Assembly (NCBI RefSeq): GCF_001544515.1 | Contig: NZ_FCOL02000020.1 | Coordinates: forward strand, 1 to 64,000 | Length of the DNA: 64,000 bases | Source of the DNA: Caballeronia terrestris | GTDB taxonomy: Bacteria > Pseudomonadota > Gammaproteobacteria > Burkholderiales > Burkholderiaceae | Direction of reading: 5' to 3' | Part shown: piece after piece, positions 1-64,000 of the stretch | Position numbering within the stretch: the stretch's first letter is position 1 | Layout of the letters: each line of letters opens with the position of its first letter | Position numbers and translations under genes: made by a program | The notes under the pieces: generated by a model | What the model was told of the DNA's origin: nothing | What the model saw: only the letters and a program-made list of their open reading frames with translations | Databases searched by the model: none

Positions 1-1
1 G

Positions 2-172
2 GCGATCGCGGGGGGGTCGTTCGTCGGCGGCGCGGTGGTCGATCACGTCGGCATTCCCGCCGATTTCATGTTGGGCGGCGCGCTGGCCTTGCTGGGGCTT
101 GCGGCGCTCGCGAGCATCGGGACGGAGGCTTCAGAGGGCGCCGCGATTCCTTGCAACGCGACGCCGGAGTGA
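2..172 (+). CDS. MFS transporter, C-terminal end (partial at window edge)
   Basis: Only the last 56 codons lie in the window, reading from base 2 to the TGA at 170-172. They encode a Gly/Ala-rich hydrophobic stretch (AGGSFVGGAVVDHVGIPADF, then GGALALLGLAALASI) that looks like the last two membrane helices of a DHA1-type major facilitator, followed by a short polar tail. Family is inferred from hydrophobicity and glycine spacing only, so the substrate cannot be named. It converges on the LysR gene on the other strand, 69 bp away. Confidence 0.6.
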   Translation, partial: AIAGGSFVGGAVVDHVGIPADFMLGGALALLGLAALASIGTEASEGAAIPCNATPE

Positions 173-241
173 GCCTCAAAGTTCCGCCGAACCCAACGCC
201 CCGGCAGACGTGCGCGCGTTGGGCGGCATAGCTAAAGCCGA

Positions 242-1189
242 TCAAAGCTCCTGCCGGCGAATCACGTCAGCGCTCTTCGCCGCGAAAGTATCCAGCCCGG
301 AAAGCTCGCCTTCGCTCAACATGTTGCGTAACAGCGCGCAAAACTCGGTCGATGCCACCGTCCGATACGCGTGCCTGCGCCGCAGCAGCGCGACCGTGCG
401 GATCGGGAACGGCGGATCGAGCGGCACATAGGACAGGTCGCGATGCTCGCGCTCCATTGCGCCGGGCAGGATCGTCGCGATTTCGCCGCGCCGGACGATC
501 TTCAGCACCGCGCTGATTGAATTGACCTGTAGCGAAATCTTCGGCTTGATGCGATGCGCGCGGAAATAGTCGTCCACGTAGCCGCGCGAAACGAAGTTGC
601 TCGTGAGGAGAGCGAGGGCGATGTCCGCGAGCTGACTTGCCACCACTGCGCCTGATACGCGCGTCAGCGGATGCGCACCGCCCGCGACGAGCGTCAGCCG
701 TTCGGCGAAAAGCGGTTCGATATCGACGTCGTCGGAACGCAGGTCGGAGAAGCCGATCGCGAGATCGATCTGGTCTTCGCCGAGCGCCGTCTCGATGGCC
801 TCCAGCGACATCTCCGTCATCTCGATGCTGATCGCGGGATGCAGCGTGCGGAACTGTCCGACGAGCGGCCCTACGAGATACTCGGTGAACGTCGGCGTGA
901 CGGCGACGCGCACATGTCCGCGTGAAAGATCGCGCACGTCATGCAGTGCCCTTCGGCCCGCTTCGAGATCGAGCAAGGCTCGTCGTGCATGTTCGATGTA
1001 CGCGACCCCGAAGTCGGTCAGACGGACGACGCGACCGCTGCGATCGAAGAGCTGGCCGCCGAGGTCGCTTTCGAGCTGGCGGATTTGTTGTGAGAGAGCG
1101 GGTTGAGAGACGCGCAGGGTCTCGGCTGCCCGCGTGAAATTGCCTTGCTCGGCGACCGCAATCAGATAGCGGATGTGACGAAGTAGCAC
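242..1189 (-). CDS. LysR-family transcriptional regulator, CynR-like
   Basis: A 316-residue LysR regulator. The N-terminal winged helix-turn-helix (about residues 1-60) contains LRHIRYLIAVAEQGNFTRAA and QPALSQQIRQLESDLG, close to CynR-type LysR proteins; the rest is the periplasmic-binding-like effector domain. The open frame extends to 1267, but the preferred start is the GTG at 1187-1189: it puts LLRHIRYL in the usual place and has a GGAG about 11 nt upstream. The upstream extension (RVQDWIRIRA...) does not look like LysR. The target is unknown; the only upstream neighbour is a divergent small membrane protein. Confidence 0.9.
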   Translation of the reverse strand: MLLRHIRYLIAVAEQGNFTRAAETLRVSQPALSQQIRQLESDLGGQLFDRSGRVVRLTDFGVAYIEHARRALLDLEAGRRALHDVRDLSRGHVRVAVTPTFTEYLVGPLVGQFRTLHPAISIEMTEMSLEAIETALGEDQIDLAIGFSDLRSDDVDIEPLFAERLTLVAGGAHPLTRVSGAVVASQLADIALALLTSNFVSRGYVDDYFRAHRIKPKISLQVNSISAVLKIVRRGEIATILPGAMEREHRDLSYVPLDPPFPIRTVALLRRRHAYRTVASTEFCALLRNMLSEGELSGLDTFAAKSADVIRRQEL

Positions 1190-1329
1190 GCTCGTTTCTT
1201 CTCCATAAGCTTTTCTTATCGCCCTGATCCGTATCCAGTCTTGGACGCGGTCAACTGCCCTCGGCACAATCGAAACTATGCCACGGGTTCAAGCGCCCGC
1301 TTCGGAAGGCGCCTTACGGGAGAAACGGA

Positions 1330-1596
1330 ATGGATATGCTGATTGTGGCATCGGTGATCGTCGTGGCGCTCGGCGCATTCATGACGTTCACGATTGCCGA
1401 TCTGCTTTCGCCCGACGTGCTGGCGAAAAACGAAGAGCATGGGCGTTTTGCGCACCTCGGAACGGAGGCCGACGCGGTGCCAGTCAATGTCCGCGAGCGC
1501 GCTGCGGCAGCGTCCCGGCCGACGCGTCGTCCGGTGCGCGCGTTTGTGCAGGGTAATGGTTCTGCAAGGCGAGCGCTGCGGCATCTGACGAGATAA
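1330..1596 (+). CDS. Small membrane protein, unknown function
   Basis: 88 residues. An N-terminal hydrophobic helix (MLIVASVIVVALGAFMTFTI, about residues 3-22) is followed by a polar, Arg/Ala-rich cytoplasmic-type tail. A GGGAG lies about 8 nt before the ATG. It fills the gap between the divergent LysR gene and the convergent hipA gene, and no other reading frame there looks coding. I do not recognise a family. A second ATG two codons in (1336) is an equally possible start. Confidence 0.6.
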   Translation: MDMLIVASVIVVALGAFMTFTIADLLSPDVLAKNEEHGRFAHLGTEADAVPVNVRERAAAASRPTRRPVRAFVQGNGSARRALRHLTR

Positions 1597-1597
1597 T

Positions 1598-2932
1598 TCA
1601 CCCCGCCCCCACAAGCCTGCGATTCAGCCGACGCATGCCGTTGAAGATCGCATCGGCGACGTCCATCGGGTAATCGCGCGGCAGCAGGGCCGCTGTTTCG
1701 TCGATCACGCTCGCCGTTCGCGCCGTCAACTCGCCTATCATCGTCTCGATATCCGCCTTCGAAAACCCGACCCGCTGACCCTGCGCGATCCAGTGCCGCT
1801 GCTGGATCTCGTTGATCAGGTAGTGGACATTGCGGCTGCGCACGGCCATCGCGAGCTTTACGCGCTGCGCGGCGAACTGGTTGCCTTCCGTGCCAATGAT
1901 GGGATGCGCCGAGAGCACGTCGTAGAGCGGCGTCGAGCGGTAGCGGTTGCCGGGAAGGTGCGCGATGCTGAAGTTCTTCGCGTGGCCGTCGGTGGCGGCG
2001 AGCAGCCAGAAGACCATCTGCGTCATGAAGAAGTCGCGCCGGTCCTCGGCGGCGCGCTCCGAGGCCGACAGCACTTCCATGATCGCCTCGATGCCGGGAC
2101 CGCCGTCCGATTGATACTTCTGTAGCGCGGGCGTCCCTGTCGACTGGCACATGTCCTCCTGCGGCAGCCGTACGATCCAGGTCTCATCGCTCGACAGGCT
2201 TCGATCGAACCGTTCGACGACGAGCACCTTCTGATCGTCGAAACGGGCAATCTCGCAGCGGGCGATCGGCAAGCCGTAAGCCGCGACGATCTTCGAGCAG
2301 AGCCATTCGTTTTCCACCGAGGTCCGCATGTCGGCGCGCATGTTGCCGACGAGCCCGAGCGGCAGCTTGAAGATGTGCGTCGTCGGCGTGCTGCCTTCGG
2401 GCAGGAGCCATTGATCGCCGTGCCAGAGAAGGGCGGTCTTTTCCTGCGCGCCGGCAATCGAGAGACGCAGATCATCGACCGATTCGTGCTGTCCCATCGT
2501 GGGCGCCGCGATGGTGTCGCGCAACAGGCGCGCGATTTCCGCGTCGTTCAGGGCTCGCCCGCGGATGCTCTCCAGGTCGACGGGTTCTTCGTCGGGCGGC
2601 AGCATCTGGATCGCGCCGACGCAGTCGCGGCCGAGCTTCGCGAGCAGTTGGAAGGGCGCGGTGCCGCCGGTCCGGTAGCGCGCGGCGATACGTCGACGAA
2701 TGGGCTCGCTGTCGGGCAGGAGGTTGTCGAAATAGTCGGTGACGACTTGCCCTCGATACGGCTGGTTGCCCGGCGTAAAGGGCAGCGAAAGCGATAGCGG
2801 ACGGCCTTGGCGGTCGTCGATCCAGTCGTCGTGGTACACGAGGCGCTCGGCCCCGCGCGCCGTCTCCCAATAACCGACGGGCAATCCATTCATCCACAGG
2901 TCGAGCCGTCCCGGTTGCGTGCGGCGCGCCAT
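1598..2932 (-). CDS. hipA: HipA-family serine/threonine kinase toxin
   Basis: 444 residues, very close to the length of E. coli HipA (440). It has the N-terminal HipA domain (LPFTPGNQPYRGQVVTDYFDNLLPD) and the kinase core with the SIAGAQEKTALL segment, the catalytic loop TDGHAKNFSI (the Asp corresponds to the catalytic base) and the metal-binding YDVLSAHP. HipA toxins phosphorylate aminoacyl-tRNA synthetases such as GltX and induce dormancy. All key residues are present, so the toxin looks intact. It starts 2 bp after the hipB stop, an antitoxin-first operon in which HipB would neutralise and co-repress. Confidence 0.93.
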   Translation of the reverse strand: MARRTQPGRLDLWMNGLPVGYWETARGAERLVYHDDWIDDRQGRPLSLSLPFTPGNQPYRGQVVTDYFDNLLPDSEPIRRRIAARYRTGGTAPFQLLAKLGRDCVGAIQMLPPDEEPVDLESIRGRALNDAEIARLLRDTIAAPTMGQHESVDDLRLSIAGAQEKTALLWHGDQWLLPEGSTPTTHIFKLPLGLVGNMRADMRTSVENEWLCSKIVAAYGLPIARCEIARFDDQKVLVVERFDRSLSSDETWIVRLPQEDMCQSTGTPALQKYQSDGGPGIEAIMEVLSASERAAEDRRDFFMTQMVFWLLAATDGHAKNFSIAHLPGNRYRSTPLYDVLSAHPIIGTEGNQFAAQRVKLAMAVRSRNVHYLINEIQQRHWIAQGQRVGFSKADIETMIGELTARTASVIDETAALLPRDYPMDVADAIFNGMRRLNRRLVGAG

Positions 2933-2934
2933 GC

Positions 2935-3312
2935 TTACCAGTTCTCCCTTTTCTTCGCGGCGGCTGCCCGCTTTGCGGGCGTCGGGCTTTTCTTGCGTGC
3001 GGTGGGTTTGGGCACGTTGTACTCGGGCATGTGCTCTTCGGCCAAAGCGGTCTTCGACGGGGCATCTTGTGGATAGACGACATTGCCGGCATTCTCTGCG
3101 GTTCGCGTCAGCATCAGATTGACACCCAGCACGCGCATGACCTTGAACAGCCGCTCAACGCTGACCGCGGCCGGATTGGCCTCCAGTTGGGCATACGTCT
3201 GCTGCGTCACGCCGAGGTGAGCGGCCATTGCAGCCTGCGTGAGTCCCGCAGCCTTGCGGAAGCCCAGCAGGATCGGCCGTAGCTGGCTGAGTGTCTTGAC
3301 CTGATAGCCCAC
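2935..3312 (-). CDS. hipB: HipB-type antitoxin, XRE-family repressor
   Basis: 125 residues from a GTG start (3310-3312) with AGGAG 6 nt upstream. The Cro/C1 helix-turn-helix lies at about residues 8-62 (FRKAAGLTQAAMAAHLGVTQ, then YAQLEANPAAVSVERLFKVMRVLGV). It is followed by an unusual Lys/Ala/Pro-rich tail of about 35 residues (PTARKKSPTPAKRAAAAKKR) that is longer and more basic than E. coli HipB (88 residues) and resembles histone H1-like tails. It immediately precedes hipA and is expected to repress its own promoter and bind the toxin. Confidence 0.9.
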   Translation of the reverse strand: MGYQVKTLSQLRPILLGFRKAAGLTQAAMAAHLGVTQQTYAQLEANPAAVSVERLFKVMRVLGVNLMLTRTAENAGNVVYPQDAPSKTALAEEHMPEYNVPKPTARKKSPTPAKRAAAAKKRENW

Positions 3313-3349
3313 CGGATGCTCCTACAAGTCTAAAGCTGTAAATCAAAAT

Positions 3350-3381
3350 AACAGTCTATACGCTGTTTTGTATCGATACAA
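3350..3381 (-). promoter_or_regulatory. hipBA promoter/operator region with two dyads
   Basis: Two inverted repeats lie just upstream of hipB. AACAG-N8-CTGTT is at 3350-3367, and the perfect 14-bp palindrome TTGTATCGATACAA is at 3368-3381. The N8 spacing matches the layout of HipB operators (TATCC-N8-GGATA in E. coli). On the minus strand, TTGTAT within the second dyad and TATAGA (3356-3361) could be -35 and -10 elements, with a short 15-16 bp spacer, so bound HipB would block RNA polymerase. The dyads are observed; the assignment is inferred. Confidence 0.5.
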
Positions 3382-3414
3382 GCTAATGACTGTAAGGCGT
3401 GAGGTGGAGAGGCC

Positions 3415-3440
3415 AAAAAAGAGCCGGACAAAGCCGGCTC
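3415..3440 (-). terminator. Rho-independent terminator after the universal stress protein gene
   Basis: The stem GAGCCGG (3421-3427) pairs with CCGGCTC (3434-3440) around a 6-nt loop. On the minus strand a run of six T (3415-3420) follows. It is placed about 30 bp past the stop of the usp gene. Confidence 0.85.
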
Positions 3441-3470
3441 ATGATCCCTTCAATTGCGCGCGGCCCGACC

Positions 3471-3917
3471 TTACACCGGCGGCCGCACGACGAGCACCGG
3501 CAAGTGACTATGCGTGAGCACCTTTTGCGTTTCGCTTCCGATCAGCAGGCCGCGAATGCCGCCATGTCCGTGCGACGCCATCACGATGAGATCGCAGTTC
3601 CGCTCTTTCGCGGTATCGAGGATCGCCTCGTACGGGTGCGCGCCGCTCGCCGCCACCGTGTCGCACTCGACGCCCGCGTGCGCGGCGATATTCCGGACCG
3701 TCGTGAGATATTCCTCGGCGCGCGCGCGGTCGGAGGCGAGGAATTCATCCTCTGTATAGCCCACCATTTCAGCGCTGTAGATGGTCATATGGAACGGGCG
3801 CACCATATAGATCCCCGTGACCGTCGCGTTGTTTTCCTTGGCGAGTCCCACGGCCATCTGGGCCGCGCTTTCCGACAGTGCGGACCCGTCTGTTGCCACA
3901 AGCAGGTGCTTGAACAT
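3471..3917 (-). CDS. Universal stress protein (UspA family)
   Basis: 148 residues, a single Usp domain. The N-terminal beta strand MFKHLLVATDGSALS and the C-terminal ATP-binding signature GSETQKVLTHSHLPVLVVRPPV (G-x(8-9)-G-(S/T)-type loop around SHGHGGIRGLLIGS) indicate the nucleotide-binding class. The start is the ATG at 3915-3917 with GGAGG 8 nt upstream; the frame extends to 3989 but without family similarity. Cytosolic dimer, usually induced by starvation or oxygen limitation. It stands alone with its own terminator. Confidence 0.92.
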   Translation of the reverse strand: MFKHLLVATDGSALSESAAQMAVGLAKENNATVTGIYMVRPFHMTIYSAEMVGYTEDEFLASDRARAEEYLTTVRNIAAHAGVECDTVAASGAHPYEAILDTAKERNCDLIVMASHGHGGIRGLLIGSETQKVLTHSHLPVLVVRPPV

Positions 3918-4161
3918 GATGACGTCCTCCAATCGCGTTCCGGGCCCGCCCGACGCATCGAATGATCGCCAAGCGAACCTCGTCAACAAAATATTACATC
4001 GTGTTTACAGTATAGGCGACGGTTGAGCGAAGGCGCCGTGCAGAGAATTGACGCGTGACAAGAAAGCTCGCCTTTCCGGCGGACAACCGCGTCGCCGCTT
4101 CCTGGTTAGCGACCCGACCGCGAGCCCCGCCAAAAAATGACCATCGCAGCGCGAGGCTTCG

Positions 4162-4950
4162 TCACGCCTCGAACGCCACCCCGCGCCTGCGAAGCTCCCG
4201 CATGGCGCTGTCGAGATGCGCGCGAGCGCTTTCCTTGTCGCCGAGACGCATCTGCTCGTAGGCACGTTGCGCGATATCCGCCGGGACGGGCTTGAGCGGG
4301 CGATTGGCGCTCATCGCTTTGAGTTGCACCTCGGCTGCGCGTTCCAGGTAATACAGGTCGTCCCAGGCTTCCGCGATGCTCGCGCCCGCCACCATCACGC
4401 CGTGATTCTTCAGGAACAGGATATCCGCGTCGCCGAGCGCGGCCGCGATCCGGTCGCCTTCCGATTCGTCCAGCGCGAGACCGTTGTAGTCCTCGACCAC
4501 CGCGGTGCGGCCGTAGAACTTCAAGGCGGTCTGACCGAGCCACAACAACGGCGGCCCTTCGAGCAGACACAACGCCGTGGCGTTCGGCATGTGCGTGTGA
4601 AACGCCGCCTTCACGCGCGGCATCAGGCGATGCAGCCGCGCATGGATATAAAACGCGGTGGCTTCGGGCTTGCCGTCACCTTCGATCACGTTGCCGTCGA
4701 AATCGCAGATCAGAATGCGCGACGCCGTGACCTCGGAGAACGCGTACCCGTACGGATTCACGAAAAACAGATCGTCATGTCCGGGCACGACGGCCGAGAA
4801 ATGGTTGCAGATGCCTTCCTCGAAACCGAGCTGCGCCGCGAGCTGAAAACACGCAGCCAGTTCGATGCGTGCCTGCACGATCTCGTCGCTATCGAGTCGC
4901 CGGTTGCCTGCCGACTGAACGCTGGAAACGGATGAAAGCGTATGCGCCAT
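4162..4950 (-). CDS. Class II aldolase/adducin family protein
   Basis: 262 residues. The class II aldolase (fuculose-1-phosphate aldolase/adducin) fold shows the zinc ligands in AAFHTHMPNA and the later FLKNHGVMV, with GNCNHFS-like EEGICNHFSAVVPG near the start. The gene begins at the ATG 4948-4950, inside what reads as one long open frame because the upstream HAD gene has shifted into this frame. Its own start is supported by conserved sequence beginning soon after MAHTLSSVSS. It lies 16 bp after the authentic HAD stop, so the two are probably one operon. The substrate is unknown; sugar-acid or haloacid-derived hydroxy-ketones are possible. Confidence 0.85.
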   Translation of the reverse strand: MAHTLSSVSSVQSAGNRRLDSDEIVQARIELAACFQLAAQLGFEEGICNHFSAVVPGHDDLFFVNPYGYAFSEVTASRILICDFDGNVIEGDGKPEATAFYIHARLHRLMPRVKAAFHTHMPNATALCLLEGPPLLWLGQTALKFYGRTAVVEDYNGLALDESEGDRIAAALGDADILFLKNHGVMVAGASIAEAWDDLYYLERAAEVQLKAMSANRPLKPVPADIAQRAYEQMRLGDKESARAHLDSAMRELRRRGVAFEA

Positions 4951-4966
4951 GATGTTGTCCCTGGGC

Positions 4967-5673
4967 TCACCAGCCGAGCGAAGCAAAGAGGGGCGGCACT
5001 TCATCGAGCGTCGAAAGCGTCGCGTCCGGGCGATAGTCGGGAAGCAGCGTGCGCCCCGTGCCGCGGTCGATCCAGATGCACCGGAACCCCCGATATCGCG
5101 TGCCGCCGCATGATCGAGATGCGGGCTCGCGCAGATGTGCACGACGTCGTCCTTCGTCACACCCAGTTGTTCGTGGGCGTAATCAAACAGCCGGCGATCC
5201 GGTTTGTACGCGCCGGCCTGCTGCGCGGTGATCACGCGATCGATATGACCGCTGAGCTGCGCGACATTGCCGGCGATGATGTCGTCGTCGGTATTCGACA
5301 CGATGCACAGCCGATAGCCTGATTCCTTGAGCTGCCGCAGCGTATCGACGACTTCGCCGAACGGCGGCATCGCGGAGATGCGCCCGGTCAGCAGTTCGGT
5401 GTCGCCTGGTGCGCTGGGCAAATTGAGTTCCTCCATCGCCAGCCGGAGCCCGGCGCCTGCCACCTCGCGAAACGTTCGATGCGGCGGCGTCTGTTCTAGC
5501 GCGTGCTCGTGCCGATCGTACACCGCGATAAGTCGGGCGGGGTCGACGTCGTGGCGCGGCTTCATCGCCAGGATGTTGCGTACCGCGGCCTGCAGACCTT
5601 CGTCCCACTGGATCAGTGTGCCGTAGCAATCGAAAGTCAGCCATTTTGGGCGGGGAGTCGCGTGCAGTGTCAT
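4967..5673 (-). pseudogene. HAD-superfamily type II haloacid dehalogenase, frameshifted near the 3' end
   Basis: The first about 190 codons encode an L-2-haloacid dehalogenase-like protein: nucleophile motif TFDCYGTLIQW, motif II IVSNTDDD, motif III Lys in AYKPDRRLF, and motif IV around HICASPHLDHAAARDIG. Right after DIG the frame is lost at a run of five G on the minus strand (5087-5091). One extra G (or two fewer) restores a normal ending, FRCIWIDRGTGRTLLPDYRP and on to LFASLGW with stop TGA at 4967-4969. As written, the shifted frame reads through into the aldolase gene and gives an artefactual 503-residue fusion. It may be a sequencing error in the homopolymer or a true mutation. The conserved C-terminus following the shift argues for a recent event. 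Confidence 0.8.
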
Positions 5674-5738
5674 GAGAGCATCCGTCGAAAAGTTGAAGGG
5701 ATGCCGCTAGCGTAAGTCAGCCACTCGATAGTGAGAAA

Positions 5739-5755
5739 TTAAACTTATATGTTAA
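5739..5755. promoter_or_regulatory. Candidate LysR binding region between divergent genes
   Basis: The 118-bp gap between the HAD gene and the divergent LysR gene is AT-rich in its centre. It contains TTAAACTTATATGTTAA, with two TTAA halves 9 bp apart. This is the expected location for LysR autoregulation and activation of the divergent operon. The motif is weak and given only as a candidate. Confidence 0.3.
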
Positions 5756-5791
5756 TGTCAGTGACAAAGTAAATATCGATCGGAACGGACC

Positions 5792-6646
5792 ATGCTCGAT
5801 CTCGAACTCCTGAACACGTTTGTTTGTGTCGTCGACGAAGGCAGTTTCACGCGTGCCGGTGAGCGCGTGCATCGAACGCAATCGACGGTGAGCCAGCAGA
5901 TTCGCAAGTTGGAAGAGTCGGTGGGTTGCGCGCTGCTGCTGCGCGATCGCACCGGCAACCAGGTGACTGCCACGGAGCACGGCGAAGTGCTGGCGCAATA
6001 CGCGCGGCGGTTGTTGTCGCTCGCGCAGGAAGCGCACGACGCGCTGACGAGCGACGTCGAACTGGTGCCGCTTCGCATCGGCGTGCCGGAGGACTTCGAC
6101 GCGAAACGCATGACGGCGATGCTTTCCGGCTTCATGAAGGCGCGGCCGGGCGCGCGGCTGGAAACCGTCGCCGGCATGAGTTTCGACTTGCAGCGCAAGC
6201 TCACGGCGGGCGAGATCGAAATCGCGCTGGTGAAGCGCGAGCCGGGCAGCGGGGAGTGTCTCGCTTCGTGGCCCGAGTCGCTCGTCTGGGTTCAGGGATC
6301 GCAATCTCACATCGACGACGAACCCGTCGCGCTGGCGGTTTTTCCGCAAGGCTGCATCTATCGGCAGCGGGCGATCCGGAGTCTCGACAAGGCGCACCGG
6401 CGCTGGCGCATCGCGTTCGGCAGTCATAGCCTGACGGGGATTCAGGCGGCCGTATCGTCGGGGCTCGGGATTTCGGCGCTGCCCACCACTGCTTTGCTCC
6501 CCGATCATCGTGTATGCGACGGGTTGCCGCCTTTGCCTCCCTCGGAACTCGCGCTCGTCAGTTCGGGCGGGCCGCTCAATGCGCTTCAGCGATCGTTGGT
6601 CGATTTCTTGCGCTCGGAGATCGCGGTTCAGGCGTCGTCTAGCTAA
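5792..6646 (+). CDS. LysR-family transcriptional regulator (divergent from HAD/aldolase operon)
   Basis: 284 residues. The N-terminal winged HTH is typical (MLDLELLNTFVCVVDEGSFT, then RTQSTVSQQIRKLEESVG), and the C-terminal effector-binding domain ends shortly after SSGLGISALPTTALL. The divergent position beside the HAD/aldolase genes is the classical arrangement for a LysR activator of those genes. The effector is unknown; a haloacid or hydroxyacid intermediate would fit. Confidence 0.9.
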   Translation: MLDLELLNTFVCVVDEGSFTRAGERVHRTQSTVSQQIRKLEESVGCALLLRDRTGNQVTATEHGEVLAQYARRLLSLAQEAHDALTSDVELVPLRIGVPEDFDAKRMTAMLSGFMKARPGARLETVAGMSFDLQRKLTAGEIEIALVKREPGSGECLASWPESLVWVQGSQSHIDDEPVALAVFPQGCIYRQRAIRSLDKAHRRWRIAFGSHSLTGIQAAVSSGLGISALPTTALLPDHRVCDGLPPLPPSELALVSSGGPLNALQRSLVDFLRSEIAVQASSS

Positions 6647-8708
6647 AGCGTGGACGCGCGATGGCAACTTCCCAGGCGCGCGCAAACTCGCGGTTCAGCG
6701 AGTTGTAGATCTCCGTAGAGATGGTTTGATCGCCGTACATCGCAGCGACCGATGCACACCCCTCGCGCAAAGCCACCAGTAGCAACATGCGCCGTTCAAG
6801 TCTCCATGTGTATCGATAGTATTGGCTGCGCATTTCGTTGAGCGCCGCTTCGATTGCGTCGATGCGTGCATGCAGCAGCTTGTCGAGCATGCTCACGAGC
6901 CGGTCGCCGAGCAGATCGTTCAAGCGCTCGTCGTTGTAACGCGTCAATTGCTCCAGTACCGCGCGCCGGCACATGAGAAGTTCGAAGCGGTCGGCTAGAG
7001 CCGTCGCGAACAATCTGTCGAAGCGCAAGTGCAAATGCAGCCAGCGGCTCACGCGATACATGCCCGAGAGCGCCAGTATCTGCGCCGCTCTGCGCCGGTA
7101 TCCGAGCCTTCCATCGCGACGTACCGCTTCGATCATGTCGGACGCGTTGCGTGTCATCCGGTCAAGATTGCTTACCTTAACGACGCCGTAACCATAGTCG
7201 GGAATCAGGTCGCGTTCCTTGCGCGCTAGCGCCAGAAGTCCGATGGCGAGGCGGTCTTGATCGCTCAGCAGGTCGTCGAGATTTGATGCGCCATCGAGCG
7301 CAACGCTCCGTCGATATTGCTCGACGACTTTATCGGCTATCTCCGGTGCGATTTCGAAGACCTTCGACGCAACTTGTACCCGCTCCTCGACACCCGTCGT
7401 GGCAATCCGCACGACTTGCCGCTGTATGGCGCGGTCCTGTGCTGAAAGACGATCGAGTCCGAGACGACGAATCAAGGGCTTTAGCGTCGGGCCGTTCATG
7501 ACGAGGCTCAAGAGAACGAAGCCTGTCGCAAGGACGGCCACGAAGCGTCGAGTCGGCTCCGATAGATCGTCATTGCCTGCGATGCCCAAGGCAAGCACGA
7601 TCGTGACAGCGCCCCGCAATCCGCCCCATGCGATGACGAATTTGAACGCGGGACTGACTGGTTCGCTCAGCCTCAAGCGCGCGAGTATCGGGAAGACACC
7701 GAACAGCACCGCAACGCGCGCGGCCAATGCAGCCGCGACGATCGCGCATAACGTCACGAGATCAAAAGGATGTGCGGTTCGCATCAATGCCGGAACGCGT
7801 ATGGTCGCGATGAGAAACACAACTGTGCCCGCGATCGCGGCCGCCTGCTCCCAGAAGAGTTGCAAATGATCCCAGTTGCGTGGAGAAAGGCGGGTGCGTC
7901 CGAGTCCGCTGACGACCAGCCCGGCAGCCACGACCGCGACGACACCCGAGACGTGCAGGTAGTGATCGCCAACGATGTAAAGCGGGTACGGCAACGCGAT
8001 CGTCAGGGTGAGTTCGGCCTTGCCTTCGCCGCCCATGTGGACGAGCGCCCACGCGAGCAGACGTCCAGCGACCGCGCCGAACAGCGTGCCACCCGCGAAC
8101 GAGAAAGCGAAAACGCGCAGCGCCGTGCCGACGCCGCCCGTCGCATGATTGCCTTCCAGCGCGGCAAGCAGCACGCCCGCTACGGCGATGGCGGTGGCAT
8201 CGTTCAGAAGGCTTTCACCCTCGACCAGTCGCACGAGACGGGCCGGCGCGCCGACGCTCCGAAAGACCGCGAGCACGGCGGAGGGATCAGTGGTCGCGAT
8301 GATCGCGCCGAGCAGCAAGCCATCGATAACCGGTTGTCCCGACACCGCAGACGCCGCCAGCCCGATCGCACCCGTCGCGACGAACACGGCGAACACGGCC
8401 AGCAGCAGGATGGGGGCGGCGTCGGCCAGCATCTCGCGGACGTTGACGCTTAAAGCGGCTTGAAATAACAGCGTCGGCAGGAAAAGCGTGAGACAGGTCT
8501 GCGCGGGCAACGGCCACGCCACGAGCGGCGCGATGAACGTCAGCGCGCTATGCGGCAAAAGCATGTTCAGCAGAAGGGACGCCGCCCCACACGCAATGCC
8601 GACCGATGCAACCAGCAGCGCTTGAGGCAGCGCAAAGCGGACACTGCACGCCTGCACCACGCCGGTGACGGCGATCAACGTCGCGCCTAGGAGCAGCTCG
8701 GTCATCAT
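6639..8708 (-). CDS. CPA1-family Na+(K+)/H+ antiporter
   Basis: About 689 residues. Roughly 12 membrane helices occupy residues 3-420, with the NhaP/NHE signatures ATTDPSAV (139-145) and EGESLLND (163-170), whose acidic residues form the ion site. A 260-residue cytosolic tail rich in charged helices follows, as in long bacterial NhaP/YjcE-like proteins. The start is taken at the ATG pair 8703-8708 (MMTELLLG): upstream codons in the frame are Arg-rich and lie in the neighbouring MFS gene. Exchanges external protons for internal Na+/K+, with a role in pH and salt homeostasis. It lies 28 bp after the MFS gene, possibly co-transcribed. The last codons overlap the end of the convergent LysR gene by 8 bp. 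Confidence 0.9.
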   Translation of the reverse strand: MMTELLLGATLIAVTGVVQACSVRFALPQALLVASVGIACGAASLLLNMLLPHSALTFIAPLVAWPLPAQTCLTLFLPTLLFQAALSVNVREMLADAAPILLLAVFAVFVATGAIGLAASAVSGQPVIDGLLLGAIIATTDPSAVLAVFRSVGAPARLVRLVEGESLLNDATAIAVAGVLLAALEGNHATGGVGTALRVFAFSFAGGTLFGAVAGRLLAWALVHMGGEGKAELTLTIALPYPLYIVGDHYLHVSGVVAVVAAGLVVSGLGRTRLSPRNWDHLQLFWEQAAAIAGTVVFLIATIRVPALMRTAHPFDLVTLCAIVAAALAARVAVLFGVFPILARLRLSEPVSPAFKFVIAWGGLRGAVTIVLALGIAGNDDLSEPTRRFVAVLATGFVLLSLVMNGPTLKPLIRRLGLDRLSAQDRAIQRQVVRIATTGVEERVQVASKVFEIAPEIADKVVEQYRRSVALDGASNLDDLLSDQDRLAIGLLALARKERDLIPDYGYGVVKVSNLDRMTRNASDMIEAVRRDGRLGYRRRAAQILALSGMYRVSRWLHLHLRFDRLFATALADRFELLMCRRAVLEQLTRYNDERLNDLLGDRLVSMLDKLLHARIDAIEAALNEMRSQYYRYTWRLERRMLLLVALREGCASVAAMYGDQTISTEIYNSLNREFARAWEVAIARPRFS

Positions 8709-8736
8709 GGCCGATTTAACCGGAGGGGTCGGTGGT

Positions 8737-10002
8737 TCACGGCGTCTTCTTGACGACCTGGGCGGGCGTCTGAAGCGTTTCAGGCACGTAATGTCTCGCC
8801 CTGAATCGCAGATGCGGATGGAGCCCGGGATTGAGCATCGCATGACCATGCAGCATCAGGAACGGCCGGATTGAAAGGGCCGGGCCGCTTGCGGCAATGG
8901 CTCTAAAGCAGATCGCTGCCGCCATGGCCGCTGTAAAGGCCATCAGACCGAAGAGACCGTCCGCACCAAAAAACCGCATCAGCAAGCCGGCTAACGCGGG
9001 ACCGAAAAGCGAGCCTGTGCCGTTGACGAGGATCAGCGCACCGCTCGCGGGAATGGCGTCGCCTTTAGCGATCCGGTCGTTGACGTGCGCGACGGCAAGC
9101 GGATAAAGCACCGACAAACACGCGCCGAGTACACCCGTCAAGATACAAAGCGAACCGACCGACACATGCCCGAACGTGCGTGCAAGCACCATCGCGCTAA
9201 CGGCACTACCAGCCGCCGCTCCAGTCATCACGAGACGTCGATCGATCGAATCCGACAGCCTTCCGACAGGCAACTGAGCGACGAGCCCACCAAACACCAG
9301 GCTCGCGACGACGAACGACACGTTGCGCGTCGGCTCATGCGCCACGCGCAATGCGGGCGCGATCATTCCATAGAAAGCGCCGCTCGCTAAACCGCTCATT
9401 GCGCAGACGAGCGCGGAAACCGGCGCAATCGATACGAGCCGTTTGATCCCAAAGCGACTCACTTGATCGACGGGAGGCGGGTTGTCACGAACGAGCGCCA
9501 CCGGGATCAGCGCGACTGCGAACAACAGCCCGTCTAGCGTCAGGAGATTGACGCCGCTCGGATCGACGTTCAGCAGGAACTGGCCAGCACCCATGCAGAT
9601 GTACGTCGCCAGCATGTACGTGCCGAAAACGGTGCCGCGTGTCGATGAAGTCGACGAGGCGCTCAGCCAGCTCTCGGTGACCATGAAAAGCGCGGCGCAA
9701 CCGTATCCCGTCAACACGCGACACAATGCCCATACTTCGGTTTGCTTGCCGAACGTCAAGGCAAGGACACTCGTCGCGACCGTTGCAGCGAATGCCGTGA
9801 AGGCGCGAACGTGTCCAATGCGCTCGATGACGCTTCCCGTCGTCAGCGCACTCACGATGTAGCCCAGCCAGTAGCACGACATCACCAGTCCGACACCCGT
9901 ATTACCCAAGCCGTGCGCGGATAGCATCACGCTGACGAGCGTCCCTAACAGCGCGTTAGCAAGCGACACGATACTGATGCCGAGAATGAGTGGGCGAGAC
10001 AT
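8737..10002 (-). CDS. MFS transporter, YcaD-like
   Basis: 421 residues with 12 predicted helices in two halves joined by a basic loop. MFS loop motifs are visible (GSVIERIGHVR after helix 2, VGRLSDSIDRR after helix 8). The start is the ATG at 10000-10002 with AGAGAAG just upstream; the frame continues to a TTG at 10032 with no supporting ribosome site. The C-terminal tail after helix 12 is polar (HPHLRFRARHYVP). The family includes putative drug or metabolite exporters; the substrate is unknown. Confidence 0.85.
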   Translation of the reverse strand: MSRPLILGISIVSLANALLGTLVSVMLSAHGLGNTGVGLVMSCYWLGYIVSALTTGSVIERIGHVRAFTAFAATVATSVLALTFGKQTEVWALCRVLTGYGCAALFMVTESWLSASSTSSTRGTVFGTYMLATYICMGAGQFLLNVDPSGVNLLTLDGLLFAVALIPVALVRDNPPPVDQVSRFGIKRLVSIAPVSALVCAMSGLASGAFYGMIAPALRVAHEPTRNVSFVVASLVFGGLVAQLPVGRLSDSIDRRLVMTGAAAGSAVSAMVLARTFGHVSVGSLCILTGVLGACLSVLYPLAVAHVNDRIAKGDAIPASGALILVNGTGSLFGPALAGLLMRFFGADGLFGLMAFTAAMAAAICFRAIAASGPALSIRPFLMLHGHAMLNPGLHPHLRFRARHYVPETLQTPAQVVKKTP

Positions 10003-10086
10003 GACTTCTCTGAATTGAAAGGCCCTCTGCAAGCGGGCTAAACGGTAGGGGCGGAGGTTCGTCCCTACCGGACGAAACGCTGTCCT

Positions 10087-10608
10087 TCAAGCAGCGCGTC
10101 CAGATTCGAACAGGAACCACACGCGCCGCTCCGCTTCGTCGATCCAGTTTTCGAGCAGGCTCGCTGTCGCTACATCGCCGAATGCGTCGCACAGCGAATG
10201 CGTTTCGCGCATATAGCCCGCAAGCGCCAGGTTGTCCTCGCGCAGTTCGGCGAGCATGTCGTCCGGTGTGACGAATGCCGCGTCGTTATCGGAGATGCGT
10301 TGCAAGCGCGTGATCTGACCTGTCGAATGCAGCGTCTTGCCGCCGAGCTTGCGCGCGCGTTCCGCGATGGGATCGGTGGTGGCGAAGATTTGATCCGACT
10401 GATCGTCGAGCAGCAGGTGATAGTCGCGGAAGTACGGCCCGGACATGTGCCAGTGGAAGTTCTTCGTTTTCAGATACAGCGCGAACACGTCGGCGAGCAG
10501 CGTCGTCAATGCGGCGGAGATGTCGCGGACTGCTTCTTCGGACAGACGAGTCGGCGTTTTAAGTGAGGCTGCGCGGCGCACGGCGGCGGCTTCGAGTGCT
10601 TCATTCAT
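10087..10608 (-). CDS. dps: Dps-family DNA-protecting ferritin-like protein
   Basis: 173 residues. The ferroxidase-site signatures are in order: TKNFHWHMSGPYF (about 48-60), HLLLDDQSDQIF (64-75) and DPIAERARKLGG (79-90). Dps forms a dodecamer that oxidises and stores iron and binds DNA in starvation and oxidative stress. The start is the ATG at 10606-10608; the longer frame to 10653 lacks homology and overlaps the upstream gene. A C-terminal extension ends in WFLFESGRAA. It follows the DUF1003 gene by 41 bp on the same strand and may share its transcript. Confidence 0.94.
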   Translation of the reverse strand: MNEALEAAAVRRAASLKTPTRLSEEAVRDISAALTTLLADVFALYLKTKNFHWHMSGPYFRDYHLLLDDQSDQIFATTDPIAERARKLGGKTLHSTGQITRLQRISDNDAAFVTPDDMLAELREDNLALAGYMRETHSLCDAFGDVATASLLENWIDEAERRVWFLFESGRAA

Positions 10609-10649
10609 GGCAATACCTTTTTTGATTGAGTCGATTGGTACAACGGCGT

Positions 10650-11156
10650 TCAAGCGAGTTTCGAAGGCGTCAGGGTTTCGTGAAGATCGCGCGTCAGCGT
10701 TTCGATGCGTTCCGCTAGCTGGCGCGTAAGCTCGGTGAGTTCGGTGTTCTGCTTGAGCAACTCGGCCATTTGCATTTCGCGGTTCTCACTGGCGAGTGCG
10801 ATGTCTTCCCGATGATGCGCATCGGCTTCCGCGAGTGCCTTGTCGCGATCCGCCTGGCGCGTTTGCGCGAGCAAGATCAAAGGCGCGGCGTAGGCAGCCT
10901 GAAGGCTGAACGCGAGATTCAGCAGAATGAACGGATAGGGATCGAAGCGCGACATGTGAAGCAGATTGACCGCAATCCACCCGCCGACGATCAGGGTCTG
11001 CACGACGAGAAACGTGGGCGTGCCGAAGAAGCGCGCAAAGGTTTCGGCCTTGAGCGCGAACCAGTCGTTGCCGAAGACGCTCGAGAGGTGCGCATGCGGC
11101 GCCTGGAATCGCAGGTGAGGATTCGGCGAATCTGCGTAGTCGATGAGGTCTGCCAT
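10650..11156 (-). CDS. DUF1003 membrane protein
   Basis: 168 residues. The DUF1003 core holds two membrane helices (GTPTFLVVQTLIVGGWIAVN and FILLNLAFSLQAAYAAPLIL), followed by AQTRQADRDKALAEADAHHR and a C-terminal coiled coil of heptad-like Leu/Glu residues (about 125-165). The start is the ATG at 11154-11156 preceded by GGGAAG. The biochemical role of the family is not established. Its place before dps suggests a stress-linked membrane protein. Confidence 0.88.
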   Translation of the reverse strand: MADLIDYADSPNPHLRFQAPHAHLSSVFGNDWFALKAETFARFFGTPTFLVVQTLIVGGWIAVNLLHMSRFDPYPFILLNLAFSLQAAYAAPLILLAQTRQADRDKALAEADAHHREDIALASENREMQMAELLKQNTELTELTRQLAERIETLTRDLHETLTPSKLA

Positions 11157-11175
11157 GTGTATCTTCCCAATGCAA

Positions 11176-11196
11176 AAGGCGGCGCGGTGCCGCCTT
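11176..11196 (-). promoter_or_regulatory. Strong hairpin in the leader of the DUF1003 gene
   Basis: A perfect 8-bp stem, AAGGCGGC (11176-11183) with GCCGCCTT (11189-11196), closes a 5-nt loop about 20 nt before the DUF1003 start codon. On the minus strand it is followed by TTTT and then the ribosome site. It could be a weak terminator for upstream transcription, an attenuator, or an mRNA-stabilising stem. Confidence 0.4.
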
Positions 11197-11558
11197 AACG
11201 ACCTCACATTAATAGAATCATCGACGATGAACCATCCTACGAAGGACTCGACGTGACAGCCGGTGGCATGACCGCGACATACCCAGGTTTGATGTATGAA
11301 TGCGCCTGCCGCTGCGCGGCGTCACACCTGCATATGAGCCAGGCAAACCAATCGCAGCGTGTTGCAAACGAACGTAGGGATGGTCCCAGCGACGCCGTTC
11401 CGATAACTTGCATTGGCCCGTCGGACTCTACAGAGAAGGACGGATGGAACCCACTTCGTTCATGCGTCACGAAGGCGAGGCATACGTGAACGTGACGGCC
11501 GCGCGCTTCCTCGGTACGATGCGTGATCCATGCTTTGGCGAAAAAATGGAGCGTTAGC
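11197..11558. other. Gene-free interval between DUF1003 and the ClC pseudogene
   Basis: About 360 bp. Short open frames exist on both strands (11237-11470 minus, 11253-11489 plus), but their products are Cys/Ser-rich, lack recognisable features and have no convincing ribosome site. I see no repeat or RNA gene. It presumably carries the divergent promoters of the two flanking genes. Confidence 0.4.
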
Positions 11559-12863
11559 GTGCAACCCGCATCCGGACCGTTTGCTGTCAGCCATGCGTTT
11601 CGGTGGGCCGTCGTCGTCGGCTTGACGGGGCTCGCTGGTGGTCTCAGCGGGCTGGGGCTCGCCGCGCTGTTGCACGCGATCCAGCATCTCGCGTATGGCT
11701 ACAGCTTCGCTTCGCTCTTTCACGGCGAGAGCTTTCTCGAAGGCGTCGAGGCGGCCAGCCCGTTGCGCCGCGTGGCTGTGCTCGGTGTCTGCGGTGTGGT
11801 CGCGGGAGTCGGCTGGTGGGCGGTTTATCGCTGGTGCCGGCCGCTCGTCAGCATTGCGCGTGCGGTGAAGGGCAACGATCCGCGCATGCCTGCCGTCGCG
11901 ACGACCTGTCATGCGTTGCTGCAGATCGTGACGGTTGCGCTCGGGTCGCCGCTCGGACGCGAAGTCGCACCGCGCGAAGTGGCCGCGATGATCGCGGGCA
12001 AGCTGTGCGCCTGGGCGCGCCTCACATCAGACGAATCGAAGGTGATGGTGGCTTGTGGCGCGGGGGCGGGTCTCGCAGCCGTCTACAACGTGCCCGTTGC
12101 AGGCGCGCTTTACGTCCTCGAAGGTTTGCTCGTTAGTTTCGGCTGACGTGCGCTGGTGCCTGCGGTCGTCACGTCGGTGATCGCGGCGCTGGTCGCGCGA
12201 CTGGGCCTCGGCGACCTGCCGCAGTACGCAGTGCCGCACTATGTGACCACGCCTTCGCTGATGATCTGGTCGGCGTTCGCCGGGCCGCTCATCGGCCTCG
12301 CGGCGTATCAATTCACGCGGATCACCGGTTCCGCGCGCGCTCATGCGCCGCGTGGCTGCTGGCTGCCGCTCCTGTGCGTTTTCAACTTCCTCTTCATCGG
12401 CCTGCTCGCGACGCAATTCCCGATACTGCTCGGCAACGGCAAGGGGCCCGCGCAAGTAGGCTTCGATGGTTCCATACCGCTGCGCCTCGCCGCCATCTTG
12501 TTGATGCTGCGCGTGCTGATCACCTGGACGAGTCTTCGCGCGGGTGCGGAGGGCGGCTTGCTGACACCCGGTTTGTGCAACGGCGCGTTGCTGGCGATCG
12601 TGCTGGGCGGCGCATGGTCGGTGCTCTTTCCGGGTACGCCGCTTGGTGCGTTCGCCGTGATCGGTGCGGCGGCGTTTCTTGCTTCCTCGATGCGCGTACC
12701 GTTGACAGCGGTTGCGCTGATTTTCGAATTCACGCAGCCGAGTCAGGGATTTTTGATCCCAGTGTTGATTGCGGTTGCGGGGTCGGTGGCTGCGTCGGAA
12801 TGCGTGAGTAACGTGGTGGCGGCGCGTGCGCGTGACGGTGTGGTCGCGCAAGCGAAGGCTTGA
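11559..12863 (+). pseudogene. ClC-type chloride channel/antiporter, interrupted by an in-frame TGA
   Basis: A GTG start (11559-11561) with GGAG 7 nt upstream opens a 435-codon reading frame split by a single TGA at 12144-12146; both halves are in the same frame. Part 1 ends ...ALYVLEGLLVSFG and part 2 resumes RALVPAVVTSV. ClC proteins usually have an aromatic residue at such a junction, so TGG to TGA is the simplest cause. Family features: GSPLGREVAPREV in place of the usual GREGP selectivity loop, GAGAGLAAVYNVPVAGALYVLE, and GGLLTPGLCNGALL. Part 2 has a possible restart at 12156 (GTG), but half a ClC fold is unlikely to work. It may be a real loss of function, a read-through, or a sequencing error. 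Confidence 0.8.
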
Positions 12864-12868
12864 GCAAC

Positions 12869-14323
12869 TCAATCCACCGACGAATCCAGCGCCGCACGAT
12901 CCCATCCGCCGCCAAGCGCGGTCGCCAATTGCACGCTTGCATCGATACGGCGCCCCTGAACCTGCGCTTCCATCCGCTCGTTGGCCAGCGCGATGGTCTG
13001 CGTCGTCACGACATCCAGATAGCTCACCGCGCCCGCCCGATAGCGGTCCTGCGTGAGCTCGAGCGAAAGCTCGGCGGCGGCAGTCGCCCGGCGCTGGCTT
13101 TGCGCTTCGCTTGAGAGCGAATCGAGTTCCGAGAGCGCGTCTTCGACCTGCTGGAACGCCACGAGCACCGTCTGCCGATAGTCGGCCACCGAGCCGTTGT
13201 ATTGCGCCGTGGCGCCCTTCAACGACGCGTCACGCTTCCCGCCGTCGAACAACGTACCGACGAGTTGCGGACCGATCGACCAGAAAAGACTCGGCGCCGT
13301 CAGCCAAGGCGCAAAGAACGTGCTTTCGAGCCCGGCGGTCGCGCTCAGCGTCAAGTCCGGATAGAACGCCGCTTTCGCCTGACCAATCTGCGCATTCGCC
13401 GCGGCTACGCGCCGCTCTGCCGCAGCGATATCCGGCCGACGTTCCAGCAGTTGCGAAGGCACGCCTGCGGGAATCCGCGGCACGGCCGTCGTCTCGATCT
13501 TCGGCGGCAATGAAAACGACGATGCCGGCACGCCGATCAGCGTCGCGATCGCATGCGTCGTCTGCGCGATCCGTACGTCGATGTCGGTGGCTTGCGAACG
13601 GGTGCTTTCGAGTTGCGTTTGCGCTTGCGCGGCGGCGGAAGCATCGATCGCGCCGTCGGCCACTTGCTGCTGGAGAATCCTGAACGCAGCGGCGTAAGCG
13701 GTGACGCTGTCGTCGAGGAGCTTCTTCTGGATCTCGAGCGCACGCAGCGCGAAGTAGTCGCGTGCGAGATCGCTGCTCATCGCGAGGCGCACCGCTTCGA
13801 GATCGGCTTCGCTTGCCTGCGCGTTGTCGCGTGCGTTGACCACTGCGTCGCGGACGCGTCCGAACAGGTCGGGCTCCCATGTCGCGGAGACGCTTGCTGA
13901 GTAATCGGGCACGGTCTTGCCCGCAAGCCGATGACCTTCGACATTCTGCGAAAGCCGCGTGCGCGATTGCGCGGCGCCGGCCGTCACGGTCGGCATAAAA
14001 CCCGCATGCTGATAATCGATCATCGCGCGCGCTTGCTGCAATTGTGCGATCGCCTTCTTCACGGTCTGGTTCGATACGGCTAGTTGACTCTCCAGACGGT
14101 TCAGGTCGGGATCGTTGAAGACGGTCCACCAATCGCCGCGTGGCGCGGTATCGAGCGGCGTGGCTACGCGCCAGCCGGGCGCAGCCTGTGCCGTCGCGTA
14201 ATGATCCGGCACGACGGTTTCCGGCACCGTATAGCTGGGCAACGTCGAACAGGCGGCCAGCGCGCACGCGACGGCGATCGCCAGGGTCCTGCGAAGAAAT
14301 GGCATGGACAGGGGGCGCATCAT
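12869..14323 (-). CDS. Outer-membrane efflux lipoprotein (NodT/OprM family)
   Basis: 484 residues. The signal peptide has a lipobox LAAC ending at Cys25 (ACALAACS), giving an outer-membrane lipoprotein. Two repeated OEP domains follow, with typical segments WWTVFNDPDLNRLESQLAVSN, SATWEPDLFGRVRDAV and PSQLLERRPDIAAAERRVAA, and the second-repeat PQLVGTLFDGG. It forms the trimeric channel of a tripartite pump. Its start overlaps the stop of the adaptor gene by 4 bp, so translation is coupled. It is last in the operon permease-adaptor-channel and converges on the ClC pseudogene with 5 bp between stops. Confidence 0.95.
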   Translation of the reverse strand: MMRPLSMPFLRRTLAIAVACALAACSTLPSYTVPETVVPDHYATAQAAPGWRVATPLDTAPRGDWWTVFNDPDLNRLESQLAVSNQTVKKAIAQLQQARAMIDYQHAGFMPTVTAGAAQSRTRLSQNVEGHRLAGKTVPDYSASVSATWEPDLFGRVRDAVVNARDNAQASEADLEAVRLAMSSDLARDYFALRALEIQKKLLDDSVTAYAAAFRILQQQVADGAIDASAAAQAQTQLESTRSQATDIDVRIAQTTHAIATLIGVPASSFSLPPKIETTAVPRIPAGVPSQLLERRPDIAAAERRVAAANAQIGQAKAAFYPDLTLSATAGLESTFFAPWLTAPSLFWSIGPQLVGTLFDGGKRDASLKGATAQYNGSVADYRQTVLVAFQQVEDALSELDSLSSEAQSQRRATAAAELSLELTQDRYRAGAVSYLDVVTTQTIALANERMEAQVQGRRIDASVQLATALGGGWDRAALDSSVD

Positions 14324-15564
14324 CGGGCTCCAGTGTTGTGCGCCTGCACGACCGTGCCCGCGGTGATGGCGTCGCCGGGGTTATCGATGACCCGATCGGA
14401 AGCGTTCAGCCCCGTCGCGATCTCGACATAGGTGCCGAAATCCCGGCCGATCGTGACGGACTTAAGCGCGACCTTGCTGTCGTTGCCGACGACAGCCACC
14501 GTCACGCCTTTGGGACGAAACAGCAGGGCGCTCACGGGCAGTTCGAGCGCGGGATGCGCGGTGTCGAGCGCCAGATGCACCTGCACGTAGGCGCCCGCAC
14601 GCAGCGCGCCGTTGCGGTTGTCGACATCGACTTCGACGCGCATCGTTCGGCTCGACGGATCGATCACGTCCGAACTGCGCGCTACACGCGCGGGGAAGCG
14701 TCGTCCCGGGTACTGCTGCGTCGTGAGGTAAACGCTCGTTCCTGTCGTAATAAAACTCGCGTCGTCCTGCGGGATGTCGGTGACGGTGCGCAGCACGTCC
14801 GCCTGCGCGATGTGAAACAGCTCGTTCGCAGGCGTGGCGAGTCCCGGCGTGCCGCCTGCCGTGACCAGCGCACCGACATCGACGTTGCGCACGGTGACGA
14901 CGCCGTCGAACGGCGCCGTCACCTTTTCGTACGACACCATCTCCGCAAGCCTCGCCACGTTCGCCTGCGCCGACGCCAGAATCGCGCGCTTGGCCTGCAT
15001 GTCGGCCGTCTTTGTATCCGCGTCCTGCTGCGCGACGGATTGCGTTTGCAGCATCTGCTGCCAGCGTTGCGAGGTGCTGGTCGCATAGTTGTAGTTGGCG
15101 AGCGCGGTGGCGGCATCAGCGCGCGCCTGCTGCAATTGCGCATCGAGTTCCGGCGTTTCTATGATCGCGAGCACCTGCCCGGCTGTCACGTGCGTGCCGA
15201 TATCGGCGGACCAGCGCCGGATGTAACCGCTCGTGCGCGCATACACCGATGCTTCCGCGTAGGGCATCACCGCGCCCGGCAGCAACAGCTCTCGCGAAGC
15301 CGGCGCGTGACCGGGCGAAATCACGTCGACGACTGGCGCGCGCTGCGCCGCGACCTGCGCGGTTAGCGCCGCGCTCGCCCGCAGGCGCGGCACAATGCCT
15401 ACGATCAGGAGCGCAGCGGCGATCCCCGCCAACGCAATCGGCAGACGACGGCGCAGTGCGCTCTTCTGTCCTCGTGCGGGCTGCGGCCTCGCGCGGACCA
15501 CAGGAACGAGTGCGCGTCCAGTGACGGCGCGCTCGCATTCCGGATGTGCATCAGGCGTGTTCAT
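14320..15564 (-). CDS. RND efflux periplasmic adaptor (MFP/HlyD family)
   Basis: 414 residues. One N-terminal anchor helix (PIALAGIAAALLIVGIVP, about 42-59) is followed by a barrel-sandwich lipoyl domain (YAEASVYARTSGYIRRWSAD, GTHVTAGQVLAIIETPELD), an alpha-hairpin (about 125-175, QLQQARADAATALANYNYA), the second lipoyl half (YEKVTAPFDGVVTVRNVDVG) and beta-barrel/MP domains. It links the inner-membrane RND pump to the outer-membrane channel. It starts 24 bp after the permease stop and overlaps the channel gene by 4 bp. Confidence 0.95.
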   Translation of the reverse strand: MNTPDAHPECERAVTGRALVPVVRARPQPARGQKSALRRRLPIALAGIAAALLIVGIVPRLRASAALTAQVAAQRAPVVDVISPGHAPASRELLLPGAVMPYAEASVYARTSGYIRRWSADIGTHVTAGQVLAIIETPELDAQLQQARADAATALANYNYATSTSQRWQQMLQTQSVAQQDADTKTADMQAKRAILASAQANVARLAEMVSYEKVTAPFDGVVTVRNVDVGALVTAGGTPGLATPANELFHIAQADVLRTVTDIPQDDASFITTGTSVYLTTQQYPGRRFPARVARSSDVIDPSSRTMRVEVDVDNRNGALRAGAYVQVHLALDTAHPALELPVSALLFRPKGVTVAVVGNDSKVALKSVTIGRDFGTYVEIATGLNASDRVIDNPGDAITAGTVVQAHNTGAR

Positions 15565-15588
15565 GATTGAGTCCCTGAGTTGGCGGAT

Positions 15589-18500
15589 TCATTGCGCTTG
15601 CGGCGCAGCGATAACGGCGCTTCGACGCGCGCGGCGCTTCGCGAGCCACGTATGAACGAGCGCGAAGACCACTGGCACGAACATCAGCGTCGAGACCGTG
15701 CCGATGGCGAGCCCGCCGATCACCGCGCGTCCGAGCGGCGCGTTCTGTTCGCCGCCGTCGCCGAGGCCGAGTGCCATCGGCAGCATGCCGATCAGCATCG
15801 CGAGCGCCGTCATCAGCACCGGTCGGAATCGGCTGAAGCCCGCTTCGAGCGCGGCGTGAAGCGGATCGGCGCCGCCTTGCAGCAGTTCGCGCGCGGCGTT
15901 GATGACGAGAATGCTGTTGGCCGTCGCGATGCCGATGCAGAGGATCGTTCCCGTCAACGCCGGGACGCTCAGCGTGGTGTGGGTCGAGAACAGCATCCAT
16001 GCGATGCCCGCAAGCGAGCCCGGCAACCCGCTCACGATGATGAGCGGATCGAGCCACGACTGAAAGTTCACGACCATCAGCAGATAGACGAGTGCGATCG
16101 CGAACACGAGGCCGCTCTCCAGGCCGCCGAACGACTCGTTCATCGACTGGACCTGGCCGCGAATCACGATCGACGATCCGGCGGGCAGGCTGGCGCGCGC
16201 GGCATCGACGAGACGCGTGACGTCCTCCGCGACGCCGCCGAGATCGCGTCCCTGCGTGGCCGCGAAGATGTCGAGCACGGGCTGGACGTTGTAGTGCGAA
16301 ACAACCGCTTGCTGCGTGCTGCGCGACATCGTGCCCAGCGTGCCTAGCAGGTTCTGCGACGCGTTTGAAGCGACGGTCGCCACCGGGATGTTCGCGAGCG
16401 TTTGCAGCGAGTGAATGTCGTACTGCGGCACTTCGGCCATCAGCGGGTAGCTGACGCCGTTCTTTGGATCGAGCCAGAAATTCGGCGTCGTCTGCGAGCT
16501 GCCGGACAGCGCGATCAGCAGATTCTGCGCGACGTCGCGCTGCGTGAGCCCCGCTTGTATCGCCTTGGTCCGGTCGACGTTCACGTCGATGGCGGGGGCG
16601 TCGCCCGGCTGCTGGATGCGTGCGTCGACGAGGCCGCGCACGCCGCGCAGTTGCGTGAGCAGGCGATCCGCGACGACGCGGTTCTCCTCGAGCTTGTTGC
16701 CGACGATCTGGATATCGATCGGCGCGGGCAGGCCGAAGTTGAGGATCTGGCTGACGATGTCGGCCGGCAGGAACGCGAACGTCACGCCGGGGAACGATGC
16801 GTTCAGCACGTTGCGCAGCTTCGCGACGTAGTCCGCGGTCGCGCCGGCGTCAGGCTTGAGCGTGAGCATGATGTCGGCGTCTTCGGGACCGATGGGGTCG
16901 GACGAGTCGTAGGTCAGGTTGATGCCGCTCACCGGCACGCCGATGTTGTCGAGCAGCGCGGCTTGTTCCTGCTTCGGAACTACGCTGCTGATCTTCGCTT
17001 CGACTTCGTCGGTGATGCGCGCGGTCTGTTCGATTCGCGTGCCCGTCGGTGCGCGAAGATGCAGCCGGATCTCGCCGGTATCGACTGCGGGGAAGAAGTC
17101 GCGGCCGGTGAACGGAAGCAGCGCGAGCGATGCGAAACACAGCGCGAGGAAGATCGGAATGAAGCGGCTGCGATTTTCGATCGCGTGTTGCAGCGCGTTG
17201 CGATAGCCGCCGCGCAAGCGCTCGAACCGACGCTCGAAACCCTGTTGAAAGCGCACGAGCGCACCGTGTGACGCGTCGCCGTCTTTCGATGGCGCGCGCA
17301 TCAGGTACATCGCAAGCGTCGGGATCAGCGTGCGCGAGAAAAAGTACGACGCGCACATCGCGAATACCACGGCCTCGGCAAGCGGCACGAACAGATAACG
17401 CGCGACGCCCGAGAGCAGGAACATCGGCACGAACACGATGCAGATCGATAGCGTCGACACGAACGTCGGCGCGGCGATTTCGCCGGAGCCATTCAGGATC
17501 GCATCGTGCAGCGGCTCGCCGTTTTCGAGGTGATGCGTGATGTTCTCGATCGCGACGGTGGCATCGTCCACGAGAATGCCGACTGCCAGCGCGAGTCCGC
17601 CGAGCGTCATGATATTGATGGTCTCTCCCAGGGCCGATAGCGCGATCAGCGAGGTCAGTACGGCGAGCGGAATCGATACGGCGATGATCAGCGTGGCGCG
17701 CCAGCTCCCGAGAAACAGCAGGATCATGACGGCCGTCAGGCAGGCGGCGATCAGCGCTTCGCGTGCGACACCTGTAATCGCCGACTTCACGAACACCGAT
17801 TGATCGGAGAGCGGCGAAATGACGAGCGCCTTCGGCAAGCCTGCCGCGATCTTCGGCAGCATGTCCTTGACTTGCTGAATGATCGTGAGCGTCGATGCGC
17901 TGCCGGTTTTCTCGACCTGCAGCAACGCCGCGCGCTTGCCGTCGCTGCGCACGATGTTGGTCTGCGGCGCGTAGCCGTCGATCACATGCGCGACGTCGCG
18001 TACGTACACCACGCCGCCATCGATCGTCTTGATCGGCAGGTTGTTGAGCGCGGCGACCGTATCGGTGCTGCCGTTCATCTGCACGTCGTACTCGCGCGAG
18101 CCGATCTTGGCGGTGCCGCCGGGAAGGAGCAGGTTCTGCGCGTTCACGGCGTTGACGACATCGGCGGGCGAGAGGCCTTTGGCCTGCAATGCCTGCGGGT
18201 CCAGTTCGACCATGATCTGGCGGATCTTGCCGCCGAACGGCAGCGGCACTGCGGCGCCTTGCACGGTAGCGAGCTGCGTGCGAATAAAGCTGTTGCCGAG
18301 GTCGTAGAGCGTCTGTTCGGGCAGCGTGTCGCTGGAGAGGCCGAGCTGAAGCACCGGCACCGTCGACGCGTTGTACGTGATGATGTTCGGCGGAAGCGTG
18401 CCCGGCGGCAGCACGCGCAGGATCGACGCGGAGTTCGATGCCGCTTCGGCGATTGCGCGATTGATGTCCGCGCCCGGATGAAAAAAGATCTTAACGACGG

Positions 18501-18768
18501 ACACGCCATTGAGCGACTGCGACTCGATGTGTTCGATGTCGTCCACGTCAGTGGTGAGTGCGCGTTCGTAGTTCGATGTGATCCGGTGCGCCATGTCCTC
18601 TGCGGAAAAGCCGTTATACGACCAGACGATGCTGACGACCGGAATATCGATGTTCGGAAAAATGTCCGTGGGCGTGCGGATGATCGCGAGCGGACCGAGG
18701 ATGAAGAGCAGCACGGCCAGCACGATGAACGTATAGGGCCGTTTCAAGGCGAGTCTGACGATCCACAT
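15589..18768 (-). CDS. RND efflux permease (AcrB/HAE1-like)
   Basis: 1059 residues with the duplicated RND layout of 12 helices and two large periplasmic loops. Characteristic sequences are RPYTFIVLAVLLFILGPLAI at the N-terminus, RTPTDIFPNIDIPVVS, and the proton-relay helix GGLALAVGILVDDATVAIEN at about residues 393-412, with adjacent Asp residues. The second half has GIATANSILVIN in place of the relay. Proton-driven export of drugs or other hydrophobic compounds is the family role; the substrate cannot be read from sequence. It is first in a three-gene operon with adaptor and channel. No regulator gene lies next to it. Confidence 0.95.
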   Translation of the reverse strand: MWIVRLALKRPYTFIVLAVLLFILGPLAIIRTPTDIFPNIDIPVVSIVWSYNGFSAEDMAHRITSNYERALTTDVDDIEHIESQSLNGVSVVKIFFHPGADINRAIAEAASNSASILRVLPPGTLPPNIITYNASTVPVLQLGLSSDTLPEQTLYDLGNSFIRTQLATVQGAAVPLPFGGKIRQIMVELDPQALQAKGLSPADVVNAVNAQNLLLPGGTAKIGSREYDVQMNGSTDTVAALNNLPIKTIDGGVVYVRDVAHVIDGYAPQTNIVRSDGKRAALLQVEKTGSASTLTIIQQVKDMLPKIAAGLPKALVISPLSDQSVFVKSAITGVAREALIAACLTAVMILLFLGSWRATLIIAVSIPLAVLTSLIALSALGETINIMTLGGLALAVGILVDDATVAIENITHHLENGEPLHDAILNGSGEIAAPTFVSTLSICIVFVPMFLLSGVARYLFVPLAEAVVFAMCASYFFSRTLIPTLAMYLMRAPSKDGDASHGALVRFQQGFERRFERLRGGYRNALQHAIENRSRFIPIFLALCFASLALLPFTGRDFFPAVDTGEIRLHLRAPTGTRIEQTARITDEVEAKISSVVPKQEQAALLDNIGVPVSGINLTYDSSDPIGPEDADIMLTLKPDAGATADYVAKLRNVLNASFPGVTFAFLPADIVSQILNFGLPAPIDIQIVGNKLEENRVVADRLLTQLRGVRGLVDARIQQPGDAPAIDVNVDRTKAIQAGLTQRDVAQNLLIALSGSSQTTPNFWLDPKNGVSYPLMAEVPQYDIHSLQTLANIPVATVASNASQNLLGTLGTMSRSTQQAVVSHYNVQPVLDIFAATQGRDLGGVAEDVTRLVDAARASLPAGSSIVIRGQVQSMNESFGGLESGLVFAIALVYLLMVVNFQSWLDPLIIVSGLPGSLAGIAWMLFSTHTTLSVPALTGTILCIGIATANSILVINAARELLQGGADPLHAALEAGFSRFRPVLMTALAMLIGMLPMALGLGDGGEQNAPLGRAVIGGLAIGTVSTLMFVPVVFALVHTWLAKRRARRSAVIAAPQAQ

Positions 18769-19019
18769 CGGCGGTGTCCTTTTTCCATGCGTGTGATGGG
18801 TGGAGCGTAGGCGGTTTCAACGATCATGGATTCAGCCTGAGGCACTGTCGTTGCCGATTCGCACGATGCCCTTTAGCGAAGCAAGCGATGGGTTCGAGCG
18901 TGCGAATCCAAACAATCCGGGCGATATGAAACAGGCGTCTCTTGGCCGTCGCGAATACTCACTGTCACGCATGCCACGACGGCGCATGGCGTTCAACCAA
19001 ACCGAAAGGAGCAGTAGAG

Positions 19020-19841
19020 ATGGCTTACTTCACGACCAAGGACGGCACGGAAATCTATTACAAGGATTGGGGCACGGGCCAGCCGATCACGTTCTCGCAC
19101 GGCTGGCCGCTCGACGCGGACGCCTGGGACGCACAGATGATGTTTCTCGCTGAGCGCGGCTATCGCGTGATCGCGCATGACCGTCGCGGCCACGGCCGTT
19201 CGTCGCAGCCCTGGAACGGAAACGAGATGAACACTTACGCGGACGACCTCGCGGAACTGATCGAGTCGCTTGATCTGAAGAACGTCGTGATGGTCGGTCA
19301 CTCGACTGGCGGCGGCGAAGTGGTGCGCTATATCGGCCGTCATGGGACGAAGCGCGTGGCGAAGGCGGTGCTCATTGCCTCGGTGCCGCCGATCATGCTG
19401 AAGACGGAAGCGAACCCGGGCGGTTTGCCGCTTTCTGTATTCGACGATATTCGCCACGGCGTCCACGACAATCGCTCGCAGTTCTTCAAGGACCTGGCGC
19501 TGCCGTTCTACGGTTTCAACCGGCCGGATGCCAAGGTTTCGCAAGGCACGATCGACTCGTTCTGGCTGCTCGGTCTGCAAGGCTCGATCAAGGGCTTGTA
19601 TGACTGCGTGAAAGCGTTTTCAGAAACCGATTTCACGGAAGACCTGAAGAAGGTCACGGTGCCGGCGCTCGTCCTTCAGGGCGATGACGACCAGATCGTT
19701 CCGCTCGACGATTCGGGCAAGCTGTCGTCGAAGTTGATGCCGAATGCGAAGCTGAAGATTTATGCAGGCGCGCCGCATGGGATGTGTACGACGCATGCGG
19801 ATCGCGTGAACGCGGACTTGCTGGAGTTCATTCGGTCGTAA
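19020..19841 (+). CDS. Alpha/beta hydrolase, cofactor-free chloroperoxidase type
   Basis: 273 residues. Start ATG 19020-19022 with AGGAG 8 nt upstream. The catalytic triad is visible: Ser95 in GHSTGGG, Asp in QGDDDQIVP (about 224) and His253 in AGAPHGM. Oxyanion-side [12 protein letters not shown] and the [13 protein letters not shown] segment are typical of bacterial non-haem haloperoxidases/perhydrolases. The natural substrate is probably an ester or a lactone. There is no signal peptide. It stands alone, followed by a strong terminator. Confidence 0.92.
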
Positions 19842-19856
19842 CTGGATTTGTTGAAG

Positions 19857-19892
19857 AAAAACGCCGCTCTAGTGGAGACAGAGCGGCGTTTT
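19857..19892 (+). terminator. Rho-independent terminator after the chloroperoxidase gene
   Basis: The 13-bp perfect stem AAAACGCCGCTCT (19858-19870) pairs with AGAGCGGCGTTTT (19880-19892) around a 9-nt loop. The stem itself supplies A- and T-tracts, so it may work in both directions. Confidence 0.85.
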
Positions 19893-20101
19893 GCGTTTGC
19901 AACCTATACCTAAGTATGACTCTGTCTCGCCTTTATTCATCCCACGCCACAGCCCGCTAAAGCCGCAAGACTAAACCTGAATATGAGTCGCCCCAACCAT
20001 TGGTCGCGAGAGTCAACCTAAGGTAGGGATGGGCGCCGCGTTTGCCCTGCGATACCTTGGAGTCATCGCAGCCCCGACCTACTCAACCGGATGACCAGAT
20101 C

Positions 20102-21046
20102 ATGACCAGCTCGATGACTTTGCTTCCCGACGCCGCCGTGGATGTGGCACCGAAGAGAAGGGCCAACCCGATCGGCATCGAGCATCAATGGCGCAGTCCC
20201 GTCGATCCACAGTCGCCGTCCAACATCGTCGTCTCTCGCTGGACGCGCAACGTGGCGCAACCGCTGACGGTCGTGAATCCGGGCAACGCCGAACACCATT
20301 GCATCGCGATGAACCTAAAGTGCGCGTCACTGACGTTCAAGCATGCGGGCGCGCCGCTCGTGCGCGGCCGGGTCGCCGCGGGCGCCGTACAGGTGACCGC
20401 GCCGGACGTACATTGCAGCGCCGAGTTCGAATCTGCCGCCGACGTGCTGCATCTTTTTGTCTCGCAACAGGTACTCGCGGAATGCTACGAAGACATGTTC
20501 GGCCGTGAACATGCAGGCGATATTCGCATCGACGATCCCAGACTCGTGCGCGATCCTGCGCTCGAACGTCTCGGCCAGGCGCTCGCGGTCTCGCAATCGG
20601 ACGATGCCGCGCTCGGCAAGGTCTTCACGGACAGCGTGAGTCTCGCGGTTGTATCGCGGGTGGTCGCGCGGCACTTCACGCTCGCGGAACGCCAGACACG
20701 CGAGGCGACCCCGCTGCCGTCATGGCGTCTGAGCCGCGCGATCGAATACGTCGATGCACACCTCGCCGAACCGATCGGACTCGCGGACATCGCCAGCAGC
20801 GCGGGTCTCACGCGCATGCACTTCGCCTCGCAGTTTCGCCGCGCAACGGGGATGCGTCCGCACGAATATCTGACGCGTCGCCGGATCGAGCATGCACAGC
20901 ATCTTTTGCTCACGTCGAAGCACAACGTGCTGGACGTCGCGCTGAGCTGCGGCTTCCGCTCGCAGGCGCACTTCACGACGGTGTTCAAGCGGCTGGTCGG
21001 TGACACGCCTTCCAACTGGCGGATGAAGGCGAACATCGATCGGTAA
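20102..21046 (+). CDS. AraC-family transcriptional regulator
   Basis: 314 residues. The C-terminal 100 residues form the double helix-turn-helix: PIGLADIASSAGLTRMHFAS and VLDVALSCGFRSQAHFTTVF, ending GDTPSNWR. The N-terminal about 200 residues are a cupin-like sensor domain without a recognisable ligand. The start is the ATG at 20102; the frame continues to a TTG at 20042 with a non-conserved leader. It lies directly upstream of DUF3331 and DUF1348 genes on the same strand, which it may regulate. Confidence 0.9.
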   Translation: MTSSMTLLPDAAVDVAPKRRANPIGIEHQWRSPVDPQSPSNIVVSRWTRNVAQPLTVVNPGNAEHHCIAMNLKCASLTFKHAGAPLVRGRVAAGAVQVTAPDVHCSAEFESAADVLHLFVSQQVLAECYEDMFGREHAGDIRIDDPRLVRDPALERLGQALAVSQSDDAALGKVFTDSVSLAVVSRVVARHFTLAERQTREATPLPSWRLSRAIEYVDAHLAEPIGLADIASSAGLTRMHFASQFRRATGMRPHEYLTRRRIEHAQHLLLTSKHNVLDVALSCGFRSQAHFTTVFKRLVGDTPSNWRMKANIDR

Positions 21047-21104
21047 GCGGGAGCGTCGAGGATCAAGCGGTCCCAAGCGGTCTATCTGGAACAGGAGAGC
21101 GAAC

Positions 21105-21560
21105 ATGCTGGACGATGCGAGTTTCACCGATCCGTGGTTACGAACCCTCGGCTTGCTGTCCGCGATATCGGATGGTACGGGCGTCGATCAACAAGCCGCG
21201 ACTGCCGTGCGATCTGGACGCAAAGGCGGCCAGCCGGCAATAGCGGGGCAGCGCTTCGAGGCGCAAGTGCAGGTGCTCGACCGGCCGACGCAATCGACCG
21301 CAACCGTCGCATGGCGCAGCTCGACGCTCTGTTCCTACGGCGATCAGGTCTGGCACGCGAGCCGTGCCCGCGTCGCTGGCACGTGCGTGATGAGCGGACG
21401 CACGATTGCTCCGGGCGATGCGATCTACAAGCCGCGTCCCTATCGAACGTTGCCGCTGAATGCGGGCGCGATGATCCTGCAATCCGTGTTGCATGAGGCC
21501 GTTTTGATCGACCCTGCGATCGGCACGCCATCGTGCATGTCTGAAACTCAAGCGGCTTGA
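21105..21560 (+). CDS. DUF3331 family protein
   Basis: 151 residues. The central block ([40 protein letters not shown]) and the [16 protein letters not shown] segment match what I know of DUF3331, a small family largely confined to Burkholderiaceae. Function unknown. No signal peptide or membrane segment. An AGGAG precedes the ATG by 6 nt. It lies 58 bp after the AraC gene. Confidence 0.7.
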
Positions 21561-21616
21561 TTAACACGTTTCACTTGCCTGGCGATGCGATGGCGATTCA
21601 TTCAACTGGAGCTTTT

Positions 21617-22093
21617 ATGTCGACAAATACCCCGATCCCTCCCTTTCCTCCATTCACGCTCGAAACCGCCACGCAAAAAGTGCGTGCTGGCGAAAACGGC
21701 TGGAACTCGCGCAACCCCGAGAAAGTCTCGCTCGCTTACTCCGTGGACAGCAAATGGCGCAACCGCGCCGAATTCGTCACCGGCCGCGAGCAGATCGTGC
21801 CGTTTCTGCGGCGCAAATGGGACCGCGAGCTGGAGTATCGCCTGATCAAGGAACTGTGGGCTTTCACGGACAATCGCATCGCCGTCCGGTTTGCGTACGA
21901 ATGGCACGACGATTCGGGTCACTGGTTCCGGTCGTTCGGCAACGAGATGTGGCAGTTCGATGAAAACGGGCTGATGGCCGTGCGCCACGCATGCATCAAC
22001 GACATACCGATTCACGAAAGCGAGCGTCAGTTCTTTTGGGCCCTGGGAACGCGTCCCGAAGATCATCCGGGGCTGAGCAGTTTTGGCTTCTGA
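21617..22093 (+). CDS. DUF1348 family protein (NTF2-like fold)
   Basis: 158 residues, start ATG 21617 with GGAG 6 nt upstream. Typical DUF1348/SnoaL-like features: [40 protein letters not shown], and [20 protein letters not shown], with the ending [12 protein letters not shown]. The fold is a small cone-shaped alpha+beta barrel that may bind a small hydrophobic ligand; no catalytic role is established. It follows DUF3331 by 56 bp. Confidence 0.85.
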
Positions 22094-22251
22094 GAGGCGC
22101 GCTCGGGGACGGTCTTCGTCGTTAGGGCTATACTGGGTGGATCGTCGGTGGCAATGCCGAAGCGCGTCGCACTGGCTTCAAAGCGTTCACATCTACCGCG
22201 CGCAGCCGACAAAAGAACACGACCGTGCATCACGATAAAGGGGACTATGCG

Positions 22252-22773
22252 ATGGCTAATCAGGTGATTTTCAGCGGCGCGCCGTCGCAGGCCTGTAACC
22301 TTCCGGCGCTCCTCAAAGGCATTGCTGTCATGGCTGTGATCGGCGGCATTCATCTTTGCTTGTCGGGTTCCTTTCCGCTTCACTGGCCCGTGTTGCTCGC
22401 GCAAGCCGGAGCGGTGTTGATCGGTGTCGCCTTTCCGTTCAGCAAGACGGCCTTCACGCGGATCGTCATCGATACCGCGCGGATCACCTGGACGCAGGGC
22501 ATCTTCAATCGCCGCTCGTCGATTCTCGAGCTTTCGCGCGTGCAGACCATCACATCGATTCATCCGTGGTGGCTGCGTCTGTTCGGCGCCGGCTCGATCA
22601 TCCTGACCACCGACGATCTGGCTCATCCCGTCCGGCGTTTGCCCGGCATCCACGACGTGGAGCAGCTTCGCAAGAAACTGGTCGAGGCGGTGGCCCTGTG
22701 TCAGGAACGGCGTGGTGCTGCGAAGGCTTTCGATCCGAACGCCGCCGATTACACCGAAGCGCACGGTGTTTGA
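22252..22773 (+). CDS. Membrane protein with bacterial PH domain (bPH2/DUF304)
   Basis: 173 residues. Two hydrophobic segments (LLKGIAVMAVIGGIHLCLSG and WPVLLAQAGAVLIGVAFPF, about 20-65) are followed by a compact beta domain with TRIVIDTARITWTQGIFNRR, SSILELSRVQTITSIHPWW and FGAGSIILTTDD, the YdbT/DUF304 PH-like signature. Start ATG 22252 preceded by AAGGGGA; an in-frame GTG at 22225 is less likely. Probably a membrane-associated adaptor. No operon partner is seen. Confidence 0.8.
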   Translation: MANQVIFSGAPSQACNLPALLKGIAVMAVIGGIHLCLSGSFPLHWPVLLAQAGAVLIGVAFPFSKTAFTRIVIDTARITWTQGIFNRRSSILELSRVQTITSIHPWWLRLFGAGSIILTTDDLAHPVRRLPGIHDVEQLRKKLVEAVALCQERRGAAKAFDPNAADYTEAHGV

Positions 22774-23006
22774 ATCGGCGTTGCTCTCGGCCCATACGCC
22801 CCATACGCCGCGAACCCGAGACACTTGCACGCTCGCTTCTGACCGTCTATTGGACTAAAGTCTCATGGCGCTGCTGCTAAAACGGGAGCAGATTGCGCGT
22901 TGAGCGTCGCGCGCTCGATCCATTGAAACGAGGCGCGATATCGAACGATCGTCCATCCCCGCAAGAGTCGCCATGAACGCGCGGCTCACACTCACCGGAG
23001 CGAACA

Positions 23007-23375
23007 ATGAATGCAATCAAGACACTCAAGTTGATGGGCGGAGCTTTGATCGTCGTCGCGTCGTTTAATGCCTGGTCGCAGACGAGCGATGCAACGGCAA
23101 CGCCGAGTCAATCCGGCGCGACGGCCAGCGCAGGAACGTCGAAGTCCGCTGTCAGAAAGGCGAATCGGGCGCTTAGCAAGAAGGTGCTGCAGGCGCTGTC
23201 GAAGGGCGGCGTGAACACCGCCGGAATCAGCGTGCTCGCGAAGGGGGGCGCCGTGTCGCTGGCAGGACACGTTTCCGACCCTGCCGACATCGACAAGGCC
23301 GGCTCGATCGCGAAGGGCGTGTCTGGCGTGACGTCGGTGAAAAATGCGCTGTCGATCAATCAAGGCGGGCAGTAA
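23007..23375 (+). CDS. Periplasmic BON-domain protein
   Basis: 122 residues. A cleavable signal peptide (MNAIKTLKLMGGALIVVASF, ending near SFNAWSQ), a Ser/Thr/Ala-rich linker, and one BON domain (about 50-117: SKKVLQALSKGGVNTAGISV ... GAVSLAGHVSDPADID ... GVSGVTSVKNALSI). BON domains bind phospholipid or anionic surfaces and are common in OsmY-type envelope stress proteins. GGAG lies 6 nt before the ATG. The 230-bp upstream gap shows a tandem CCCATACGC pair and no other feature. Confidence 0.9.
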   Translation: MNAIKTLKLMGGALIVVASFNAWSQTSDATATPSQSGATASAGTSKSAVRKANRALSKKVLQALSKGGVNTAGISVLAKGGAVSLAGHVSDPADIDKAGSIAKGVSGVTSVKNALSINQGGQ

Positions 23376-23492
23376 GCGGGTTACACATCGGCCATGCGGC
23401 TCCCGGTCTAACGAACGGGAGCCGCGGGTTTACAAGGTTCACGCAACGACCCTCGTCAATCATCAGTCTATTGACCGCGATCCGCAACGCGA

Positions 23493-23831
23493 TCAGCTCC
23501 CCCGATACGTCCCGAAGCTCCACGGCGAGCACAACAGCGGCACGTGATAGTGCTGCGCCGCATCGGCGACGGTGAAGCGCACCGGCACGACATCAGCGAA
23601 TACATCGGGCGTCCGGAAGTAGTCCGCTACCCAGAACCTCAATTCGAAGTCGCCCGCGCGGGCCTGCGCGGCGGGAAGGATCGGCGTATCGGTGCGCCCG
23701 TCGCGATTGGAGCGCGTGCGGGTGATGAGCGTCGGGGGTTGCGTGCTCATGTCGAACAGTTCGATCTGCATGCCCGCAGCGGGCTTGCCGAGCGCTACAT
23801 CGAGTACGTGGGTCGTGATGCCTGCGGCCAT
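23493..23831 (-). CDS. uraH: 5-hydroxyisourate hydrolase (transthyretin-like), cytosolic
   Basis: 112 residues, the family's normal length. The N-terminal THVLDVALGKPAAGM block holds the active-site His, Arg is in RTRSNRDGRTDTP, and the C-terminal tetrapeptide YRGS closes the site. The enzyme hydrolyses 5-hydroxyisourate, the first product of urate oxidation, to OHCU, the substrate of the UraD encoded at 27194. It has no signal peptide, in contrast to the second hydrolase 79 bp upstream on the same strand. Confidence 0.93.
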   Translation of the reverse strand: MAAGITTHVLDVALGKPAAGMQIELFDMSTQPPTLITRTRSNRDGRTDTPILPAAQARAGDFELRFWVADYFRTPDVFADVVPVRFTVADAAQHYHVPLLCSPWSFGTYRGS

Positions 23832-23909
23832 GCCCTCTCCTATGTCGACGAGAGTTAGCGCTAAAGCGCTTCTCTCGTCCCGTGCAAGATGGTTGCTAAA
23901 CGCGGCGGG

Positions 23910-24428
23910 TCAGCTGCCGCGATAGTAGTTGTAGCTCCACGGTCCGAACAGCACGGGCAAGTGGATGCGCTGAGTGATGTCCGTTACGCGAAAGCGCAGC
24001 GGAATCGTCGAGAGAAAGAGCGGCTGCGGCAAGCTGGCCTTGCGCGCGGCGAAATACTCATCGACGTGCAGCAGCAGTTCATACGTGCCGGCGCGGTAAG
24101 CGTCGCCTTCGAGGAGCGGAGGTTCGCTGCGTCCGCTCGCGGCAAGCGTCACGGTCTGCAGATGCCGCGACTGGCCGTCCTCGATGCGAAACATCTCCAC
24201 GCGCATGCCGGCGGCCGGCGTGCCGTGCCAGGTGTCGAGCGCGTGCATCGTGAGGCGCGGGCTGAGGCCGTCCTGCTGCACCGGGCCCGTGGTCTGGTTG
24301 GGGACGGTGGCCGCTTGCTCGCCGGCCGCCTGCGCGCCGCCTGCGAGCAGAAGTCCGCCGCCGAGCGCTACGGATTGCAGGGCGAAGCGGCGACGGCTGG
24401 CGTCGACGGGAGTCGGGTTGTCGCGCAT
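23910..24428 (-). CDS. Tat-exported 5-hydroxyisourate hydrolase-like protein
   Basis: 172 residues. The N-terminus carries a twin-arginine signal (SRRRFALQSVALGGGLLLAG, cleavage near AQAA). The rest (about 55-172) is a transthyretin-like domain with TMHALDTWHGTPAAGMRVEM and the C-terminal YRGS. In the N-terminal block the usual HVLD becomes HALD, but the His is kept. Arg in the middle block is present (SGRSEPP). It would act in the periplasm. It begins 1 bp after the stop of the MFS gene, so the two are one operon. A second, cytosolic hydrolase follows. Confidence 0.85.
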   Translation of the reverse strand: MRDNPTPVDASRRRFALQSVALGGGLLLAGGAQAAGEQAATVPNQTTGPVQQDGLSPRLTMHALDTWHGTPAAGMRVEMFRIEDGQSRHLQTVTLAASGRSEPPLLEGDAYRAGTYELLLHVDEYFAARKASLPQPLFLSTIPLRFRVTDITQRIHLPVLFGPWSYNYYRGS

Positions 24429-24429
24429 A

Positions 24430-25782
24430 TCAGGCTCCTTGCTTGTTGCCGAGATTGCGGATGCCGATGAGCACCAGCACCGCAGCCAGGATCTCGATGA
24501 CGGCCACCATATACAGGCCCGTCGTGACCTTGCCCGTTGCGTTCTTGATCAGGCCCATCACGTACGGCGCGCCGAAGCCCGCGAGGTTCGAGACGGAGTT
24601 GATCAGCGCGACGCCCACGGCCGCGGCACTGCCTGCGAGATAACGGTTCGGCAACTGCCAGAACACGGGGATTGCGCTCATGGTGCCGACGAGCGCCACC
24701 GTCATCGCAAGCAGCGCGACGACCGGCGACAGCGTTTGCACGCCCATCAGCACGGCGAGCGCCGCCATCGATACGCCGCCGATGATCGCCGGGCCGCTGA
24801 AGTGCCAGCGCACTTCGTTGCGTCGATCGGAGCGCGCGCCATTCACGATCATGCCGACGGCGCCGCACAGATACGCGACCGCCGCGATCCAGCCGACGGC
24901 GATCGGTGAGATGAAGCCGACATCCTTGATGATGGTCGGGATCCAGAAGGTCAGCGTCGAGTTGGCGCACAGCAGGCAGAAGAAGATCGCGATCAGGAGC
25001 CACACCTTTCGGTTCGTGAGGAGCCCGCGCCAGTCGTGGCCGCGCTCGCCCATCGCGGCGCTGTCGCGGCGCAGGGCGTCCTGCACGACGCGCTTTTCGT
25101 CGTCGGTGAGCCAGCGGGCCTGCTCCGGCTTGTCGGTCATGTAGAACCACGCGAAGATGCCGGCCAGCACGGACGGGATGCCTTCCAGGATGAACAGCCA
25201 CTGCCAGCCGTGCATGCCGTGAAAGCCGCCCATCGACGTCATGATCCAGCCCGCGAGCGGCCCGCCGAGCACGCCCGCAATGGCCGACGCGGACATGAAC
25301 GTGCCGAACGCCCTGGCGCGCCGCTGTGACGGATACCAGTACGTGAGATAGAGAATCACGCCCGGATAGAACCCGGCCTCGAACGCGCCGAGCAAAAAGC
25401 GCAGGAGGTAGAACTGCGTCGGCGTGGAGACGGTGGTCTGAAGCATGCAGATCACGCCCCAGCAGATGGTGATGCGCATGATCGTCTTCTTAGCGCCGAT
25501 CTTCTGCAACAGCATGTTCGACGGCACTTCGAAGAAGAAGTAGCCGAGAAAGAAGATACCGGCGCCGAGGCCGTAGACGGCTTCGGAGAAGTGCAGCGAG
25601 TCCAGCATCTGCAACTTGGCGAAGCCGATGTTGACGCGGTCGAGCCACGCCAGCACCCACAGCACGCCGAGGAACGGCAGCAGGCGCCAGGAAACCTTGC
25701 GATAGGCGCTGGCTTCAGCGCTTGCGACCGCACTGTTTGCCTCGTCGGCGAATGCCGGCATGGCCTGTTTGATGATCGACAT
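24430..25782 (-). CDS. MFS transporter, ACS (anion:cation symporter) family
   Basis: 450 residues, 12 helices. ACS-type features: LAWLDRVNIGFAKLQMLDSL in helix 1, GYFFFEVPSNMLLQKIGAKK at helix 2 and loop, and AFEAGFYPGVILYLTYWYP in helices 4-5. The family imports organic anions. Start ATG 25780-25782 with AGGAG. It forms an operon with the Tat-exported hydroxyisourate hydrolase (1 bp gap). A purine-derived anion such as urate, 5-hydroxyisourate or allantoin is the natural guess from context, not from sequence. Confidence 0.9.
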   Translation of the reverse strand: MSIIKQAMPAFADEANSAVASAEASAYRKVSWRLLPFLGVLWVLAWLDRVNIGFAKLQMLDSLHFSEAVYGLGAGIFFLGYFFFEVPSNMLLQKIGAKKTIMRITICWGVICMLQTTVSTPTQFYLLRFLLGAFEAGFYPGVILYLTYWYPSQRRARAFGTFMSASAIAGVLGGPLAGWIMTSMGGFHGMHGWQWLFILEGIPSVLAGIFAWFYMTDKPEQARWLTDDEKRVVQDALRRDSAAMGERGHDWRGLLTNRKVWLLIAIFFCLLCANSTLTFWIPTIIKDVGFISPIAVGWIAAVAYLCGAVGMIVNGARSDRRNEVRWHFSGPAIIGGVSMAALAVLMGVQTLSPVVALLAMTVALVGTMSAIPVFWQLPNRYLAGSAAAVGVALINSVSNLAGFGAPYVMGLIKNATGKVTTGLYMVAVIEILAAVLVLIGIRNLGNKQGA

Positions 25783-25905
25783 GGTGTCTCCTTTCCAGTC
25801 GGTTGACGTGCGCGGCCGGGCGCCGGGAAGGTGCGGCAGCGGCCGTGTGTTCGGTTGGAAGCAAGTATAGGAATGCGCCGCCAATTGGGAACGGCGGGGG
25901 AGTGA

Positions 25906-25947
25906 ATAAGGCCCATAGCAATGCATGTATGGGTGCGAGAGCCTTAT
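25906..25947. promoter_or_regulatory. Nested inverted repeats, candidate LysR operator
   Basis: Outer arms ATAAGGC (25906-25912) and GCCTTAT (25941-25947) enclose inner arms CCCATA (25912-25917) and TATGGG (25928-25933). At the centre is ATGCAT (25921-25926). All arms are perfect. The element lies 124-165 bp upstream of the MFS start and 170 bp upstream of the divergent LysR gene, the usual place for LysR autoregulation and divergent activation. The rest of this 335-bp intergenic gap (25783-26117) shows TTGACA at 26029-26034 and a second TTTGAC copy at 26047-26052, but no clear -10. Confidence 0.55.
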
Positions 25948-26117
25948 GCGAAAAGGGTTTGCGGGATCAGCAGGCCAACCTATGATTTACCCTTGAGCCG
26001 TTTGGACATGCCCCGGATCGGTGCAAATTTGACACTTTTGTACGGATTTGACCCCGTTGCCTTGGCGGGCGCAACACGTTAAAACATCGGCATCCACCTT
26101 ATGTACCAGGGGCCGCC

Positions 26118-27065
26118 ATGAATCGCGCCGACGATCCGTTCGATACCTACCTGCTGCGCGTGCTGTGCACCGTGATTGCCGAGCGCAGCGTGTCGCGCAC
26201 GGCGGTGCGCATGAACCAGTCGCAGCCGGCGATCAGCAGCGCGTTGAAGCGCCTGCGCGACATCTTCAACGACCCGCTGCTCACGCGTGAAAAGAATGTG
26301 ATGGTGCCCACCGAGCGCGCACTGCAACTGGCGCGCAGCGCGCAGGCGGCATTGAGCGCGCTGGACAACCTGCTCGTATCCGACGACCGGTTCGATCCCG
26401 CGACCACCGAGCAGAGTTTTACCGTCGGCATGCCCGACTATCTGGCGCCGCCGTTTTTCGCCGCAGTGGTGCGCGAATTCCGACGCGCCGCGCCCCGCGC
26501 GAGGTTATCGGCCGTGCCGTTGAGCGCGACGTTCAACTACGAGCAGGCGTTGTCGGAAGGCTCGCCCGATATCGTCATCGGCAACTGGCCGAATCCGCCG
26601 GAGCATCTGCATCTGTCGGTGCTGCTGGAGGACGACGTGGTCTGCGTCGTGGCCGACGACAGCGTCCATGCGCAGCCGGGCAAGTTCACGGCGGAAGCGT
26701 ATCTGGGCGCGTCGCACATCGTGCCGACACCGTATTCGCGCGACCAGCGCGGCGTCGTCGATACGGGGCTCAGCACCATGCGCGTGCATCGCGACAACCG
26801 CATCAGTTGCCCTTACTTCAACCTCGCGCCGAGCCTCATTCCGGGCACCGACCTGATCCTGACCACAGGCCGCCACTTCGCCAACTATCACGCGCAATAT
26901 CTGCCGGTGGCGGTGCTCGATCCGCCGATCGACTTTCCGTTCATGCGCTTCTATCAGCTTTGGCATCCGTCACGCCATCGGTCGGCGTCGCACATCTGGC
27001 TGCGCGGCATGCTGACGGCGGCCGCGCAGGAATTGCGCAACCTGCGCGACATGAACCGTCGCTAG
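26118..27065 (+). CDS. LysR-family regulator beside the purine cluster
   Basis: 315 residues, NodD/LeuO-type LysR. The HTH holds LLRVLCTVIAERSVSRTAVR, MNQSQPAISSALKRLRDIFN and DPLLTREKNVMVPTERA. The effector domain begins near TEQSFTVGMPDYLAPPFFAA, typical of the subgroup. It is transcribed divergently from the transporter/hydrolase operon and just upstream of uraD, so it probably controls both. The effector may be a purine ring-opening intermediate (inferred). Confidence 0.9.
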   Translation: MNRADDPFDTYLLRVLCTVIAERSVSRTAVRMNQSQPAISSALKRLRDIFNDPLLTREKNVMVPTERALQLARSAQAALSALDNLLVSDDRFDPATTEQSFTVGMPDYLAPPFFAAVVREFRRAAPRARLSAVPLSATFNYEQALSEGSPDIVIGNWPNPPEHLHLSVLLEDDVVCVVADDSVHAQPGKFTAEAYLGASHIVPTPYSRDQRGVVDTGLSTMRVHRDNRISCPYFNLAPSLIPGTDLILTTGRHFANYHAQYLPVAVLDPPIDFPFMRFYQLWHPSRHRSASHIWLRGMLTAAAQELRNLRDMNRR

Positions 27066-27193
27066 CTGTATCGCGTTCTCTTATGCGGTTTATAGAACCG
27101 CGGACCTCGCCGCTGCCGCGCGCCCTTCCTATACTCGGCCCGTATTCATCACTACGCCCGGCCAACGCGGCGGGCTTTACGGGAGAGCAGCCC

Positions 27194-27739
27194 ATGTCAC
27201 AGTCGATCGATCTCGCGCCAGTCAACGCGCTGGACCAAACGGCCTTTGTACGCACGTTCGGCAGCGTGTTCGAGCATTTTCCGCAGGCGGCGGACGGCGC
27301 GTGGCCGCGTCGGCCGTTTGCTTCAGCGCGCGCCTTGCACGACGCGATGATGGACGTAATCCGCGACCTCGATCCGAAGGCCCGGTGCGATTTTCTGAAC
27401 CTGCATCCGCTTTTGTCCGGCGCGAACATCCGTGCGGGCACGATGACTTCGGATTCGAACGCGGAACAAAAGAGCGCTGGGCTCGACGCGATGACGGCCC
27501 AGCAGGAAGCCACGCTCGACCGGCAGAACGCAGCCTATCTGGAGCGGCATGGATTCCCGTTCATCATCTGCGTGCGGCATTACACGCGTGAAGGTATCTT
27601 CGCGGCACTCGAACGAAGACTCGACCGCGCAACGCATCAGGAAATCGATGAAGCGCTGGCGCAGATCGCGGCGATCACACGCGGGCGGTTGAATGAGCGC
27701 TTGGGTGCGCTGGAGCGATTGACGGTGAGCGTTACCTGA
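27194..27739 (+). CDS. uraD: 2-oxo-4-hydroxy-4-carboxy-5-ureidoimidazoline (OHCU) decarboxylase
   Basis: 181 residues, family-typical. The all-alpha OHCU decarboxylase fold has FVRTFGSVFEHFPQAADGAW, the catalytic His in NLHPLLSG, SNAEQKSAGLDAMT with the conserved Ser/Glu/Gln, and HGFPFIICVRHYTREGIFAAL. It converts OHCU to S-allantoin and CO2. Start ATG 27194 with GGAGAG 6 nt upstream; the same frame continues upstream through the LysR gene region without homology. It follows the LysR gene by 128 bp and completes the urate-to-allantoin route with UraH. Confidence 0.95.
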   Translation: MSQSIDLAPVNALDQTAFVRTFGSVFEHFPQAADGAWPRRPFASARALHDAMMDVIRDLDPKARCDFLNLHPLLSGANIRAGTMTSDSNAEQKSAGLDAMTAQQEATLDRQNAAYLERHGFPFIICVRHYTREGIFAALERRLDRATHQEIDEALAQIAAITRGRLNERLGALERLTVSVT

Positions 27740-27747
27740 CACGATCT

Positions 27748-28512
27748 CTATTGCCGCGGTATCGACTGAGCCAGCCCGATGAGATTCTGCGGCGCGACGC
27801 GGATCAACCCGCCGCGCGGGCTGTCGATATCGGCGATGAGCATGAACGATATCGATCCGATCACCGGCATCAGCAACAGAAACGCCTTGCGCGATTTGAC
27901 ACTGCGCGAGCCGTATCCCACGAGCGCGTTGCAGAACACCCCGACCAGGATCATCAGCATCCACGCGGCCACGGGAATCCGGTTCCACCATGCCGCCTGC
28001 GTGTAGCCCTGCGTGTTCAGCACGTCGTTCATGCCGGAGACGGCGAGCGCCGTGATGGGTGTCGGCTGGACGATCGCGGCCGCTTTGACCGCCGCCCACA
28101 ATTCGGCTTCGAGCTGTTCGGTCGCTTTGTTGATGGGGCTGAGCTGCGCTTCGTCGTGCGTCCGATAGTAGAGCACGCGCTGGTCGAGATATTTGATGAG
28201 TAGCGAGCGGGTGAGGGCAGCCTGAGGCCCCGGCAAAAGCTCCGCTCGAAGAAACTCGGTGCCGATAGCGTTGGCTTCTTCTTCCTCGTAGGCTTTCCGC
28301 TGATCGTACCTTCCGACCGACATCGACAGCGTAAAGCCGATCATCAACGCGAGTAGCGTCAGGCTGGCGCCTTGAATGATGCCGAGGTCCTCGCGCGCTT
28401 CGGCGTCGAGCGGACGCCTTCGCTTGAGCGCGACACCAGCCCATGCCCCCAGCGACATCAGCACGAAGGAAATGGCGAAAATCTCGAAGGGGTGATTCAT
28501 CGTCTGGGTCAT
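27748..28512 (-). CDS. DUF4239-type (bestrophin-like) membrane protein
   Basis: 254 residues. Four hydrophobic segments: IFAISFVLMSLGAWAGVALK, GASLTLLALMIGFTLSMSVG, VAAWMLMILVGVFCNALVGY and AFLLLMPVIGSISFMLIADI. Between helices 2 and 3 is a periplasmic loop with EEEEANAIGTEFLRAELLPG, a DUF4239 hallmark. Start at ATG 28510-28512 with GGAGG 9 nt upstream; a second ATG four codons on is possible. Function not established; resemblance to bestrophin channels is only distant. It converges on uraD. Confidence 0.78.
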   Translation of the reverse strand: MTQTMNHPFEIFAISFVLMSLGAWAGVALKRRRPLDAEAREDLGIIQGASLTLLALMIGFTLSMSVGRYDQRKAYEEEEANAIGTEFLRAELLPGPQAALTRSLLIKYLDQRVLYYRTHDEAQLSPINKATEQLEAELWAAVKAAAIVQPTPITALAVSGMNDVLNTQGYTQAAWWNRIPVAAWMLMILVGVFCNALVGYGSRSVKSRKAFLLLMPVIGSISFMLIADIDSPRGGLIRVAPQNLIGLAQSIPRQ

Positions 28513-28587
28513 GCTTCGGTGCCTCCGGAGCGGAAGGAGTGATGACCCCGAAAGTATAGATTCCGCCCGGCGACGCATCGACCGAAA

Positions 28588-29445
28588 TCAACCGCCCGCG
28601 ATCGACTCCTGCTCCCGCCGTACCCGCGCTTCTTCCTCGAAACGCGTCTCTTCGATTTCCATCAGCACGCCATCGAGATCGACGGGACGTGTATCGACTT
28701 CGATCACGCCGGTCAATTCGACATCGACGTGGAGCCCGCCCGCTTCGAACAGCCGCCAGATCTCCGTGCCGTAATCGGCGGAATAAAGCTGCGGCGCGAA
28801 GCGTCCGAAATACGCGGCGAGGTTGTCGACGTCGCGCTTGAGCATCGACGCGGCTTCGTTGTTGCCGGCGGCATCGACGGCTTGCGGCAAGTCGATGATC
28901 ACCGGCCCGCCCGCCGCCAGGAGAATGTTGTACTCGGAGAGGTCGCCGTGAACCACGCCCGCGCAGAGCATCCGGACGACCTGATTGAGCAGCATCGCGT
29001 GCAGTTCGAGGGCGCGCGCTTCGGTCAGATCGACGTCGTTCAGCCGCGGCGCGACCTCACCCGCTGCGTCGACGACCAGTTCCATCAACAGCACGCCATC
29101 GGTGCAGATATACGGCTGCGGTACGCGCACGCCTGCGTTGGCGAGGCGGAACAGCGCATCGACTTCGGCGTTCTGCCAGACCTCTTCCTGCATCTGGCGG
29201 CCGTAGCGCGAGCCTTTTTCCATCGCGCGCGCCTGACGGCTGTTCTTGACCTTGCGGCCGTCGCGATACGACGCCGCTTGCCGGAAACTACGCTGCTTCG
29301 CGTCCTTGTAGACCTTGGCGCAGCGCGTCGAATCGCCGCTGCGCACCACGTAGACTGTGGCTTCCTTGCCGCTCATCAACTGGCCGATGACTTCGTCGAT
29401 GAGTCCTTCTTCGAGCAACGGCGCTAGCCGTTTCGGCGTTTTCAT
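28588..29445 (-). CDS. RIO-family serine kinase (PA4780-like)
   Basis: 285 residues. RIO1-like kinase with a short P-loop SGKEATVYVV (25-34), the ATP-binding Lys in RCAKVYK (Lys44), the catalytic loop VVHGDLSEYN (Asp168) and the metal-binding Asp185 in IIDLPQAVD. A Glu-rich tail follows (MEIEETRFEEEARVRREQES). Bacterial RIO kinases are poorly understood; they may autophosphorylate and act on ribosome-associated or regulatory proteins. Start ATG 29443-29445; upstream codons are not conserved. No operon partner is evident. Confidence 0.9.
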   Translation of the reverse strand: MKTPKRLAPLLEEGLIDEVIGQLMSGKEATVYVVRSGDSTRCAKVYKDAKQRSFRQAASYRDGRKVKNSRQARAMEKGSRYGRQMQEEVWQNAEVDALFRLANAGVRVPQPYICTDGVLLMELVVDAAGEVAPRLNDVDLTEARALELHAMLLNQVVRMLCAGVVHGDLSEYNILLAAGGPVIIDLPQAVDAAGNNEAASMLKRDVDNLAAYFGRFAPQLYSADYGTEIWRLFEAGGLHVDVELTGVIEVDTRPVDLDGVLMEIEETRFEEEARVRREQESIAGG

Positions 29446-29585
29446 CGGACCGCCGGATGCGGTTCGACGTGCGTGAGGGTTGATATGTCCGCGATCAGCC
29501 GGGCGGGCGTTGCGCGTTGGAGTACTGCGTGGAAATAGGAGGAATTCATCCAGCGAGTATACAGGCACGGGGAAATCCCGCCTTC

Positions 29586-29750
29586 TTACGCATCCTGCCG
29601 CACGAGGGGACGCTGTGTACGATCGGTGACGAAAGGCGTCGTCGTGTGCTGCGCGACCGCCTGTCGCGCGGGCCGCGTCGGAGCGATATGAGCGAAAGCA
29701 AGCGCAGCGGTCAACGCGACAGCCAGAAGCGAAATAGTGATGGCGTTCAT
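29586..29750 (-). CDS. Small secreted peptide (54 aa), unknown
   Basis: A short gene of 54 codons. The ATG at 29748-29750 is preceded by GAGGTG. The product begins MNAITISLLAVALTAALAFA, a classic signal peptide, and the predicted mature part is about 34 residues, polar and Thr/Gln/Arg-rich (HIAPTRPARQAVAQHTTTPF onward), ending VRQDA. No Cys. It lies 40 bp after the 99-residue secreted protein and is probably co-transcribed in the two-component gene string. No family recognised. Confidence 0.6.
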   Translation of the reverse strand: MNAITISLLAVALTAALAFAHIAPTRPARQAVAQHTTTPFVTDRTQRPLVRQDA

Positions 29751-29790
29751 TTCAGCACCTCGATGAGTAAATATCAGACGAAAGAGCGTT

Positions 29791-30090
29791 TCAATCAGCG
29801 ATCGTCGGTGACTCGCCGGTCACCGGCGCAGCGTGCCCGGTCAAGACCGAATAGCTCGACACGAGCGGCTCGGCGAACTTCGACGGTTGCTCTTCAGGCG
29901 GCAACTGCGCGGGGCCAAAACCGTTTGCGGCCTGATACACGGGCAGCGGGGGCGCCGCCTGCACCGACGAATCGACCGGAAACACCGGCCCGCCCACGAT
30001 GCCCACGCCGACGAACACATGCGCTTGCGCGGCCGTCACACAACCGGCGGTCAGGGCTGCTGCTACGAGGATTTTGCGGATTGCGTTCAT
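29791..30090 (-). CDS. Small secreted protein (99 aa), unknown
   Basis: The signal peptide MNAIRKILVAAALTAGCVTA ends near AQA, followed by HVFVGVGIVGGPVFPVD and a Pro/Ala/Gln-rich mature chain. GGAG sits 6 nt before the ATG at 30088-30090, and the start overlaps the stop of the preceding gene (ATGA). The His/Gly-rich start of the mature chain recalls small periplasmic proteins annotated only as hypothetical in Burkholderiaceae. A direct-repeat box with its own -10-like site lies about 60 bp upstream. Confidence 0.7.
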   Translation of the reverse strand: MNAIRKILVAAALTAGCVTAAQAHVFVGVGIVGGPVFPVDSSVQAAPPLPVYQAANGFGPAQLPPEEQPSKFAEPLVSSYSVLTGHAAPVTGESPTIAD

Positions 30091-30578
30091 GACTTTCTCC
30101 TTTCGGGTTCGTTTGTCTTGCTGCATGACTGCAGTGTGCTCGCCGAAAATGAGGAAAGAATGAGGAGCCGGGCCTTGTCCGCGAGCGAGACGGTGCGGCG
30201 CGCGTGCTCGTCGGCGGCGCGCCACGCGGATTCCTCGGACAGCCACGGCGTCGGCTTCGTGTTGCTGCAACTCCAGTGGTGCCAGACGAAGAAATCCGCG
30301 CAACGCTCGTTGCTGCCGATCGAGGCGAGGTGATGCACCGAATATCCGCATTCGATCAGCGATTCCTTGCGGGCATCGTCGAGATTGAAGGCGATCAGGT
30401 AGCCGGCCACGTTGCGCACGACCGGTCCGCGAATCTGCAGGCCGCTTTCGCCGACGCTGCATAGAGTGGGCAGGCGGATGTCGTATCGACCGCCTTCGGT
30501 CGATTGCACGACTTCCACGGTGACGAAGTCGGTGCGGTAGCCGTATTGACGGGCAGTAAAAAATTCAGCGGTCCGCAT
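30087..30578 (-). CDS. Conserved-looking hypothetical protein (163 aa)
   Basis: Begins MRTAEFFTARQYGYRTDFVT with GGAG 6 nt before the ATG (30576-30578). Soluble, without signal or membrane helices. One central beta-rich part (YDIRLPTLCSVGESGLQIRG) and a Cys/Trp-rich middle (CADFFVWHHWSCS). The start overlaps the end of the VOC gene by 14 bp and the end overlaps the next ATG, so it is translationally coupled on both sides. No family recognised. Confidence 0.6.
   Translation of the reverse strand: MRTAEFFTARQYGYRTDFVTVEVVQSTEGGRYDIRLPTLCSVGESGLQIRGPVVRNVAGYLIAFNLDDARKESLIECGYSVHHLASIGSNERCADFFVWHHWSCSNTKPTPWLSEESAWRAADEHARRTVSLADKARLLILSSFSASTLQSCSKTNEPERRKS
30148..30164 (-). promoter_or_regulatory. 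Response-regulator direct-repeat box (copy C)
   Basis: On the minus strand CTCATT-N5-CTCATT: two AATGAG copies on the plus strand at 30148-30153 and 30159-30164, start to start 11 bp. A weak -10 (CACACT, 30133-30138) lies 9 bp downstream. It sits 58 bp before the 99-residue secreted protein gene. The same layout occurs at 31466 and 34198. Confidence 0.5.
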
Positions 30579-30984
30579 GGGACTCTCCTTTGAAATAGAT
30601 CGATGCCTGCTCACCCGTGCGCGCCCGCGACCAGATCTGCTCGTCGCTGAGCGTGGTCTGGATCAGCTCGACCGGCATCCCGCCATCCACGATCACCGCG
30701 ACGCGAAAGCCATCGATCGGTTCATACGGCCCGAGCACGACCTGCTTTGCGGCGGTTGCGCGAGCCAGATCGTCGACCTTGAACGCGACGTGCGGCATCG
30801 TGCGCAGCAGCGGATGCAGGATGCTGTCGGTATCGAAACGGTGGTACTGGATGCGCACGAGTTCGCTTTCGCTATCGCTCGTGTACATGCCGAAAACGGC
30901 GCTATAGCGTTCGCCAGGGCGTGGCTCGGCAGTCGGCACGCCGAGATGGTGGAACTCGTAGGTGACGTCGTCGCGTGTGAACAT
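30565..30984 (-). CDS. VOC (glyoxalase-like) family protein
   Basis: 139 residues. Beta-alpha-beta-beta-beta pattern of the vicinal oxygen chelate fold: YEFHHLGVPTAEPRPGERYS, then PHVAFKVDDLARATAAKQVV, VDGGMPVELIQTT. Potential metal ligands His13 and Glu/His residues are present, but the triad is not certain. Soluble. It belongs to the gene string downstream of the two-component system and overlaps the next gene by 14 bp. Confidence 0.72.
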   Translation of the reverse strand: MFTRDDVTYEFHHLGVPTAEPRPGERYSAVFGMYTSDSESELVRIQYHRFDTDSILHPLLRTMPHVAFKVDDLARATAAKQVVLGPYEPIDGFRVAVIVDGGMPVELIQTTLSDEQIWSRARTGEQASIYFKGESHADR

Positions 30985-30992
30985 GGCGTTGC

Positions 30993-31148
30993 TCAGTAGC
31001 TTCCCGCCATTGGCAGGAGAAGGTAGGGCAGCAGGTCTTCGTAGTTCGGCGTATCGAATGACGCGGCTTGCGCGTCAGGCGACGGATCGGCACGCGGCGG
31101 TTCGGCTTCAATCGCGCCGGCCGCCTGTAGTGACGGATCGTTCTTCAT
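30993..31148 (-). CDS. Small protein (51 aa), unknown
   Basis: A short gene with GGGGTG 6 nt before the ATG at 31146-31148. The product is acidic and Pro/Ala-rich, starting MKNDPSLQAAGAIEAEPP and ending NYEDLLPYLLLPMAGSY, which could be a short amphipathic C-terminal helix. The stop is 8 bp before the VOC start. No family recognised. Codon third positions are G/C-rich like the neighbours. Confidence 0.55.
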   Translation of the reverse strand: MKNDPSLQAAGAIEAEPPRADPSPDAQAASFDTPNYEDLLPYLLLPMAGSY

Positions 31149-31173
31149 GATTCACCCCGTAACGACGCACGAG

Positions 31174-31344
31174 TTAATGACGATCGCTGCCGGCGAGCCA
31201 GGCGTCGCGCGTATCGTGATCGATCGCCTCCATGCGGTGCTCGAGATCGGCGAGGTCGGCGGACGCGGCCAGATAGTCTTCGCGTTCGTGCTCGGCGGCG
31301 TTGTAACGGATGTTGTGGAGGACTTCGAGAAAGTGCGTGAACAT
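31174..31344 (-). CDS. DUF3563 family small protein (56 aa)
   Basis: The product starts MFTHFLEVLHNIRYNAAEHE and continues REDYLAASADLADLEHRMEA, matching the DUF3563 pattern (YLAxxxDLxDLExRxRxLE) of short helical proteins common in Burkholderiaceae. GGAG lies 6 nt before the ATG at 31342-31344. It is the first gene after the response regulator, preceded by its own direct-repeat box at 31466. Function unknown. Confidence 0.75.
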   Translation of the reverse strand: MFTHFLEVLHNIRYNAAEHEREDYLAASADLADLEHRMEAIDHDTRDAWLAGSDRH

Positions 31345-31465
31345 GATGGACTCCGCTTCTTGAGTGGTTGCGCATCGATCGATCGTGAAACGATGCGGTT
31401 CCGACGGCCGTTGCGCCTTTGCTGGCGCTAGCGGTTCGTCGACACTGGTAAGCGTAGTCGCGCTG

Positions 31466-31482
31466 AATGAGCGGAAAATGAG
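31466..31482 (-). promoter_or_regulatory. Response-regulator direct-repeat box (copy B)
   Basis: Two AATGAG copies on the plus strand (31466-31471 and 31477-31482), that is CTCATT-N5-CTCATT reading toward the DUF3563 gene. A -10-like TACGCT (31451-31456) lies 9 bp downstream. An 11-bp repeat period is the classical arrangement for OmpR/PhoB-family regulators. Confidence 0.55.
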
Positions 31483-31493
31483 GGTGCTGCGGG

Positions 31494-32177
31494 CTAGCTC
31501 GATTCGTCGCTGGACGGTGCACTGAGCATGACCGTCCAGCCGAGGCCGCGCACGTTGCGGATCACCGCGTTGCCGAATTTCTTGCGAACCGAATGGATGA
31601 GCACGTCGAGCGCATTGCTCTCGATTTCCTTGCCCCAGCCGTAGAGCTTGTCCTCGAGTTGTTCGCGCGAGAAGATCGTGCCCGGCCGTTCGAGCAGCGC
31701 GAGCATCAGCGCGAATTCACGCGCCGAGAGCGCAGCCGTCGTCCCCGAGCAGGTGAGCGTGCGTTCGTCGAGGTTGAGGTTGAGGGTGTCGTTGCCGAGA
31801 CGCGAAACCGCGTAGCCCGCCTTCCGACGCAGGACCGCCCGAATCCGCGCGAGCAGTTCGGGAACGTCGAAGGGCTTGAGCACGTAATCGTCGGCGCCGA
31901 CGTCGAGGCCCTGCACGCGTGTTTCCAGATCGTCGCGCGCGGTGAGGATCACCACCGGCACCGCGTTGCCCGCCGCGCGCGCCTGCCGCAGCAGTTCGAT
32001 GCCGGTCATTCCCGGCAGGCCCAGGTCGAGCAGCACAACGGTGTAGCTCGCCGCCGCGATCGCGGTGCTGCCGGCGGTGCCGTCGCGGACCCAGTCGACG
32101 GCGTAGTCGGCGTCCTTGAGCGCGCGCATCAGGCTCGTGCCGATCTGCACATCGTCTTCGATCAGAAGGATTCGCAT
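31494..32177 (-). CDS. OmpR-family response regulator (QseB/PmrA-like)
   Basis: 227 residues. The receiver domain has the acidic pocket Glu7-Asp8-Asp9, phosphoacceptor Asp51 (VVLLDLGLPG) and Lys101 (VLKPFDVPELL). The winged-helix DNA-binding domain covers about 125-220, with SAREFALMLALLERPGTIFS and VLIHSVRKKFGNAVIRNVRG. Start ATG 32175-32177, preceded by GGGGAC. It lies 62 bp after the histidine kinase gene in the order Spy-like, kinase, regulator. It probably binds the three CTCATT-N5-CTCATT boxes at 30148, 31466 and 34198. Confidence 0.95.
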   Translation of the reverse strand: MRILLIEDDVQIGTSLMRALKDADYAVDWVRDGTAGSTAIAAASYTVVLLDLGLPGMTGIELLRQARAAGNAVPVVILTARDDLETRVQGLDVGADDYVLKPFDVPELLARIRAVLRRKAGYAVSRLGNDTLNLNLDERTLTCSGTTAALSAREFALMLALLERPGTIFSREQLEDKLYGWGKEIESNALDVLIHSVRKKFGNAVIRNVRGLGWTVMLSAPSSDESS

Positions 32178-32239
32178 GGTGTCCCCGTCTCGCTCCCGCA
32201 CACGCGCATTGTATGCGAGCCAATCAGGCGGCGCATGCG

Positions 32240-33577
32240 TCAGGAGCGTGGTTCGGGATCGAGCGGCAGTGTGATCGTCGCGACGATGCCTGACGGCCCG
32301 TCGCTGCGGTTCCTGAGCGATACCGTGCCGCCATAGCGCTGCGCGACGGCCTTCACGATCGAGAGCCCCAGGCCGCTGCCTTCGATGTCGCGGTTCGCGC
32401 GAAAGAAGCGGTCGAACACGCGCGGCAGCAGGTCCTCGGCGATCCCCGGCCCGGTATCCACCACCTCGATGCACGCCATGCCCGCCTCAACGCGCAGGTA
32501 GAGATCGATCGTGCCGCCGTCGGGCGTATAGCGCACCGCGTTGCTGACGAGGTTGCGCACCGCCATGCCGACGTCGGTTTCGATCGCCCGCACGTGCGCG
32601 CTCAAGATCGATTCCGCGCCGATGTCGAGGCCGCGTTGCAGCGCGATCGGCAGCACGTCGGCGACGGTCGCCCTCACGATATTCGCGAGATCGACGCGTT
32701 CGATCGCGCCGCCGTTCACCGGCGCATCGGCGCGCGCGAGGCGCAGCAACTGCGTGATGAGGCTGCCGCTGCGCGCGATGCCGCCGCGCAATTCGCAAAA
32801 GCGCTCCTGATTGCTCGCGACGATGTCGCGCTGAAGGTTATCGGCCTGGAGCTGCAGCGCGGTGAGCGGTGTGCGCAGTTCATGCGCGGCATCGGCGATG
32901 AACTTGCGCTCGGCCTCGATCGACCGCGCAAGTCGCTCGATCATGTGATTGATCGAATGGATGAAGGGATCGAGTTCCGTCGGCACGCCGGCGGTGCGCA
33001 GCGGCTGGAGATGGCCCGCATCGATCGCCTGCACTTCGCGGCCGAGCCGGTTCAGATCGACGAGCGAGCGCCGCACCACGAGCCCGACGGCGATCCATAC
33101 CAGCGGCAGCAGCACGAAAATCGGCCATAGCGTGCGGGTGGCGGTCGCTTCCTCTAGTTCTCGTCGCACCGAAAGACGTTGCGCGACCTGGATCGTCATC
33201 GCGGGGCCGCGCAGTGTGTAGATGCGCCATTCCTCGCCGTTGACGGTGGACGTCGAAAAGCCGGCCGGCGCGTTTTGCGGGAGCAGCAGCGAGGGTTCGG
33301 TGGAGCGGAAAGGGGCGTCCTGCCCCGGCTTCCATACGACGAGCACGATATCGCGCGCGTCCTGCGAGCCGCGCAAAGGAGTCTCCGGGATGCCTTCCGC
33401 GAAGCCGTCGCGCATGCGCTGGCCGACCTGTTCCATGCGCAGGTCGAGCAGCGCGCCCATGCCGTTCTTGCAGAGCTGATAGGAGCTCAGTCCCTGAAGC
33501 AAGCCGATGATGCTCACGAGCAGACCGAGCGCGACGACCAGTTGACTTCTCAGCGACTTGAACATCGGTGCACTCAT
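32240..33577 (-). CDS. Sensor histidine kinase (QseC/PmrB-like)
   Basis: About 446 residues. TM1 (LRSQLVVALGLLVSIIGLLQ, about 9-28), a periplasmic sensor of about 120 residues, TM2 (TLWPIFVLLPLVWIAVGLVV, about 149-168), a HAMP-like linker, the H-box FIADAAHELRTPL with phospho-His232, N-box NLVSNAVRYTPDGG, G1 DTGPGIAED and G2 GSGLGLSIVKAVA. The start is uncertain: ATGs at 33598, 33577 and 33565 are possible and none has a strong ribosome site. 33577 is chosen because TM1 then falls near the N-terminus. Confidence 0.92.
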   Translation of the reverse strand: MSAPMFKSLRSQLVVALGLLVSIIGLLQGLSSYQLCKNGMGALLDLRMEQVGQRMRDGFAEGIPETPLRGSQDARDIVLVVWKPGQDAPFRSTEPSLLLPQNAPAGFSTSTVNGEEWRIYTLRGPAMTIQVAQRLSVRRELEEATATRTLWPIFVLLPLVWIAVGLVVRRSLVDLNRLGREVQAIDAGHLQPLRTAGVPTELDPFIHSINHMIERLARSIEAERKFIADAAHELRTPLTALQLQADNLQRDIVASNQERFCELRGGIARSGSLITQLLRLARADAPVNGGAIERVDLANIVRATVADVLPIALQRGLDIGAESILSAHVRAIETDVGMAVRNLVSNAVRYTPDGGTIDLYLRVEAGMACIEVVDTGPGIAEDLLPRVFDRFFRANRDIEGSGLGLSIVKAVAQRYGGTVSLRNRSDGPSGIVATITLPLDPEPRS

Positions 33578-33612
33578 CGGACGAAGCGGGTACTGCATTC
33601 TACGACGCCCGT

Positions 33613-34098
33613 TCAAAGCCCTGTGCGTGGATCGATCGGACGCGCGGCATGCTGCGTGATCTTCGCGAGTTCAGGACGCAGCGCGTTGCTGACGATAGTC
33701 TTCTGCGCGTCGTTCAGGCCGTGATAGAACGTGAGCCACGCCTTAGCCGACTTCTCCGGCAAGCCCGCATCCTGCTGCACGGCCTTTTCGTGCGCGGCAT
33801 GGAGCGCGGACAAATCGAGGATCGGCTTGTCGAGCATGGCGGTGGTTTGCTGCTGCATCACGTCCGCGTTCATGCGCTCGGCGGCGTGGGATTCGCGCAT
33901 CGCATCGAGGGCGGCTTGCCATTGAATCTCCTGGTTCGGGTCGAGGTTCAACTGGTCGTGTATCTGTTTCAGGTCGACGCGCTGGATCTGTTGCATCACA
34001 GCGGTCATCGGCGGTACGGATTGAGCAAACGCGGACCCCATGCCGACACTCAATCCGATGAAGGCGGCGGCTACGTAACGTGAAGTCTTGCTGAACAT
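33613..34098 (-). CDS. Periplasmic Spy/CpxP-like protein
   Basis: 161 residues. Signal peptide (MFSKTSRYVAAAFIGLSVGM, cleavage near AFAQ), then an all-helical, Gln/Ala/Asp-rich chain (DLKQIHDQLNLDPNQEIQWQ, MLDKPILDLSALHAAHEKAV). Segments KAWLTFYHGLNDAQKTIVSN resemble the LTxxQ-type repeats of Spy/CpxP chaperone-like stress proteins (here LNDAQK). GGAG lies 7 nt before the ATG. It heads the kinase/regulator operon, as CpxP-like proteins often neighbour their two-component system. Confidence 0.75.
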   Translation of the reverse strand: MFSKTSRYVAAAFIGLSVGMGSAFAQSVPPMTAVMQQIQRVDLKQIHDQLNLDPNQEIQWQAALDAMRESHAAERMNADVMQQQTTAMLDKPILDLSALHAAHEKAVQQDAGLPEKSAKAWLTFYHGLNDAQKTIVSNALRPELAKITQHAARPIDPRTGL

Positions 34099-34182
34099 GA
34101 TGTGCTCCTTGACAGTGACGCGGATCGCGCCGGTTTTTTTAGGTGGCCGGGGTTTTCGCCTCGGCCGGAGTTCATGTAAAGC

Positions 34183-34214
34183 AGTCTAGGGGCGCTGTAT
34201 TAGGGAAAAATGAG
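34183..34214 (-). promoter_or_regulatory. Promoter of the Spy-like/two-component operon with direct-repeat box (copy A)
   Basis: A box CTCATT-N5-CTAATA lies at 34198-34214 (minus strand), 11 bp period. A -10-like TAGACT at 34183-34188 follows, separated by 9 bp, exactly as at 31466. The box overlaps the last codons of the upstream FAD oxidoreductase gene. This fits autoregulation by the response regulator. Confidence 0.55.
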
Positions 34215-35978
34215 CGCGCTTTTTTTCGGCTGCACGTTCTGCGGTTCGGCCGAAGCCGAAGGATGCGCCGCGAACTTCGCAATCCGCCATCCAAATACAA
34301 TGGCAGGCCCGAGCGTCGTACCCGGTCCCGGATAGGTGCCACGGAAGATCGACGCGAGATCGTTGCCGCACGCGAAGAGGCCCGGAATCACGCTGCCGTC
34401 GTTGTCAAGCACCTGACCGTTTGCGTTGCCCGCGAGGCCCGCGCTGCACGCGAGATCGGCGGGCCAGACGGTGACGGCGTAGTAAGGCCCCGCGCCGATC
34501 GGCCGCAGACACGGATTCGGCTTTTGCGCGGGGTCGCCGTTGAAACGGTTCATCGGACTCGATCCGCGATGAAACTCCGGGTCAGCGCCCTGCGTTGCGT
34601 TGCGGTTGTATGTCTCGACCGTGCGTTCCAGCCCCTTCGCATCGACCTTCAGCTTGGCGGCCAGCGCGGCGAGCGTGTCACCCTTTATCAAATAACCCGC
34701 CTTTTCGAAGCTCACGATGCGTGCCCGGCTGCGTCCGCGCATGAGCAGGCCCAGGCCGTAGTCGCGAATGAACGCGGCATCGACGATCAGATGCGCCGGC
34801 ACGCTGTCGGTGCGCAGCATGCCCATCACGAAGTCGTGATACGAATCCGACTCGTTGACGAAGCGCTCGCCATGGCTGTTCACCGCGATCAAGCCGGGCT
34901 TCGCGCGGTCGAGAATGATGTGCGGCCAGACGCCGTCGGGCTTGCCATTCTTGCGCAGGATCGAACAGGGCATCCAGAGGCCGGGGCTTTCGCAACCGTT
35001 GTCGAGCTTCGCGTTGAGTTCAAGCGCGCTTTTCACGCCGTCGCCGGTATGCGTTTCGGGCGAAAGCGACAATGGCTCCGCGCCCGCGGGAAACAACTGC
35101 TTGCGTAGCACCGGATTGCGCGTGATGCCACCGGTCGCGAGGACCACGCCGCGACGCGCGCCGATTCTTTTCTTCCCAGAACCTTTCTGCTGTACCACGG
35201 CGCCCGTCACTTTGCCGTTCTCGATAACCAGTTCCACGAGCGGCGTGTCGAAGCACACTTCGACGTTCTGTTTGCGCAGGCTGTAGAAGAGCCGCGCGGC
35301 GAGCGCGTTGCCCATGACGAGATGCGTGCCGCGCGGATAGCGCAGCCGGTCGAGCACATAGCGCCCCACGACGGCCAGCGTGCGCGAAAAATTCTTCGTC
35401 GATGCGAACGGCGCGAGCAGCGCGTCGAGATCCGTGCGCGCCACCATCATCCCGCCGAGGCCCATGAATTCCGCACGCGGCGGCTTCACGCGGACGAATT
35501 CATCGCCGAGCAGACGCCCGTCGAAAGCCACTGGCGCGAGCGCGCGTCCGCCGAACGCGGCGCCCGGTCCGCTCACGTAATCCGGATGAGCCGCGGCCGC
35601 GACGAACTTTACGTCGCTGATGCGCTGAAGTTCGTCGATTGCCTTCGGCCCGCTTTGCAGGAACGCCTCGCGCGCTTCATCGCCGCCCCGGTCGCCGACG
35701 ACCGACGCGAGAAAGCGCCGCGCATCGTCGATGCTGTCAGGCACGCCGTCGCGCACGCTGAGGCTCGTGCCGGGCACCCACGTCGTGCCGCCCGACGTCG
35801 ACGTGATCCCGCCGACCGCATCGGTCTTTTCGCACACGACTACCTTCAGCCCTTCGTGATGCGCGACGAGCGCCGCCGTCATGCCGCCCGCGCCGGCTCC
35901 GAACACCAGCAAGTCGACTTCTTCGTCCCAACGTGCCTGATTGACTGCATCCATGATCTTCGTTGTCTCCTTCGTCAT
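34200..35978 (-). CDS. FAD-dependent oxidoreductase (ketosteroid-dehydrogenase/fumarate reductase-like)
   Basis: About 592 residues. N-terminal Rossmann motif LLVFGAGAGGMTAALVAHHE (about 24-43) with the acidic end in VVVCEKTDAVGGITSTSGGT, a second FAD element RRGVVLATGGITRN, and the C-terminal FAD loop GLFACGNDLASIFRGTYPGPG typical of 3-ketosteroid delta-1-dehydrogenase-like flavoproteins. Such enzymes introduce a C=C bond next to a ketone or reduce it. The start at ATG 35976-35978 overlaps the Gfo/Idh stop (ATGA). An ATG eight codons on (35954) has GGAG 12 nt upstream and is an alternative. Third gene of the epimerase-Gfo-FAD operon. Confidence 0.88.
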   Translation of the reverse strand: MTKETTKIMDAVNQARWDEEVDLLVFGAGAGGMTAALVAHHEGLKVVVCEKTDAVGGITSTSGGTTWVPGTSLSVRDGVPDSIDDARRFLASVVGDRGGDEAREAFLQSGPKAIDELQRISDVKFVAAAAHPDYVSGPGAAFGGRALAPVAFDGRLLGDEFVRVKPPRAEFMGLGGMMVARTDLDALLAPFASTKNFSRTLAVVGRYVLDRLRYPRGTHLVMGNALAARLFYSLRKQNVEVCFDTPLVELVIENGKVTGAVVQQKGSGKKRIGARRGVVLATGGITRNPVLRKQLFPAGAEPLSLSPETHTGDGVKSALELNAKLDNGCESPGLWMPCSILRKNGKPDGVWPHIILDRAKPGLIAVNSHGERFVNESDSYHDFVMGMLRTDSVPAHLIVDAAFIRDYGLGLLMRGRSRARIVSFEKAGYLIKGDTLAALAAKLKVDAKGLERTVETYNRNATQGADPEFHRGSSPMNRFNGDPAQKPNPCLRPIGAGPYYAVTVWPADLACSAGLAGNANGQVLDNDGSVIPGLFACGNDLASIFRGTYPGPGTTLGPAIVFGWRIAKFAAHPSASAEPQNVQPKKSALIFP

Positions 35979-37006
35979 ACCGATACCGGTGCTTTCGATT
36001 CCGCCGCGCGATGCACGGCGAATGTTGTCGCAAGGGTGCGCGTGGCGTCGTCGCCGGAACAGACCGGCTGTTCCTCGCCATCGATCACCGCACAAAAATG
36101 CCGCAACTGCTCGTGATACGGATCGCCGCGATGCGGCGTGCTCTGCTCGACGGTCAGCGGGTCATGCCAGCCCTTGCCGCTGCGGTACTCCCACACTTCG
36201 AGCAGCGGCAGCGTGAGCGACGCATCCGTGCCGGTCAGGAAATGCGTGTTCACGTGCTGACGCGGATAGTGCGCCGCCTCGCCCGCCGCGAGATCCCAGT
36301 TCCACGGCGACGCCGCGCAATCGGACACTGCCAGCGTTCCGAGCGCGCCGCTCGCGAAGCGCAGCAGCACGGCCGCCGTGTCTTCCACTTCGAAGCCGCG
36401 CACCGCATTCGACGTCACCGCCTGCACTTCGACCACCTCGCCGAGCAGGAACTGCATGATGTCGATATCGTGGATCAGATTGATCAGCACCGGGCCGCCG
36501 CCTTTTTCGCGGCGCCACGTCATGTCGAAATAGCTGTCGGGCTTGTAGAAGGTCGCGAGCGCCATCGCCGCGACGGGCGTGCCAAGGCGCCCCGAGCGCA
36601 CGATTTCGCGGGCGCGCCGCAGGATTGGATTGTGCCGGCGATGATGGCCGACGAGCAGCGGCACGCGTGCCTCGGATGCCGCGCGCGTCAGTTGCGCGGC
36701 CTGCTCGACGGTATCGGCGATCGGCTTTTCCATCAGCACCGCGATGCCCCCTTCGATGCACGCAAGGCCGACTGGAAGATGCGTCGCGTTCGGCGTCGCT
36801 ACGATCGCGCCTTGCGGCTTCGTTTCGTCGAGCATCGCGGCGTAGTCCGCGAACCATCGCAGTCCCTCGGCGCGTGCGAACGCTTCCGCAGCCGGCGACG
36901 GGTCGGCGATCGCCATGATCTGGCAATCCGGATGCGAACGCGCGCGCTCCACGTGCATGCGCCCGATCGCGCCCGCGCCGATTAAGGCAAGTTTCTTCTT
37001 GCTCAT
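35975..37006 (-). CDS. Gfo/Idh/MocA-family oxidoreductase
   Basis: 343 residues. NAD(P)-binding LALIGAGAIGRMHVERARSH (6-25), catalytic-domain EKP motif in VLMEKPIADT (93-95) and the later His/Asp in LINLIHDIDIMQFLLGE, which usually sits at the active site. Members oxidise cyclic polyols, sugars or related hydroxyls, including inositols and glycosides. The start overlaps the epimerase stop (ATGA), and the end overlaps the FAD gene start. The substrate is unknown; see the locus-level finding. Confidence 0.92.
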   Translation of the reverse strand: MSKKKLALIGAGAIGRMHVERARSHPDCQIMAIADPSPAAEAFARAEGLRWFADYAAMLDETKPQGAIVATPNATHLPVGLACIEGGIAVLMEKPIADTVEQAAQLTRAASEARVPLLVGHHRRHNPILRRAREIVRSGRLGTPVAAMALATFYKPDSYFDMTWRREKGGGPVLINLIHDIDIMQFLLGEVVEVQAVTSNAVRGFEVEDTAAVLLRFASGALGTLAVSDCAASPWNWDLAAGEAAHYPRQHVNTHFLTGTDASLTLPLLEVWEYRSGKGWHDPLTVEQSTPHRGDPYHEQLRHFCAVIDGEEQPVCSGDDATRTLATTFAVHRAAESKAPVSV

Positions 37007-37899
37007 TTGTCTCCCCTATAGAACGCCACGGTCTGCTTCAATCCGTCTTCGAGTGATGTGTTCGGCAAGTCCGGCAGCAGACGCGCGAGTTCGGGATCGG
37101 CGGGGAATGAAGTCGCGATCGGCAACGGAACGCCGCTGGAATCAATCCGCGCGCCCGGCACGATCGAGCAAACATGCTCGATCACCGTCCCGACAGACGC
37201 AATCTCCCCTGCGAGCGTGAACGCGTGCGCGCCTTCGACGCGAGTGAACAACGCGGCTTCATAAGCGGCGGCGACATCGTCGGCGAAGACCAGCCCCGTC
37301 GATCCCGTGAACGGAATCGTGTACGGCTCGCCGCGCGCGGCCGCCCGGCAGGCGAGGCTCGGCCCTGCGCTCGATCCGCTCTCGCGTCCCGCGCCGTACA
37401 CGACGAGCGGCCGAAACCCCACGCTCGCAATGCCGTGATCGTTCCAGTAAGCGCGCGCCGATCCCTCGCATGCGAGCTTGAACGCGCCGTAATGTGTCTG
37501 AGGAAAGGGCGCGACGCCGTCGTCGGGGCCGAAGACGCCCGCGCTGCTGGCATAGAGCACGGTTTTGAGTCCGGCGGCGCGCGCCGCTTCGAACACGTTC
37601 AGCGTGCCGATCAGGTTGATCTGCGCGCCGCGCACGGGGTCGGCGGCGCAGGCCGGCGTGAGCACGCCCGCGAGATGGATGACCGCGTCGCAACCGTTCA
37701 TCGCTTGAACGACATCGCTCGCAGAGGAGATATCGCCCGTGCGCCATTCGACTTCGGCTGCACGTTGCGGCGCAAGCAACTCCATCACGCTCGTGTCCTG
37801 TCGCACGTCGGACGCGCGTACCTCTATTTGCCGCTTCAGCAGCCGGCGCATCACCCACGCGCCCAGGAAGCCGCTCCCGCCTGTTACCAGCACTTTCAT
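37003..37899 (-). CDS. NAD-dependent epimerase/dehydratase family protein
   Basis: 298 residues, extended SDR. MKVLVTGGSGFLGAWVMRRL carries the GxxGxxG nucleotide motif; active-site YGAFK has Tyr137 and Lys141; Ser is in LYASSAGVFG. Start ATG 37897-37899 with GGAGAG 8 nt upstream; the frame runs to 38025, but the leader lies in the regulatory gap. First gene of the minus-strand arm of the catabolic locus, divergent from the NIPSNAP gene. Confidence 0.9.
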   Translation of the reverse strand: MKVLVTGGSGFLGAWVMRRLLKRQIEVRASDVRQDTSVMELLAPQRAAEVEWRTGDISSASDVVQAMNGCDAVIHLAGVLTPACAADPVRGAQINLIGTLNVFEAARAAGLKTVLYASSAGVFGPDDGVAPFPQTHYGAFKLACEGSARAYWNDHGIASVGFRPLVVYGAGRESGSSAGPSLACRAAARGEPYTIPFTGSTGLVFADDVAAAYEAALFTRVEGAHAFTLAGEIASVGTVIEHVCSIVPGARIDSSGVPLPIATSFPADPELARLLPDLPNTSLEDGLKQTVAFYRGDK

Positions 37900-37946
37900 C
37901 GCCGTCTCTCCGTCGTCTCGAAATCGCTTTGCAAATGTCGCGTTTG

Positions 37947-37979
37947 TGGAATAGTATTCCAACATCAAAGAATATTCCA
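37947..37979. promoter_or_regulatory. IclR-type operator in the divergent promoter
   Basis: A perfect 15-bp palindrome TGGAATAGTATTCCA at 37947-37961 closely resembles the E. coli IclR box (TGGAAATNATTTCCA). A second half site TATTCCA repeats at 37973-37979, 18 bp farther on. It lies between the epimerase and NIPSNAP genes. An IclR regulator is encoded in the same locus (39509). Related 15-mer TTGAACACAGTTCCA, 10 of 15 identical, precedes the transporter gene. Confidence 0.65.
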
Positions 37980-38024
37980 CAGCGATGTTGATTTTCTGAT
38001 TCACGAACGACCAAGGACAACGCA

Positions 38025-38636
38025 ATGACTCTCTACGACACAGTGACCCTCACCGTGAAGATCGGCGCCAACGCGCAGGTCTTCGAAAACATCAAGGCGA
38101 ATGGCGACCGGCCCGGCGCGAAGCTGCTCGGCTGCTGGTACTCGGATATCGGCGCGCTCGGCAAGGTGATGGTGTTGCGCGGCTTCGAATCGGAAGCAGC
38201 GCTGATCGACGAACGCCGCCGCCTTTTGCTCGAAGGCAATCCGTTCGGCTGCGGCGAATACACGACCGATGTGAAGGTCGAAAGCTATGCGCTCTTCCCG
38301 TTCCTGCCGCCGGTCGAGCCGGCGGAGCACGGCGGCATCTACGAGATGCGGGTCTACGGGACGAAGCTCGCGAGCCTGCAGCACACGATCGACGCTTGGG
38401 AAAACGCCGTGCCGGAGCGCACGAAGCGCTCGCCGCTGATCGGTGCGATGTACTCGCTCGACGGAACCGTGCCGCGTTTTCTCAACATCTGGCCGTACAA
38501 GAGCGTCGATGCACGCTCGCGCATTCGCGCCGAAGCCGTGAAGGACGGCATCTGGCCGCCGAAGGGCGGACCCGCGCATCTGACGACGATGGAATCGACC
38601 ATCTACGTGCCCGCGCCGTTCTCGCCGCTGCGCTGA
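38025..38636 (+). CDS. NIPSNAP family protein
   Basis: 203 residues forming two tandem dimeric alpha-beta barrel (ferredoxin-like) halves: MTLYDTVTLTVKIGANAQVF ... and GGIYEMRVYGTKLASLQHTI ... The second carries the NIPSNAP signature (IYEMRVY, then NIWPYKSVDARSRIRAEA). Catabolic-cluster members are thought to bind or process small hydrophobic intermediates; the activity here is unknown. Start ATG 38025-38027 with AAGGAC upstream. First gene of the plus-strand arm; 11 bp before the next gene. Confidence 0.85.
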   Translation: MTLYDTVTLTVKIGANAQVFENIKANGDRPGAKLLGCWYSDIGALGKVMVLRGFESEAALIDERRRLLLEGNPFGCGEYTTDVKVESYALFPFLPPVEPAEHGGIYEMRVYGTKLASLQHTIDAWENAVPERTKRSPLIGAMYSLDGTVPRFLNIWPYKSVDARSRIRAEAVKDGIWPPKGGPAHLTTMESTIYVPAPFSPLR

Positions 38637-38647
38637 AAGGAGCCGAC

Positions 38648-39478
38648 ATGTCACAGCAAAACCAGCGTCCGCTGTCGCTCTCCGCGTTGACGGCGCTCGA
38701 ACTCACGCCGCCGCAGATGGTCGAGTGCGCGGCCGAGGCGGGCTACGAGTACGTCGGCTTGCGGCTGTTGCCCGCGACCGATCACGAAGCGCGCTACGAC
38801 TTCACCGGCGATTCGTCGTGGAAGCGCGAGACGCTCGCGCGCCTGAAAGATACTGGCGTGCGCGTGCTCGATACCGAGATTTTGCGTCTGAAACCCGATA
38901 CCGATGTGGCCACCTACGAGCCGGTGCTCGAAGTCGCGGCGGAACTCGGCGCGAAGTATGTGCTCGTCGCGGGCAACGATCCCGACGAAGCGCGCACCGT
39001 CGACCGCCTTGCGCAGTTGTGCGACATCGCCGCGCCGCTCGGACTCTCGCCGTCGCTCGAACCGATGCCCTGGACCGACGCGAAGGACATCACGCAGGCG
39101 GCGCGCATCGTGAAGGCATCGGGGCGCAAGAACACGGGTCTCATCATCGATCCGATTCACTTCGACCGCGCGGGTTCGTCGCTCGATGAACTGCGCGATT
39201 TGCCGCGCGAATACTTCGGCTATCTGCAGTTCTGCGACGCGCCCGCCGAGCGTCCGACGGATCTCGAAACGTTGCTCTATCAGGCGCGCTGCGAGCGGAT
39301 GATTCCGGGCGAGGGCGGACTGAATCTCGCGGGCATCCTGCGCGCGTTGCCGGCGCACTTGCCGGTGAGCGTCGAAGTGCCGATGGACGGCTGGGCTAAG
39401 ACGGCGAAGGCCGTCGAGCGCGCGCGACGGCTGCGTGAAGCGACGCTTGCGGTGATCGCGAAGGCTTACGCGGCATAA
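38648..39478 (+). CDS. Sugar phosphate isomerase/epimerase-like TIM-barrel protein
   Basis: 276 residues, AP_endonuc_2/xylose-isomerase-like barrel. Metal-ligand segments: SLEPMPWTDAKD (Glu), GLIIDPIHFDRAG (Asp, His), YLQFCDAPAE (Asp) and VSVEVPMDGW (Glu). Family members isomerise or dehydrate keto-sugars, cyclitols and dehydroshikimate. GGAG precedes the ATG at 38648 by 6 nt; the frame extends far upstream only as a shadow of the NIPSNAP gene. Confidence 0.9.
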   Translation: MSQQNQRPLSLSALTALELTPPQMVECAAEAGYEYVGLRLLPATDHEARYDFTGDSSWKRETLARLKDTGVRVLDTEILRLKPDTDVATYEPVLEVAAELGAKYVLVAGNDPDEARTVDRLAQLCDIAAPLGLSPSLEPMPWTDAKDITQAARIVKASGRKNTGLIIDPIHFDRAGSSLDELRDLPREYFGYLQFCDAPAERPTDLETLLYQARCERMIPGEGGLNLAGILRALPAHLPVSVEVPMDGWAKTAKAVERARRLREATLAVIAKAYAA

Positions 39479-39508
39479 AACGAGCGTCCCTATCGTGAGC
39501 GCTCGAAA

Positions 39509-40312
39509 ATGACAGGGAATCTGACGCGGGCGCTGGCGATCATCGAATTGCTGGCGAAGCACGGCGGACGCATGCAGCTCGCCGCCATCGCCGACACGCT
39601 CGACATTCCGCGCAGCGGCACGCACCGGCTGTTGTCGATGCTGATCGGCGAAGGCTATGTGCGCCAGGATGAGGAACATGGCGAGTACAGGCTCGCGCTC
39701 AAGCTCGTCTCGCTCGCGCTGACCCATCTCTCGACGGGAGGGATTCTCGACGTCTCGCAACCGGTGCTCGACCGGCTCGCGGCGGCGTCGGGGGAACTGG
39801 CGCGGCTTGGCGTCGTCGAGGGCGATCACCTCACGTTCGTCGCCAAGGCGCAGGGAGCGCGGTCGGGCCTTCGCTACGACCCCGACATGGGCAGCCAGCC
39901 GCCGCTCTATTGCACCGCGAACGGACAGGCGTGGCTCGCGTCGCTTTCCGATGAAGAGGCGTTAGTGCGCGCGGGCGGGCTTGGCAAGGCGGGGCAAGGC
40001 GGTCCAAACGCGCCAAGAAGCATCGCGCAACTTCTGCAGGACCTTCAAACCACGCGCCTGCGCGGCTACAGCATTGCGATCGAAACCCATGAGGCCGGCA
40101 TGACGGCGATGGCAGCATCGATTCGTCACGCGGTCACGAGAGACGTCGTGGGCGTCGTGAGTATCGCCGGGCCGACGAGTCGATTATCCGAGCGGCGATT
40201 GGAAGCGCTCGCGCCCGCGTTGCTCGAAGCGGCGTCGGACATGAGCGCCGCGACTCTGAACTCGCCGTTCCTCAAACGCAGTCCCGGCGCACGCGCGCCT
40301 GCGGTCATCTAG
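39509..40312 (+). CDS. IclR-family transcriptional regulator
   Basis: 267 residues. The N-terminal winged HTH (LTRALAIIELLAKHGGRMQL, ADTLDIPRSGTHRLLSMLIG) is joined to the GAF-like effector domain (LGVVEGDHLTFVAKAQGARS, PLYCTANGQAWLASL, and AGMTAMAASIRHA). It lies inside the plus-strand arm, between the TIM-barrel gene and the transporter. It probably controls the whole locus through the palindrome at 37947 and the related site at 40369. Confidence 0.93.
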   Translation: MTGNLTRALAIIELLAKHGGRMQLAAIADTLDIPRSGTHRLLSMLIGEGYVRQDEEHGEYRLALKLVSLALTHLSTGGILDVSQPVLDRLAAASGELARLGVVEGDHLTFVAKAQGARSGLRYDPDMGSQPPLYCTANGQAWLASLSDEEALVRAGGLGKAGQGGPNAPRSIAQLLQDLQTTRLRGYSIAIETHEAGMTAMAASIRHAVTRDVVGVVSIAGPTSRLSERRLEALAPALLEAASDMSAATLNSPFLKRSPGARAPAVI

Positions 40313-40368
40313 CGTCGCTTTCCCCCTCGTTTCAACATCCATGAAAACCCTGTAACGCATTTTAAATG

Positions 40369-40397
40369 TTGAACACAGTTCCATTATAAATTAGCAT
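40369..40397 (+). promoter_or_regulatory. Candidate promoter and IclR site before the ABC transporter
   Basis: TTGAACACAGTTCCA (40369-40383) contains the dyad GAAC-ACA-GTTC and shares 10 of 15 bases with the palindrome at 37947. Its TTGAAC could also be a -35, with TAGCAT (40392-40397) as a weak -10 after 17 bp. The following 70 bp lead to the ABC substrate-binding protein gene. Confidence 0.4.
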
Positions 40398-40468
40398 TCG
40401 TTAAAACTTGAATCGACTAGAGCGTGACGAACGCCATCCACGAAAACCGGAAACAGGAGCGAAGACAG

Positions 40469-41767
40469 ATGAGCCAGAACCACGGTGGGGACAAGAAGGA
40501 CAACGGCAACGTAAGCACGATCGGCGGCGGCATGACGCGTCGCGACTGGCTGACCACAGCGGGCAAGACGCTCGCGAGCGGGGCGGCGGTGATGGCCGCG
40601 CCCGCGTTCGTGCGCGCGCAAGGTGACCAGCCGCTCAAGGTCGGCCTGGTCATCGCGAAGCAGGGGGTGTGGACCGAGCAGGGCGAGATGATCGCGAACG
40701 GCGTGAAGCTCGCGCTCGCCGAGGCGGGCAACCAGGTGCGCGGACGCCGCATCGACCTCATCTGGTACGACGAGCCCAATCCGCAATCGGCGCAGCAGAA
40801 CATGCAGAAACTCGTCGACGAGGACAAGGTCGTCGCCGTGATCGGCGGGACGAACAGCGGCACGTCGCTCGCGATGGCATCGGTCGCGAATCGCACGAAA
40901 GTGCCGTACATCTCGCCGAATGCGGCCGCGCGCGAACTCACTGGCAGCAGTTGCAACCCGTACACGTTCCGCACGCTCGCGCCCACGCCGGTGACGTGCC
41001 GCGCGCTTGCGCCGTCGCTCTTGTCGAAGGGCAAGCGCTGGCACTTTCTCGTGGCGAACTACGCGTACGGACAGGACATCCAGCGCGCGATGTCGGACTT
41101 GCTGAAGCAGGCCGGCGGCACGATGACCGGCGCCGACGTCACGCCGCTCAACACCACCGACTTCAGCTCGTTCATCCTCAAGATTCGCCAGTCGAAGCCG
41201 GACGTGGTCGTGCTGGGCCTGCCCGGCGGCGATCTCTCCACCTTTCTCAAGCAATACGCCGAGATGGGCATGAAGGGCACGATTCCGGTGGCCTGCCCGA
41301 TCATCGGCGATTCCGACCTGTGGTCGATCAGTCCCGAAGCCGCGACCGGTTACTACGGCAAGCCGTGGCACTTCAGCTCGCCGGGCCATACGCCTGCGGA
41401 AGTCGCGTTCATCAAGAGCTACACGGCGAAGTACGGCAAGCCGCCCGCCGACAAGGCATGGCTCGGCTGGTTCTCGACGCGCGGCCTTCTCGAAGGCATC
41501 AAGCAGGCGAAGAGCACGGGCGGCGCGGACATCGCGTCGAGCCTCGAAACCGTCAGGCTCGACGACGGCGCCGTTCCCGCGTACTTCCGTTCGTGGGATC
41601 ACCAGATGGTGCGCAGCTGGACGGTGTTCAAGGTGAAGGACCGCATCACCGACAAGTGGGACTGGCTCGACAAGGTATCGCTCCTGCCGCAAAACCCCGC
41701 CGATGTCGATGCCCTCTACGGCACGCGCGAGGAAGTCGGCTGCACGATGGCCGCGCGCGCCGCCTGA
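40469..41767 (+). CDS. ABC transporter substrate-binding protein, LIV (branched-chain amino acid) type, Tat-exported
   Basis: 432 residues. The N-terminus has a twin-arginine signal (MTRRDWLTTAGKTLASGAAV, cleavage near AFVRAQG). The mature part is a Leu/Ile/Val-binding-like periplasmic protein: LKVGLVIAKQGVWTEQGEMI, VVAVIGGTNSGTSLAMASVA, YAYGQDIQRAMSDLLKQAGG, PDVVVLGLPGGDLSTFLKQY. Such proteins also deliver aromatic acids, amides and other organic compounds. Start ATG 40469-40471 with GGAG upstream; a longer frame from 40424 is less likely. It lies 39 bp before LivH. Confidence 0.92.
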   Translation: MSQNHGGDKKDNGNVSTIGGGMTRRDWLTTAGKTLASGAAVMAAPAFVRAQGDQPLKVGLVIAKQGVWTEQGEMIANGVKLALAEAGNQVRGRRIDLIWYDEPNPQSAQQNMQKLVDEDKVVAVIGGTNSGTSLAMASVANRTKVPYISPNAAARELTGSSCNPYTFRTLAPTPVTCRALAPSLLSKGKRWHFLVANYAYGQDIQRAMSDLLKQAGGTMTGADVTPLNTTDFSSFILKIRQSKPDVVVLGLPGGDLSTFLKQYAEMGMKGTIPVACPIIGDSDLWSISPEAATGYYGKPWHFSSPGHTPAEVAFIKSYTAKYGKPPADKAWLGWFSTRGLLEGIKQAKSTGGADIASSLETVRLDDGAVPAYFRSWDHQMVRSWTVFKVKDRITDKWDWLDKVSLLPQNPADVDALYGTREEVGCTMAARAA

Positions 41768-41806
41768 AATCGACCCAACTGTAAGGCCGGAACCAGGAGT
41801 ACGGAC

Positions 41807-42676
41807 ATGGCAGAGATTGTCTTGTCCCAGATCGCCAATGGCTTGGTGCTGGGATTTCTTTACGTGCTGCTCGCGATCGGACTGTCGATCATTTGCGGGC
41901 TGCTCGGAATCGTCAACTTCGCGCACGGGGCGTTGTTCGCGCTCGGCGCGTACTTTGCCATCGCGCTCTCGACGCAGTTCGGCTGGTGGGCCGTATTGCT
42001 CGCGCCGGTGCTGGTGGCCGCGGTCGGCATGCTGATCGAGGTCGTCTTCATTCGCAGACTCTATGGCAAGGAGCCGCTGCTCGGGCTGATCGTGACGTTC
42101 GCGTTGTCGTTGCTTCTCACCGCGCTGATCCGGCTCGTGTGGGGCGCGGGCGGCCTGCCGTTCAGCCCGCCTGCGGCACTGTCGGGTTTCATCGTCTACG
42201 GGCCGCTCTTGCTCACGAAATACCGCTTGTTCGTGCTCGTCACAACGGTCGTGATCCTGCTCGCGCTCTGGTGGTTCCTCAAGTTCACGCCGTACGGACG
42301 CATCCTGCGCGCCGGCAGCCGCGATCCGGAGATGGTCGGCCTGCTCGGCATCAACCTGCCGCGCGTCCTGACGGGCGCGTTCGGTCTCGGCGCGCTGCTC
42401 GCGGGCGCGGCGGGGCTGCTCGCGGCGCCGCTCTTGACCGTCACGCCGAGCATGGCGACGGCCGCCGTCATGCCGGCGTTCGTGATCGTGACGATCGGCG
42501 GACTGGGCTCGTTCGCGGGCGCGGTGGTCGCGGGGCTGCTGGTCGGGATCGTGACGGCGCTGGCCGTGCAGTTCTTCCCGGAGGGCTCGGCGGTGGCGAT
42601 GTACATCCTGATGGCCCTCGTGCTGCTCGTGCGTCCGCGCGGGCTATTCGGTGAACGCTGGGAGCGCTTCGAATGA
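41807..42676 (+). CDS. LIV-type ABC transporter permease (LivH)
   Basis: 289 residues, about 8 membrane helices. Signatures: IANGLVLGFLYVLLAIGLSI, CGLLGIVNFAHGALFALGAY, and GFVIVTIGGLGSFAGAVVAG-like FVIVTIGGLGSFAGAVVAGL near the C-terminus. It pairs with the LivM part of the next protein. Its stop overlaps the next start by 4 bp. Confidence 0.95.
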   Translation: MAEIVLSQIANGLVLGFLYVLLAIGLSIICGLLGIVNFAHGALFALGAYFAIALSTQFGWWAVLLAPVLVAAVGMLIEVVFIRRLYGKEPLLGLIVTFALSLLLTALIRLVWGAGGLPFSPPAALSGFIVYGPLLLTKYRLFVLVTTVVILLALWWFLKFTPYGRILRAGSRDPEMVGLLGINLPRVLTGAFGLGALLAGAAGLLAAPLLTVTPSMATAAVMPAFVIVTIGGLGSFAGAVVAGLLVGIVTALAVQFFPEGSAVAMYILMALVLLVRPRGLFGERWERFE

Positions 42677-45210
42677 ACTTCAAACTCGTATCCCGACACC
42701 CGGTCGCGCTCCTCGCGATCTGTCTTCTGTTCGTTTCGGCGCTGCTCGCGATGACCGGCACGCCGCTCGAACGCGCGACGCAAGTCGCGATCTACGCGCT
42801 CTATGGCATGGGCGTGAACCTGCTGGTCGCGTACACGGGGCTCGTGCCGTTCGGGGCGTCGGTGTTCTTCGGGACGTCGACGTATCTCGTCGCCGTGTCG
42901 CTGCAGCGCTACCTGCATAACGAAGTGCTGGCGCTGGCGTTGAGCGTGGTGCTGTCGGCGGCGATGGCGTTTCTCATCGGCGCGATCGTGCTGAAGCGCC
43001 GTGGGCTCTACTTCTCGCTGCTCACGCTCGCCTGCTCGCAGATCGCGTTCGAAATCGCGTTCAAGTGGACAGACGTGACCGGCGGCGAGAACGGCCTGCA
43101 GGACGTGCCGCGCCCGATGTTCGCGACGTTCCCCGCATTCCACGTCTTCGCTTGCGTGACGGTGGTCCTCGTGGCGTGGGCGTTGTGGCGGCTCGTGCAT
43201 TCGCCCTTCGGCCGCGCGTTGCAGGCGCTGCGCGACAACGAGCAGCGCGCGTCGAGCCTCGGCTACGACACGTATCGGCTGAAGCTCTCCGCGTTCGTGA
43301 TCTCGGCGGCGATCATCGGCTATGCGGGAGGCTTGCTCTGCCTGATGCTGCAGGGCGCTTACGCGAACAACCTGAGCTGGGAACACGCAGGCGACAGTTT
43401 GCTGATGACCGTGCTCGGCGGCGTGCATCAGTTCCTCGGGCCGCTGTGGGGCGCGATTGCGTTCATCCTGCTCGAAGACAAGCTGAGCGGCCTCACGGAA
43501 CACTGGTGGCTGCTGTTCGCGCCGATCATCATCGCGTTCGCATTCTTCTCGCCGGAAGGCATTCAGGGACTCGTGCAGCGTGTGCTGAAAAAGCCGCGCT
43601 GGACGCTCGTGCGCGACACAATCCCCGCGCGTCCGAGCGTGATCCAGCCGTACAAAAGCGCTCGCATCGACGCCGATCCGAATACGCCGATCCTCTCCGT
43701 GCGCGGCCTGTCGAAGCAGTTCGGCTCGCTCGTTACCGCTGACAAGATCGACCTCGATGTCTTTCCGTATCGGCTGCACAGCTTCATCGGTCCGAACGGC
43801 GCGGGCAAGACCACGTTCTTCAACATGCTGACGGGCGTGCTCCAACCGACGTCCGGACAGATCCTCTTCGACGGCCAGGACGTCACCCGCCTCGCGATGT
43901 TCAGGCGCGTGCGGCTCGGCATGAGCCGCTCGTTCCAGATCCTGAGCGTGTTCCGCAACCTGACGGTGTTCGAGAACGTGCGCGTCGCCGTTCAGGCGGC
44001 CGGGCGCGGACGTCTCGGCATGTGGCTCGATGCGCACGGCTCGGAGGCGCAGAACGCGCGCACGTGGTCGCTGCTCGCGGCGGTCGGGTTGGTCGATAAA
44101 GCGGCGGCGTCGTGCGAGAACCTGTCGCATGGCGAGCAGCGTCTGCTCGAGATCGCGATCTCGCTCGCGACGCAGGCGAAGATCCTCCTGCTCGACGAAC
44201 CGCTCGCGGGACTGGCGGAAGCGGATCGCGAGATCGTCGCGAAGATTGTGCGGGAACTGGCGAATCACCATGCGGTGGTGTTGATCGAACACGATATCGA
44301 TCGCGTGCTGGCGATTTCCGATCGCATCAGCGTGCTGCATCGCGGACATCTGATCGCCGATGGCGCGCCTTCGGAAGTCGCGGCGCACCCTGAAGTGATC
44401 GAGGCGTACATGGGTCGTTCGAAACTGACCGTGCCTGCGGCCGAGCGCGTGAGCACGCGCATCAAGCGCGCCCCGGCGACGAAGCCGCTTCTCACGATCA
44501 GGAACCTGAAGGCCGGCTACGGCGGCAACACGATCCTCGATGGTCTCGACCTCACGCTCAACGAAGGCGAAGTCGTGGCGATCCTCGGACGCAACGGCGT
44601 CGGCAAGACGACGACGCTGCGCGCGGCCACAGGTATCGTGCAGTCAAGCTCGGGCACGATCACGTTCGACGGCCACGACATCACCAACAAGCCGAGCCAC
44701 TACATCAACCGGCTCGGCCTTGCGATGGTGCCCGAAGGACGCAGGCTCTTTCCGAACCTGACCGTCTACGAGAACCTGCGGCTCGCGGCGCGCAAGGGCG
44801 GCGCAAGTGTGGACGAAATCTACACGCTCTTTCCGCGGCTTGCGAACCGCAAGGACACGCGGGCAGAAAACCTGTCGGGCGGCGAGCGGCAGATGGTGGC
44901 GATCGCGCGCGCGTTGATGGCGCCAGCGAAGGTCATCCTGCTCGACGAGCCGTTCGAAGGGCTCGCGCCCGCTGTCGTGCAGGAAGTACTCGATGCCGTC
45001 GTGCGGTTGCGCGACCGGGCGAGCGTGATCATCGTCGAGCATCAGGCCGATATGGTCCTGCCGATCTCGGACCGCGTATACGTGTTGGTGAACGGACGCG
45101 TCGCCTACCAGAACACGGCCGAAGCGCTGGAGCAGGACGAGTTCACGCAGGCGAGGCTGCTCGGGGTCATGCATGAGGAAGCGACGTCGCAGCCTGAGGC
45201 CGCTGCATGA
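42673..45210 (+). CDS. Fused LivM permease - LivG ATPase - LivF ATPase
   Basis: 845 residues, three subunits in one chain with no internal stop or frameshift. Residues 1-300: LivM permease (GMGVNLLVAYTGLVPFGASV, AFVISAAIIGYAGGLLCLML, MTVLGGVHQFLGPLWGA). After a linker, ATPase 1 (about 336-570): Walker A GPNGAGKTT from 373, signature LSHGEQ, Walker B ILLLDEP, and VVLIEHDIDRV. ATPase 2 (about 605-840): Walker A GRNGVGKTT from 639, LSGGERQ, VILLDEP, IIVEHQADMV. The signature loop of ATPase 1 has SHGEQ, normal for LivG. Normally these are three genes. It overlaps livH and the SDR gene by 4 bp on each side. Confidence 0.95.
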   Translation: MNFKLVSRHPVALLAICLLFVSALLAMTGTPLERATQVAIYALYGMGVNLLVAYTGLVPFGASVFFGTSTYLVAVSLQRYLHNEVLALALSVVLSAAMAFLIGAIVLKRRGLYFSLLTLACSQIAFEIAFKWTDVTGGENGLQDVPRPMFATFPAFHVFACVTVVLVAWALWRLVHSPFGRALQALRDNEQRASSLGYDTYRLKLSAFVISAAIIGYAGGLLCLMLQGAYANNLSWEHAGDSLLMTVLGGVHQFLGPLWGAIAFILLEDKLSGLTEHWWLLFAPIIIAFAFFSPEGIQGLVQRVLKKPRWTLVRDTIPARPSVIQPYKSARIDADPNTPILSVRGLSKQFGSLVTADKIDLDVFPYRLHSFIGPNGAGKTTFFNMLTGVLQPTSGQILFDGQDVTRLAMFRRVRLGMSRSFQILSVFRNLTVFENVRVAVQAAGRGRLGMWLDAHGSEAQNARTWSLLAAVGLVDKAAASCENLSHGEQRLLEIAISLATQAKILLLDEPLAGLAEADREIVAKIVRELANHHAVVLIEHDIDRVLAISDRISVLHRGHLIADGAPSEVAAHPEVIEAYMGRSKLTVPAAERVSTRIKRAPATKPLLTIRNLKAGYGGNTILDGLDLTLNEGEVVAILGRNGVGKTTTLRAATGIVQSSSGTITFDGHDITNKPSHYINRLGLAMVPEGRRLFPNLTVYENLRLAARKGGASVDEIYTLFPRLANRKDTRAENLSGGERQMVAIARALMAPAKVILLDEPFEGLAPAVVQEVLDAVVRLRDRASVIIVEHQADMVLPISDRVYVLVNGRVAYQNTAEALEQDEFTQARLLGVMHEEATSQPEAAA

Positions 45211-45926
45211 CGGCAATCGTGACTGGCGGCGCTCGCGGGATCGGATTGGGCATCGCGCGAAGGCTCGCGGCAAAGGGGCGCCGGATCATTCTCTGGGACA
45301 TCGATTTCACCGACTTCGATTCGTCCCCGGCAGGATTCGAGCCTTTGCTGAAGCAGAAGGTGAACGTCGCCGATCTGGCATCGGTGACGTCCGCTTTCGA
45401 CGATGCCCTAGCGGTGGCCGGCCGCATCGAGATCCTCGTGAACAACGCGGGCATCAACGGACCGATCGCTCCAACGTGGGACTATCCGGTCGATCAATGG
45501 CAACGCGTGCTCGATATCAATCTGACGGGCGTGTTCAATTGCTGCCGCGCCGTCATTCCGCACATGCGGGAAAACGCGTACGGACGCATCGTGAATATCG
45601 CATCGGTGGCGGGGAAGGAGGGCAATCCCGGTAATAGCGCCTACTCGGCCGCGAAAGGCGGCGTAATTGCTTTTACGAAGTCGGTCGCAAAGGAACTGGC
45701 GCAGTCGGGCGTGCTGGTCAATTGCGTAGCCCCGACGATGGCCGAAACCGGCTTGCTTGAGCAAATGACGCCGGAATTTATTGCTTCGATCAAGGCGAAG
45801 ATACCAATGGGCCGGTTCGTTGCCATTAACGAAAATGCGAACATGGTCGCGTGGATCGCAAGTCCCCAGTGCAGTTTCACGACCGGCTTCACTTTCGATC
45901 TGACTGGCGGGCGCGCGGCGTATTGA
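45207..45926 (+). CDS. Short-chain dehydrogenase/reductase
   Basis: 239 residues, classical SDR. Cofactor motif TGGARGIG (6-13), NNAGINGP (79-86), catalytic Ser133 (NIASVAG), Tyr146 and Lys150 (YSAAK). The C-terminal part (ASPQCSFTTGFTFDLTGGRA) is typical. NAD(P)-dependent oxidation or reduction of a hydroxyl/ketone. Last gene of the plus-strand arm, start overlapping the transporter stop by 4 bp. A terminator follows at 45955. Confidence 0.93.
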   Translation: MTAIVTGGARGIGLGIARRLAAKGRRIILWDIDFTDFDSSPAGFEPLLKQKVNVADLASVTSAFDDALAVAGRIEILVNNAGINGPIAPTWDYPVDQWQRVLDINLTGVFNCCRAVIPHMRENAYGRIVNIASVAGKEGNPGNSAYSAAKGGVIAFTKSVAKELAQSGVLVNCVAPTMAETGLLEQMTPEFIASIKAKIPMGRFVAINENANMVAWIASPQCSFTTGFTFDLTGGRAAY

Positions 45927-45954
45927 ACGCTCATCTTATATTCGGACGAAATCC

Positions 45955-45985
45955 AGGGCGCTGATTGCGCCCTTTCTGTTTTCTT
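45955..45985 (+). terminator. Terminator ending the plus-strand catabolic operon
   Basis: Stem AGGGCGC (45955-45961) pairs with GCGCCCT (45967-45973) around the loop TGATT. A T-rich tract with interruptions follows (TTCTGTTTTCTT). Confidence 0.75.
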
Positions 45986-46211
45986 CTCCTGCCAAACGAT
46001 AAATCGGTCAAAAAGACCCGGGAAATCGTTTGAGTCCGCGGTAATCCATACCTATGAACATTTACCCCGGCTCGTTATGGGGTGAATCGTGTCGCTTTCG
46101 CACAGCATCCCAAACCTCACACGAGAAATCTTCTGTAACAGGTGGCTAGATCAATAGGTATTTTCTTAACGGCATACCATATCACTAAAGCAATTCTTGC
46201 CTTTCTTCAGA

Positions 46212-46230
46212 CTGTTACGTCTCGTAACAG
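46212..46230. promoter_or_regulatory. Perfect inverted repeat upstream of the glycoside hydrolase gene
   Basis: CTGTTACG-TCT-CGTAACAG, an 8-3-8 perfect dyad, 60 bp before the hydrolase start. A shorter related CTGTAACAG occurs at 46133-46141. Likely an operator. The remaining 363-bp gene-free stretch (45927-46289) is unusually AT-rich for this window and shows only the terminator of the SDR operon. Confidence 0.5.
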
Positions 46231-46289
46231 CATCTGGCATTTGCGGACAAATATACTTCGTTCATCCAATCACACCGCAGATACTACCG

Positions 46290-47669
46290 ATGAAAGCCAA
46301 CAACGAGACGAATCACCAAGGCAGCGTTGCAGTAGAGAATACCGATTCCAATGAATCGAAAGTTTCACGTAGAAATTTCCTGTCGATGATGGCGGCAGGT
46401 GCAGGAAGCATGGCTCTCGCGGCCTGCGGTGGCATTGGTGAAGGCGATGGCGATTCTGCCGCGTTGAACGGCGTCGCGAAGGCTGCGACCACGGGTTCCG
46501 CCGACGGCACCACGATCCCGCCGGCAGCGTCCATTACCGATTCGGCTGGCGCGATCTGGACGGTGGTGAGCGGCGTCGTAAAGAAGAACGGCGCATCCGC
46601 CGGCTACACGAGTCAAGTTCAGATGCTGCTCTACAAGGGCGGCAAGGTTTATCAGCAGAACGTCACCGGCAACTTCTGGTACTGGAGCGGCACCGCATGG
46701 GTCGCAACGACGGACCCGCGCACCACGACCTCCGTTGCAGCGCCGCTCTTCTACGGCGTGAACGGCCACATGGCGTGGGGCAGCGGCATCTATCAGACGC
46801 TTTCGGCAGCCGCGCAGCTCGCGATCCTCAAGGACCTGGGCGCGAGCGTCTACCGCGCCGACACGGCCGACGCCGGCATGTCGCAGACGATCGCCAATGC
46901 GTTGAATGGCGCGTTCAAGAACAGCGGCGTGACCATCATGCCGGTCATCAATCCGCGTTCGGCGGGCTGGAATCAGTCGGGTACCGAAGCCGCGGCGTAC
47001 ACGCTCGGCTACAACCTCGCCGTGAAGTGCACGACCCCGCTCAAGGGCCTCGTCACGCACATCGAATGCGGCAACGAACTCGATACGGTCGGTCTCAAGA
47101 TCGGCGGCGACGGCAGTGCTTCGACCGACTGGAGTCCCGCTTACTGGCCGGCATTCCGCGGCGTGATCCGCGGCATGATCGATGGCGTAAAAGCGGTCGA
47201 CCCGACGATCAAGTGCGGCGTGAACGTGGGCATCCCGATGGCGTACCGCGCGCTGCAGATGCTATGGAGCGGCATCACGCCGAACGGCACGGCGAACGGT
47301 GTCGGCGGCGCGGCGAACGTGCGCTGGGACTTCACGACGTATCACTGGTACAAGAGCTCGTACAACATCCAGAAAGCCGGACCGAAGGCTTCGGTCGACG
47401 TGCTCCAGATCCTCAAGGACTCGTTCGGCGTGCCGATCTGGCTGACGGAATTTGGCTGGTCCGGTTCGAAGGACTCGGCTCAGTCTGCCGCGGACTACGT
47501 CACGACGGCAATGACCCAGTACAAGTCGGTCAAGGACAAGTACAACGTCGAGTGCATCATGCTTTACGCAGTGATCGATGCCAGCTACGGCCTGATGCAG
47601 ATGGACGGCAAGACGAAGAACCCGGCGTACTCGGCTTACAAGAACTTCGTCGCGGCCAATCCTGTTTGA
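46290..47669 (+). CDS. Tat-exported lipoprotein glycoside hydrolase (clan GH-A-like)
   Basis: 459 residues. Twin-arginine signal at 27-28 (SRRNFLSMMAAGAGSMALAA) ends in a lipobox LAAC with Cys46, suggesting Tat export and lipid anchoring. After a linker domain (about 75-150, GAIWTVVSGVVKKNGASAGY) comes a (beta/alpha)8 barrel with FYGVNGHMAW, the acid/base Glu263 in ECGNELD and the nucleophile Glu387 in IWLTEFGWSG. These are the hallmark pair of clan GH-A families such as GH5 and GH39. It is probably active on a polysaccharide at the cell surface. The start at ATG 46290 has only a weak ribosome site, and an in-frame TTG/ATG region upstream (46197) is less likely. Confidence 0.85.
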   Translation: MKANNETNHQGSVAVENTDSNESKVSRRNFLSMMAAGAGSMALAACGGIGEGDGDSAALNGVAKAATTGSADGTTIPPAASITDSAGAIWTVVSGVVKKNGASAGYTSQVQMLLYKGGKVYQQNVTGNFWYWSGTAWVATTDPRTTTSVAAPLFYGVNGHMAWGSGIYQTLSAAAQLAILKDLGASVYRADTADAGMSQTIANALNGAFKNSGVTIMPVINPRSAGWNQSGTEAAAYTLGYNLAVKCTTPLKGLVTHIECGNELDTVGLKIGGDGSASTDWSPAYWPAFRGVIRGMIDGVKAVDPTIKCGVNVGIPMAYRALQMLWSGITPNGTANGVGGAANVRWDFTTYHWYKSSYNIQKAGPKASVDVLQILKDSFGVPIWLTEFGWSGSKDSAQSAADYVTTAMTQYKSVKDKYNVECIMLYAVIDASYGLMQMDGKTKNPAYSAYKNFVAANPV

Positions 47670-47797
47670 TGACAGGTGGTTCCAAGGTGCGCAGTGCGAT
47701 CAACGTGCTGCGCTGCGTGAAGTTTCCTTGCCTTTGATGAACAGGTGAACGTCGCATCGAAGGGCGTCGATGCACAGGCGGTCAGGACAAAAGAACA

Positions 47798-48022
47798 ATG
47801 AGAGATTCCGCCGAAGTCGGGTACAAGGGTTTTTCCCTCACGCCATTAACGGTAGAAGAAGACGGGTCGTACACCGCGATGCTCATCGTGTGCGATCCCG
47901 ACGGGGTTCAGCGGGCGAGCGGCGCGCTGGGAAACTTTCCCTCCGCGCTCGAAGCGATGCGGTTTGCGCTCAGGTACGGGATGGCCGAAATCGACGGCTG
48001 TCGTGTGCCTGTGGTGATGTGA
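47798..48022 (+). CDS. Small protein, DUF6566-like
   Basis: 74 residues. YKGFSLTPLTVEEDGSYTAM, then RASGALGNFPSALEAMRFAL and YGMAEIDGC, resembling small Burkholderiaceae proteins now placed in DUF6566. Soluble, no signal. Ribosome site weak (AGGAC about 12 nt upstream). Function unknown. Confidence 0.6.
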   Translation: MRDSAEVGYKGFSLTPLTVEEDGSYTAMLIVCDPDGVQRASGALGNFPSALEAMRFALRYGMAEIDGCRVPVVM

Positions 48023-48056
48023 GAGGCGGGCGACGAAAGCGCCGTGACGTGCTTTC

Positions 48057-48821
48057 TCACTCTGTCTCGTTGTCGTCAGTGTCGGCGTTGGCGCCATTCG
48101 ACTCCTTATTCATGGCAGCGTCCACGAGTGTCGTCGCGATCTCCGGGCGGGCTTCCTTTCGCTCGCTGTATCGATCGGTCAGATAATCAGAGCGATCCCG
48201 CACCAGCAGTGTGAACTTGTAGAGCTCTTCCATCACGTCGACTACGCGGTCGTAGTAGGAAGAGGGCTTCATTCGGCCCTCGGCGTCGAACTCCTGCCAT
48301 GCCTTTGCGACCGAGGATTGATTCGGGATGGTCACCATACGCATCCAGCGTCCGAGAATGCGTAGTGCATTCACCGCATTGAACGACTGTGACCCACCGC
48401 ACACCTGCATGACCGCCAGCGCGCGGCCTTGCGTGGGACGCACGCCACCGCTCTCAAGCGGTAACCAGTCGATCTGGTTCTTGAACACGGCAGTCAGTGT
48501 GCCGTGACGCTCCGGACTGCACCACACCTGGCCTTCCGACCATTCCGAGAACTTGCGCAATTCAATTACTTTCGGATGATCGGCCGAAACGCTGTCCGCG
48601 AGCGGCAAGCCGTGTGGATCGAAGACACGCGTCTCGGCGCCGAAATGGCGCAGAATCCGTTCAGCTTCGAGTGTGAGAAGCTGGCTGTACGACGTGGGGC
48701 GCAACGAGCCGAAGAGAAGGAGGATTCGCGGGGAGTGCGTTGAAACGGCGCGTGGCTCGAGCTTCTGGACATCTGGCGTATCGAGGTGCGTTACGCTAAC
48801 GTTGGGCAACTCCTGCATCAT
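48057..48821 (-). CDS. arsH: Arsenical resistance flavoprotein ArsH
   Basis: 254 residues. NADPH-dependent FMN reductase fold with the phosphate-binding loop [20 protein letters not shown] and [20 protein letters not shown], both hallmarks of ArsH. It oxidises trivalent organoarsenicals and protects against redox stress. Start ATG 48819-48821 (second ATG follows immediately), GGAG 8 nt upstream. The C-terminal tail ([17 protein letters not shown]) is acidic and disordered. Last gene of arsR-acr3-arsH. Confidence 0.93.
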
Positions 48822-48851
48822 CAAAACTTCTCCGTCCTGGTTCGTAAATGA

Positions 48852-49928
48852 TTACGCGTTGATTCGGTGCTTCGCTTCGTACCAGCCTTGTGAACGATTG
48901 ACGATGCCGACAACGAACAGCATCACCGGCACTTCAATCAGCACGCCGACTACCGTGGCAAGTGCTGCACCGGAATGAAAACCGAACAGGCTGATAGCGG
49001 TGGCTACGGCAAGTTCGAAGAAGTTGCTTGCGCCGATCAGGCTCGAAGGGCCTGCTACAGAGTGCGCGACGCCCAGGCGGCGATTCAACAGGTAAGCGAG
49101 TCCCGAATTGAAGAACACCTGAATCAGGATCGGCACCGCGAGCATGGCGATGACGAGTGGTTCCTTGACGATCGCCTGCCCCTGAAACGCGAACAGCAGT
49201 ACGAGTGTTGCAAGCAGCGCCCCGATGGAATACGGGCCAAAGCGTGCGACCGCTCGCGAGAAATGCGCTTCCCCTTTCGCCAGCAGATGGCGCCGAAGCA
49301 ACTGCGCAACGATCACGGGGATGACAATGTAAAGCCCCACCGAGATGATCAGCGTATTCCACGGAACCGTGATCGCCGACAGTCCAAGCAGCAGCGCGAC
49401 AAGCGGAGCGAACGCCACGATCATGATCGAGTCATTCAGCGCCACTTGCGACAGCGTGAAATACGGATCGCCTTTGCAAAGTTGCGACCAGACGAACACC
49501 ATCGCCGTGCAAGGTGCGGCGGCGAGCAGAATGAGGCCAGCGATGTAACTGTCGACTTGATCTGCCTGGAGCCAGGGCGCAAAGACATGTCGAATGAAGA
49601 TCCAGCCGAGCAAGGCCATCGAAAACGGCTTGACGAACCAGTTCACAAAAAGCGTTACGCCGATGCCACGCCACTGACTTTTGACCTGCGTCATGGCGGC
49701 GAAATCGATCCTGAGCAGCATCGGGACGATCATGACCCAAATCAATACGCCGACCGGCAGATTGACCTGCGCCACTTCCATACGACCGATGGCCTGAAAG
49801 AACGGCGCAAACATCTGGCCGAGCAGGACGCCGCCCACGATGCAGAGCGCAACCCAAACCGTCAAATAGCGCTCGAAGAATCCGATCGCGGGGTGTTCGG
49901 CGGGGAGCGCCGTGTCAGTGCTGCTCAT
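48852..49928 (-). CDS. acr3: Arsenite efflux transporter, ACR3 family
   Basis: 358 residues, 10 membrane helices. Family motifs: VNLPVGVLIWVMIVPMLLRI, the essential Cys in AAAPCTAMVFVWSQL, GDPYFTLSQVALNDSIMIVA and GASNFFELAVATAISLFG. Exports As(III) using the proton gradient. AGAGGAA precedes the ATG. It lies 121 bp after arsR and 30 bp before arsH. Confidence 0.95.
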   Translation of the reverse strand: MSSTDTALPAEHPAIGFFERYLTVWVALCIVGGVLLGQMFAPFFQAIGRMEVAQVNLPVGVLIWVMIVPMLLRIDFAAMTQVKSQWRGIGVTLFVNWFVKPFSMALLGWIFIRHVFAPWLQADQVDSYIAGLILLAAAPCTAMVFVWSQLCKGDPYFTLSQVALNDSIMIVAFAPLVALLLGLSAITVPWNTLIISVGLYIVIPVIVAQLLRRHLLAKGEAHFSRAVARFGPYSIGALLATLVLLFAFQGQAIVKEPLVIAMLAVPILIQVFFNSGLAYLLNRRLGVAHSVAGPSSLIGASNFFELAVATAISLFGFHSGAALATVVGVLIEVPVMLFVVGIVNRSQGWYEAKHRINA

Positions 49929-50049
49929 ATCATTCCTCTACGGGGTTCTCGCCGATGGCACACATCTCGTGCTGGCTTGCAAGGTCCACCCGACCGAGTA
50001 CAGTTGTCCCGGAATTGCACCTTGCGCGAGACGTCGGTATCCAAGCGCT

Positions 50050-50382
50050 TCACGGGGCATCTCCGCAACAGTCTGGAGGATCGCTCGCCTCGCACGCCGT
50101 GCCAGAGCAGCAGTTCTCCGTCAGAAAACCGATGAGGTCCGTCATCGCGCAGAAGTTCGCCGTGTAGATAACGAAGCGTCCGTCCTGTCGCGATTCAACC
50201 ATGCCGGCATGCGATAAATCTTTCAGGTGAAACGAAAGGCTGGAAGGGGAGAGCCCCAACTCCTGGGCGAGCTCACCCGCGGCCTTTCCTTCCGGGCCTG
50301 CCACGACCAACAGGCGAAAGATCGCGAGGCGCGATTCGTGAGCGAGGGCGCTCAGGGCGCGCACAACAAGTTTCGAGTTCAT
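50050..50382 (-). CDS. arsR: ArsR-family arsenic-responsive repressor
   Basis: 110 residues. Winged HTH (RALSALAHESRLAIFRLLVV, LSPSSLSFHLKDLSHAGMVE). The Cys residues lie in the C-terminal tail (NCCSGTACE, DCCGD), as in the AfArsR/proteobacterial type, rather than in the E. coli ELCVCDL position; these are probably the As(III) ligands. Start ATG 50380-50382; the frame runs on upstream but into the promoter. First gene of the ars operon. Confidence 0.92.
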   Translation of the reverse strand: MNSKLVVRALSALAHESRLAIFRLLVVAGPEGKAAGELAQELGLSPSSLSFHLKDLSHAGMVESRQDGRFVIYTANFCAMTDLIGFLTENCCSGTACEASDPPDCCGDAP

Positions 50383-50411
50383 GTGCTGAACGATAAATGA
50401 ACGGATTTGAC

Positions 50412-50431
50412 ATTTCAAGTAATATCGAAAT
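50412..50431 (-). promoter_or_regulatory. Candidate ArsR operator
   Basis: ATTTCAAGTAATATCGAAAT: the arms ATTTC and GAAAT form a dyad with 10 bp between. It sits about 30 bp upstream of arsR, in an AT-rich promoter region. ArsR-family sites usually show such TTC/GAA arms. Confidence 0.4.
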
Positions 50432-50503
50432 GATGACTCTAAAGGGTCTAGTTTTTTGGGCACAGCAGGGCACGCACAGGCACAGATAGGCCGCGCCTAC
50501 ACG

Positions 50504-51121
50504 TCACTTCGCATACTGCGCAAGAAACATATCGGCGGCCGCTTCCGCCACTTTCTTTTGCTCTTTCTCCGAGAGCCGCGGCTGGCCCATCGTTACCTGA
50601 GGCCAGAACGCGAACGCCTTCACCAATCCATGTAACTGCTGGGCGGCGAAGGCCGGGTCTTTAATCGCGACACGGCCATCCACCGCCGCCGCGCGGATCC
50701 ACACGCTCAAGTCCTCCTCCCGCTCGCCCATGCGCGCGACCATATCCCGCGCACGCTCCGGTGAATGAATGCCCGCCGCGATCGCCACGCGCGCCAGCGA
50801 CAGAAACGCCTCGCTGTCGAGAAGACGCAGCTTGCGCATGAGCAAATCGAGCAGTTGCGCGCGCAGGGGCGCATCGGCGTCGTAGGCGGGGGCGTCGCTC
50901 GTCTGGCTTGCGTCCCACAGTTCGTGCAGGATCGCCGCAAAGAGGACTTCCTTGCTCTCGAAATGGTTGTAGACCGTGCGCTTCGAGACGCTCGCGCGCG
51001 CGGCGATGCGATCCATGCTGGTCGCGTCGAAGCCGGACGCGATGAACTCCTCGACAGCCGCATCGACGATCGCGGCGCGCTTCTTGTCCGTCAGGCGTTG
51101 AGGAATGGCGTTCGAATTCAT
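50504..51121 (-). CDS. TetR-family transcriptional regulator
   Basis: 205 residues. N-terminal HTH (AAVEEFIASGFDATSMDRIA, ARASVSKRTVYNHFESKEVL) followed by a helical ligand-binding domain of the AcrR/TetR_C type (SPERARDMVARMGEREEDLS). Divergent from the MBL-fold hydrolase gene; 81 bp between starts, containing a repeated motif. It likely represses the hydrolase gene and itself. Confidence 0.92.
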   Translation of the reverse strand: MNSNAIPQRLTDKKRAAIVDAAVEEFIASGFDATSMDRIAARASVSKRTVYNHFESKEVLFAAILHELWDASQTSDAPAYDADAPLRAQLLDLLMRKLRLLDSEAFLSLARVAIAAGIHSPERARDMVARMGEREEDLSVWIRAAAVDGRVAIKDPAFAAQQLHGLVKAFAFWPQVTMGQPRLSEKEQKKVAEAAADMFLAQYAK

Positions 51122-51131
51122 CGTTCGATTT

Positions 51132-51184
51132 TACACTGACAAGTTTACTTTTTTCTCAAAAATAAACTACACTGTCCAGTCTAC
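51132..51184. promoter_or_regulatory. Repeated TetR-type operator between tetR and the MBL gene
   Basis: TACACTGACAAGTTTAC (51132-51148) and TACACTGTCCAGTCTAC (51168-51184) are 14 of 17 identical and lie 36 bp apart in direct orientation. The second holds the dyad ACTG-TC-CAGT. They flank the AT-rich core, which likely holds both promoters. Confidence 0.6.
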
Positions 51185-51202
51185 TTCCGAACCGGTACCG
51201 AC

Positions 51203-52321
51203 ATGTCAACGCTCATCGATCTCATCGGCCGCAAGCTCGGTTTCGCCGCCGCCAAGCGCTCACGCGTGCTGTCCCGCACCTCGCCGCAGCACGACGGCGA
51301 GCGCTTTCGCAACGTCAAGCCGCGTCCGGCCGAAGGCTTCGGCAAGACCTTGCGCATCATGTGGAACGTGCTGCTCAACAAGCCGGGCGGCACGGTGCCC
51401 GCGCAGGCGCCGGACGTCGAGACGGTGACGCGCGCGCAGCTGGACGCCGCGCCTGATCGCAGTCTTTACCGCCTCGGTCATTCGACGCTGCTATTCAAAC
51501 TGCGCGGGGAGTTCTGGCTGACCGATCCGGTGTTCGGCGAGCGGGCATCGCCGTTCAAGCGTGTCGGTCCGAAGCGCTTTCACGCTCCGCCGATCGCGCT
51601 TGACGACTTGCCGTCGCTTGCCGGCGTGATCCTCTCGCACGATCACTACGACCACCTGGACCGCGAAACCGTGCTGGCGCTGGCCGCGACCACGGGCGTG
51701 TTCGTGACGCCGCTCGGCGTCGGCGACCGGCTGATCGAGTGGGGCATCGACGCGTCGAAGGTGCGTCAGCTCGACTGGTGGCACAGCGCGTCGATCGGCG
51801 GGGTGACGCTGACGGCCACGCCCGCGCAGCACTTCTCGGGGCGCAGTCTGTTCGACGGCAACAGTACGCTATGGGCGTCGTGGGTCATCGTCGATGACGA
51901 TCTGCGCGTCTTCTTCAGCGGCGATACCGGCTATTTCGACGGTTTTCGCGCGATCGGCGAGCGGCTGGGTCCGTTCGATGTGACGCTGGTCGAAACGGGC
52001 GCCTACGATGCTCAATGGCCCTACGTCCACATGCAGCCCGAGGAAACCGTGCAGGCGCACGTAGATCTGCGCGGCCGCTGGCTCGTGCCGATTCACAACG
52101 GCACGTTCGATCTCGCGATGCATCGCTGGCAGGAGCCGTTCGAGCGTGTCACGGCGCTGGCGCTCTCACGCGGCGTCGCGGTTTCGACGCCGCGCATGGG
52201 CGAGCGGCTGGATCTGGAGGCGCCGCATCGCGGGGAGAAGTGGTGGCGTGAAGTTGCGGAAACGGTCGAGGCGCCGAAGACGTCGTGGCCGTGGTGTGCG
52301 TCGTCGGAGCAGAAGTCGTAG
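51203..52321 (+). CDS. Metallo-beta-lactamase-fold hydrolase (UlaG/NAPE-PLD-like)
   Basis: 372 residues. The Zn-binding motif is SHDHYDHLD; other ligands are at TPAQHFSGR, FSGDTGYF and IHNGTF. RLGHSTLLFKLRGEFWLTDP precedes it, typical of the UlaG/NAPE-phospholipase D-like subgroup that acts on lactones or phosphodiesters. N-terminal about 60 residues are basic (KRSRVLSRTSPQHDGERF) without a signal. Its only neighbour is the divergent TetR repressor, so expression is probably inducible. Confidence 0.9.
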   Translation: MSTLIDLIGRKLGFAAAKRSRVLSRTSPQHDGERFRNVKPRPAEGFGKTLRIMWNVLLNKPGGTVPAQAPDVETVTRAQLDAAPDRSLYRLGHSTLLFKLRGEFWLTDPVFGERASPFKRVGPKRFHAPPIALDDLPSLAGVILSHDHYDHLDRETVLALAATTGVFVTPLGVGDRLIEWGIDASKVRQLDWWHSASIGGVTLTATPAQHFSGRSLFDGNSTLWASWVIVDDDLRVFFSGDTGYFDGFRAIGERLGPFDVTLVETGAYDAQWPYVHMQPEETVQAHVDLRGRWLVPIHNGTFDLAMHRWQEPFERVTALALSRGVAVSTPRMGERLDLEAPHRGEKWWREVAETVEAPKTSWPWCASSEQKS

Positions 52322-52390
52322 CCGATGGCAAGTCAGATTGATGTGGGCGGAATGGGTTGTGCCTCGTAAATGAAGCGCAATAGGGCCTTG

Positions 52391-52422
52391 AAACGCTTAT
52401 ACGCTTTTTATAAGTGTTTTTT
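52391..52422 (+). terminator. Terminator after the MBL-fold gene
   Basis: AAACGCTTATA (52391-52401) pairs with TATAAGTGTTT (52409-52419) with one G-T pair and a 7-nt loop. A run of six T follows (52417-52422). Confidence 0.8.
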
Positions 52423-52445
52423 AGCACCGAGGTGCGGTCCTCGGA

Positions 52446-53066
52446 TCACCCCGCGCCTCCCTCCTTAACCCTCTTCCGATGCGCCGCGACTTTCGCGCGG
52501 TTTCCACAAATCGCCATGCTGCACCAGCGGCGCGCGTGCCCGCGCGTGTGATCGGCGAACAGCAGCGTACACGCCGGGCCCTGGCACGCCTTCACCTGCG
52601 CGAAGTCCTCCTCGCACACGAGTTTCGCCAGCGCTTCGACGATTGGCATCAGCAACGATTCGGCCGCAGACCATCGCCGGCGCATGCGAAAAGCAAACCC
52701 CACTTCATCGACGACGATCTCGCCATGCTGCTCGTCGCGTTCCAGCGCGCGATTCAGCGGCTCGAGCTCACGCAAATCCTTCGGCGATAGCGCGCGCCCT
52801 TTGCGCTTCTGTACGAACACCCTGAACCAGTCGCGCAAATCGCGCGCCTTCGCCGCGATTTCATCGAGCTCGGCCGACGACGCTTCCGCCCGCACGCGTC
52901 GGATCACATCCGCCGGCACGAACTCCGCCTGTTCGAGCCAGCTCAACAAACCCTCACCATCGGCGATCCAGTCGATCGGCTCATCGATCGGCGTGGCCAG
53001 CGAGTTCAGGAAGTCCAGTCCGGGTGCATCGGCGAGGAAGATCGCCGGAATCTCGCGGTAGTTCAT
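52446..53066 (-). CDS. CGNR zinc-finger (ABATE-domain) regulator
   Basis: 206 residues. An N-terminal ABATE-type helical domain (GLDFLNSLATPIDEPIDWIA) and a C-terminal CGNR zinc finger: CQGPACTLLFADHTRG then RRWCSMAICGNRAKVAAHR, with four Cys. Such proteins are predicted stress-responsive transcription factors. Divergent from the alpha/beta hydrolase gene, the usual place for a regulator. Confidence 0.9.
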   Translation of the reverse strand: MNYREIPAIFLADAPGLDFLNSLATPIDEPIDWIADGEGLLSWLEQAEFVPADVIRRVRAEASSAELDEIAAKARDLRDWFRVFVQKRKGRALSPKDLRELEPLNRALERDEQHGEIVVDEVGFAFRMRRRWSAAESLLMPIVEALAKLVCEEDFAQVKACQGPACTLLFADHTRGHARRWCSMAICGNRAKVAAHRKRVKEGGAG

Positions 53067-53103
53067 TTTTCAGGTCAAGCGAAAGCATCACGATAGATTC
53101 ATC

Positions 53104-53176
53104 GTAACCACTAAAAACTTGGTTGACAAGTTACTTGTTAAATAAGTAACCTTCTAATCACGTTTTTAAAGGTTAC
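53104..53176. promoter_or_regulatory. Promoter/operator cluster with repeated GTAACC motifs
   Basis: A perfect dyad GTTACTT-N7-AAGTAAC occupies 53130-53150. Further GTAACC/GGTTAC copies occur at 53104, 53146 and 53171. A consensus -35 TTGACA is at 53123-53128, and TAACCT (53147-53152) can serve as -10 after 18 bp. The dyad thus lies between -35 and -10, a classical repression geometry for the hydrolase gene. Confidence 0.55.
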
Positions 53177-53198
53177 AACAACCACCGGAGAACACGCC

Positions 53199-54053
53199 AT
53201 GTCCACGATCGCCAATCGCCAGATCGATGTCGACGGTTTCAAGGTTTTCTATCGCGAAGCCGGTCCGGCCGACGCGCCAAAGCTCCTTCTGCTGCACGGC
53301 TTTCCGAGTTCCAGCCATATGTTTCGCGACCTGATTCCGTTGCTCGCGGACCGCTTTCATATCGTCGCGCCGGACCTTCCGGGCTTCGGCCAATCCGACA
53401 TGCCGAGCCACGATTCCTTCACCTACACCTTCGACAACATCGCCCACGTGATCGACCGCTTCACCGAGACGATCGGTTTCGATCGATACGCGGTCTACGT
53501 CTTCGACTACGGCGCGCCGACCGGCTTCCGGCTTGCGCTGAAGCATCCGGAGCGAATCACGGCGATCGTTTCGCAGAACGGCAACGCTTACGAGGACGGC
53601 TTGAGCGAAGGCTGGAATCCGATTCGCGCTTATTGGCAGGCGCCTACGCAGGCGAACCGCGATGCGCTGCGCGCGATGCTGACGAAGGAGACGACGACCT
53701 GGCAATACACGCACGGCGTGAGCGAACCGTCGGCGCTATCGCCCGACGGCTATTCGCTCGACGACTACTACCTGAGCCGCCCCGGCGCACATGACATCCA
53801 GCTCGACCTCTTCGGCGATTACCGGAACAACGTCGCGCTGTATCCGGCGTTTCAGGAATATTTCCGCACGCATCGGCCGCGCTTTCTGGCGGTGTGGGGC
53901 AAGAACGATCCGTTCTTCCTGCCCGCGGGCGCGGAAAGCTTCAAGCGCGACATTCCCGATGCGGACGTGCGCTTCTTCGATACGGGCCACTTCGCACTCG
54001 AAACGCACGCGAAGGAGATCGCGGCGGCCATCGCCAGCTTTTTGGCTTACTGA
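53199..54053 (+). CDS. Alpha/beta hydrolase, haloalkane dehalogenase/epoxide hydrolase-like
   Basis: 284 residues. HGFPSSSHMFRDLIPLLADR at the oxyanion site and DLPGFGQSDMP. The nucleophile elbow YVFDYGAPTGF carries Asp in place of Ser, a mark of haloalkane dehalogenases and epoxide hydrolases; the acid is probably in WGKNDPFF and the His in DTGHFALE. Start ATG 53199 with GGAG 9 nt upstream. No signal. Divergent from the CGNR regulator. Confidence 0.9.
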   Translation: MSTIANRQIDVDGFKVFYREAGPADAPKLLLLHGFPSSSHMFRDLIPLLADRFHIVAPDLPGFGQSDMPSHDSFTYTFDNIAHVIDRFTETIGFDRYAVYVFDYGAPTGFRLALKHPERITAIVSQNGNAYEDGLSEGWNPIRAYWQAPTQANRDALRAMLTKETTTWQYTHGVSEPSALSPDGYSLDDYYLSRPGAHDIQLDLFGDYRNNVALYPAFQEYFRTHRPRFLAVWGKNDPFFLPAGAESFKRDIPDADVRFFDTGHFALETHAKEIAAAIASFLAY

Positions 54054-54054
54054 C

Positions 54055-54195
54055 ATGCCGCTGCACAACATGACGGTCGAAGCGAACATTGCGCGGTATG
54101 GCACGCTGGAGGAAATCGCGGAATTGATGGGGTTCGTGGGATCGCCCGGCGCTCGCTGGTTGCGCATGGACGGCGGCGAAGTGAAGTCGATATGA
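54055..54195 (+). pseudogene. C-terminal remnant of an SDR dehydrogenase
   Basis: 46 codons: MTVEANIARYGTLEEIAELM, then FVGSPGARWLRMDGGEVKSI and stop. This is the standard end of an SDR protein (EEIA...V..SP..RW....DGG...). There is no Rossmann part upstream; the preceding sequence is the hydrolase gene, with 1 bp between the hydrolase stop and this ATG. Likely a remnant of a rearrangement, possibly still translated. Confidence 0.6.
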
Positions 54196-54198
54196 GCG

Positions 54199-57100
54199 TC
54201 ACCCGGTTGCTATCGCCCAGTCGACGGCCGGCAGCCAGGTGACGAATCCCGCATCGGCCAGTTCGGAGCGCACGCGCTGAAGCTCGCATGTCAACGTTTC
54301 GTCGGCGCGGCCCTGAAGCACAACGGCAAGGGCACGTCCGCGTGCCGCGAAGAGCGTCGCCCAGGGCAGCGTCTCCAAACTCGTGTAATCCGCCAGCGCA
54401 TCCGCGTGCCGCGTCGCGCCCGCCGCGTCGCTTGCCGCGAGCATCGCCTCGATGGCATCGCGATGGAACCAGAGATGGTTGTGGCCGACCGCGCCCTGCC
54501 GCAGCAACTCCGCGCCTTGCGCAAGAAGTTGCAGTCGTTCGGCAGGATCGTCGACGGCGCGGCTCAGCGCGCTCAGCGCCTTAGGCCCGCTGAACTGCGT
54601 GCCCACCTCGTCGCAGATCGCGAGCGCCTCGCGCAGCAGCCGCGCGGCGCTCCCGCGCTCGTTCGCGTCGATCAGCAAGCGCGCCCGGTTCTCCAGATTC
54701 TGCGCCTCGAAGCGCCGCGCGCCGAGTTGCCTGATCAGCCGCATCTCGCGTTCGAGATGCAGCCGCGTTTCCTCTGCACGCCCGAGTTCGAGCGCGGCGA
54801 ACACGCCCATCGTCTCGCCGAGCATCTCCGCGCGTGGCTGGCCGACGAGCGCGGCGGCGCGCACCGCCGCCGCGCCGTCGTCGCGAGCCTGGCGCGCTTC
54901 GTTCAGGTACATGCGGCTGAAGCCGACCATCGACCGGTTCGCGACTTCGATCCGCCCGAGCCCGTGCTCGCGGCTCAATTCGACGCAGCGGCTGAAGTGC
55001 TCGAACGCCGTGCGCATGCGGCCTTGCGCATAAGCGGCGTCCGCGAGACCGCCGAGCGCGCGCGCCTCGGCTTCCGGTGAACCCGAGCGGCGCGCCTGAG
55101 CGAGACCGCGCTCGTGCTCGTCGCGACAGCCGTCGATCCGGCCGAGCGGGAAAAGGATGTTGCCGCGCAGATGATGCAGCCGCGCGCGTTCGGCAACGAG
55201 ATCGTGCCGCTCGGCGACTTCCTGCGCAGCGTCGAGCAGCGCCTGCGCTTCGGTCAGCCCCTCGCTCACGCGCAGGCTCTCCGCGAGGCCAAGTTGTGCG
55301 CGGCAGAGGCACACGTCGTCGGGTGCGGCGGCCACGGCCATGCGGTATGTCTCGATCGAAGCGGCGACGTCACCCAGATCGCGCTGCAATTCGCCCATCA
55401 GGCAGCGAAGCGCGTGACGCTCGCCGTCGTCGCGAGCGATCGCAAGGCCGCGCGCGATCAGGCGCAACGCATCGTCCGGCAGCCACGCCGCGCGCTGTGC
55501 AAGCGCCGCGTCGAGATAGGCGTGCGCGGCGCGCGCGTCCTCCGCGCGGTCCAGATGCTGCGCGCACAGCACCGGGTCGCTCGCCGCGAACCATTCCGCC
55601 GCCCGCCGATGCAGCTCGCGGCGCCGCGCGTGCAGCAGCGTGGAATAGGCGCCCTCCTGGATCAGCGCGTGCGCGAACAGAAAATCATCGCCTTCGGGCA
55701 GCACGAGCGCATTCGCGACGAGCCCGTCGCACAAGTAGTCCGGGGCGTCGATCAGTTCACGCAACAACGCAAGCCCGAAGCGCTGGCCGATCGCAGCCGC
55801 GGCCTGAAAAGCCTGCCGGTCGAGCGTGGGCAGGCGGTCCATGCGCGCTAGGACGAGGCTGCGGATCGACGCGGGCACGGCTTCGTCGCGGCCTTCCTCC
55901 GCGTTGCGCAGCAGTTGTTCGAGAAAGAGCGGATTGCCGTCAGCCCGTTCGATGCACGCTAGTGCGACGCGCTGGGTCGCATCGATGAAACTCTCGGCGA
56001 GATCGAGCGCTTCGTTGCGTCGCAAGGGGCCCAGGTCGATCGTCGCGAACGGTGTGCCCCGGCAGCTCGCGCGCCACGCGGCGTCGAGCGGATCGCCCTC
56101 GACGCGCGATGTCATCACGACGAGGCCCGGCCCGTTCGCCAAAGCCGACGCGATCGCCGAGAGAAAGCCGAGCGTTTGGGGATCGGCCCAGTGCAAGTCC
56201 TCGACGACGATCATCACCGGCCCGCGCACGCACGCGCCCTGCACGAGCGACGCGACGAGCGCGCGTTTGCCGCGATCGCGCGCGCGGTTGTCCATCGCGT
56301 CGTAGAGCGTGCGCCATTCGCCGGTTTGCGGCAGATCGAGCAGATCGTGCAGGAACATCAACTGATCGGCCGCAGCCACGCGCAGCGCCGTCTCGCCGCG
56401 CTCGAGGACATCGGCCGTGGGCGCGAGCCCGAGCAGACTCCCGACGATCGCACGAACCGGGTCTTGCCCGCGACCCATGCCGAAGTCGAGCACGCGGCCG
56501 CGATGCGTCGCGAAGCCGAGCGTCTCGGCCGTGCGCCGCATCTCGTCTGCGAGCCGCGACTTTCCGATCCCCGCTTCACCGCGAACGTAGACGGCCTGTC
56601 CCACCTGCGCCGCCAGACACGCCCGCGCGATGCCCCGGAACTGCTCCAGCTCCGCCTTGCGCCCGACGAAGCGGCTGCGGTTGTCGCTCGAACGCTCGCC
56701 TTCGATGCCGGTCAGGCGCCACACGCGTACGGGCGCTTCTATGCCCTTGAAGCGCATTTCGCCGAGGGCGTCGGCGCTGACGGCCTCGCCCAGCGCGCGG
56801 CGCAGACCGTCGGCGATCAGCGTGTCGCCGGGGCCGGCCGCATCGACCAGGCGCGCGGCGAGATTCACCGAATCGCCGATGACCGTGTAGTCGCGAACGC
56901 CCGCACGGCGGTGCGTGCCCGCAATCACCTCGCCGCTCGCGATGCCGATATGCGCGACGAGCGGATGCGCCGCGAGCTTGCCGAGGTCCGCGAGCGCCGC
57001 GTGGATGTCGAGCGCGGCGCGGGCGGCGCGCAGCGCGTCGGTGTCGTGGGCGCGGGGTGCGCCGAAGAGCGCCATCACCGCGTCGCCGATGTGCTTGTCG

Positions 57101-57450
57101 ATGGTGCCGCCGTAGCCGAGCACGATGTCGTCGACGAGCGCCGTATAGCGGCCGATGCGCTCTTTCAGTTCCTCCGCGTCGAGCGTGTGCGACAGCGCCG
57201 TGAAGCCGCACAGGTCGGCGAACAGGATCGTGACTTGACGGCGCTCGTCTGAAGAGGGCGCAGACGTCGGCTCGGAGCGTTCGGCAATCGCGGCCAGCAG
57301 CCGCTTGCGATGCCCGAGCGACGCGACGCCGATCTCCTTCAAATCGGCATCCGATATCTGCGCGAGCATGGCGAGATCTACGTCGTTATTGGCGAACGAT
57401 TGTGCGTATTGTCCGAGCCCGAGCGCGTCGAGCCATTGACCGATATCCAT
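54199..57450 (-). CDS. SAM - class III nucleotidyl cyclase - AAA ATPase - TPR protein
   Basis: 1083 residues. Order: SAM domain (about 1-57, MDIGQWLDALGLGQYAQSFA); class III cyclase (about 70-250) with metal-binding Asp79 (ILFADLCGFT) and Asp123 (DKHIGDAVMALFGAP), and the template region YTVIGDSVNLAAR; then an ATPase with Walker A GEAGIGKS (291-298) and Walker B VVEDLHWAD; then a TPR-like helical region to the end (RALGGLADAAYAQGRMRTAF and similar). Start ATG 57448-57450 with GGGAG. The metal Asp pair is intact, so it should make a cyclic nucleotide, probably cAMP. The ATPase/TPR part suggests a signal input as in STAND proteins. Divergent from the first SulP gene. Confidence 0.93.
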   Translation of the reverse strand: MDIGQWLDALGLGQYAQSFANNDVDLAMLAQISDADLKEIGVASLGHRKRLLAAIAERSEPTSAPSSDERRQVTILFADLCGFTALSHTLDAEELKERIGRYTALVDDIVLGYGGTIDKHIGDAVMALFGAPRAHDTDALRAARAALDIHAALADLGKLAAHPLVAHIGIASGEVIAGTHRRAGVRDYTVIGDSVNLAARLVDAAGPGDTLIADGLRRALGEAVSADALGEMRFKGIEAPVRVWRLTGIEGERSSDNRSRFVGRKAELEQFRGIARACLAAQVGQAVYVRGEAGIGKSRLADEMRRTAETLGFATHRGRVLDFGMGRGQDPVRAIVGSLLGLAPTADVLERGETALRVAAADQLMFLHDLLDLPQTGEWRTLYDAMDNRARDRGKRALVASLVQGACVRGPVMIVVEDLHWADPQTLGFLSAIASALANGPGLVVMTSRVEGDPLDAAWRASCRGTPFATIDLGPLRRNEALDLAESFIDATQRVALACIERADGNPLFLEQLLRNAEEGRDEAVPASIRSLVLARMDRLPTLDRQAFQAAAAIGQRFGLALLRELIDAPDYLCDGLVANALVLPEGDDFLFAHALIQEGAYSTLLHARRRELHRRAAEWFAASDPVLCAQHLDRAEDARAAHAYLDAALAQRAAWLPDDALRLIARGLAIARDDGERHALRCLMGELQRDLGDVAASIETYRMAVAAAPDDVCLCRAQLGLAESLRVSEGLTEAQALLDAAQEVAERHDLVAERARLHHLRGNILFPLGRIDGCRDEHERGLAQARRSGSPEAEARALGGLADAAYAQGRMRTAFEHFSRCVELSREHGLGRIEVANRSMVGFSRMYLNEARQARDDGAAAVRAAALVGQPRAEMLGETMGVFAALELGRAEETRLHLEREMRLIRQLGARRFEAQNLENRARLLIDANERGSAARLLREALAICDEVGTQFSGPKALSALSRAVDDPAERLQLLAQGAELLRQGAVGHNHLWFHRDAIEAMLAASDAAGATRHADALADYTSLETLPWATLFAARGRALAVVLQGRADETLTCELQRVRSELADAGFVTWLPAVDWAIATG

Positions 57451-57671
57451 CGCCACGACTCCCGTCACGTCAGATGATTCGAACGGCGTGCAATTACAGT
57501 GTAGGCCGCGGCGTAGCGCACCGCGCCTTGCAAATTGACACGCCCGCGCGCCACGGCGGATACTCACCGACGGACCGGCCTCCCGAAGTCGCCCCGGGGC
57601 CCTGTTTCCCACCGTCGTTCTCTGCGTCCCGCAATCCGCCAGCACCGTCCCGCATTCCCCGGGAGAGCGCC

Positions 57672-59903
57672 GTGAAGCCAGCCACAGCAGGACCGGCCAT
57701 CGTGCCGCGAAGAGGCGAGCGCATCGCTCGCGTGATCGGCGACCTCTCCGCCGGCACGATATCGACGCTCGTCATGCTCTGCTACGCGATGAGCCTCGGC
57801 ATGATGATCTTCAGCGCCGACCTCGCGCGCTACGCGGAACTCGGCGTGCCGACCGCGCTGGTCAGTTGCGTCGTGACGGCGCTCGTCATCGCGCTCACCA
57901 GTTCGATGCGGATGAGCATCGGCGGCCCCGACAGCAACGCGACGGCGTTCCTCGTCGGCGTCGCGGCGGGTGTCGCGAGCAGCGTGCGCGCGAACGGCGG
58001 AACGCCCGCCGCCATCCTGCTGACCGTGCTGATTTCGATTGCGCTGTGCTCGCTCGTGACGGGCGTCATCCTGCTCGCGATCGGGTCGTCCAAGCGCAGC
58101 CGCTCGCTGCAGTTCCTGCCTTATCCGGTGCTCGGCGGCTTTCTCGCCGGCACGGGCTATCTGCTGCTCGCGGGCGCGTTCCGCGTGCTGACGGGCCACG
58201 CGCCGACCTGGCAGACGCTGCCGCTCGTCACACATCTGCACTGGCTCGCGTGGGCGCCTGCGCTCTTCGTCGGCACCCTGGCTACGGTTCTGCATCGCAC
58301 GTGGAAGAACGTGGCCGCGCTGCCGCTGACGCTCGGCTTCGGCATCGTCGTGTTCTATGGGCTGCTGCGGGTCGCGGGCATCGGCATCGAGGAGGCGCGC
58401 GGCATGGGCCTGTTGCTGCCACATGTGCCGTTGCATGGGCTGCAGATTCCCGAGCTGCATCTGCCGGGTTCCTTCACTAAAGGCGATATCGACTGGCACG
58501 CGATCGTCGCGCATCTGCCGGAGACGCTCGTCGTTACCTCGGTATCAGCGATCACGATTCTGATGAACGCCACCGCCATCGGCAACGCGACCGGACAGGA
58601 CGTCGACCTGAACCGCGAAATGCGCGTGGCGGGCCTCGCCAACATCGCGAGCGGGATGCTCGGCGGCATGGTCGGCTATCAGTCGTACAACCGCTCGATG
58701 CTCAACGCGCGCGCCGGCGCGACGAGCCGCGTCGCGGGCGTGTTCGCCGCGCTTGCGTGTCTCGTGGTGCTGGCTGTGTCGCCGGATCTGGTCGCGCTCT
58801 TTCCGGTGCCGGTGCTTGTCGGGCTGCAGGTTTTCATGGGGCTGCGCCTGCTGATGGACTGGCTCGTCGGCGCGTGGGGCAAGCTCGATCTCGGCGACTA
58901 TCTTCTCGTGCCGCTGATCCTCGGCGTGATCGCGTTCTATGGCGTGGTCGCGGGCGTCGCGGCCGGCGTGCTCGCCGCGTGCGTGAAGTTCGCGTTGCTG
59001 TATGGCCGCGTGAGTTGCGTGCGCATGGAGTTCGATGGCAGCACGCGCACGTCGAACGTCGAGCGCACGCTCGAACAGGCGCAGTGGCTCAAGCAGCGCG
59101 GCCACCAGGTATGCGGATCGTGCCTGCAAGGGTTCCTGTTTTTCGGCACGGCCAATTCGATCGTGCATCGCCTGCGCGAGCGGCTTAAGCAGGACACGCC
59201 GATGCCGGTGCGCTACGTCGTGCTCGATTTTCAGGCGACGAACGGGATGGATGCGTCGGTGTCGGTCAGTTTCATGAAGCTGCATCAGGTGTGCAAGGCG
59301 CGCGGGGCGGTGCTCGTGCTGACCGCGCTGCCCGCCCGCTCGCGCGCGTTGCTTGCGCGCACGGGCGCGTTGAGTCCCGGCGATCTCGAATTCACCACGC
59401 TGGATGCGGGGCTCGAATGGATCGAGGAGCGGCAACTGGAGGGCGGCGCGAAGGCACGCGCCGACGGCGAAGCCGATTTTCATAAAACGCTCGCGCTGCA
59501 CTTCACGCCCGATGCCCTGAGCCGTCTGATGGCGTGCCTGGAGATGTGCGAGGTCGATCGCGGCGAGCCGCTCTTTCTGCACGGCCAGCCGGGCGACGCG
59601 ATGTTCATCGTCGAGCGTGGACACGTGACGGTGTCGCTGCCGTTCGCCGACGGGCGCTCGGTGCGGCTGCGGACATTCGGGCCGGGGACGATCGTCGGCG
59701 AGATGGCGGTCTACTCGCGCAGGCCGCGCAGCGCCAACGTCTTCGCCGACGAACCCGCGCGCCTCTGGAAGATGTCGCTCGACGCGTTGCAGCGCCTGGA
59801 ACGCGACGATCCGGTCACGGCCCAGCAGTGGCACCGTTTCGTCGTGAAGATCATGGCGGCGCGGCTCGCGAGCGCGGACGATGCGTTGCGCGCGGCGTTG
59901 TAA
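57672..59903 (+). CDS. SulP anion transporter with STAS and cyclic-nucleotide-binding domains (copy 1)
   Basis: 743 residues. SulP membrane domain (about 15-440, LVMLCYAMSLGMMIFSADLA, NATAFLVGVAAGVASS, LPYPVLGGFLAGTGYLLL), a STAS domain (about 450-570, VVLDFQATNGMDASVSVSFM) and a CAP-ED cNMP domain (about 595-720). In the last, the phosphate-binding cassette reads GTIVGEMAVYSRRPRSANVF: the Glu (ribose) and the Arg before SA (phosphate) are both present. Start GTG 57672-57674 with GGGAG 7 nt before it; the frame extends upstream to 57402 over the divergent gene's start region. Convergent with the CHASE2 cyclase. Confidence 0.92.
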   Translation: MKPATAGPAIVPRRGERIARVIGDLSAGTISTLVMLCYAMSLGMMIFSADLARYAELGVPTALVSCVVTALVIALTSSMRMSIGGPDSNATAFLVGVAAGVASSVRANGGTPAAILLTVLISIALCSLVTGVILLAIGSSKRSRSLQFLPYPVLGGFLAGTGYLLLAGAFRVLTGHAPTWQTLPLVTHLHWLAWAPALFVGTLATVLHRTWKNVAALPLTLGFGIVVFYGLLRVAGIGIEEARGMGLLLPHVPLHGLQIPELHLPGSFTKGDIDWHAIVAHLPETLVVTSVSAITILMNATAIGNATGQDVDLNREMRVAGLANIASGMLGGMVGYQSYNRSMLNARAGATSRVAGVFAALACLVVLAVSPDLVALFPVPVLVGLQVFMGLRLLMDWLVGAWGKLDLGDYLLVPLILGVIAFYGVVAGVAAGVLAACVKFALLYGRVSCVRMEFDGSTRTSNVERTLEQAQWLKQRGHQVCGSCLQGFLFFGTANSIVHRLRERLKQDTPMPVRYVVLDFQATNGMDASVSVSFMKLHQVCKARGAVLVLTALPARSRALLARTGALSPGDLEFTTLDAGLEWIEERQLEGGAKARADGEADFHKTLALHFTPDALSRLMACLEMCEVDRGEPLFLHGQPGDAMFIVERGHVTVSLPFADGRSVRLRTFGPGTIVGEMAVYSRRPRSANVFADEPARLWKMSLDALQRLERDDPVTAQQWHRFVVKIMAARLASADDALRAAL

Positions 59904-59909
59904 GCCAGC

Positions 59910-62132
59910 TCACTTCGTATCGAACGTATGGACGCCGTCCCAGTCGTCGGGGAGCGGCGTGGCTTGCAGCAGTGCGATGCGCTCACGATACACCGCGAAA
60001 AGCCCGCAGCCGGGATGCCGCTCGATCAGCGCCGCGAGCTTCGCGGACGCCGCCGCCCACTGCCGCGCGCGATAGTGGGCGAGCGCCGCGTGCCATTGTT
60101 CGAGGTCGTCGTGCTCGGCGGGATCGGCGCTGTCCCACGCGGCGCGCGTCATGAGCGGCTCGAACACGGCTACGGGTGTCGCGCGCCCGAGCACTCGCAC
60201 GCGATCGATCTCGCGATACACGATTTCCTGTGTACGCGCGCGTGTCGCTTCGCCGACGAGAATCTCCACGCGATAGTGTCGCGTCAGCCCTTCGAGCCGC
60301 GCCGCGAGATTCACGGCATCGCCCATGACGGTGTACGCCTTGCGTACCGACGATCCCATGTCGCCGACCGTCATCGGCCCTGTGTTCACGCCGATGCCCG
60401 CCCAGAGCGTCGGCCAGCCGCGAGCGGCGAACGCGCGGTTCAAATCGACGAGCACCGCGCGCATCCGCAGCGCCGCGGACACCGCGCGCCGCGCGTGATC
60501 GCGGTCTTCGACCGGCGCGCCCCAGAAGCCCATGATCGCGTCGCCGATGTATTTGTCGAGCGTGCCGCGCTCGTCGCGCATCACGGCGGTCATCGTGCCG
60601 AGATACTCGTTCATCAGCTCGGCGAGCGCCTCCGGTTCGAGCGTCTCGGCGATGGCGGTGAAGCCGAGCACATCGGAGAAGAGCACGGTCAGCTCGGCGC
60701 GGCGCCCGGCCATGCTGTAGCTCTCGGGGTGCCGGCTCATCTCCTCGACGAGTTCGGGCGGCACGTACTGGCCGAAAAGCCGCGTGATGTGCCGCCGCGT
60801 GCGCGACTCGACGAAAAACGCATACGACATGTTCAGCACGAACAGCGCGCCGATCGCGAGCAGCAGCGCGGCGACCGGCTGCGACCACGCGCCATAGCGC
60901 CAGAGCGCGAGATCGCCCGCGATCACGCCGCCCGTCAGCAGGATCGTGAGCAGCGTCGCGCGGGCGGGGACGCGCCACGGCCAGGCGAAGATCATCGCGA
61001 GGCCCGCGACGGCGAGCACGAGCGCCTGCAGCACGCCCGCCGATGCGGGCTCGGAGCGGATCGAGCCGTCGAGCATGCCGGCGATCAGGTTCGCATGGAC
61101 CTCGACGCCCGGAAACACTTCGCCGACCGGCGTCGTGCGCTGGTCGACCAAGCCCGGCGCGGTGGTGCCAAGCAGCACTATCTTGCCGCGCAGCGCACCG
61201 GGCGCGATGCGGCCGGCCAATACATCCGCGACCGAGTAGTAGGGAAAGCTGCCCTGTCGGCCGCGATACGGCACGAGCGCGGCGCCGTTCGCATCGACGG
61301 GGATCGCGAGCGTGCCGCGCGGCGTGCGCAGCGTGAGCGCGGAGAGCGTGGATCTGGCGTCGGCGGGGGCATCGAAGGCGAGGGAGAGCGGCGCGGCGCC
61401 AAGGAGCACGCGCACGACCGCCAGCGACAGCGCCTCGTACACCTCGCCGCGAAATTCGGTGACGAGCGGCACGCGCCGCACCGAGCCGTCGAAGTCGATC
61501 ACCGGGTTGAAGAAGCCGCCACGCCGCGCGGTTTTTTGCAGCGCCGGCAGGTTGCCGCCGTAGCTGCTCCAGTCGAAGAGCGTCATCGGATGCGGGTCGA
61601 AGGCGTGCGCGGGCAGCACCGGCGGTGGAATCGCGCCGCTCGCCTGCGCCTGGTTCGCGAAGTAGTAGCCGAGCACGACGGGCCGGCCTTCGAGCGCATC
61701 GGCGAAGCGGCGGTCGTAGTCGAGTTGCGCGGCGAGGCCCGGCAGCGTGCGCTGAAACTGCGGGTCGTCGCGAAGATCGCCGGTTGCGAGGCGATTGAGC
61801 GCCGCCAGTCCCGAACTCGCGTCCGGCTCGGCGAAGACGATGTCGAATGCGAGCAGCGCGATGCGCTCGCGCGTAAAAAGCGTATCGGCGAGCGTTGTCA
61901 TGCGCGCGCGGTCCCACGGCCAGCGACCGAGCTCCGCGAGACTCTTTTCGTCGATATCGAGGATCGCGATGCGGCTGTCCACGTTGCGCGGCATCGTGAG
62001 CTGCACCTTGGTGTCGTAGATGAGCGCGTCGAGCGTATCGATGAAGCGCACGTCGTAGCGATTCAGCACGTGCCCGAGCAGCGCGAACACGATCGCGAGG
62101 CTGGCGGCATAGCGCAGTGCGTGCAGTTTCAA
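59910..62132 (-). CDS. CHASE2 - transmembrane - class III adenylate/guanylate cyclase
   Basis: 740 residues. One N-terminal helix, an extracytoplasmic CHASE2 sensor (about 30-370, ILDIDEKSLAELGRWPWDRA, KIVLLGTTAPGLVDQRTTPV), three further helices (about 377-450) and a class III cyclase domain (about 490-660) with metal Asp residues in LFSDVLGFTAI and DKYIGDAIMGFWGAP and AYTVMGDAVNLAARL. A TPR-like tail (HYRARQWAAASAKLAALIER) ends the protein. It senses a periplasmic signal through CHASE2. It is 15 bp after the second SulP gene on the same strand, so co-transcribed. Confidence 0.94.
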   Translation of the reverse strand: MKLHALRYAASLAIVFALLGHVLNRYDVRFIDTLDALIYDTKVQLTMPRNVDSRIAILDIDEKSLAELGRWPWDRARMTTLADTLFTRERIALLAFDIVFAEPDASSGLAALNRLATGDLRDDPQFQRTLPGLAAQLDYDRRFADALEGRPVVLGYYFANQAQASGAIPPPVLPAHAFDPHPMTLFDWSSYGGNLPALQKTARRGGFFNPVIDFDGSVRRVPLVTEFRGEVYEALSLAVVRVLLGAAPLSLAFDAPADARSTLSALTLRTPRGTLAIPVDANGAALVPYRGRQGSFPYYSVADVLAGRIAPGALRGKIVLLGTTAPGLVDQRTTPVGEVFPGVEVHANLIAGMLDGSIRSEPASAGVLQALVLAVAGLAMIFAWPWRVPARATLLTILLTGGVIAGDLALWRYGAWSQPVAALLLAIGALFVLNMSYAFFVESRTRRHITRLFGQYVPPELVEEMSRHPESYSMAGRRAELTVLFSDVLGFTAIAETLEPEALAELMNEYLGTMTAVMRDERGTLDKYIGDAIMGFWGAPVEDRDHARRAVSAALRMRAVLVDLNRAFAARGWPTLWAGIGVNTGPMTVGDMGSSVRKAYTVMGDAVNLAARLEGLTRHYRVEILVGEATRARTQEIVYREIDRVRVLGRATPVAVFEPLMTRAAWDSADPAEHDDLEQWHAALAHYRARQWAAASAKLAALIERHPGCGLFAVYRERIALLQATPLPDDWDGVHTFDTK

Positions 62133-62147
62133 ATGAGCCTCACGCCT

Positions 62148-64000
62148 TTAGTGCGACGTCCGCAACTGTTCATTCGCGACCGCGAGCCGCGCCGCCAGCA
62201 TCCGCACGACGAACTCGTGAAAGCGCGACGCGAGCGCCGGGTCCTCGGCTTCAAGGCGCCGGAGCGTCGGCAGCGCGAGGCGCAGGACCACGGCCGGCGT
62301 CTCGGCGATCACGTCGGCGCTGCGCTTCGCGCCCGTATATACCGCCATCTCCCCGACGATCGTGCCCGCGCCGAAACTGCGCAGGCGCATCGTCTTGCCG
62401 TCGTCGAGCGCGAGCGCCACACACACGCGCCCCGATTCGACGAAATACACCGAATTGCCCGGATCGGCCTGACGGAACAGGAACTCGCCGGCCGCGAGCA
62501 TCACCGTGTCGAGGTGCGGCCGCAACGCGCGCAGGCTCGCGGGCAAGCGCGACTCGCCGGGATCGAGCGAACGTTGCGCGGCGGCGCGGCTGCTTGCGAG
62601 CAGTTCGTCCTCGATCCATTCGAGGCCTCGATCGAGATCGTCGAATTCATGCACGCCCGCGACCAGCGTCCCGCCCTTGCGGAACCACGCCTGCAACGGC
62701 GTCGACAAGCCGGTCAGCACCAGCTCCGCGCCCGCGCGCAGACACGCCTGGCGCAGCCGCACGAAGCTCGCGGTGCTCGATGCATCGACGCCGTGCACGC
62801 GGCCGAAATCCACCAGCACGAAGCGCACCCCGCCATCCGCCGTCGCGCGCGAGCTTTCGATCCGCGCGCGCATGTGCGCGAGGATCGAGTGCGACGTGCC
62901 GAAGAACAGAAACCCCTGCAGCGCGATGCCGTAGAGCCGCGCGGCCTCGCGATCGAGCAGGCGGTTCTCGTCGACGGTGCGCTCCACGTTCGAGCGTCGA
63001 GCGCGCCCGTTGAACTCCGCGCGAATGCAGTTGATGCGGCCGTAGCGCACGACGAACAGCAGGCACGCGGCCACGACGCCCAGCACGACGCCCGCGACGA
63101 TGCCGTGCGTCGCGATAATCAGCATCATCGCGGGGATCAGCAGGTAGTCGTGCCACGGCAGGCGCCGGAAGGAATAGAAAAGCCATTCGGCAAGCATCGC
63201 GCCGCCGAGATAAATTTGCAGCCCCACTATGACAGGCTTAGGGAAGAGCGCGATCAGGTCCGGCAGTGCGCCGATCACGAGGAAGCAGATCAGCGCACCG
63301 AGCACACCCGCGCGTCGCCCCCGGACGCCCACGCGCCAATTCATCAGCGTGCGGCTCGTCGACTGGCATCCCGCGATGCCGCCGAGCGCGCCCGTCAGCA
63401 CGTTCGACAACCCGGCGCTGCGCAGTTCGCGATTGAAGTCGATGTCGTGCGACGTGCTGACGCCGATGCTCGTCGTGTTGAGCAGCACGGTCATCGCCGT
63501 GACGGCCGCGACCGCGACGATCTCCGCCGCGTGCGAGACGAGCGGCGCGAGCCAGGCGTCGCGCAGCAGCACGACCGGCAGGCGCAGATCGCGGATCGGC
63601 TCGGGTTGAAACAGGAGGCCCGCGTGACGCGCGCTGTCGAGCGATTGACCGGTCGCGAAAAGCCCCGCATAAAACACGACGACCCCGGCGAGAATCACGA
63701 GCGGCACGAGCGCCACGCGCCGCGTGAACTTCGCGCCGATCAGCAGCCCCGCGCCGACCAGGAGCGCGGGCGCGGTATCGAGCCACGACAGACGCGCGAC
63801 GAGCGGTAGTGTGCGCATCGTAAGCGGCGCGCCGGTCATCACGCGAAACGCGCCTTCGAGGATCAGGAACCCCGTGCCCGCGAGAAAGCCGCCGACTACC
63901 GGAAACGGGATGTACTGGATCGCGTTGCCGCGCTTCCAGTGGGCGAGGGCGTAGAGCAGGGCGCCCGTCGTGAGCGAGGCCGTCGCGAGCAGGATCAGCA
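62148..64000 (-). CDS. SulP anion transporter with STAS and cyclic-nucleotide-binding domains (copy 2, partial)
   Basis: At least 617 codons in the window; the frame continues past its end, so the N-terminus is missing. The visible part begins in the membrane domain (YIPFPVVGGFLAGTGFLILE), then STAS (VLVDFGRVHGVDASSTASFV) and the cNMP domain with cassette GTIVGEMAVYTGAKRSADVI. Glu and Arg of the cassette are both kept. It is clearly a paralogue of the 57672 protein, in opposite orientation. It precedes the CHASE2 cyclase by 15 bp. Confidence 0.9.
   Translation of the reverse strand, partial: LILLATASLTTGALLYALAHWKRGNAIQYIPFPVVGGFLAGTGFLILEGAFRVMTGAPLTMRTLPLVARLSWLDTAPALLVGAGLLIGAKFTRRVALVPLVILAGVVVFYAGLFATGQSLDSARHAGLLFQPEPIRDLRLPVVLLRDAWLAPLVSHAAEIVAVAAVTAMTVLLNTTSIGVSTSHDIDFNRELRSAGLSNVLTGALGGIAGCQSTSRTLMNWRVGVRGRRAGVLGALICFLVIGALPDLIALFPKPVIVGLQIYLGGAMLAEWLFYSFRRLPWHDYLLIPAMMLIIATHGIVAGVVLGVVAACLLFVVRYGRINCIRAEFNGRARRSNVERTVDENRLLDREAARLYGIALQGFLFFGTSHSILAHMRARIESSRATADGGVRFVLVDFGRVHGVDASSTASFVRLRQACLRAGAELVLTGLSTPLQAWFRKGGTLVAGVHEFDDLDRGLEWIEDELLASSRAAAQRSLDPGESRLPASLRALRPHLDTVMLAAGEFLFRQADPGNSVYFVESGRVCVALALDDGKTMRLRSFGAGTIVGEMAVYTGAKRSADVIAETPAVVLRLALPTLRRLEAEDPALASRFHEFVVRMLAARLAVANEQLRTSH

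Follow-up and report, generated by a model that had tools for sequence, protein, structure and literature searches.

Cyclase genes paired with SulP carriers that bear predicted cyclic-nucleotide-binding domains in Caballeronia terrestris: a possible link between local nucleotide signaling and anion transport

Described systems that couple a cyclase to a receptor

In bacteria, cAMP is known above all for binding transcription factors. Among solute carriers, SLC9C1 has a cyclic-nucleotide-binding domain (CNBD) and is modulated directly by cAMP, an effect that is abolished by mutation of the cassette Arg, and the available excerpts of the same source also cite evidence that sperm SLC9C1 and soluble adenylate cyclase (sAC) interact physically (PMC6052114). 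The Caballeronia terrestris locus described here is similar in that its carriers bear a cyclic-nucleotide-binding (cNMP) domain, but SLC9C1, as those excerpts present it, is an animal SLC9 Na+/H+ exchanger with a voltage sensor, whereas the proteins here are bacterial SLC26/SulP carriers with a STAS domain that are linked to cyclases as genes. Some CNBDs do not respond to cyclic nucleotides (PMC6052114, same excerpts), which is a point against the reading that we favor below.

In Sinorhizobium meliloti, the cyaD1 locus, in the available parts of its descriptions, comprises the CHASE2 cyclase CyaD1, the FecR-domain protein SMc02177, Clr, and SpdA (PMC5498481, PMC4222275), and an external signal raises cAMP in this species, with the outer-membrane protein NsrA involved (PMC13001267, abridged text). 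One part of our locus and its relatives (module B, below) likewise brings together a CHASE2 cyclase, a FecR-domain protein, a cNMP receptor, and a phosphodiesterase (PDE)-type gene, but in S. meliloti a transcription factor, and not a transporter, serves as the receptor. SpdA, of the class III PDE family, cleaved 2',3'-cAMP while its activity on 3',5'-cAMP was undetectable (PMC5498481, PMC4222275, same parts); gene position alone is therefore an unsafe guide to PDE function. A Campylobacterota cluster combines a CHASE2 cyclase with a PDE, a FecR-domain protein, and a TPR protein (PMC9239204) and thus has the cyclase, PDE, and FecR core in common with module B, but is, as far as the available excerpts describe it, without a SulP-cNMP target and without TpsA/TpsB. 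Finally, cyanobacteria control bicarbonate uptake via cAMP, SbtB, and SbtA, and Synechocystis Cya1 is stimulated by bicarbonate or CO2 (PMC10117731, in the portion available). In that model, which resembles the one considered here, cAMP made by a cyclase that responds to bicarbonate is proposed to regulate an anion carrier in bacteria; however, its receptor SbtB is a free-standing PII-like protein and its carrier SbtA lies outside the SulP family, whereas the receptor at our locus is fused to the carrier. Among the matches listed from the open-licence literature, no title or abstract opening presented a SulP-cNMP/cyclase pair.

Two cyclases and two SulP carriers at one locus

The window (i.e., the whole 64,000-nucleotide stretch of DNA that was analyzed) holds two class III cyclases alternating with two SulP-STAS-cNMP transporters, all with intact catalytic or nucleotide-binding residues. 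CycA (54199-57456, minus strand; 1085 aa) has SAM, cyclase, AAA, and TPR domains (Pfam SAM_1, Guanylate_cyc, AAA_16, TPR_12), the catalytic domain being located at 56719..57246 on the minus strand (PF00211, E 5.9e-18). An intergenic region that spans 57457..57671 based on the gene ends separates it from the divergent SulP A (57672-59903, plus strand; 743 aa; Sulfate_transp PF00916, STAS PF01740, cNMP_binding PF00027), whose cNMP-binding domain lies at 59550..59798 on the plus strand (PF00027, E 1.1e-18) and contains the phosphate-binding cassette GEMAVYSRRPRSA. The start codon of SulP A was chosen by its 743-aa Caballeronia humi homologue, and the protein is 99% identical to a C. humi protein. 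CycB (59910-62132, minus strand; 740 aa; CHASE2, E 5.2e-52, and Guanylate_cyc, with the catalytic domain at 60180..60701 on the minus strand, PF00211, E 7.9e-20) converges on SulP A with 6 bp between them. SulP B follows after a 15-bp gap; its visible part (62148..64000, minus strand) shows SulP, STAS, and cNMP-binding domains, the last at 62253..62498 on the minus strand (PF00027, E 1.2e-20), and the gene runs beyond the window end (733 aa at full length on the contig, ending at about C20:64349; whole gene at L030:4149-6350). Outside the window, FecR, TpsB, and TpsA genes, named by family assignment, precede SulP B on the contig in the same direction. The 8.2 Mb genome holds only three class III cyclase matches, six SulP genes, and 22 cNMP matches by profile search, and SulP A and SulP B are the only SulP genes that coincide with a cNMP match; given this rarity, the four-gene grouping is beyond chance.

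Class III nucleotide cyclases are characterized by two metal-binding Asp residues, a purine-binding Lys together with Thr or Asp, an Asn, and an Arg, and Thr replaces Asp at the purine position in the class IIIb, bicarbonate-responsive cyclases. Both CycA and CycB read DKDTNR at these alignment columns, that is, they carry the complete class III set as well as the class IIIb Thr. The adenylate cyclases 2w01, 3r5g (CyaB), and 1wc0 are the top solved-structure matches of CycA and among the best for CycB; adenylate cyclase type 10 is a weaker match of CycA, the domain layout of which resembles that of mammalian sAC, and CycA scores below the TOMM kinase/cyclase fusion cut-off (TIGR03903; 171.8 vs. 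705.75 bits). A class I adenylate cyclase profile that matched its E. coli control found none in the 24 genomes searched.

SulP A and SulP B both combine the Sulfate_transp transmembrane (TM) domain with STAS, as SulP/SLC26 transporters do, and both are predicted, by profile (65.7 and 73 bits, respectively) and by the GE...RS residues of the cassette, to carry cyclic-nucleotide-binding domains. The domain of SulP B is the best cNMP match of the genome, and the top-scoring solved relatives of that of SulP A are nucleotide-binding domains of PKA and PKG. A structure search of a SulP A model, which barely probed the cNMP part, returned an SLC26-type fold with BicA as the best match of the TM domain, 1.3 Z units above SLC26Dg. 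SulP A and the window part of SulP B reach no SulP equivalog cut-off (sulfate permease TIGR00815, 91.3 and 105.6 vs. 380.45 bits; BicA, 48.0 and 67.1 vs. 880 bits; DauA, 75.6 and 61.4 vs. 614 bits), and assignment of a transport substrate from sequence was therefore dropped. The sequence-only reading had described four genes with these domains, the 15-bp gap, the metal Asp and cassette Glu and Arg residues, and two types of input (a cytosolic AAA/TPR part in CycA and CHASE2 in CycB), and the Pfam searches and alignments bear out all of it.

Conservation of the pairing and of its two modules

Conservation was assessed in tool-drawn sets of genomes at the family, order, and phylum levels. SulP-cNMP genes were found in 24 of the 200 sampled Burkholderiaceae genomes, and a cyclase match lay within 5 kb of 24 of the 31 such genes in 23 other genomes of the family, vs. 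0.16 expected under random placement and vs. only 1 of 80 ordinary (non-cNMP) SulP genes that those genomes contain (with short fragments included, and with each of three genes that gave two split matches counted once). Co-occurrence beyond this strain was the first half of the test that the sequence-only reading had set for its own proposal, and the proposal withstood that half. Further, among the 89 distinct SulP proteins of the core clade, 70 are encoded less than 600 bp from a cyclase gene, a cyclase gene is present at 61 of 80 named loci (the best 80 of 444 relatives, in part from genomes of the family sample), and the cassette Glu and Arg are found in all 89 core proteins (88 via a strict pattern, the 89th by eye). 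Genes were called with our own codon-usage caller, which failed to call the SulP gene of L154 and the genes of the low-GC L110, and the SulP tree retained 112 of 138 rows after removal of proteins shorter than 600 aa and exact duplicates, with a midpoint root and many long distant branches.

Several results weigh against the reading that we favor below. No adjacent cyclase was found for 7 of the 31 family genes and 19 of the 89 core proteins; in the order sample (16 genomes), 1 of 19 distant SulP-cNMP genes was within 5 kb of a cyclase, with zero Guanylate_cyc matches in two genomes of that sample (G067 and G117) despite their SulP-cNMP genes; and in the phylum sample a cyclase was within 1 kb at 2 of 60 loci (60 of the 70 other SulP loci, scanned with our own cyclase profile, several of them ending at contig ends). 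The pairing is a trait of one SulP-cNMP subfamily, and most other Pseudomonadota SulP-cNMP loci examined have no adjacent cyclase, SulP proteins with a cNMP tail being not rare (61 of 398 Pseudomonadota genomes sampled). Two other cyclase partners, i.e., a REC-cyclase, encoded 53 bp upstream of the SulP-cNMP gene of L110, and the cyclase of L209, suggest that the tie is to cyclases as such; the latter (shared with L107) reads DQDAIR, without Lys, Thr, and Asn, which counts against the reading that we favor. Both Asp, Thr, Asn, and Arg, plus Lys or Arg, are kept in 54 of 55 long and 16 of 16 CHASE2 SulP-adjacent cyclases, while unlinked long cyclases vary (DKDTNR in 9 of 34); these per-class counts are of distinct sequences, the first residue counts having not been de-duplicated. 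The idea that every cyclase has a cNMP neighbor holds for the three of this genome and fails generally: a cNMP-domain gene was near 4 of 35 cyclase loci away from SulP (L210-L244, own profile), as a SulP remnant (L228), directly adjacent (L239), one gene off (L230), or farther away (L240).

The side-by-side arrangement had been read as one circuit, and here the pairing stood while the single four-gene circuit did not. Among the loci examined, the two pairs are adjacent only in this genome and in C. humi/G217, and the set thus represents two separately conserved modules. Module A, the divergent SAM-cyclase-AAA-TPR/SulP pair, was found 53 times in 30 flank contexts (a number that contig ends and the gene caller may inflate), that is, the pair persists while its neighbors change. 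A shared CRP-like site in the 53 divergent regions was rejected as too weak (two-mismatch best match in 8 of 53 vs. about 2.5 expected from shuffles). Complete loss of CycA does not account for the seven unlinked SulP A genes, as each of the seven genomes encodes, on a different contig, a cyclase of the CycA family with 66-75% identity to linked CycA. Those of G278 and G237 group with 49 linked CycA proteins (support 0.989), and the other five, together with an extra copy in G183 (which also has a linked CycA), belong to a broader group (0.935) with 54 of the 55 linked CycA. Simple relocation does not follow either, since similar proteins occur in Rhizobiales; among the matches listed, CycA-like proteins with 67-68% identity are found in Bradyrhizobium and a Rhizobiales bacterium, another point against our preferred reading.

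Module B has the order TpsA-TpsB-FecR-SulP-CHASE2 cyclase (the FecR gene of four loci was located by tblastn, not by the gene caller), and a 4-nt overlap joins its SulP gene to the cyclase gene in 12 of 16 rows, the window and L030 rows being one gene. A PDE-type gene with an HxHxDH motif lies after the cyclase gene at 12 of the 15 loci, and was not found in the C. terrestris genome by a search run without a positive control. The motif reads HSHLDH in nine of the 12 distinct proteins and HAHIDH in three; that of class II cAMP PDEs is HXHLDH (PMC4222275, available part). The one member tested (L088) scores 47.3 bits against PDEase_II (cut-off 23.7) and higher, 54.8, against Lactamase_B_2, is below the cut-offs for RNase Z and all cyclic-nucleotide PDE equivalogs, and has yeast PDE1 as its best solved relative. 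By motif and profile, the partner in relatives is thus a predicted class II cAMP PDE. In three Caballeronia loci (L227-L229), module B is present but lacks an intact SulP B, a further point against our preferred reading, and CycB therefore does work other than that on SulP B.

Alternative readings and their meaning

From the domain make-up, the catalytic and binding-cassette residues, and the conserved gene pairing, we infer, with moderate confidence, that each cyclase acts as the main, or a dedicated, supplier of a cyclic nucleotide that alters anion transport by the neighboring SulP via its cNMP domain. Specifically, CycA and CycB would make a cyclic nucleotide, most likely cAMP rather than cGMP judging from the Lys/Thr cyclase signature and the class II PDE partner, and this nucleotide would bind the C-terminal domain of the adjoining SLC26-type carrier and change transport. 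In module B, an envelope signal, with the secreted TpsA/TpsB and FecR, may set CycB activity through CHASE2; SulP B would be one target of the signal, and the class-II-type PDE would terminate it in most relatives. In module A, a cytosolic cue that CycA senses through its AAA/TPR part, and perhaps also by way of bicarbonate, may act on SulP A.

Alternatively, the transporter may feed the cyclase: SulP would import an anion, bicarbonate or a different one, that activates the class IIIb-like cyclase with its Lys/Thr signature, with the cNMP domain serving in feedback and the cAMP pool and its transcription regulators as the main output. We regard this as unlikely. The purine-position Thr and solved relatives of both cyclases, the reported bicarbonate/CO2 stimulation of Synechocystis Cya1 (PMC10117731, available portion), and the fit of the TM model to BicA are consistent with it, as is the lack of class I adenylate cyclases in the 24 genomes, where class III cyclases may thus supply global cAMP. 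However, the BicA equivalog cut-off is far off, the fold reveals no substrate, and a receptor domain placed on the transporter, with its cassette residues in every core protein, fits transport control. It is quite unlikely that the genes simply respond to a common envelope or metabolic stress without direct signaling, the cNMP domain binding nothing or another ligand; the loci that keep module B but have no intact SulP B and the 19 unpaired core genes agree with this explanation, but the same SulP family is partnered by differently built cyclases, non-cNMP SulP genes are almost never linked, and the cassette residues are retained. Finally, a Pycsar-like defence pair, with a cyclase answering infection and a cNMP-domain membrane effector, is very unlikely: PADLOC PycC and PycTIR/TIR-effector profiles do match (CycB with up to 100 bits, SulP B with 52 bits), which speaks for it, but the matches are restricted to the shared cyclase and cNMP domains, the effector and accessory domains differ, and wide retention in one clade with a full SLC26 carrier as partner seems unlike a defence island.

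Hence, the reading that we favor is that cAMP made locally controls an anion carrier of the SLC26 type, in a variant on known cyclase-receptor clusters. A bolder version, which we entertain only tentatively, is that a self-contained cassette, in which the nucleotide is made, sensed, and, in most relatives, destroyed by the products of adjacent genes, gates the carrier directly, that the carrier lineage swapped cyclases more than once during evolution, and that module A is a bacterial counterpart of the animal-sperm couple of sAC and CNBD carrier, in which case bicarbonate may be a signal common to both. The conserved set of a cyclase, a receptor-bearing carrier, and often a PDE points to direct cAMP control of transport, and the locus represents a compact system that is testable with soluble domains. 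If true, it would provide a simple prokaryotic model of ligand control for SLC26 carriers.

Four-gene locus and host genome

The window covers the initial 64 kb of contig C20. Its genome (8.2 Mb, 645 contigs) encodes there, side by side, CycA (54199-57456, minus strand; SAM, class III cyclase, AAA and TPR domains), SulP A (57672-59903, plus strand; sulfate-transporter, STAS and C-terminal cNMP-binding domains; 99% identity to a Caballeronia humi protein), CycB (59910-62132, minus strand; CHASE2 and class III cyclase domains) and SulP B (62148 onward, minus strand; same domains as SulP A, 733 aa at full length). Genes assigned by search to the FecR, TpsB and TpsA families lie upstream of SulP B in the same direction. 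A 1293-aa open frame (59928-63809, plus strand) antisense to CycB and SulP B is most likely a shadow frame arising from the high GC content.

Among the six SulP genes of this genome, a cNMP match coincides only with SulP A and SulP B (SulP-cNMP genes). Class III cyclase matches number three, and a search for class I adenylate cyclase, which detected the E. coli control, gave no match in the genome. The third class III cyclase, also SAM-cyclase-AAA-TPR (contig C5, L031:6450-11177), is divergent from a LuxR-type HTH gene with a cNMP-binding domain, making a further cyclase-receptor pair whose receptor is a transcription factor; the arrangement recurs at locus L239, whose cyclase is 97% identical.

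Linkage and cyclase partners

Among 200 sampled Burkholderiaceae genomes, 24, including that of the window, carry SulP-cNMP genes of this kind. The other 23 contain 31 of these genes plus 63 Guanylate_cyc matches (a few weak), and a cyclase match lies within 5 kb of 24/31 SulP-cNMP genes vs. 1/80 other SulP genes of these 23 genomes, with 0.16/31 expected under random placement; these genomes are related, and therefore the 31 genes are not independent. The sole cyclase-near case among the 80 ordinary SulP genes (L242, contig C27 of genome G183) involves a 565-aa protein whose cyclase domain ends ~1.5 kb upstream of the SulP gene; L243 has a cyclase of equal length.

Four types of cyclase partner were found: a SAM-cyclase-AAA-TPR protein divergent from the SulP-cNMP gene (module A), a CHASE2 cyclase in tandem downstream (module B, preceded by TpsA-TpsB-FecR), a long cyclase in tandem upstream (L107/L209, P. 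monticola), whose catalytic site looks degenerate, and an upstream REC-cyclase within a chemotaxis-type gene run (L110). At the last locus (L110:4985-10776, a 2.0-Mb Burkholderiaceae genome), genes that resemble cheW, cheB and cheR by their sequence precede the response-regulator cyclase, and the carrier gene lies 53 bp beyond it, possibly a chemotaxis-linked version of the pairing. Genome G012 has a cyclase 4.4 kb from a SulP-cNMP gene; there (L111), two tandem SulP-cNMP-type genes, two more genes and a class III cyclase succeed one another in one direction.

The 53 module A pairs occupy 30 flank contexts, 22 seen once (contig ends or the gene caller may inflate these counts), and in 12/16 module B rows the SulP gene shares 4 nt with the cyclase gene. 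Catalytic positions are kept in 54/55 distinct SulP-adjacent long cyclases (Lys or Arg at the Lys position) and 16/16 CHASE2 cyclases, while unlinked long cyclases scatter (DKDTNR in 9/34). Flank variety, 4-nt overlaps, differing partners and kept catalytic positions argue for a function of the pairing. In Paraburkholderia saeva (L109, L205), SulP A is interrupted and reads as two open frames (394 + 365 aa) beside a full-length CycA frame.

Phylogeny and limits of the pairing

In a tree of 112 SulP proteins (quick method, midpoint root), those of modules A and B fall in one 91-row clade (two rows duplicate window genes), containing a 72-row module A clade and a 13-row Caballeronia-type module B clade, each of the three with support 100. 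A downstream CHASE2 cyclase also occurs on other branches (L083, L084, L098, L100). CHASE2 pairing is probably older, with lineage A acquiring a new cyclase. A cyclase gene lies within 600 bp of SulP for 70/89 distinct core proteins; the remaining 19 come from two Duganella, C. telluris and a Caballeronia group of 16 members. At the site where this group and C. telluris lack CycA, the gene is present in C. arationis (L132). The Duganella loci (L193, L197) show no cyclase within 8 kb on each side, and the gene directly upstream of SulP-cNMP presumably resembles an Nramp metal transporter.

Outside the core clade, the link is rare: a cyclase lies within 5 kb of 1/19 SulP-cNMP genes in the order sample, where 2/16 genomes have no Guanylate_cyc match whatever, and within 1 kb in 2/60 phylum loci (one further weak match at 5.6 kb). 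Within the family, 7/31 SulP-cNMP genes are unlinked, and each of the 7 genomes concerned encodes a CycA-family cyclase on a different contig (66-75% identity; other long cyclases compared, 26-34%, except an extra G183 copy at 69%), only 2/7 of which fall in the tree group of 49 linked CycA. Proteins similar to CycA occur in Rhizobiales.

In three Caballeronia (L227, L228, L229), module B persists although SulP B is not intact; therefore, CycB would also have another role, perhaps connected with the TPS system. No SulP B remnant was found at L227. At L228, an internal deletion has left a 239-aa frame retaining the cNMP domain between the FecR and CHASE2 cyclase genes, and at the corresponding place L229 has small remnants. 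Both keep TpsA, TpsB, FecR and cyclase, and the putative phosphodiesterase (PDE) gene was detected at L229 but not at L228.

Putative phosphodiesterase gene and known systems

In 12/15 module B loci, the gene after the cyclase encodes an MBL-fold protein bearing an HxHxDH motif (HSHLDH in 9/12 distinct proteins, HAHIDH in 3/12). The single member tested (L088) matches PDEase_II at 47.3 bits (cut-off 23.7) and RNase Z profiles below cut-off, its best solved relative being yeast PDE1. Module B has no such neighbor in the window's genome, G217 or L200, and one protein search of the window's genome, run without a positive control, found none.

Published work already describes cyclase-receptor gene clusters (S. 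meliloti cyaD1/clr), CHASE2-FecR-PDE clusters, regulation of a bicarbonate carrier by cAMP through SbtB in bacteria, and regulation by cAMP of a CNBD-bearing carrier in animals; the titles and abstract starts listed in searches of open-licence literature include no SulP-cNMP carrier with a cyclase partner. The sequence-only reading had proposed that cAMP or cGMP from the cyclases gates the neighboring carriers. The pairing is strong as a genomic finding, and cAMP control of the SulP carrier would be its predicted outcome.
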